DNA of 33,865 bases from Methylomonas sp. (GTDB lineage Bacteria; Pseudomonadota; Gammaproteobacteria; Methylococcales; Methylomonadaceae): assembly GCA_026990815.1 (NCBI GenBank), contig JALXCS010000384.1, positions 1 through 33,865 of the forward strand, in the 5' to 3' direction. Numbering within the stretch: the stretch's first letter is position 1; every line of letters starts with the position of its first letter. The notes below the pieces were generated by a model that saw only the letters and a program-made list of their open reading frames with translations, was not told the origin of the DNA and made no database searches. The position numbers were made by a program, and so were the translations under genes. Positions 1-33,865 of this stretch are shown one piece after another.

Positions 1-2
1 AT

Positions 3-89
3 TTTCAAAGTGCTCAGAAAAAACTAAATTCAGTGGCAAAAAAAATAAGGGAAATTACCGATTTCCCGATAACAACCAATACCGTCTAA
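3..89 (+). CDS. C-terminal end of an upstream protein (partial, truncated by window start)
   Basis: Frame 3 is open from the window edge (FQSAQKKLNSVAKKIREITDFPITTNTV*) and stops at TAA 87-89, 3 bp before the hpnN ATG. Confidence 0.45.
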   Translation, partial: FQSAQKKLNSVAKKIREITDFPITTNTV

Positions 90-92
90 TCC

Positions 93-2714
93 ATGAAAAA
101 AAAACATTTATCCCTAGCCGATTCATTCTTTTGCTGGTGGGGCAACTGGACAGTTCGTTTCGCATGGCCGGTACTAATTTTTTTTATAGTCCTGTCTGGA
201 ACCAGCTTATATTACACAAGCAACCACCTTGGAATTAATACTGACACATCGGAATTACTTTCGCCTGATTTACCTTTTCAGCAGAACAGATTTAAATGGG
301 AAAAGGCTTTTCCTCAAGATGCCTCCGCCATTCTATTTCTGGTGGAATCTGAAACGCCGGAGCAAACAACGATAGCTGCAAACCAGCTTGCGAAACAATT
401 AAAATTACAAAAAAAATTATTTAACTTCGTTTATACCCCCGGGGAAAACCCTTTTTTCCGGCAACAAGGCCTACTGTATCTAGACATTGATGAACTTGAA
501 GACTTGTCCTCCCGGCTAAGTGAAGTACAACCGTTTATTGGTCATCTTGCTGAAGATTTCAGCCTGAAAGGCCTGTTTGAAATCATTGGCTACCCTCTCG
601 AAAATAAAAAAGGGGACAAACTTCCCATTGACCTTGAGCCTCTATTGACAGAAATTGACACGGCATTAATTAAAATAACTAAACACCAAAACCATTATCT
701 TTCCTGGCAAAACCTGCTTTCCATTAAAGCCCCTGGCGATCGTGATATGCGGCGCATGCTAGTTAGCGCCAAGCCAGAACTGGATTTCAGACAATTACTT
801 CCGGCGGAACTGGCTATCAATAACGCAAGAGAAATTGCTCAAAAAATTCAGGTTCAAAATCCGGGAGTAAAAATACGCCTTACTGGCGAAAAAGTACTCG
901 AACAGGAAGAAATGAAAAGTTTGACTGAAGATACAACGATTGCCGGCCTGATCTCCCTGCTGTTAGTTTGCATCACTCTTTATATCGGCTTAGGGTCAAT
1001 CAAATTAATGATTGATACTTTTATCACCTTAATTACCGGGCTGATACTAACCGCTGGTTTTGCAGCTTATACTGTGGGACATTTGAATGTTCTTTCGGTA
1101 GCTTTTGCGGTCATTTTTATTGGTCTTGCTGTTGATTTCGCAATTCATATTTGCCTTCGATACCAAGAATGCAAAAAACTCGGACATAATAATATCGATG
1201 CGATTAAATCCAGCATAAAAAGTATCGGATTTTCTCTGTTCCTTTGCGCTTTGACCACCTCAATCGGCTTTCTGGCATTCGTTCCAACTGATTACGCCGG
1301 GGTTTCTGAATTAGGATTCATTTCAGGCGGTGGAATGTTCATTGGTTTCCTGGTCTCCATCACTGTTTTACCTGCACTATTAAAAATCTGTCCCAGTAAA
1401 TTATCAAAGCCGGGAAAAAGCATGAAAGTACCTGAGTTTATCCATCTTTTTCCATTCAGACACCCTGTTAAAATACGTATCATTTCGTTCCTGCTTGCTA
1501 TTAGCGCCTGTTTTTTATTAACCAAAATACAATTCGACTCCAACCCAGTCAACCTGAGAGATCCCAACAGCGAATCAGTTTCAACTTTTAATGCCTTGCT
1601 AAAATCTAAAACAGACTCACCTTTCGCTCTAATTGCGCTCAGAAACAATCTGCAAAGCGCTGAACAACTTGCCCAACAAGTTGAAAAACTTCCGGAAGTT
1701 GATAAAACAATCTTGATAAGCAGTTTTGTAGCCAAAGACCAGGATGAAAAACTGGAAATAATTGCAGATCTTGATATGGTTTTAGGCACTCAACTCGGCC
1801 AATTTAACCACCCCATTAAACATACCCAAAACCGACAAGCGCTGGTTGATTTAAACACAAAAATCACTGCTGCATTGAATGCAGGCACTACAGTCGCATC
1901 AACTGAATTATTGCAACAACTGCAGTTAAATATTCAAGTATTTATTGAATCAGCTGACAAATTAGACAACCCGGAAGTTCTTTACCAACGATTAGGTGAA
2001 AGTATTCTGGGGCTGCTGCCTCACACCATGCAACGCCTGGATATCAGTTTGAAAGCTTACCCTTTTGGCCTGGAAGACATTCCGGATTACATAAAACGAA
2101 ACTGGGTAAGTAAATCCGGTATCTATAAAATCGTAATCGAACCTGAACTAGATTTAACCATTGCAGACAATTTAAAGGCATTTGCCAAGGCAGTACAACA
2201 AATTGATGATAGCGTCACTGGCCTTCCCATTGGCGACCTGGAATCTGGCAAGGCGGTAGTCAAAGCCTTTATTCAGGCTTTTTCCGGGGCGCTGATTGTG
2301 ATTACTTTGATTTTGCTGATCGTCATGCGCAGCTTCAAAAACACCCTGCTCGTTATTTGGCCATTATTGCTGGCTGGTTTATTGACTGCTGCTGTTAATG
2401 TACTACTCAATAACCCATTCAATTTTGCCAACATTATCGCTTTACCTTTATTAATGGGTATGGGCGTTGATAGCGGAATTCATATCATGCACCGGTTACA
2501 CACCAGCAAAAAGGACCATCATCTACTACTTCAGACCAGTACTGCAAAAGGGGTGTTTTTCAGCTCCCTGACCACACTAGTCAGCTTTACCAGTCTCGCC
2601 TTCACGACTCATAAAGGTATATCAAGCATGGGCTTGCTGTTGTCTATCGGTATAATATTTACCCTGGTTTGCACATTAATCGTTCTACCCGCATTTACTT
2701 CAAGGAGAGCCTGA
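93..2714 (+). CDS. hpnN: MMPL/RND-family hopanoid-associated transporter, HpnN-like
   Basis: 873 aa, two MMPL/RND-like halves with repeated TM blocks (AVIFIGLAVDFAIHI / LLMGMGVDSGIHIMH); immediately followed by an HpnO-like aminotransferase. Confidence 0.8.
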   Translation: MKKKHLSLADSFFCWWGNWTVRFAWPVLIFFIVLSGTSLYYTSNHLGINTDTSELLSPDLPFQQNRFKWEKAFPQDASAILFLVESETPEQTTIAANQLAKQLKLQKKLFNFVYTPGENPFFRQQGLLYLDIDELEDLSSRLSEVQPFIGHLAEDFSLKGLFEIIGYPLENKKGDKLPIDLEPLLTEIDTALIKITKHQNHYLSWQNLLSIKAPGDRDMRRMLVSAKPELDFRQLLPAELAINNAREIAQKIQVQNPGVKIRLTGEKVLEQEEMKSLTEDTTIAGLISLLLVCITLYIGLGSIKLMIDTFITLITGLILTAGFAAYTVGHLNVLSVAFAVIFIGLAVDFAIHICLRYQECKKLGHNNIDAIKSSIKSIGFSLFLCALTTSIGFLAFVPTDYAGVSELGFISGGGMFIGFLVSITVLPALLKICPSKLSKPGKSMKVPEFIHLFPFRHPVKIRIISFLLAISACFLLTKIQFDSNPVNLRDPNSESVSTFNALLKSKTDSPFALIALRNNLQSAEQLAQQVEKLPEVDKTILISSFVAKDQDEKLEIIADLDMVLGTQLGQFNHPIKHTQNRQALVDLNTKITAALNAGTTVASTELLQQLQLNIQVFIESADKLDNPEVLYQRLGESILGLLPHTMQRLDISLKAYPFGLEDIPDYIKRNWVSKSGIYKIVIEPELDLTIADNLKAFAKAVQQIDDSVTGLPIGDLESGKAVVKAFIQAFSGALIVITLILLIVMRSFKNTLLVIWPLLLAGLLTAAVNVLLNNPFNFANIIALPLLMGMGVDSGIHIMHRLHTSKKDHHLLLQTSTAKGVFFSSLTTLVSFTSLAFTTHKGISSMGLLLSIGIIFTLVCTLIVLPAFTSRRA

Positions 2715-2716
2715 AA

Positions 2717-4108
2717 ATGTCTTTCAGTATTGCTGAACTACTTGCCAATCGCAGCAACGACAAATTTGAATTGCACGAAAAATATCTCAACAACCAGATG
2801 GTCAGGGTTTTAAAAACCATTGGCTATGACCGTAATTACCAAAAAGCCAAAGGACAGTACCTATACGACCAGGAAGATAATGAATACCTGGATTTATTGA
2901 GTGGATTTGGGGTTTTTGCGATCGGTCGAAATCATCCTACGGTTGTAAATGCACTTAAGGAAACCCTAACTCTGGAACTTCCCAATTTGGTGCAAATGGA
3001 TGTCTCGTTGCTGAGCGGTTTGCTGGCCGAAAAAATCCTGCAAACCACCCCCGATAACCTGGATAAAATCTTTTTTGCAAATTCAGGTGCTGAAGCAGTT
3101 GAAGCCGCAATCAAATTTTCCCGATACACAACAAAAAGGGAAAAAATCGTTCACTGCGAACATAGTTTTCACGGCCTCACACTCGGGGCTTTGTCATTAA
3201 ACGGAGAAGAAATATTCCGCGAAGGGTTTGGACCATTATTACCCCAATGTCAGGCCATCCCGTTTAATAACCTGGATGCATTAGAAACAGCCTTATCCGC
3301 TAAAGATGTTGCTGCCTTTATTGTCGAGCCGATACAGGGCAAAGGGGTAAATCTTCCTGACGACAATTATCTGCCAGAGGTTGAACGGCTATGTAAAAAA
3401 TATGGCACATTATTCGTCGCCGATGAAATTCAAACAGGAATCGGCAGAACCGGAAAATTCTGGGCAATTGACCATTGGCAGGTTAATCCGGATATGATTT
3501 TGATGGCCAAGGCGCTTTCTGGAGGCTTTATTCCTGTCGGCGCAGTAGCCATGACCCATAAAATCATGGACACCGTTTTTAACCGTATGGATAGAGCTGT
3601 TGTCCATGGCTCGACGTTTTCAAAAAACAACATGGCAATGGCTGCCGGCCTCGCTACATTGCAGGTTATAGACGATGAACATTTGGTAGAAAATAGTGCG
3701 AATGTTGGCCATGAAATTATCGACAATTTAACCGCCATGACTGATCGCTATGAATTCCTCAAGGAAGTACGTGGCAAGGGTCTGATGATTGCCATCGAAT
3801 TCGGCTCCCCTAAAAGTTTAAAGCTCAAAGCGGCCTGGGGAATGCTGGAAGCAGCCAATAAAGGGCTGTTTTGTCAAATGGTCACTATTCCACTTTTCAA
3901 AGGACATCGTATTTTGAGTCAGGTTGCTGGTCATGGCATGAACGTCGTTAAGCTGCTGCCGCCATTAAACTTAGGTCAAAAAGACCAGGACTGGATCATT
4001 TCTGGTTTCGACAAAACCATTTCCGACTGTCACCAGGTGCCTGGTTCCATCTGGGATTTGGGGAAAAACCTGGCCAGCCATGCATTAAAAGCAAAAAAAA
4101 GTAATTGA
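2717..4108 (+). CDS. hpnO: PLP-dependent class III aminotransferase, HpnO-like (aminobacteriohopanetriol formation)
   Basis: ORF track starts at 2669, but ATG 2717 (MSFSIAELL...) lies 2 bp after the hpnN stop with AAGGAGAG upstream. Class III motifs: ADEIQTGIGRTGKFWA, MAKALSGGFIPVGAV. Confidence 0.8.
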   Translation: MSFSIAELLANRSNDKFELHEKYLNNQMVRVLKTIGYDRNYQKAKGQYLYDQEDNEYLDLLSGFGVFAIGRNHPTVVNALKETLTLELPNLVQMDVSLLSGLLAEKILQTTPDNLDKIFFANSGAEAVEAAIKFSRYTTKREKIVHCEHSFHGLTLGALSLNGEEIFREGFGPLLPQCQAIPFNNLDALETALSAKDVAAFIVEPIQGKGVNLPDDNYLPEVERLCKKYGTLFVADEIQTGIGRTGKFWAIDHWQVNPDMILMAKALSGGFIPVGAVAMTHKIMDTVFNRMDRAVVHGSTFSKNNMAMAAGLATLQVIDDEHLVENSANVGHEIIDNLTAMTDRYEFLKEVRGKGLMIAIEFGSPKSLKLKAAWGMLEAANKGLFCQMVTIPLFKGHRILSQVAGHGMNVVKLLPPLNLGQKDQDWIISGFDKTISDCHQVPGSIWDLGKNLASHALKAKKSN

Positions 4109-4121
4109 TAAGGCACTATCT

Positions 4122-4487
4122 ATGTTCAAACTAAATTTACTCTCTTTGATTATTATTTGCGTCATAACTCTGAGCCATGTTGGACAAACATTTGCTCATG
4201 CAGTGGTAACCAAACATTCACTGGAAATTGCACCAGTTCATTCAGGAAATCCAACCTCGGTTACCCTGGATTTTAACTCCAAAATTGAGGTCGGGTTATC
4301 TAAGATTTTTTTGGTCAGGGCGGGAGATGTTCACGAGACAGTCAAGTTTTCTAAAGGCAATAAACCGGGACAAGTTGTCGTTGAACTACCCGCCCTAGAA
4401 CCCGGTGAATATGCTTTGCGATTCAAAATATTTGCTGCAGATGGTCATTTAACTGAAGATATCATTCGCTTTATTGTCAAACCTTAG
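4122..4487 (+). CDS. copC: CopC-domain periplasmic copper-binding protein
   Basis: Signal peptide ending FA|HAVV (N-terminal His after predicted cleavage) and C-terminal AADGHLTEDIIRFIV (Asp-x-His), the classic CopC Cu(II) ligand pattern. Confidence 0.8.
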   Translation: MFKLNLLSLIIICVITLSHVGQTFAHAVVTKHSLEIAPVHSGNPTSVTLDFNSKIEVGLSKIFLVRAGDVHETVKFSKGNKPGQVVVELPALEPGEYALRFKIFAADGHLTEDIIRFIVKP

Positions 4488-4496
4488 GTAACACTG

Positions 4497-6131
4497 ATGG
4501 AAGGAATAGCTGATTTTCTGGATTCATTAGTCGGCGGCGTAGATTTAACATGCTACTCAATGGCAATTGGTGGCCTGTTCTGGAGCATGATTATACTGAA
4601 GCCATGGAACGCCGATAAACATCTGATTAATGAACCACTCATTCAATCAACCATTAAAATCATTTATATAGGTGGATTTGCGCTTGCTGGCATTCAATTG
4701 TTCAAAATTGTTCTGAAGGTCTGGTTGATGGCAGCCATCCTTGGCAAGTGGCCTTTTCCAGAATTTGCCGACACCAATCAGTTCATTGCAGGAATTATTC
4801 GTTCGATAATTTCGTTGTTTCTGGCACTTTATTGTTACAAACATCTGAGAAAGGCCCCCTATTCTCAATATCACTGGGAATCAGCTGTGTTCTGGGCAAT
4901 ACCTTTGGTAATTTCAAGTGCCTGGCTAGTTCATGGCGCCAGCCGTTTTGAAAATACTGCGGTATTGATGGCTTTAACAGTTTTACACCAAATTGCCGCT
5001 GCCGCCTGGATTGGCAGTGTTTTTCAATTGGTCAATTTATGGCGCCTTCGAAAACAACAAATGGTAACAGAAATTTTGTGGCCTGATTTACTCAAGCGCT
5101 TTTCTTTGCCAGGAACCTATGTTGTCGGTCTTATTATATTAACTGGAGTGATACTCGGGTTTAATTATATTGACACCTGGAATGGTTTTATCGGAACCGG
5201 ATATGGCAACCTGTTGATGGTCAAAATCATTTTACTGGCCATAGCGCTTGGTTTTGCCTGGTTAAACCGTTCTGCTACGCTGGAATATTTTCAGAACGGG
5301 GATTCATTCCGAATTAACAGCAGAGCACCCTACTATGTTGAAGCAGAAACCTTTGTTCTGATAACCCTACTTTTTACTGCAGCAAGTCTGGCATCCCAGC
5401 CTCCGGCTATTGACATACCAAATTTAACAGCCAGTTGGCAGGAAGTCTTAAATACTTTCACACCCAGAATCCCCCGAACTTCTTCTCCAACCCACGAAGC
5501 GCTTATTGCCGGAGAAGCAGGCCGAATTGCCATTGTCGGTCAAGTTCCTTCCGAAGCTGCAACTGCGTGGTCTGATTATAACCATAATATTGCCGGCATC
5601 TTTCTAACTATTATGAGTCTGTTTGCCATGTTGTCATATAGAAAAGGATTTGAATGGGCGCTTTATTGGCCGATTGGTTTTATCGGGCTGGGAATTTTCC
5701 TGTTTTTTCGTAGTGACGCCGAAACTTGGCCTCTGGGTCCAATTGGCTTCTGGGAAAGTACCTTTAGCAATGGCGAAGTCTTACAACACCGAATTGCTAC
5801 GACTTTGGTTCTGGTATTAGGCTATTATGAATTAAAAGCCAGATTAACCAAAGACCCCAACAGTAAACTGCCCTATTTTTTCCCCATTCTTGCCGCTTTT
5901 GGTGGCTTGATGTTATTGACGCATTCTCATGTCGGCTTTCAAGCTAAAACCGCTTTTTTAATTCAGGTTGGACATACCCTAATGGGTGTTTTTGCTTTAA
6001 TTTTGGCTATTGGCCGCTGGCTGGAATTAACACTTGATGGTAGAGCAAAACAAATTGCCGGTTTTATTTCTGTTTTTGCCCTTTTCCAAATAGGCTTGAT
6101 TCTATTGTTCTATCAGGAACCTCTTTATTAA
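4497..6131 (+). CDS. copD: CopD-family copper resistance membrane protein with additional C-terminal membrane domain
   Basis: 544 aa multi-TM; CopD-like [19 protein letters not shown]; starts 9 bp after copC. Confidence 0.75.
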
Positions 6132-6132
6132 T

Positions 6133-7995
6133 ATGAACATTCCACCCACCCTGACCTTGTTGAACAAAATCCACACTCCGTCGGACCTTCGTCAGCTAAA
6201 AAAAGCTCAGCTCAAACCGCTGGCACAGGAACTACGGGATTTCCTGACTCATTCTGTCAGCCAATCCGGTGGCCATTTTTCGGCCGGCTTAGGTACGGTG
6301 GAACTGACTATCGCCTTGCATTATGTCTACAACACCCCTTATGACAAACTGGTCTGGGATGTCGGACATCAGGCCTACCCGCATAAAATCCTGACTGGCC
6401 GAAAAGATCGCATGACTACCATTCGGCAAAAAGACGGGGTTTCGGCTTTTCCCACCCGCGATGAAAGTGAATATGACGCCTTTGGCGTGGGCCATTCCAG
6501 CACTTCCATCAGCGCGGCGCTAGGAATGACTCTGGCATCCCAGTTAAAAGGCGAGGATCGCCATAGCATTGCTATTATCGGTGATGGTGGTATTACCGGG
6601 GGCATGGCCTTTGAAGCCTTGAACCATGCAGGGGCCCTGGATGCTAATTTTTTGGTGATCCTCAATGATAATGATATGTCAATTTCGCCCAATGTCGGTG
6701 CTTTGAATAATTATCTGGTCAAGATTCTGTCCAGCCGGTTTTATTCTTCGATTCGCGAAGAAAGTAAAAAAGTGTTCAGCCAGATGCCCAGCGTTTGGGA
6801 GCTGGCCAAGAAAACCGAAGAGCATGTCAAAGGCATGGTGGTACCTGGCACTTTGTTTGAGGAACTGGGTTTTAATTATATCGGGCCGATTGACGGGCAT
6901 GATATTGATATGTTGACATCAACCCTGGAAAACCTGAAGCATATTTCAGGCCCACGGTTTTTGCATATCGTCACCAAAAAAGGTAAAGGCTATGCGCCGG
7001 CAGAGAAAGACCCCCTTGCCTATCACGGTGTCGGCCCTTTTGATCCGAGTAAGGATTCTTTACCGAAATCCGCACCCTCGCCGCATCCCACCTACACCCA
7101 GGTTTTTGGCCAGTGGCTCTGCGATATGGCCAAGCAGGACAGGCGGCTGACCGGAATCACTCCGGCGATGCGTGAAGGTTCCGGTCTGGTGGCCTTTTCT
7201 GAACAATTTCCGGACCGTTATTATGATGTCGCGATTGCCGAGCAACATGCCGTGACTCTGGCTGCCGGTCAAGCTTGCGAAGGTATCAAGCCGGTGGTAG
7301 CCATTTATTCAACGTTTCTGCAACGCGCTTATGACCAGTTAATTCACGATGTTGCGCTGCAGAATCTGCCGGTTCTGTTTGCCATTGACCGGGCGGGTTT
7401 GGTTGGCCCTGATGGCCCGACTCATGCCGGTGTTTTTGATTACAGTTACCTTCGCTGTGTTCCCAATATGCTGGTGATGGCGCCCGCTGATGAAAATGAA
7501 TGTCGGCAAATGCTTTATACCGGCTTTCAGCATCATGGTCCGGCTTCGGTTCGTTATCCTCGCGGCAAAGGCCCGGGCGTTCCTGTCGATGAAAACATGC
7601 AAGCCTTGCCAATTGGCAAAGCGGAAATCAAACACGAAGGCGGCCGTATTGCCATTTTGGCCTGGGGAACCATGGTGCCCCCGGCCATAGAAGCGGGGAA
7701 AGATCTGGGGGCCACGGTCGTCAACATGCGTTTTGTCAAACCCATTGATGAAGAATTAATCTTGCAACTAGCCAAAACCCATGATGTGATTGTCACTGTT
7801 GAAGAAAATGTCCTGGCCGGTGGTGCTGGGGATGCTGTCAACAGCTTTTTGCAGGCCCAGCAGATATTAATGCCAGTATTGAACCTTGGCTTGCCGAATC
7901 AGTTTATTGAGCAAGGTACAAGAGAGGAATTACTGGAATTGTGTGGGTTGGATAAAAAAGGAATGATAAAAACAATTGAGGAGTTCTGTGGATGA
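6133..7995 (+). CDS. dxs: 1-deoxy-D-xylulose-5-phosphate synthase
   Basis: 620 aa, DXS motifs: [67 protein letters not shown]. Confidence 0.98.
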
Positions 7996-8507
7996 ACCGA
8001 TTAAAAGCTAAAATTCGGGATATTCCCGACTTTCCAAAACCGGGAATTGTCTTCAAGGACATTACTCCGTTAGTCAAAGACCCCGCAACGCTGAGATTAG
8101 CAACCCATTTGCTTCTACAGCCTTTTCTTGGACGGGAAATAACTGCCGTTGCCGGTATGGAAGCCAGAGGCTTTATATTTGGATCATTGGTCGCATTGGA
8201 ACTCGGTGTTGGCTTTATTCCTTTAAGAAAACCGGGGAAACTACCTTATGATGTACAAAGCGTATCCTATGAACTGGAATATGGTTCTGCATCACTAGAA
8301 GCCCATGTTGATGCTTTCGACAAAAATGATCGGGTGCTTATTATTGATGATTTACTGGCGACAGGAGGAACCGCCAAAGCCAGTTGCGAATTGGTTGAAC
8401 AACTTGGTGCTAGTGTTGTCGCTTGTGCATTTGTTGTTGAGCTGGATTTTCTAAAAGGAAGGATTCAGCTTGAAAAATATGAGGTTCATTCACTGCTTCA
8501 ATATTGA
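7992..8507 (+). CDS. apt: adenine phosphoribosyltransferase
   Basis: 171 aa; [32 protein letters not shown] and PRPP loop [20 protein letters not shown] overlap with dxs stop. Confidence 0.97.
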
Positions 8508-8526
8508 TAAAACCAAACAAATAACG

Positions 8527-9113
8527 AAACATTAATTGATGTGTATCGGGTTGGTGTTGATTGATGGCATGTTGTAACGCTGATTTTGCCAGTTCTGCAT
8601 TGGGTTCTTCTAATAACGCCCACCCCCTAATTTCCCTCAACCCAAGTCCAGTACACAGACCAAATAGCTCCAGCCTATTTGGGTTTTAATATAGATAATG
8701 TTACCGACCCAGTGTGTATGCACAGTCCCTGGGGTAAATTGTCGATTGAGTAAATGATCAGCTTTCTTATGAACCTCTCCGTCGGGGTAGTTATGTCTTT
8801 TTTAGGCTTGATTGCAGTCACCTTGGCTTTGTTCATTAACGAGGCGGTTTGATGGATACCAATTTCAATCCCTCAATAAGCTAATTCAGCCAGGATTCTA
8901 CGCTTCCCGTAGGCATGTTTAGTTTCAATGGCTATGTTTCAATGGCTATGTTTCAATGGCTATCGATTTAATATGCTCGATTATGTTTAGTTTTTTAGTG
9001 TTCACTGGCTTATTGGTTTGGTAATAATGCATACTGGACGGTACCTTAAAAAAAGTGCAAAGTTCTTTGGCTTGATAGTCAGGGGAAGCCTTCAGAAATG
9101 GATTAAGGAACAT
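8527..9113 (-). pseudogene. degenerate IS3-family OrfB (rve integrase) transposase relic
   Basis: Conceptual minus translation across frames: MFLNPFLKASPDYQAKELCTFFKVPSSMHYYQTNKPVNTKKLNIIEHIKSIAIET* ... KHAYGKRRILAEL ... NRQFTPGTVHTHWVGN-IYIKTQIGWSYLVCVLDLG-REI-GWALLEEPNAELAKSALQHAINQHQPDTHQLMF. Multiple stops and frameshifts; homology ends abruptly at about 8527. Confidence 0.85.
8923..8963. repeat. 14-bp tandem repeat, about 3 copies (TTTCAATGGCTATG)
   Basis: tttcaatggctatg / tttcaatggctatg / tttcaatggctat read directly; lies inside the IS3 relic. Confidence 0.95.
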
Positions 9114-9147
9114 TCAAAAAAAATGACCTTATGTTATAAGATAAAGC

Positions 9148-10641
9148 ATGGCTAAAATTACAGAATCACCGAACAATAAAATCATTTTCGTTAACCCTCC
9201 TTATGAACGCATTGCTGCTGGGTATGATTTTGTCCGGCATATTACCAATAGAGCACCATCTCTAGGCTTGCTTTATCTGGCGGCATCGGTGCGGAATCAT
9301 GGCTATCAAGCAGCTATAATCGAAAGTGATATTGAAAATCTAGATACTGGCCAGGTAGCAAAACACTTGATCGACGAAAAACCGGCTTTCATTGGAATAA
9401 CATTGTTTACTGTCGGTGTATGGCAAGCAGCACAAATTGCCCGAAAGGTTAAACAATGGCTGCCGGACACCATCATTATTGTTGGCGGCCCACATATCTC
9501 GTCTATGAGTATGGAAACCATGCAGCATTTTACTGAATTTGATATTGCCGTGGTACATGAAGGTGAGCATGTTTTGCCAGAATTATTACAACACCTGCGA
9601 TCAGGGGCTCCACTAGAAACAGTCAAGGGCATTATTTACCGTCATGATAGTGATCTTGAACGAACCCCACCTGCCCCATCCATAACTGATCTAGATGCCT
9701 TACCAATGCCAGCCTGGGATTTATTGCCCAATTTTCCTGATACTTATCTTCCAGCCATTTATGATTATCCCCAAGGCCCGGTTGCCACTCTGGTTGCTTC
9801 ACGCGGCTGTCCGTTTCTATGTAAATTTTGCGACACCTCAACTTTCGGAGCAAAAGTCCGGGCTAATTCACCAGAAATAGTTTTCAAGATGATGGAATAC
9901 CTTCATATTAATCATGGGATTCGGCACGTCCAGTTTGTTGACGACCTGTTTCTGGCCAGCAAAATCAGAACTCTGGCGCTTTGTGATCTGATAATTAAAA
10001 ACAAACTGAAAATAACCTGGAGCTGTACAGCGAGGGTTGATACGGTGAAACCGGATGTCGTCAAACGCATGAAACAGGCGGGTTGCTGGGAAATTAGTTT
10101 TGGTCTTGAAACCGGATCTAACGAATTATTAAAAAAAATGGATAAAGCCGCTCGTGTTGAAATTTCTGAACAAGCAGTTAAATGGACTGCCGAAGCCGGT
10201 ATACGTTGCAAGGGTTTATTTATGCTGGGCTATCCAGGCGAAACTACTGAAACCATACAACAAACAAAATCTTTTGCCCGGCGCATTCCAATGACCACAA
10301 TGAATCTGAGTAAATTTACACCTTACCCCGGTTCGCCTGTTTATCGAGAAATATACGGTACCAATATCAGGGATGATCATTGGGAGAAAATGAACGGCAT
10401 GAACTTTCTCTGGTCACCGGAAGGCATCAGTACCCAGGAACTGGACAAGGAATATCAGGCCATCCTGAAAAGCTTTTACAAACAACATCGGGTAATGCAC
10501 AAATATGTCGTTATGAGCATCACCAACCCCACTCACCTGATTCGCTTAAGCCGGTTTATCATGGGTTTTCTGAAAGCAAAACTGCAAAGCTACTTTAATG
10601 GCCGAAAAGGAATCCTGATTGAAGAAAAAAATCATTTATGA
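9148..10641 (+). CDS. B12-binding-domain radical SAM protein (P-methylase/BchE-like class, product unknown)
   Basis: N-terminal cobalamin-binding-like region (FVNPPYERIA...SLGLLYLAASVRNHGY...IIVGGPHIS), radical SAM CxxxCxxC in VASRGCPFLCKFCDTSTFG. Confidence 0.88.
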   Translation: MAKITESPNNKIIFVNPPYERIAAGYDFVRHITNRAPSLGLLYLAASVRNHGYQAAIIESDIENLDTGQVAKHLIDEKPAFIGITLFTVGVWQAAQIARKVKQWLPDTIIIVGGPHISSMSMETMQHFTEFDIAVVHEGEHVLPELLQHLRSGAPLETVKGIIYRHDSDLERTPPAPSITDLDALPMPAWDLLPNFPDTYLPAIYDYPQGPVATLVASRGCPFLCKFCDTSTFGAKVRANSPEIVFKMMEYLHINHGIRHVQFVDDLFLASKIRTLALCDLIIKNKLKITWSCTARVDTVKPDVVKRMKQAGCWEISFGLETGSNELLKKMDKAARVEISEQAVKWTAEAGIRCKGLFMLGYPGETTETIQQTKSFARRIPMTTMNLSKFTPYPGSPVYREIYGTNIRDDHWEKMNGMNFLWSPEGISTQELDKEYQAILKSFYKQHRVMHKYVVMSITNPTHLIRLSRFIMGFLKAKLQSYFNGRKGILIEEKNHL

Positions 10642-10722
10642 ATTTAATTTCATAAAATGCTGTAGTTCTCATAAGCCTCTCACAAAATAATTATCTTTAT
10701 CTCATCTTCTACTGATTTGCCT

Positions 10723-10787
10723 CACTGCCATTAAGATAAGAAAAAGCTCTTTCTCTCTTCGGAGGGGGGCTTAACTTAATGGTAGTG
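10723..10787. repeat. imperfect inverted repeat (18-bp arms), possible MITE or IS-end relic
   Basis: cactgccattaagataag (10723-10740) versus cttaacttaatggtagtg (10770-10787), whose reverse complement is cactaccattaagttaag; 16/18 match. Confidence 0.6.
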
Positions 10788-11058
10788 TGACCCATTTACC
10801 CCCAAGTAAATCTGCTCATTATTTTGACTCCCAAAAATAAATAAAAACCTCACTTCAACCACAAATAAAACATGACATTGATCAAAGTACAGACATATTT
10901 CGCTTTATAAAACCTTAAAAAGGGCTTAATCTGGCTAAAAAATAATCATTTTAATTTAAAGATTATTTAATAAAACTAGTGTATTTTTTAGTCAGAAGGC
11001 TTCATTTTTTAATTGAATCTCTTCAAAAATACAAAAACTAAAAACCAAGGGGATTGTC

Positions 11059-13950
11059 ATGAAATGCAAATTCACCATTCAATGGCTGAGTAGATGGTTT
11101 ATTATCATCATTACCAGCCTGGTACTCAATCATTATGCACTGGCTGATGATGACGACGAGGACAAAGATGAACACTCAACAAGAATCATCATAAAAAGTG
11201 CAAAATACGATGCTGAAGAACATCGTCTCAAGGTAAAAACCAAATACAAAGGAAAAAAGCCCTATCAAGTTAAACTGCTTGATGAAGCTACGGGCGCTTT
11301 ATTATTCAGTAAGAAAACTAAAAAAGATTCTCTAAAAATAAAGATAAAAAATATTGAAAATGGCTCTGTTCCTTGCATTATTAAAGTACAAGTGGGAGAT
11401 ATCAGTCGCACGAAAAAGGTTAAACATGCCCCTGAAAATTGTAGCAGTCAATCAAGCGGGGGTAGCGCTGGTGACGAATCAGATAATAATGAAAATAATG
11501 GCATTACTAATGTCAAAATTGACGATGCCAAATATGAAGATGACCGTCTTACCGTAAAAGGCGAATTTAAAGGTGGGACGCCCCAGTTTATTAAATTGTT
11601 CGATGACAAAACTGGACAGTTGCTTTCAGAAAAAGAACCTGATGGCGATGAAAATAAATTCAAATTCAAACTTTATGGATTAACAACTGTACCGTGTCGA
11701 ATTAGGATACAGGCAGATCAAATTACTGCAATCAAAGAGGTTGAACATGCACCTGACGATTGCTCGGCAACAACTCCTACTCCCCCACCACCAACAACTG
11801 AAAATCAACCGCCTAGTTGTACCATCACAAGTCCAGCAAGTAACTCCGTCACTGTCAAACTGGGCGATTCAATCAATTTTTCTGGAACAGCCAGTGATCC
11901 AGATGGCGATCCAATCACTTTTGAATGGGATTTTAATGGCGGGGCTGATTCTCGTCCTTTGGTATTGAATCCGGGCAGTATAAAATTTGATGTCAACAAT
12001 GGTAGCTTTTTAGTCCATTTTATTGTAACGGATGACCAGGGAGCCCGTTGTACTGCAAGTATGACCGTTATCGTTGGAAATATTACACCGCCTCCAACGA
12101 CTGGCAATATGGTTCCACAACAACCGGCACCAGGTACTGCAGCCGCTGGTGATGGCAATCATGTGGTATTACCAGCCAATGACCTGGGTATGCACTGTGC
12201 AGATTTGGGCTCTTATCCTTTCAATATATTGCCGCCATTTAATACAGAAAACACCTATGTCATTAAAAAAGGTTCTGTTGGTGCAAATAAACCGCTCATT
12301 TTGGATGCCCGCGCAGTAACTGTGAAATATTCTGCCGCATCAAACCCCAATGATCCTGTTGGTCCTGATTCTATTAATTCGACCAGTCAAAATTTTCCAA
12401 TCGGTAGCAAATTGGCCGATGCTACCATCAGAAAATCAGATTTTTGGGATGAGTTTAAAAATAGTGGACAAAGTATTGCTTCCCTTTTGTTCCCCGGATT
12501 AAATCCGGTTTTTGATGAAGGTTTACTGACACTGGATAATGTGGACCAGGGACATGGTCGCTTTATGCCTGGAATTGCGAATCCTTACGTCGCTAATGAC
12601 CCACAAGAGTATAGCAAATTCGTTCCAGAATTCGGCTGGCATACCGCACAAGGTATTCCACTGACCAATGTGGATGATAAAGGTCGTTTGAATTCCTATC
12701 CACTGATGCGGGTCCAGGCATATGACAAGGCCAGTGGCCAGGTTGTTGCAACCACCGATGTTGTCGCTCCGGTTTCTGCCGAAGTAGATTGTCGGGATTG
12801 TCATACCGCTGGAAAAGTCGGCGCCAATCCAAATGCTCGCGACAAAGGTCCTGCATTTATTGCCCCTGCGTCAAGTGATCGACTGGATGTGGAATTGGCC
12901 GCCAAGAAAAACATCCTGATGTTGCATGACTTTAAACATGGAACAGATTTCATTGCACAAGACAAACCGGTATTATGTGCCGGGTGTCACCGTTCTAATG
13001 CACTTGCAACAGTGGGTGGACCAGCTGGAGATCCTGCAATCGATAGCATGTCAAATGTGATGCATGGTTTCCACGGTCGTTTGCAAACTGATACACAAGG
13101 AAATTTACTTCGTGATTTCAAAGGAGACCCAATTTTGATTGACCCGCAAAATTTAGCGGGAACAACATCGCTTATTCCTTTTGGCCCTGATGTACCAATG
13201 GAACAAAATTGTTTCCAATGTCACCCAGGGAAAATCACCCAATGTTTCCGTGGTGCAATGTTTACTGCCGGCCAGAAATGTGATTCTTGTCATGGTGACT
13301 TGTTAGCCATTGGGGGGGAATTCACAAGACAGGATGGAACGGTCCGTGAGCCGTGGGCAGATGAACCACAGTGTGAATCCTGTCATACGGGTATTGGCAG
13401 TGATCCGGTAGGCAATATTGCTTATCACGCCAACGATCCAGCTGCAGAACCATTACCTGGTAAAACTTCGAAGTTTGCTGTCAACGCTAATACTTTATAT
13501 CGCAATAGTCTGGATGGCCATGCAGATCTTGGGTGTGAGTCCTGTCACGGTAGTCCTCATGCCATTTGGCCAAACCGTAATCCAAATGCCAATGACAATG
13601 TCACTGCCATGCAGTTACAAGGGCATACGGGTACGATATTAGAGTGTACAACTTGTCATGAACCTAACAGCTTCCCTAACGGGACTCTTGATGGCCCTCA
13701 TGGCATGCATCCAGTCAACGATCCAAACTGGAATGATGAAGATGGCCATGGTCATTTTGCCGAGAACAGAGGAAATGGTGATCAATGTGCTGCTTGTCAT
13801 GGGGCCGATCATTTAGGAACACGACTGGCAAAAGTCCCAGTGGACCGGGTGTTAAAAGACCCTAAAGGCAAGGTGCTGACGACACTAAAAGCAGGCGATG
13901 AAGTTGCCTGTAACCTTTGTCATAGCCTCAGCAAGAGCTTTGACGATTAA
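11059..13950 (+). CDS. secreted multiheme c-type cytochrome (9 CxxCH) with duplicated N-terminal module and PKD-like domain
   Basis: Signal peptide; two ~85-aa repeats; PKD-like NQPPSCTITSPASNSVTVKLGDSINFSGTASDPDGDPITFEWDFNG; motifs CRDCH, CAGCH, CFQCH, CDSCH, CESCH, CESCH, CTTCH, CAACH, CNLCH. Confidence 0.92.
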   Translation: MKCKFTIQWLSRWFIIIITSLVLNHYALADDDDEDKDEHSTRIIIKSAKYDAEEHRLKVKTKYKGKKPYQVKLLDEATGALLFSKKTKKDSLKIKIKNIENGSVPCIIKVQVGDISRTKKVKHAPENCSSQSSGGSAGDESDNNENNGITNVKIDDAKYEDDRLTVKGEFKGGTPQFIKLFDDKTGQLLSEKEPDGDENKFKFKLYGLTTVPCRIRIQADQITAIKEVEHAPDDCSATTPTPPPPTTENQPPSCTITSPASNSVTVKLGDSINFSGTASDPDGDPITFEWDFNGGADSRPLVLNPGSIKFDVNNGSFLVHFIVTDDQGARCTASMTVIVGNITPPPTTGNMVPQQPAPGTAAAGDGNHVVLPANDLGMHCADLGSYPFNILPPFNTENTYVIKKGSVGANKPLILDARAVTVKYSAASNPNDPVGPDSINSTSQNFPIGSKLADATIRKSDFWDEFKNSGQSIASLLFPGLNPVFDEGLLTLDNVDQGHGRFMPGIANPYVANDPQEYSKFVPEFGWHTAQGIPLTNVDDKGRLNSYPLMRVQAYDKASGQVVATTDVVAPVSAEVDCRDCHTAGKVGANPNARDKGPAFIAPASSDRLDVELAAKKNILMLHDFKHGTDFIAQDKPVLCAGCHRSNALATVGGPAGDPAIDSMSNVMHGFHGRLQTDTQGNLLRDFKGDPILIDPQNLAGTTSLIPFGPDVPMEQNCFQCHPGKITQCFRGAMFTAGQKCDSCHGDLLAIGGEFTRQDGTVREPWADEPQCESCHTGIGSDPVGNIAYHANDPAAEPLPGKTSKFAVNANTLYRNSLDGHADLGCESCHGSPHAIWPNRNPNANDNVTAMQLQGHTGTILECTTCHEPNSFPNGTLDGPHGMHPVNDPNWNDEDGHGHFAENRGNGDQCAACHGADHLGTRLAKVPVDRVLKDPKGKVLTTLKAGDEVACNLCHSLSKSFDD

Positions 13951-13964
13951 ATCTTGAGCATACA

Positions 13965-13988
13965 CCACCGGCTTTTACAAGCCGGTGG
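13965..13988 (+). terminator. GC-rich stem-loop after the cytochrome gene
   Basis: ccaccggctt-ttac-aagccggtgg, 10-bp perfect stem 15 bp after the stop codon; only a short T-rich tail (cttt), so terminator versus processing hairpin is uncertain. Confidence 0.55.
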
Positions 13989-14107
13989 CTTTAGGTTATG
14001 GCTAAGAAAGCCGGCCATTTAATCAAAAGGCCATCTATAGCACACTAAAATTGTGAATTAATTCTTCTATACTCGCCATAAACTTTCTTTAAAAATGAGA
14101 GAAAAAT

Positions 14108-15766
14108 ATGTCTTCGAAATCAATAAAAAAAATACAGCTCAGTACTTTAGTAGTTTTAGCGATGAGCTCTATCGCATATGCACAGTCACCAATTGAATAT
14201 AATCCAGCAAATACATTTGAAACAGGCGGCCCAATGCCTAATTTTGTATCTTCTGAAGATATTAATAATGATGGTCATGTTGACTTGTTGGTCTCGACAG
14301 AAAGAAAACTTCATTTCTTAATGGGCGATGGCAATGGAGTCTTGGAAAAAAGGGCAACTATCAGGCTTAATGCTACCGGAACGGGAGCGGCATTAGGTGA
14401 TTTCGATGGTGATGGCAGTCTGGACATAGCGATATCCGTTACATCCACTCGAACAACAGAAGCATATTGGTATAACTACCAGACAGTTCAAACCACCGAT
14501 ATTTACTTGAATGATGGAGCAGTAGATCCAGCTTTTACTAAGCTAGTCAGTCTGCCCTATTACGGCGTTGACAGCAAATTTCAAGCTGAAGATTTTAATG
14601 GTGACGGTTTTGATGATTTAATGATAAATGGCCATATCATGCTCAGTCAGGGCGATGGAAACTTTCTGGAAAAAGATAGCATATTAATTACTGATTATTA
14701 CCAAAATAAGATATCAGGGACCTATATGGCCGATATTAATAATGACGGTAATATCGATATCGTCTATGCAGGTTTATCGGTCAACTATTGTGGTAATGGT
14801 GATGGTAGCTTTTTTGAGTGCTATGACTCACTCGTACCATCCGGTGGAATCGTTGCTGATTTTAATGGTGATGGATTAATGGATCAGATTACAACAAAAA
14901 TTGTCAGTTTCAAGCAAATTCCATATTCCGCCTATAGCGGCGGAGGCTGCGGTACGGTCGTCAGCTATAGTTATAGCGGAAGGAGGGGTAGTCGACATCG
15001 GGGAGGACGCGGCCGAATACGACGGACCCGTTGTTTTCCAAGTTATAAGGTTACCCGTTATCGTAGTGAACCTGAAACATCTCAAGTGCTGATCAGGTTA
15101 CAAAATACTGATGGCACATTCGAAGAAATGACTTCCCCAATTATCGATGGCGAAATTGTTCAGCTGGATACCATCGATATAGATGGAGATTCCCTAACAG
15201 ATGTTGCTTTGCGTCTGAAAAATCAATCCGGCATATCTGTATTCCGTGGTTTAGGTGGTGGTGAACTAACAGCATTGAAACCAGTTACTGGCGCACCTTC
15301 TGTATTGAATTTTGAAGATTTCAATGAAGATGGTTTGCCTGATATTATCTATGTTGGTCTTAGCATTCCTTCAAAACTGGATTCTGATGCCTGGGCTTTT
15401 TTACATTTACAATCTTCTTCGGCTAGTAATTCGACTGAGGGAACAAGTACGGGTACAACTTCCGCCCCCCCTGCACCACCAGCAACGCAAAACACGTCTA
15501 CTGTTACTAATCCGGGCTCATCAAGCAATTCCAATTTTCCTGCTCTCGATCCAAATGGTGAGACCATAGAATTAGCTGGCACAATTAGTGAGCTCTATAA
15601 TGATCATTTCATACTTGAAAACACTGCTATTTGGTATGACAATTCGGCTACTTTCAAGTATGAACCTGGTTTTGTTTTGGAAGTAGGACAATCCGCTCAG
15701 GTAGAAGCGAACCCGAATGTGGACGGATCAGGAACAGCAATTAAGGTGCAAATTGGGCCTTTATAA
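14108..15766 (+). CDS. secreted FG-GAP/VCBS-repeat (integrin alpha-like beta-propeller) protein
   Basis: Signal peptide (KIQLSTLVVLAMSSIAYAQ) and seven Ca-loop-like repeats: DINNDGHVD, DFDGDGSLD, DFNGDGFDD, DINNDGNID, DFNGDGLMD, DIDGDSLTD, DFNEDGLPD; Ser/Thr/Pro linker, then a small C-terminal beta-rich domain. Confidence 0.85.
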   Translation: MSSKSIKKIQLSTLVVLAMSSIAYAQSPIEYNPANTFETGGPMPNFVSSEDINNDGHVDLLVSTERKLHFLMGDGNGVLEKRATIRLNATGTGAALGDFDGDGSLDIAISVTSTRTTEAYWYNYQTVQTTDIYLNDGAVDPAFTKLVSLPYYGVDSKFQAEDFNGDGFDDLMINGHIMLSQGDGNFLEKDSILITDYYQNKISGTYMADINNDGNIDIVYAGLSVNYCGNGDGSFFECYDSLVPSGGIVADFNGDGLMDQITTKIVSFKQIPYSAYSGGGCGTVVSYSYSGRRGSRHRGGRGRIRRTRCFPSYKVTRYRSEPETSQVLIRLQNTDGTFEEMTSPIIDGEIVQLDTIDIDGDSLTDVALRLKNQSGISVFRGLGGGELTALKPVTGAPSVLNFEDFNEDGLPDIIYVGLSIPSKLDSDAWAFLHLQSSSASNSTEGTSTGTTSAPPAPPATQNTSTVTNPGSSSNSNFPALDPNGETIELAGTISELYNDHFILENTAIWYDNSATFKYEPGFVLEVGQSAQVEANPNVDGSGTAIKVQIGPL

Positions 15767-15794
15767 ATAATCAAAACATTAATGCACTTACAGG

Positions 15795-15987
15795 TATGGC
15801 CATAGCCATTTTGCTGGAACCGAGGCATATAGTGATCCATGAGCCAATTTTCATCGAGCCGATCATTTTCGCTACTGATCGAGTGCTAAAAACCCTAACA
15901 GCAAGAGTGCTTATAACAATATTAAAAGTCGACGATGAGGTCTTCTGTTATCTTTGTCATAGTCTCAGTAACAGCTTTGATGATTAG
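15795..15987 (+). pseudogene. decayed duplicate of the 3' end of the multiheme cytochrome gene
   Basis: 15795-15868 aligns without gaps to 13741-13814 (53/74 nt by hand). After a short deletion, TDRVLKTLTARVLITILKVDDEVFCYLCHSLSNSFDD* aligns to VDRVLKDPKGKVLTTLKAGDEVACNLCHSLSKSFDD*. Confidence 0.85.
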
Positions 15988-16092
15988 GTAGGTACGTTGT
16001 GGATTATGGGATTAAAACAAGGCTGTTATTCACATTGCCAACGTTAATCGTCACTAACCTGACAAATTTAACAACCTTTATAATCTATCAAG

Positions 16093-16137
16093 AAAAGCTG
16101 CCAAATACACAATTACGTATTTGGCAGCTTTTGTTTT
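16093..16137. terminator. strong (probably bidirectional) Rho-independent terminator
   Basis: aaaagctgccaaatac (16093-16108) / gtatttggcagctttt (16117-16132), perfect 16-bp stem, then gtttttt; lies between the cytochrome relic (+) and the convergent GFA gene (-). Confidence 0.9.
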
Positions 16138-16175
16138 TTAACTTATGCCGTGATTTGGCTAAACAACAGTTGAAG

Positions 16176-16586
16176 CTAATCTTGCGGTGGCATTTCAGGG
16201 AATTTTGGTAAGCCTTCCGCCATAACATCCCAAGCAACCGAGTGACAGGTGAAAATATCCATTTGAGGCTCATAGTTTGACGGGTTCTCAAGAGAACCCG
16301 CCCGTATAGCCAGCATACCAGGCATTACTTCTGGCTTTCCAAACAGTTGTGAACCACAAGTTGGGCAAAATCCACGTTTAACTGTTTTCCCGCTACTACC
16401 CTTACTTTCAAAGTATTTAACTTCACCAGAAATAGAAACACTATCTTCCGGGAAAAACATGGCTGTTGCATAACCACTACCCGATGTTTTTTTACAATCG
16501 TTACAATGACAGTTTCCTGAAAATACCGGTGGAATAGTGCAAGTATATGAGACAGCACCGCAAAGACAATTTCCTGATAAAGACAT
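16176..16586 (-). CDS. GFA (glutathione-dependent formaldehyde-activating enzyme/CENP-V fold) family protein
   Basis: 136 aa; GNCLCGAVSY, NCHCNDCKKTSGSGYATAMFF, GFCPTCGSQLF zinc-binding Cys pattern of the GFA family. Confidence 0.9.
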   Translation of the reverse strand: MSLSGNCLCGAVSYTCTIPPVFSGNCHCNDCKKTSGSGYATAMFFPEDSVSISGEVKYFESKGSSGKTVKRGFCPTCGSQLFGKPEVMPGMLAIRAGSLENPSNYEPQMDIFTCHSVAWDVMAEGLPKFPEMPPQD

Positions 16587-16882
16587 ATTGTAATCTCCAA
16601 AAAAATAAAAAGGCTATAGAACAAGTCCCCTGATTATCAAAAACGATTCAAGAGATACTGGTACTTGCTTTTAAATAGAATGTTGAATTGTAACATAGGA
16701 TGAGCTTTTCATTTTACTTGAATGTTTTCAGCATCTTGAACCAATTGGATACTTCAACAGCATCCCCATAAAACTATTTTTTTTATAAATTTCAGTGAAC
16801 TATGCACTTGTTTTTTGGCAAGCTACTGGCAAAATAGCGCCTAGAATACCTTCCTAATATCAGGTCTTGAAGGAGATAAAAA

Positions 16883-17449
16883 ATGACTATTCTGCTCATC
16901 ATATCGGCTGTGACAGTTACCCTTATCATCATACTTGTCAAAATATTCAACACCTTAATTGACAAGAAAAATCAGGTTACAAATATTTTTTCCAGCACTG
17001 ATGTATTGTTAAAGAAACGTTACAATTTGATTCCTAACCTGGTTTCTTCGGTATCCAGATATATGGAACATGAAAAGGAAGTTTTACAAAAAATTACCGA
17101 ATTACGAAATCAGGCCAATAAACCCGATATTACGGATGATCAAAAAATTACCTTGGACAACGAACTATCTTCTGCATTAGGAAGCATCATGGTTGCGGTT
17201 GAAAATTACCCTGATCTTAAAGCCAATGAAAATTTCCTGCATTTGCAACACATATTAACGGAAATTGAAGCACAGATTTCAGCAGCTCGCCGTGCCTATA
17301 ACCAGGCAGTAACCAACTACAACAACGCCATCGAAATGATTCCAACTAATTTTATGGCTAGGTCCATGGGTTACACCCATAAAAAAGTTTTTGGTATCAA
17401 AGAATCCGAAAAACAAAACATTAATATTAAAGCATTGTTCAATCGGTAA
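16883..17449 (+). CDS. LemA family protein
   Basis: 188 aa; N-terminal TM, KRYNLIPNLVSSVSRYMEHEKEVL, RRAYNQAVTNYNNAIEMIPTNFMA; upstream AAGGAGATAAAAA. Confidence 0.92.
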   Translation: MTILLIISAVTVTLIIILVKIFNTLIDKKNQVTNIFSSTDVLLKKRYNLIPNLVSSVSRYMEHEKEVLQKITELRNQANKPDITDDQKITLDNELSSALGSIMVAVENYPDLKANENFLHLQHILTEIEAQISAARRAYNQAVTNYNNAIEMIPTNFMARSMGYTHKKVFGIKESEKQNINIKALFNR

Positions 17450-17457
17450 TTTCGACA

Positions 17458-18405
17458 ATGAAAAGCTACGATCAACTATTACAATTCTACAATGAAAGCC
17501 TGTTTTCCAAAGTGTAGGGACTAGAGCAGGAACGACAGGAAATTATCAAATTTCAGTACATCGTTATTGCCGTTCTGGCCGCGCTGTCACTGGGACTAAT
17601 ATTATTGGTGTACTTCATGACGGATCGCCCAGATATGGCAACTTTTATGCCCTTGACACTCATATTGGTAATACTTTGGTCTGTTTTGTTTCAAATGGAT
17701 ATTCACCGGGACAGTATTCGCGTTGGTCGATATCAGGAAACATTTAAGCAACAAATTATACACCCACTTATTCAAGCCATGGATGATCAATTTATCCATA
17801 CGCCTGATCACTGCGTATCCTATCAACTGGTCAGGGCCTCGGCATTTTTCCCGACGCGTGTTGATAAGTTTTCGGGTAACGACCATGTGAATGGCCAGGT
17901 TGATGGTGTAGACTTTCAATTCTCCGATGTTAAGTTGCTACAGCGGCATACCGATTCTAAAGGCCGTGTGACTTGGGAGAAATTGTTCTGCGGTACCTTT
18001 TTTGTGGCCGAATTTAACAAACATACACAAGGTGTTACCGTGATTCATCCCGAAACCTGGGAATACGGTGCGCCAAGCTATACGCGTTACTTGAAAATGG
18101 ATAATCCTGAATTTAATCAACAATTTAATGTTTATGGAACCGATTCAATTGAAGCGCATTATTTACTAACCCATACCATGATGAAGCGGCTGATGGAAAT
18201 TAAAAAATTGGCGACAGAAGATCTGCTGATTACATTTGCCGATGGCTGTATTTATCTGGCTATTGATTATGGCAATGACCCGAATGAAGCGCCAATTAAC
18301 ATTCCGGTTTCAAATCGAGTCATTCAATATATCCACACCCTGCAATTATTAGTGGATGTTATTAGGGAATTAAAACTCAATGAAAAACTCTGGGCCAAAC
18401 GCTAA
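17458..18405 (+). pseudogene. DUF3137-like membrane protein with in-frame amber codon near the N-terminus (ORF intact from 17605)
   Basis: ATG 17458 reads MKSYDQLLQFYNESLFSKV-TAG(17515-17517)-GLEQERQEIIKFQYIVIAVLAALSLGLILLVYFMTDRPD..., continuing in the same frame into the 266-aa ORF; adjacent to lemA, as DUF3137 genes often are. Confidence 0.7.
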
Positions 18406-18431
18406 TTTTCACCTTGTACTCACCAACAAAA

Positions 18432-19085
18432 TTAATTTGTTTTTTGACATTTTTCAAACCTCTTGTCAGGGAATTTTCCCTTAAAATCGGCCACAATCTT
18501 TTCAATTTTTTGGTCATTACCCTTCCAGATAATTCGGGAGAAAATATGGTTTCTGACCATGGCATGCTTTTTTATTTTAGCACTCACTCCAAGTTTCTCC
18601 AATATTTCCTGAGCATGAATTGCCTGTTTTGCAGTATCATAGAAACCAAGGGAAATCGCTCCTTTCATCTCACCAAAACGAAATAACCATAAGTCATTAA
18701 CACCTTTTGCCTCAAGAATAGCCACATTCTCTTCGGCCTTAGCCAAGCTTTCAGGTGCAGGATAAAACAGCAGATAACCGTCAACCACTTCAACATCTTT
18801 GAAGTGAAATACGATATTTTCAGCCTCGACCAGATTTTGTTTATTCCAATCCAGAATTTCCTGCTTGTTATCAAAAGGACCAGCTTCATAGCATATCATC
18901 TGATAGACATCATTAGCTGAAACAGGTTGTTGCATGTTGGGATCATTAACTTCACTTAGCAATAATATTTGCCGATTAAGCTCTTCAACACTCGGTTCAA
19001 TCAATGGTTTTAATACCTCAGTTCGCCAGTGCCAAAAATAAAAAATGACATTAACCAGTAACACCAAAAAAAACAGATATCGCAT
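18432..19085 (-). CDS. membrane-anchored SPOR-like domain protein
   Basis: N-terminal TM; C-terminal NDLWLFRFGEMKGAISLGFYDTAKQAIHAQEILEKLGVSAKIK resembles SPOR; downstream of coaX. Confidence 0.6.
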   Translation of the reverse strand: MRYLFFLVLLVNVIFYFWHWRTEVLKPLIEPSVEELNRQILLLSEVNDPNMQQPVSANDVYQMICYEAGPFDNKQEILDWNKQNLVEAENIVFHFKDVEVVDGYLLFYPAPESLAKAEENVAILEAKGVNDLWLFRFGEMKGAISLGFYDTAKQAIHAQEILEKLGVSAKIKKHAMVRNHIFSRIIWKGNDQKIEKIVADFKGKFPDKRFEKCQKTN

Positions 19086-19095
19086 ATCAGTTTAT

Positions 19096-19833
19096 CTAGG
19101 GTTCCTGTGAAGAATGGCTGCTAACCAAAGCCAGACCAGATAAGACTAAATCGGACTTAACCATAGCATTTATTGTCAGTTGTCTGGCAATTATTTCAGC
19201 ATCCCCTCCTGTTAAAATTAACTGAAAACCAGGGGTTTTTAACATAATGTGCTCTATTAATCCTGCAATTGAGAATATAGCACCCGAATAAATTGCTGCT
19301 TCGGTATTGCCTGCCAACCCCACAGGATAATCTTGATCAACAAGATCAAGCTCCGCAGTCCCTCGTGCCAGTGATTTTTTCATCAACTTCAAACCCGGTG
19401 TAATCAAACCGCCCAAGTGCATTCCGTCATGGTTTAGCAGATCAACAGTAACGGCTGTTCCACAATCAACTATACAAACTGAAAATGGATAATAATTTCG
19501 CGCTGCCACAAGAGCCAGCCAGCGATCAACGCCCAATTTTTCAAAATATTGATAACCGCTCCTAACACCGTACCCTTCAGCTAACGATTGGGGCTTGAAT
19601 ATTTTAATACCTGGCCAAAGCCGAAATAAGGTATCCTGCACCTGATTTGATTTCTTGTTGGTATTAACACTGGCAATCGCGATGCACTCAGGTTGCTCCA
19701 GATTTTGCCACATGAAATATAATTGTTCCGTAAAATCAGGATCATAAGTAACGGATTCAGCCACTGAAATATCTGTTGATTGGTTCAATGCCCATTTTAA
19801 CCGGCTATTACCAATGTCTATTAATAAATTCAT
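19096..19833 (-). CDS. coaX: type III pantothenate kinase
   Basis: MNLLIDIGNSRLKWAL, GVDRWLALVAARN, VCIVDCGTAVTVDLL, HLGGLITPGLKLM, LTGGDAE. Confidence 0.96.
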   Translation of the reverse strand: MNLLIDIGNSRLKWALNQSTDISVAESVTYDPDFTEQLYFMWQNLEQPECIAIASVNTNKKSNQVQDTLFRLWPGIKIFKPQSLAEGYGVRSGYQYFEKLGVDRWLALVAARNYYPFSVCIVDCGTAVTVDLLNHDGMHLGGLITPGLKLMKKSLARGTAELDLVDQDYPVGLAGNTEAAIYSGAIFSIAGLIEHIMLKTPGFQLILTGGDAEIIARQLTINAMVKSDLVLSGLALVSSHSSQEP

Positions 19834-20822
19834 CCTCTGCGACTAAAACTGACCTCACCTGAAGCAAAGGCTCTTGTATTACCATTGGAATCTTCCATTA
19901 GCAACAAGCCTTGGGTGTCAATCCCCAGAACGGTGCCTGAAAATTGCTGTTGCCCAACATAAAGTATTGCCCGTTTGTTTTTTAAACAATCGTAGTGACA
20001 CCACTCTTCAAAATAAGCTTCAAAACTCAGGACTTCATAAGTAGAAATAACCGTGACCAACTCATTAATTAACAATGCCGTTAGGACATTTCTTGACACC
20101 TGTTTTCCTTGAAGAATTTGCCGTAAATCGACCCATTCCCGGGTAATATTCTGTGCCGCATTTTCTGGCAAAAACATATTAAGTCCTAACCCGATCACGG
20201 CAGTACAAGGACCATCTGCCTCACCACTGACTTCAACCAGAATACCTGCCAGTTTCTTTTCTTGCCAAAAAATATCATTTGGCCATTTCAGGCCAATTTC
20301 TTGGATATCAATCCGATGCAATACTCTAACAACTGCCACACCTATAACCAGGCTCAAAGCAGAAATAGCGGCAGGACTACTGGAAAAACGCCATAGAATT
20401 GAAAAATAGATATTACTGCCAAAAGGCGATACCCATTCTCTGCCCCGCCGCCCTCTGCCAGCATGTTGATACTCGGCAATACAAATAGCGCCGGAACTTT
20501 TTTGTCTTCCAGCTTCCGACATTAAATAGCTATTAGTCGAATCAATTTGATAAAAGATATCAAGTTGACTGATTTTTTTTTCAACTTGCGGATGCAAAGT
20601 TTTCAGGATTTTTTCTACGTCAAACAGTTCCAATTCATCATTTAAACGATATCCCTTACCGCTTAGAGCATGATAATCAAGTCCCAGTTCAGGCAGGCTC
20701 CGGATATGTTTCCAGATTGCAGACCTGCTGATGCCAACTTGTTCGGCTAATTCGGTTCCTGAATGGAAATTTCCGTCTGCAAGAATCTCCAAAATTTTTT
20801 TTAAGCTGCTGGAAATTGCCAT
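19830..20822 (-). CDS. birA: bifunctional biotin-[acetyl-CoA-carboxylase] ligase / biotin operon repressor
   Basis: N-terminal HTH (GTELAEQVGISRSAIWKHI); AEYQHAGRGRRGREWVSPFGSNIYFS; GLKWPNDIFWQEKKLAGILVE; ATGA overlap with coaX. Confidence 0.97.
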   Translation of the reverse strand: MAISSSLKKILEILADGNFHSGTELAEQVGISRSAIWKHIRSLPELGLDYHALSGKGYRLNDELELFDVEKILKTLHPQVEKKISQLDIFYQIDSTNSYLMSEAGRQKSSGAICIAEYQHAGRGRRGREWVSPFGSNIYFSILWRFSSSPAAISALSLVIGVAVVRVLHRIDIQEIGLKWPNDIFWQEKKLAGILVEVSGEADGPCTAVIGLGLNMFLPENAAQNITREWVDLRQILQGKQVSRNVLTALLINELVTVISTYEVLSFEAYFEEWCHYDCLKNKRAILYVGQQQFSGTVLGIDTQGLLLMEDSNGNTRAFASGEVSFSRRG

Positions 20823-20894
20823 CGCTAAAAATATCTAAATGGAAATAAAAAATTCCCTGCCGGAAATACTGCGTGAATAGAGAAATAATAAGAC

Positions 20895-20914
20895 AAGCGC
20901 CTTAGTTGGCGCTT
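20895..20914 (-). terminator. stem-loop terminator after the pomAB-pilZ run
   Basis: aagcgcc-ttagtt-ggcgctt, 7-bp stem; minus-strand downstream sequence gtcttattattt is T-rich. Confidence 0.5.
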
Positions 20915-20945
20915 AAGTGAAACGAAGCGAATGCTCAGAAAAGAT

Positions 20946-21548
20946 TCAGGATTCTTTTTTCCCCCTAATTTGTTGCATTTGCCTTTTAACAACATGTTTA
21001 ATGATTAACTCGCGATCCTGTTCTTTCATATTGACATAATCCAGACCGACAACATAAGGATATTCGTTGTCATCTGCATGATTCATTTTCCGGTAAATTA
21101 CTTTACCATAAGTGATAACAATTGCCATACTGGAAGTCAACAGCATTTTAATTTCCAGAAAATCACCTGCATTTAAAGCTTCTTGGCAGGCAAAAGCCAA
21201 ACCGGTCGCACTAATATTGACTTCTCGGGTATTTTCGGTTGAAAAATCAGTTTCCTGCAATAATACCGCCCTGACAATCAGATCCATTTTATCATCCATC
21301 AGTTTCAAATAGTCGGCAATATCAGAATCGTTTTTTTCTAGTCTGCGTAGAATTAACTGTGACTCCTGACTCAAGGCATCCATGGCTGCGGTCAAAGAGA
21401 AATTACCTAATAAATTGTCTTCGACATGGCTGAGTTCTGATATCTGTATTGAATCAACCTTCTTGTAGGTTAAATTAACCTCATCATCAATACGAAAAAA
21501 TCGTCTTCTGTCTTCCCCTCTAACGGGTTGATTTTTTTGTGTTGCCAC
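20946..21548 (-). CDS. PilZ-domain protein (putative c-di-GMP effector)
   Basis: RGEDRRRFFRIDDEVNLTYKKV (RxxxR-type motif), VNISATGLAFACQEALNAGDFLEIKMLL (D/NxSxxG); directly downstream of the pomB-like gene. Confidence 0.8.
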   Translation of the reverse strand: MATQKNQPVRGEDRRRFFRIDDEVNLTYKKVDSIQISELSHVEDNLLGNFSLTAAMDALSQESQLILRRLEKNDSDIADYLKLMDDKMDLIVRAVLLQETDFSTENTREVNISATGLAFACQEALNAGDFLEIKMLLTSSMAIVITYGKVIYRKMNHADDNEYPYVVGLDYVNMKEQDRELIIKHVVKRQMQQIRGKKES

Positions 21549-21559
21549 ATTGACTCCTG

Positions 21560-22432
21560 TTAATTTTTAGCCTTGTTCTGAATTATTTTTTTCACCAACT
21601 CATCGTTATTCTGGGTTGTCGGATCATCCTGAGCAATAATGACTTCCACACGTCGGTTCTTTGCCCTGTTTGCTGCAGAAGTATTGGGAACCAGTGGCCT
21701 GGTTTCTGCGTAACCCTCGATAATCAGCCGGTTTTGATCGATCCCTTTATGCCTTAGAATACTGTGTGCTACGGTAACAGCTCGCGATGCAGACAATTCC
21801 CAGTTAGATCGATACCAGTCAGTATTGATAGGTATGTCATCGGTGTGACCGGCAATAATAATTTTGCCTTTGGCGTTTTTAAGCGATTCGGTAATTTTAT
21901 CCATCACTGGCTCAAAACCAGATTTCAAAACGGCGCTTCCTGAAGAAAAGGAACCTTTTTCCTGAATCCTTAAAATAATCTTTAGTCCATCGGTTTCAAC
22001 ACTAACCAATCCTTTTTCAATCTCATCTTTTAGAGACTCCTTGATTTCTTCAGCCTGATCCTCAACTTTCTCAACCATTATTTCCATCAATTGCTGCTTA
22101 ACCTGTTCCATGTTTTCGGCATCAACATCAAGGGTATCTGATTGCTTATTGGTAGTCTGCTTGATCTCTTCTAATGGCGTGGGATCGGTCTGAGCAGGGG
22201 AAAAATGCTGGGCAATAATACTGGTACCCATCGGAGGTTCTGTTGCTGGAATATCTCTTTGCACACCAAAAGCATTTTCCATGGAAATAGCCATTTTTTT
22301 AAACTTGGCTGCATCCATGGTGGCAAAGGAAAGCAGCAGAACAAAAAAGCACATCAGCAACGACATCAAATCAGCAAATGTGGCAAGCCATAAGGGGGCG
22401 CCCGCAGGCGGACATTTTGGACAATCAGACAT
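21560..22432 (-). CDS. pomB: flagellar stator protein MotB, PomB-like, OmpA/MotB C-terminal domain
   Basis: MSDCPKCPPAGAPLWLATFADLMSLLMCFFVLLLSFATMDAAKFK resembles PomB; OmpA motif IIIAGHTDDIPINTDWYRSNWELSASRAVTV. Confidence 0.9.
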   Translation of the reverse strand: MSDCPKCPPAGAPLWLATFADLMSLLMCFFVLLLSFATMDAAKFKKMAISMENAFGVQRDIPATEPPMGTSIIAQHFSPAQTDPTPLEEIKQTTNKQSDTLDVDAENMEQVKQQLMEIMVEKVEDQAEEIKESLKDEIEKGLVSVETDGLKIILRIQEKGSFSSGSAVLKSGFEPVMDKITESLKNAKGKIIIAGHTDDIPINTDWYRSNWELSASRAVTVAHSILRHKGIDQNRLIIEGYAETRPLVPNTSAANRAKNRRVEVIIAQDDPTTQNNDELVKKIIQNKAKN

Positions 22433-22441
22433 TTAGCTTAC

Positions 22442-23203
22442 CTATTCACCATCTTCAGTTTTGCGCTTTTTTTCAGAAACATATGAATTTAACAAAGCTT
22501 CCAGCACTTTCGGATTCATTCCTTCCTGAATGCCGGTAATAGTATCCAGAATCAGTTCTTTATTGGCTCTTTCATAAATTAATATGCTGGATAACTTATC
22601 GACAATCGGCAAAGCAAAACAATTAGCCACCATCGCACCATAAAGTGTTGTCAAAAGTGCCACCGCCATCGCTGGACCGATACTGGCTGGATCAGACATA
22701 TTTGCCAGCATTTGTACCAGGCCAACCAGGGTTCCGATCATACCCATTGCGGGTGCGAGATCACCAACCCCTTTCCACATATCCTGACCTACTTCGTGAC
22801 GACTGATCAGCTGATTGATTTCCTTGCTTAACATTTTCTGCACAAAAGCAGGTTCATGTCCATCAACACAGAGGGTTATTCCCTTTTTCATAAAAGGATT
22901 ACTGATTTCTTCACCTTCCAACGCCAGCAAACCATTTTTTCTTGCCACATCCGCCAAACGAACTGCCTCTTCAATCAGTTCATTGGGATCTTCTTTCTTG
23001 TTTAAAAAAGCCTTACCTAAAACTCCAAAGGAACGCAAAAAATCAGCCAGCGGGATACGCATTAAGGTAACACCGAATGTTCCACCTATCACAATCAAAA
23101 GTGAAGGAACATTGACAAACAGCATCACATCACCGCCGGTCGCAATCGCAGCTACTATAATTCCCACACCAAGCAGGAATCCAACCAGGCGCGCTATATC
23201 CAC
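22442..23203 (-). CDS. pomA: flagellar stator protein MotA, PomA-like (GTG start)
   Basis: GDLAPAMGMIGTLVGLVQMLANMSDPASIGPAMAVALLTTLYGAMVANCFALPIVDKLS; start codon reads GTG on the minus strand. Confidence 0.92.
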   Translation of the reverse strand: MDIARLVGFLLGVGIIVAAIATGGDVMLFVNVPSLLIVIGGTFGVTLMRIPLADFLRSFGVLGKAFLNKKEDPNELIEEAVRLADVARKNGLLALEGEEISNPFMKKGITLCVDGHEPAFVQKMLSKEINQLISRHEVGQDMWKGVGDLAPAMGMIGTLVGLVQMLANMSDPASIGPAMAVALLTTLYGAMVANCFALPIVDKLSSILIYERANKELILDTITGIQEGMNPKVLEALLNSYVSEKKRKTEDGE

Positions 23204-23286
23204 CTATAAACCTCTATTTTAAAAAAATGAACACTAGATTTTCAGTATTTATATGGACTTTCAACTGTTTTCCATATATGAAAATT

Positions 23287-23310
23287 TAATCTTTATTTAT
23301 TTAAAGATTA
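23287..23310. repeat. AT-rich perfect 9-bp hairpin upstream of pomA
   Basis: taatcttta-tttatt-taaagatta. Confidence 0.7.
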
Positions 23311-23344
23311 GTTTACTTTTTCAAAAATCAAAGCCGGAGAAACT

Positions 23345-23397
23345 AAAAAAAAAAATTTCAGTGAAATACTACACAGACCTGTTATTTCACTGAAATT
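23345..23397 (-). terminator. intrinsic terminator, minus strand
   Basis: aatttcagtgaaata (23354-23368) / tatttcactgaaatt (23383-23397), perfect 15-bp stem; on the minus strand the stem is followed by a long T run (complement of the A run at about 23346-23355). Confidence 0.85.
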
Positions 23398-23442
23398 ATT
23401 TTTTTCCAGACAAAACAAGTTAAATTTTATCTTGTGAATCTC

Positions 23443-23606
23443 TGTACATGACAAAAATTTGTGGAATGTAGGTAAGCGATTGAAATAACAAGACATTCTA
23501 TCGCAGGGATACGATAGAGAGTTACACGGATGTATCTATGCGTGTCTTTTTATTTCAATCACTTAGCTCTTTAACATCCAAAGTGGTTAATTTTTTGTCG
23601 TGTACA
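23443..23606. repeat. long imperfect inverted repeat with internal hairpins (structured RNA or MITE-like element)
   Basis: Outer arms tgtacatgacaaaaatt (from 23443) / aattttttgtcgtgtaca (to 23606). Inner arms taagcgattgaaataacaagaca (23473-23495) / tgtctttttatttcaatcactta (23543-23565), 21/23 paired. Apical hairpin tctatcg-cagggata-cgataga (23497-23518). Confidence 0.8.
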
Positions 23607-23639
23607 AAGCTTGTGAATACAAGCATTAAATAGATGAAA

Positions 23640-25829
23640 TTAAGGACAAACACTACGGTTGTTGACTGACTCAAGTAATAATTGCTGAAATTGATGCTTT
23701 TTCATGGGTCGATAAATGAAATAACCTTGTCCCATATTGCAACCTTCTTTTTTCAAAAAATCATACTGCCACTGATTTTCTATACCTTCAGCAACAACTT
23801 TTATGTTCATGCCATGGGCCATTGCAATAATGGCTTTAACAATGCCTACCTGGCCATCACTTTCCATATTTGACACAAACGATCGATCAATTTTCACGGT
23901 ATCAACCGGAAATCGATGTAAATAGCTTAATGATGAATAGCCTGTACCAAAATCATCAATCGATAAGCTGATATTATATTCTTTCAAAGCATTCAGTTTT
24001 TCCAGATTGGTCTCGGCATTATTCATCATGACGGTTTCGGTTAATTCAAACTCGAGATGCCTGTTGAGTTCGTAATCTGGAAATTGATTTCTCACTTTTT
24101 CTAAAATATCAGACTGATGAAATTGCAATGAACTGATATTCAATGCCAGTTTGAAGTTTTCCCGTATCAGCCCTTGCTGCTTCCAGAATTTTAAATACTG
24201 AGTGATTTGTGCAAACAACCAGTCACCGATTCCCAGAATTTGACCGGTTTCTTCAGCCAATGGAATAAATTCTGCCGGCGAAATCTCGCCTTTAGTTCGA
24301 TGATGCCAACGCATTAAAGCCTCCGCACCAATTAAACACCCCCTTTGTAGACAAATTTGCGGCTGAAAAACAAGAGACAATTCATCTTTGGCAATGGCAT
24401 TTCTTAAATCCGATTCCAGAGTTAGCCGATACAGTGATCGCTCATTCATGGCCTTGGTGTAATACTGGAAGTTATTTTTGCCATTTGCTTTCGCGCTATA
24501 CATTGCAGTATCAGCATTTTTTAAAAGCGTCTGAATACTGCCACCATCGTTTGGTGAAATTGCTATGCCGATGCTGAAGGTTACATAAACTTCATGCCCG
24601 TCCAGGTCAAAAGGTTTTTCAAGCGCTTTTAATAACCGATTAGCAACACTGGCTGCAACCTCTTCATTTGGAATATCTGCTAAAAAAACCGTAAATTCAT
24701 CACCGCCCAATCGGCCTATATCAAAGCGGTTAAAATCAATGGAACTGGCACTAAAAACCCGATCTGGAAGTATATTACCGATCAGCCTGTAGTTTTCAGT
24801 TTTGTAGCTTTTATCCTTTTCAGCTGTCCGAATGCATTTTCTTAATCTTTCAGTAATTTTGCATAATAGTAAATCACCAAAATTGTGACCCAATGAATCA
24901 TTGACCCGCTTAAAATCATCCAGATCAATAAAAAGCAAAGCAGACAATAATTGATATTTTTTGTTGGTAACTAAAACTTTATCCAGAACCAGCAAGAAAG
25001 CTTCCCGATTCATTAATCCAGTCAGGGAATCAAAATAAGCCAGCGCCCTGACCTGATCTTCGGTATTCCGTCGTTCCGTAATGTCCTGCAAGGTACCAAT
25101 ACAATCCACTACTTCATTGACATCATTTTTTATAACATTGCCCATATGGGAAATAATCTTCTTAGTCCCATCCCCAGTGAATATTTCATGCTCAATTTCA
25201 AAACTGACACGATTATTGACACAATTGACGATTGCCTGCCTGACCGCTTCAGTATCATGCCCGGGTACATGCTCGAGAAAATCTTGCACAGTAAAACTTT
25301 TTCTGGGATGTGCTTGGATTTCCAGTAAATCATAAACGGTGTTCGACCAATTAAATGATTCATTGACCAAGTGATAGTCCCAATTGGCGATCTTGGCGAT
25401 TTTTTGCGCTTTAGTCAGCCTCTCTTCACTGGATAACAAAGATAAGTTGATTTCATAAGCGCGCAATAAAAATTTGATGCGATAAATCAGAATTGTCCAG
25501 TTTATTGGTTTCCTGGAAAAATCCGTAGCACCAGCCTGAAAGGCATTCTCGATGGATTGATACTCTTCAGTTCCGGCAACAAAAACAATAGGTTTACCGT
25601 TACACATCGAATTTTGTCGTAGCTTCCTGCAAACATCAACACCGCCCATATCTGGTAAATCGTAATCGAGTAATACAAGATCCGGAATACAAGCCAGATC
25701 CTTGGCGATACCTTCGTTCCCTGTAGACGCTGTAAATACTTGATAACCAAACTGCGATAATTTTTTTTCTGCAATCAGGCAGAGCGTCGGATCATCATCA
25801 ATAACTAAAATTTTGTAAACCTTATCCAT
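23640..25829 (-). CDS. response regulator with PAS-like, GGDEF and EAL domains
   Basis: [18 protein letters not shown]...[16 protein letters not shown] receiver; [22 protein letters not shown] and [28 protein letters not shown]. Probable start ATG 25829 (ATGGATAA overlaps the kinase stop) rather than 25850. Confidence 0.93.
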
Positions 25830-28554
25830 TTGCTTCACAACTCGCCTCATCCATTAGAATGTTTGCATAGGCCTTTAAGACATATTGATATTCTTGATTA
25901 ATTGTCCGCCACAATTCTTGTGCTTCCAGTATTTTATTAGTGGTCGCGAGCTTTTCAAGCTCTTTGAACAAACCTGATAATCTCCTGGCAGCAACATTCA
26001 TACTACTGGATTTTAATTGATGAGCACATTTAGCAATAATGTCACATGATTTTTTTGTAAAAGCTCTCTCTATTTGTTGAAAAACCTGATCGGCATTTTC
26101 AAAAAAGGTGGAGCTGATCTGGCTGATGAATTGTTTAGAATCACCTTCGTCCATTGCTATCAGATCTTCAATCATAGCCTTGTCCAAAACATCATGGCCA
26201 GGAAATTCTTTCTCATTATCTGTTTTCTGCTGCTTGCTGACAACTGGCAACCATTGCTCGATAACACTCAGCAGTTGTTTCTTCTTGAATGGTTTACTTA
26301 AAAAATCATCCATACCCGCAGCAAGACATGCCTCTTTATCTTCCTTAAAGGCATTTGCTGTCAAAGCAATAATGGGAATATGTTTACCAGCTTGTTTTTC
26401 CAGTTCGCGAATTTCCCGGCTCGCTGTAAAACCATCCATGATAGGCATTTGGCAATCCATTAAGATCAAATCCAATTTATTGGTCTTGTATATATCCAAA
26501 GCAATTTTTCCATTAGAAGCAGCGTAAATTTTAAAGCCGGATTGCTTTAGCATTGTCTGTGCCATCAACATATTAACAGGATTATCCTCGACGATTAACA
26601 CGTTGAGCTGCCCTGCAATTTCACTAAAAATGATATCCGACAAATCGGCATTTATTAGCCGGTTAATTTGTTCTACCAGGTACAAATTATCATCGCTGAC
26701 TTGAATAAAAGCCATATTAGTCAGCTGTTTTACTACTTGATTATCAGTTTTATTTTCTAAACAGTAAGCGGCAGCGATTTTTTGATCGTCGTCGGTTTTC
26801 TGTTGCTGCCAGAAAATCGCTTGTTCAATGCTTGTTTGGGTGAAAAGTAACAAAACATATTTTTTTATTAAATCCGGCTGCTGTAGCAATAATATTGCAT
26901 CTGAACAACGAATTACTTCGACGTTATAATCGAGTTGTTTTAATTGCAAAGCAAATTCAGATCCCGGCTGATCCTCAAACAATGCGATTAATGGCGCCTC
27001 AACTGATGTTCCTTGCTTAGACTCGGGTGCCGCAAGAGTTAGTGGCAATCTCAGCACAAATTCTGTTCCCAATCCTTCAATGCTTTGAAAACAAATTTCA
27101 CCTCTTAATAGGGTCACCATTCTTTTTACTATTGCCAAACCTAAACCAGTTCCGCCAAATTTTCGGGTATTGGAGGCATCAGCCTGTGTGAAAGGTTCGA
27201 ACAATGCTGCTTGCTTTTCTTTGGAAATACCAATCCCTGTATCCCTGACAGTAATGATAAGTTCACAGGTATCAGGTCCAGTTTTTTGTGTTTTTACAGT
27301 TAATGAAACAGTGCCGCGTTCAGTAAATTTGATGGAATTATTTAACAAATTATGTAGAATCTGACGGATTTTTTGCTCATCTCCATACAAAAAATGAGGT
27401 AAACCCGTATCGACCTGATGATCTAACAACACGGATTTACTGCTACTGGCATGACGATTACTGGCCAATACGGTATTTAACAGATCATAAACATCAAACC
27501 AAACTAGATCCACTTCCATTTTCCCTGCTTCAATTTTAGAAAAATCAAGAATATCGTTAATCTGATTGAGCAGGGAATTGCCTGATTGATTAATTATATT
27601 GACGTAATCGCTTTGTTGCTGATCCAGATGAGAATCTTTCAGTAAATCCGAATACCCGATTATTGCATTCAGTGGTGTGCGAATTTCATGGCTCATCACG
27701 GATAAAAATTCTGACTTCGCCTGGCTGGCTTTTTGAGCCTGATCAGCTAACACTAATGCTTTATTTTTTGACTTGACCAGATCTTTGGTTCGTTCTTCTA
27801 CCAATTCTTCCAGATTTTCTTTCTGATGCTGCAAGGCATTATTCCAATGCTGAATTTTGTCCAGCATATTATTAAATGCCTGACTCAAACGTCCAATTTC
27901 ATCCGACGATTGAATGGTTGCTCGCTTATCATATTTACCAGATTTTCGGACATCCTCACTAATAGCCAACAATTCCAGAATCGGGTCACTCAGTTTTTTG
28001 GCAAATCGCTCCATGACCAGAAAAATCAACCAGGAAGCCATTAACAAGCCACAGATAGCTATGGCTAAATCTCTGCCCAAGCGTTGATAAATATCATGCA
28101 AGGAAATAACCAATACCATCTTGCCCCAAATAACATCATCTTGAACCAACGGTTTACAGACAGTAAGATAGGTCAATGAAAACTCATGAGCCTCGCAGAA
28201 AATAGATTGGATTAATTCTTTTTCAGGTATTTTCCAGTCGCCAGCACGTTGATAAAATGCAAAAGGCTGCTGTTGATTAGGTTTTATCACTGCTGCGAAA
28301 ACAATATCTTTATGCGCTTTCAGGGTTTCCAAAGTTAGCTTGGCATCGACCGGATTATCAAATATCAGTGCAGGGGTTATGGCCAGAGTTGTGATTTCAG
28401 CCAGTGCATTTGCTTCATTGCTCAAAACTGAACGGTTTGAAAGAAACGAATTCAGCATTAAAATGCTACCAGAAATCAGCAACATCAATAATATGCTTAT
28501 ACTTAATAGTATACGTAGCTTGTCTTTGATTGATGCGTTAGTAAAGCTGATCAT
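25822..28554 (-). CDS. hybrid sensor histidine kinase (CHASE8-like periplasmic domain, HAMP, HisKA, HATPase, REC, Hpt)
   Basis: Two N-terminal TMs flanking a CHASE8-like region ([33 protein letters not shown]); [45 protein letters not shown]; Hpt [14 protein letters not shown]. Confidence 0.92.
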
Positions 28555-28566
28555 ATTTTCATCTCC

Positions 28567-29109
28567 TTATTCCTTTCCAGCTGGAAATTCAAAAATAGTG
28601 GCTAAATTTAGAATCCTTGAACTCACCACCAGGCCCGTTTGTTGTACAACCGGCAAATTGATATTTAACTGCATTTTTCCCCTTTGCTGTTCCAAAGCAA
28701 CCATTCCTCCAGCTTTTAGAAAATCTATCCCTTCTCCAATTGTCAAAGTATCCTGGCCCACAATATCTATTAATGCCCGCTTCGCCAGATTTTTCTTTAA
28801 ATCACCAAAAAAAATCACCTGACAATGTTCCAACGGTCTAAGACGTGATCGATTTAATAATTGCACTTTTTTGCCATTGATGGTTTTAACATTCAAATTG
28901 GAAAAAGATGTCTGTACAACATTATTTCCAATGACGCACACATTCAAAACCGGATTATCTGAGTCCGGCCAGGTAGTAAATCGGGCAAGATTCAGTGTTA
29001 ATGCCGCCAAAACAGATTGCTTGTCAATTGGTTTGGCATATAACGATTTGTGATAACTAATGCACAGTAATGCCCACACAATCATTATTATTTTGTTATT
29101 ATTCAGCAT
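28567..29109 (-). CDS. YfiR-family periplasmic protein (DUF4154)
   Basis: Signal peptide; ALTLNLARFTTWPD, LNVCVIGNNVV, QVIFFGDLKKN, LTIGEGIDFLKAGGMVALEQQRGKMQLNINLPVVQQTGLVVSSRILNLATI match the YfiR family. Confidence 0.9.
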   Translation of the reverse strand: MLNNNKIIMIVWALLCISYHKSLYAKPIDKQSVLAALTLNLARFTTWPDSDNPVLNVCVIGNNVVQTSFSNLNVKTINGKKVQLLNRSRLRPLEHCQVIFFGDLKKNLAKRALIDIVGQDTLTIGEGIDFLKAGGMVALEQQRGKMQLNINLPVVQQTGLVVSSRILNLATIFEFPAGKE

Positions 29110-29121
29110 TATAAATGCCCG

Positions 29122-31155
29122 TTATTGCCCAAACTGCCAGGTTATTTTTCCATAGACTCCTCGTTCAATCGCTATTGCATTCAATGTGGTTTCCTTGGTA
29201 TATTCTAGATGCTGGCTTGCCAATAAATTTTGGCCTACCAGAGATAGCTCAATTCCTGCAACTGGTCTCCATGCCATACGAATATCCAAGGAAACATATT
29301 CTTTTATGGGGTCTTTCTCATTACCAGCATTCAGACTAACCGCAAAATTCCTGTCGACGTATCGAAAAAAAACATCGAGATCAATATCATTTCCAAGGGA
29401 TATAACACTTCGTAAAGAAAACTGTTGCTGAGGACTGGCCCCTAGTTCACTGATAGCTTTTTCGTTGTTAAAATCAGTTTTCAATAAGCTGTAATTCATA
29501 TCCCATCGCCACCAATCTAACATTTGCCAGACAGTTGCTGCTTCAAATCCATAGGTTTTAGCCCTGAGATTATTACTTAAAAAATAAGGTTGCTTAATAT
29601 ATCGACCATTAAAAACCGGCGTACCTAATTCAAGTGACCTCAACTTATTGTAAGTATTAAAAAATGCCGTTATGTCAATTGACACATTTTGTATCCAGGT
29701 TGTTCGGTAGCCAAGTTCATAACTGATCACTTCCTCGGGCTCAAAATTCCTTTGCCCTTCGAATACCAGGGCAACAGGAGGTCTAAAAAATGGAGGAGTC
29801 GTTGTAGCCTGTGGAGGTTCCAGAAATTGCAAAGAAACTATATCATGTTCGAAGCGAGAAGGTGTTCTCACCGCTCTCGATACCGCCCCCCATAACCGAT
29901 GATGACGATGAGGTATCCACAATAACCTGGCAGTTGGTTGTATTTCAAAACCACTATAATCATTATGTTCAAATTTTGACCCTAACGTGAGCCATAACGA
30001 TTCATCGATCAGAGTTATTTCATCCTGAACGAAACCGCTGACTAACTGATCATTTCTACTTGAAGGCAACAATTTGGTGGTAACACTTATATTTGAATCA
30101 TCGTGGCTAAAGCGATAGCCTATTCCCCAAACTAAATCATTCCATCCCAAAAAATCAAACCGATGTTGAAAATCAATATCAAATGTATGCCTGCTTTCTT
30201 TTAAAAAAGCAGATTGCCGTTCATAATAATCATAAAATATTTGTAAAGTAGAATCAGAAGTCGCTGAAAAAGTATGCTGATGACGAAGCAACATATTTCC
30301 ACCAAAAGAATCAACAGTTTCATCCATTCTGTTTCGATAGGGCGACGATACCTGAAACAATGTTGTATCTTGATTGATATGGCTCTGAAAGATATCTCCT
30401 TGCAAAGTTATCGTATCATCAATCGATGGTTGAGAATCCATTCTGAAACCACCTTGAACCTTATCCCATGCATCGCCAGCGGGTCCGCCAGTTTTTTTGG
30501 TATTTTGATCTCGATTAAACCCCATGACATATGCTCTTGCGCTTGTATCATCTGATATCTTCCCGCCATAGCGGAAAGCGCCGAATCCTTGTTCTTCAGT
30601 TCCACCGCCGGCTGTTATTAATCCCCCCTGTGTATCAGAAGAATGTTTGGTTATAATGTTAATCACACCGTTAACAGCATTAGCGCCCCATAGAGTAGCC
30701 CCGGGGCCACGAATTACTTCGATACGTTCAACGTCCTCCAGCATCACATCCTGATTTTCCCAATAAACTCCAGCAAAGGCGCGCGTATAAATACTCCGAC
30801 CATCGATCAAGACCAGTAGTTTATTAGCAAACCTACCATTAAACCCACGTGCAGTCACAGCCCAGGAGTTGGCACTAATGCGGGCAACGTCAAGTCCGGG
30901 TGCCAATCTTAAGGCTTCGGGAATAGAAGTAGCACCAATTCGCTTAATATCTTCATTGGTAATCACAAAAATTGCGGCAGGAGAATCATTAAGAGATTTT
31001 GCTTTTTTTGCAGTTGAGATCACTTCCACATTCAACAGATCTTCAACGCTTAAGCTCATTAGCTCTTCAGAATCAGCGCTTACATAATGGCTGTGAATAA
31101 AAGAAACCACTATCACAATTAGAAACTGGATAATCAGTCGATTTTTTCCGTTCAT
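29122..31155 (-). CDS. TonB-dependent outer membrane receptor
   Basis: Plug domain SLNDSPAAIFVITNEDIKRIGATSIPEALRLAPGLDVAR, VERIEVIRGPGATLWGANAVNGVINIITK; C-terminal beta-barrel ending GKITWQFGQ. Confidence 0.93.
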   Translation of the reverse strand: MNGKNRLIIQFLIVIVVSFIHSHYVSADSEELMSLSVEDLLNVEVISTAKKAKSLNDSPAAIFVITNEDIKRIGATSIPEALRLAPGLDVARISANSWAVTARGFNGRFANKLLVLIDGRSIYTRAFAGVYWENQDVMLEDVERIEVIRGPGATLWGANAVNGVINIITKHSSDTQGGLITAGGGTEEQGFGAFRYGGKISDDTSARAYVMGFNRDQNTKKTGGPAGDAWDKVQGGFRMDSQPSIDDTITLQGDIFQSHINQDTTLFQVSSPYRNRMDETVDSFGGNMLLRHQHTFSATSDSTLQIFYDYYERQSAFLKESRHTFDIDFQHRFDFLGWNDLVWGIGYRFSHDDSNISVTTKLLPSSRNDQLVSGFVQDEITLIDESLWLTLGSKFEHNDYSGFEIQPTARLLWIPHRHHRLWGAVSRAVRTPSRFEHDIVSLQFLEPPQATTTPPFFRPPVALVFEGQRNFEPEEVISYELGYRTTWIQNVSIDITAFFNTYNKLRSLELGTPVFNGRYIKQPYFLSNNLRAKTYGFEAATVWQMLDWWRWDMNYSLLKTDFNNEKAISELGASPQQQFSLRSVISLGNDIDLDVFFRYVDRNFAVSLNAGNEKDPIKEYVSLDIRMAWRPVAGIELSLVGQNLLASQHLEYTKETTLNAIAIERGVYGKITWQFGQ

Positions 31156-31299
31156 GTCTTAAATCAAGTGAATTAACTATAAATTAAGACTAGCAGTTTC
31201 TAAAAAATTGGTAGGGCTAATTTAATACGATAGAATGGTGGATGTTATTGATTGTGAAAGAAATGGAGATTTTATGATACTTCCAAACGATCTTACGGA

Positions 31300-32004
31300 T
31301 CAAAATGGAATATTGAGAATCTGACCGGTTTCTATCAGATTTGGATCTTTCAATTTATCCTTGTTTGCATTAAACAACAACATATATTTATCGCCTGATC
31401 CATATATTTTTTTTGATATTTTATATAATGAATCCCCCTTAAGAACAACAATGGTCTGCCGCTTCTGGGTTTGCTTTTCTTCTGGGCCGGTACTGTTTTC
31501 ATCCAGTGTTGTTTTGCTGACTTCGGCATTAAGCGCCTGTATATATGGATCATTTTGATCACCCCGGGCTAAATTTTTACTGGAACTGACAATATCATTA
31601 ACAACTTTTTCAGCATATTCAGCCATCTCAGGTTGGATATCAGGCTGTTTTTTTTGCTTTAATTCTGCCATTGCCTGACGAACAATATCATGAATTTCAT
31701 CAATCTTGCGTCCTTCCTTTACTCCAGAAGAAATAACCTCGGCCAATTGTTTTTTCTTGTGTTTTTTGCTGCTTTTCCCAGTAAGAATAATTTCCAACTG
31801 ATCACTAATTTTCTTTGCTAGCTCATCAACAGAACCATCAAGAACAACACCTGGTTCAGGCTCACTATCAGTAGTGATAACTTGTGTGGATTTCATTTTG
31901 GTTTTATTTGCCTCGTTACTCAAAGCCTCAATATAAGGATCGGGGGGGGCAGCAACTGCAGACAAAGTCACAAACAAGATTGAAAGTTTGATTAACGTGT
32001 TCAT
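31300..32004 (-). CDS. secreted LysM-domain protein
   Basis: C-terminal IVVLKGDSLYKISKKIYGSGDKYMLLFNANKDKLKDPNLIETGQILNIPF; probable start ATG 32004 (MNTLIKLSILFVTLSAVAA signal peptide) rather than 32058. Confidence 0.85.
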   Translation of the reverse strand: MNTLIKLSILFVTLSAVAAPPDPYIEALSNEANKTKMKSTQVITTDSEPEPGVVLDGSVDELAKKISDQLEIILTGKSSKKHKKKQLAEVISSGVKEGRKIDEIHDIVRQAMAELKQKKQPDIQPEMAEYAEKVVNDIVSSSKNLARGDQNDPYIQALNAEVSKTTLDENSTGPEEKQTQKRQTIVVLKGDSLYKISKKIYGSGDKYMLLFNANKDKLKDPNLIETGQILNIPF

Positions 32005-32021
32005 AGCAAACCTCTTTAATT

Positions 32022-32657
32022 TTATGGAATAACAGTTGTTAATCCTAGCAACTGCCAATCCTGCATACCGCCACGATACCAGAATAATTTATTTTCCGGA
32101 TAGCCAATTTTAATGAGCGCCTTGATTGCCCTGGTCGATTGACCACACCATAATCCATTGCAAAAAAGCATTAATTCGCGGGCCTTTTCAAAATTCCAAC
32201 CACCATCTTTGCTTTTATTCCCCCCTAGTAATTTAAGAATTCGAGATGTGTGGGGATTTTCTGTTCCGGCAGTCAAAATAGGAAACGGGATATTCACAGA
32301 ACCAGGAATAGTGCCTTTTTCGTACCATTGGGGTAATCGGGCATCAATTAATGCACCCTTGCCTTTTTTGACTTGATTATCCAGGAAATTCAACAATTCC
32401 AGCACTCCAACAGTCTGCACCTTGTCTGTAAGCTTGATGGGGTGCACACAAAACGGTGGGCAAGGCCTTGATGTTTTCGCATAACTGTTCGTCAAGCGGT
32501 GTTCCGGATCCTGTGTCCTCATTATTCTGACAATCTGGCCATTGTGCCTAACATCAAGATAAGGAAGATCAGTCGTAATCTTTATTTTTATCTCATCTTC
32601 GGCCTGTATTACCCATGATCCACTTAACATCAAAAAAGTTATCAATATTTTTTTCAT
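32022..32657 (-). CDS. periplasmic rhodanese-like domain protein
   Basis: Signal peptide; ALIDARLPQWYEKGTIPGSVNIPF; active loop LMLFCNGLWCGQSTRAIKALIKIGYPENKLFWYRGGMQDW; extra CPPFC motif. Confidence 0.85.
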   Translation of the reverse strand: MKKILITFLMLSGSWVIQAEDEIKIKITTDLPYLDVRHNGQIVRIMRTQDPEHRLTNSYAKTSRPCPPFCVHPIKLTDKVQTVGVLELLNFLDNQVKKGKGALIDARLPQWYEKGTIPGSVNIPFPILTAGTENPHTSRILKLLGGNKSKDGGWNFEKARELMLFCNGLWCGQSTRAIKALIKIGYPENKLFWYRGGMQDWQLLGLTTVIP

Positions 32658-32965
32658 TGTTGTTGCTCCTCTTTTGCGACTTCGTCTTCTACCGCATTTT
32701 CTACGGCGTCCTGAATTGAATCCTGAACAACTTCGTAAATTGCATCGTTGAATTCATCAATACTCAAAGGCTGGTCTGATTTTTCATCTTCTGATGGTGC
32801 GGAAACAGTAGAAGCAGACTCATCATTTTCATTAACCACAACCGGTTGTTGCGGCGCTTCAGTTTGATTATCCGGTTGTTTTTCAGTTTCACTTTGCTGA
32901 CAACCAATAAGAACCCAAACCAACGGGATAAACAACAATAGTTTGTTGAGGTATTTCATGAACAC
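32654..32965 (-). CDS. small acidic lipoprotein
   Basis: LLLFIPLVWVLIGC lipobox followed by low-complexity acidic sequence; 4-bp overlap with the rhodanese gene start. Confidence 0.75.
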   Translation of the reverse strand: MFMKYLNKLLLFIPLVWVLIGCQQSETEKQPDNQTEAPQQPVVVNENDESASTVSAPSEDEKSDQPLSIDEFNDAIYEVVQDSIQDAVENAVEDEVAKEEQQQ

Positions 32966-33006
32966 TGATCCTCTTTTTGAATATTAATTTATGCCAAACA
33001 GCAATG

Positions 33007-33865
33007 CTAATGTTCTACTTTTTTCATCAAGAATTTTATTGATTTCCGTAACCGTTCAACTGCAGTAGCCAAATCATTAATTTCGTCATTAGATGCCGCA
33101 ACAATCGGCGTTTCAATTTCACCCTTGCTTAATCTTTCAACATCTTCCGAAAAAGCAATCAAGGGTTTGGGAATAACTGCTGAAATAAAGTAAGCAATAA
33201 TAGTTCCCAAAAGCAACAGCACCACCATAACGACAATTAAATTAAAATTAAACCGCTCTGATGGCTGAAAAATAATATCTTTTGGCGATGTAATTATTAA
33301 TATTCCCAACCGCCGCTGATTTTCGTTAATTTTAAGAGGAGCATAACTAATTACCTCTTCAATAGAATTAAGATGGCTAGTTCCTGAAGTATTTTTGAGA
33401 TCATCTTTTGAAATATTTTTATCCGAAAAAAAATTCTCCCCGGTATCCAGATTGGTCTTTCCACTCCAGGCTTTTCCAGGATCAGGATGAAAAAGATAAT
33501 AGCCATCCGAATCAATCAACAATACTTGCATTCCTTTGGGTAATTGACTTGCTGTTTTTTGAAAAATTCTATTCATATCAACATTGAACACCAAAATACC
33601 CTGCGGATTATTTTGCTTGTCAAATACTGTGGTGGCGTAATAAATCGTAGGCTTGAAAGGTTTTACTATTTCGTTCGCCTGTTGACTTAGTTCCAGCACC
33701 GACATATACAAATCACCTTTTTGCAAGCCAATTGTACGCTTAAAAAAATTCATAGCTCTTTTACTTTGCAAATCTGGATCAGAAATATTTCTTATTTTTC
33801 CGTCGACATTCTTAATTCGCACAACTTCCATACCGCCTGAGTCAATAAAACTGATTTGTTGATAC
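33007..33865 (-). CDS. dCache-HAMP sensor protein, partial (5' end outside the window)
   Basis: Frame remains open to the window edge (YQQISFIDSGGMEVVRIKN...); dCache-like GMEVVRI...ATTVFDKQNNPQGILVFNVDMNRIF; TM; HAMP-like IPKPLIAFSEDVERLSKGEIETPIVAASNDEINDLATAVERLRKS; stops after ...KKVEH. Confidence 0.8.
   Translation of the reverse strand, partial: YQQISFIDSGGMEVVRIKNVDGKIRNISDPDLQSKRAMNFFKRTIGLQKGDLYMSVLELSQQANEIVKPFKPTIYYATTVFDKQNNPQGILVFNVDMNRIFQKTASQLPKGMQVLLIDSDGYYLFHPDPGKAWSGKTNLDTGENFFSDKNISKDDLKNTSGTSHLNSIEEVISYAPLKINENQRRLGILIITSPKDIIFQPSERFNFNLIVVMVVLLLLGTIIAYFISAVIPKPLIAFSEDVERLSKGEIETPIVAASNDEINDLATAVERLRKSIKFLMKKVEH

Follow-up and report, generated by a model that had tools for sequence, protein, structure and literature searches.

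Why does the 3' end of a multiheme cytochrome gene occur twice within about 2 kb, once intact and once in decay, on either side of an FG-GAP gene? The window, which is the whole 33,865 nucleotide stretch of Methylomonas sp. DNA analysed here, carries both copies, and their coordinates and those of the surrounding features are given in Table 1. The earlier note reported that 53 of 74 nucleotides are identical, without gaps, between 13741-13814 and 15795-15868, and this count is exact on recomputation. It also proposed a pairwise alignment, to be judged against shuffled sequence. Gapped local alignment confirms the repeat and stretches it to 13742-13949 versus 15796-15986 with a score of 103, whereas 300 shuffles of 15767-16175 that preserved dinucleotides averaged 23 and never scored above 34. 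A blast search using 13700-13960 against the whole assembly matched only the query itself and 15796-15986 (E = 4.7e-16, 69%). The first similar base is 15796, at an ATG, and position 15795 is a mismatch; the two copies are spaced 2054 bp at the left and 2037 bp at the right. The similarity is significant by both score and E value, and the parent gene of 15796-15987 is the neighbouring nine-heme cytochrome. The segment is a degenerate repeat of approximately 209 nt at the 3' end of that gene.

Table 1. Features of the cytochrome locus, in positions of the window.
Feature	Position	Strand	Basis
Intact multiheme c-type cytochrome, 963 aa, PKD-like region, nine CXXCH	11059..13950	+	Pfam, CXXCH listing, ortholog
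Twice-present 3' segment of the intact gene, proposed replacement tail from an insertion	13742..13950	+	Repeat; synonymous identity with G001
Decayed IS200/IS605-type right end including the last Y1 transposase codons	13955..14051	-	Matches to C17 and C241
Orphan FG-GAP/VCBS-repeat protein, 552 aa, signal-peptide-like N-terminus, C-terminal DUF5666-like domain	14108..15766	+	Pfam FG-GAP_3
Relic, decayed and probably displaced original cytochrome 3' end, stops at native TAG	15796..15987	+	Alignment, blast, flank comparison, codon-position identity
Native cytochrome-GFA intergenic flank, retained beside the relic	15997..16140		79% identity to G001 (L033 7107-6963), E = 1.6e-25
Terminator-like hairpin between convergent genes	16090..16135		19-bp arms, 95% complementary; same hairpin in G001
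GFA-family gene, the cytochrome's native neighbour on the right	16176..16586	-	PF04828; 90% aa identity, same position in G001

The intact cytochrome matches the Pfam families Cytochrome_C7, Cytochrom_c3_2, MtrC/MtrF domain II/IV and PKD_4, and its ortholog in G001, a Methylomonas sp. MAG, is 82% identical at the amino acid level. The last two of its heme motifs are CAACH at residue 910 and CNLCH at residue 951. Read in the cytochrome frame, the relic gives ...YSDP*ANFH..., with a TGA stop and then ANFH at the former CAACH (residues 910-914). The final motif (residues 951-955) is retained as CYLCH and is followed by SLSNSFDD, and the relic terminates at the TAG at 15985-15987. About 20 nt between the two heme-motif sites are missing, which places the two halves of the relic in different frames. 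The loss of the CAACH codons, the deletion of about 20 bp and the surviving terminal peptide had all been described in the earlier note, and all three hold. The disabling changes are the in-frame TGA, the frame change, the 20-nt loss and the disappearance of CAACH. No cytochrome codons upstream of codon 894 were found beside the relic, where similarity begins at 15796. Because of the frame changes, a 63-codon open frame has also arisen in the relic by accident, running from the ATG at 15796 to the TAG ending at 15987; the AGG before this ATG sits too close for a normal ribosome site.

G001 is the sole congeneric genome with the locus, and the comparison of flanks rests on this one relative. 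The genes there run rSAM-cytochrome-GFA-SPOR-coaX-birA; the cytochrome is present once and the FG-GAP gene is lacking. The stop codon of the relic and the bases next to it (GATTAGGTA; TAGGTA) are identical to the end of the G001 cytochrome, and 144 bp of the flank that comes next, hairpin included, align with the cytochrome-GFA spacer of G001. The intact copy in the window is followed by GATTAAATC (TAAATC...) and then by IS200-type sequence. Since the DNA behind the G001 stop matches the flank of the relic and not that of the intact copy, the relic occupies the native 3' end of the gene. Judged by the G001 flanks, the surroundings of the relic are the native ones of the gene's 3' end and those of the intact tail are foreign, as in a displaced gene end. 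The terminator-like hairpin at 16090-16135 is the original cytochrome terminator, now located 3' of both the relic and the FG-GAP gene. A match to Qrr RNA at 16091-16172 is under the gathering score and overlaps this terminator, and was treated as chance.

A second presence/absence difference between the two genomes lies near the first. In the window, lemA and a DUF3137 gene (16883-18405, plus strand) are located between the GFA gene and the gene at the SPOR position; they are absent there in G001, where these two genes are approximately 0.5 kb apart. The DUF3137 gene (17458-18405, plus strand) is interrupted at codon 20 by an in-frame TAG (17515), likely a nonsense mutation or a sequencing error, and its longest open reading frame starts from 17605.

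Compared with G001, the window has about 2.05 kb of extra DNA, made up of a fresh cytochrome tail, IS debris and the FG-GAP gene. The debris is 77-80% identical to two copies in the same genome, at G000:C17:11068-11150 and C241:109-198, and the alignment reaches as far as the stop codon of tnpA. A Y1 transposase gene is present in the C17 copy (PF01797, E = 4.9e-38). Of the characters of IS200/IS605 elements, the remnant shows the right end and the tnpA stop only, and the Y1_Tnp domain is on the C17 copy. A left IS end was sought beside the FG-GAP gene and the relic, and none was found. The remnant lies directly behind the cytochrome stop, and its hairpin may now act as the cytochrome terminator. 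No integrase is encoded between 13951 and 15795, where, apart from the FG-GAP gene, the only open reading frame of at least 80 aa is an overlapping one of 85 aa, and there is no long exact attachment core at the insert.

The 310 other genomes searched within the order have no ortholog of the FG-GAP gene, and a class-wide sample of another 368 gave none at E <= 1e-20. Searches for its origin gave none among viral contigs and, among plasmids, merely FG-GAP repeats of 27-28% identity. The only related piece found in genomes of the order is a 67-residue C-terminal fragment on G004:C91. This is an isolated FG-GAP/DUF5666 tail (L042, 1501-1720; 77.7% nucleotide identity over 215 bp) without the repeat domain, a further remnant of the gene family within the same bacterial family. 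The window protein itself has a Gly/Arg/Tyr/Ser-rich, Cys-flanked insert between repeats, encoded at 14930-15060 on the plus strand (GGGCGTVVSYSYSGRRGSRHRGGRGRIRRTRC).

We suggest, with a probability of roughly 0.58, that the cytochrome gene originally ended in what is now the relic, which was severed from it by an insertion of about 2.05 kb that brought a substitute tail. In brief, the segment would have entered the gene near codon 894, carrying from left to right a substitute for the last approximately 210 nt of the cytochrome, IS200-type DNA and the FG-GAP gene. A left crossover within homologous cytochrome sequence would have restored the gene to full length, now with a new tail, and the right junction would lie at 15795/15796. 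The old tail would have kept its terminator and, next to that, the GFA gene, and, being useless, would have decayed. The incoming DNA may have come from another lineage that already had the cytochrome end together with the FG-GAP gene. One-sided homology combined with illegitimate joining is the route we consider most likely, the other being a now-lost integrase. The position of the IS200-type debris, immediately behind the intact tail, speaks for displacement, as do the native flank beside the relic, the G001 order without an FG-GAP gene and the absence of that gene from the 310 other genomes.

Upstream of codon 895, synonymous codons of the intact gene are identical to those of G001 in 350/706 cases, compared with 44/66 further on (Fisher p = 0.0097). 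A change-point scan run blind placed the shift at codon 884 (approximately 13708), with a marginal permutation p of 0.043; synonymous similarity to G001 there rises from 0.49 to 0.68, about 10 codons ahead of the repeated segment. No comparable shift was seen in six other gene pairs. This suggests that the duplicated tail is more recently linked to the lineage of G001 than the gene body is, and the jump suggests a separate origin of the intact tail. By codon position, identity is.79/.73/.60 for the relic versus.94/.98/.63 for the intact gene and G001, a loss of codon constraint in the relic. Changes specific to the relic number 28/121 at first and second positions (0.23) versus 16/40 at third positions (0.40), with p = 0.04. 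The fewer changes at first and second positions suggest that coding constraint acted during part of the divergence between the relic and the intact tail. If the relic was displaced, this bias would arise because the two diverged as functional genes in separate lineages before the relic died. The third-position identity of the relic to G001 is 0.51, equal to the gene-wide native value of about 0.50. Taken together, the synonymous jump and the codon-position bias fit a native tail displaced by that of a related lineage. With the trees described next, we regard the evidence as moderate and not decisive.

Other results count against displacement. In trees of approximately 190 nt, the topology uniting the relic with the intact tail has the best log likelihood, and none is rejected (AU p 0.73, 0.37 and 0.18), with the lowest value for the grouping of the intact tail with G001, which is the one that displacement predicts. 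The polarised sites split 4:4:3. To these are added the marginal change-point, the single congeneric genome on which the comparison rests, the lack of an integrase or attachment core, and the donor: no genome with a cytochrome-IS-FG-GAP arrangement was found.

The earlier note took the relic as the trace of an erased second cytochrome gene or of a duplicated cytochrome-FG-GAP cassette. It was right that the segment is a copy of the cytochrome 3' end in decay. The evidence does not favour the erased gene or cassette over a simpler history, given that the relic has the native flank, that no cytochrome sequence from before codon 894 survives in the repeat and that relatives have single copies. 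The history closest to its claim is one in which the entire gene was duplicated in tandem, the FG-GAP gene and an IS200-type element then landed between the two copies, and all of the second except its 3' end was lost. We consider this possible, though doubtful. It would leave the same flanks as displacement, and the codon positions of the relic hint at some time under coding constraint. Related multiheme cytochrome genes do occur as neighbours in the order, in clusters of distant family members in G039, G051 and G054. However, it requires at least two or three events, and it does not predict a synonymous jump at the boundary of the repeat. The search of relatives for an intact cytochrome-FG-GAP-cytochrome arrangement, which the earlier note had proposed, found neither this nor a tandem cytochrome pair at any of ten orthologous loci outside the window genome (G001, G017, G052, G055, G025, G204 (= L063), G253 (= L064), G239, G088 and G091). 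All ten have a single cytochrome copy, no relic and no FG-GAP neighbour; the downstream flanks are short in G017:C5, G088 and G091, two of the ten inspected loci being counted as short-flanked. The G253 locus belongs to a Bathymodiolus methanotrophic symbiont. The copies on C3 and C5 of G017 were considered as a second duplication and rejected, as they are 99.6-99.9% identical over the gene and approximately 7 kb of flank, which indicates a duplicated contig.

A local partial duplication of the 3' end alone within the lineage, by slippage or IS-related repair, would have produced a second copy that was dead on arrival. The best tree agrees with this, and so does the share of the total divergence time that the relic spent without function, estimated pairwise at 1.0 with a wide 95% interval of 0.55-1.9. 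This estimate seemed to favour local duplication, but given its interval and the disagreement of the lineage-specific count we do not rely on it. A copy dead from the start does not account for third positions that changed more than first and second positions in the relic, for the unusual nearness of the intact tail to G001, or for the FG-GAP gene between the copies, and we consider this history improbable. At much longer odds, the cytochrome 3' end could be a landing site for small cargo cassettes with substitute tails, which would add new secreted proteins, the FG-GAP protein among them, behind the cytochrome and leave it unbroken. Such cassettes would be an integrase-free, unrecognised kind of element, possibly tied to the IS200-type DNA. 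The idea that 15796-15987 is a living small gene or a functional RNA is very unlikely. In its favour, an open frame of this length would start from any one ATG with a chance of about 1% at this base composition, and the last 16 codons are kept better at first and second positions (29/32) than the remainder, a short stretch in which this is possibly chance, but the first half lies in a frame other than that of the cytochrome, there is no good ribosome site, the 63-codon frame has no Pfam match, the relic has no Rfam match, and relatives have no counterpart.

If displacement is the correct reading, the relic gives the insertion its orientation, and the cytochrome would have stayed working because it received a replacement tail. 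The FG-GAP gene would be a newcomer under the old terminator of the cytochrome and not an old partner, and the pair should not be taken for a conserved functional cassette. The locus is otherwise ordinary genome archaeology of an uncultured methanotroph, with a well-preserved insertion scar.

Homology-facilitated illegitimate recombination is a mode of additive integration in natural transformation, as in work on Acinetobacter baylyi. The likeness to the window is that one junction is homologous and the other is not, with a partial gene copy beside the insert; the difference is that here no donor sequence is at hand and the mechanism is deduced from the outcome alone. With IS200/IS605 elements (PF01797) the insert shares a hairpin end and the last tnpA codons, which match the two copies in the same genome. 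It differs in having a decayed end alone, with no left end detected near the insert, and any role of the element in the event is putative.

In the icd gene of E. coli, the element e14 supplies the last part of the gene, and the old end of 163 bp is left as a pseudogene, as stated in PMC6379469, which cites Hill et al. 1989 for the displaced end. The e14 element is a 15-kb prophage that integrates site-specifically, whereas the insert in the window is about 2 kb, its two tail copies have diverged to about 70%, and, with neither an integrase nor a clean core, it is not an element of the e14 type. The outcome proposed here is nevertheless alike: foreign DNA lies in the 3' part of a gene and provides a new tail, so that the gene stays complete, and the old tail persists as a pseudogene on the far side.
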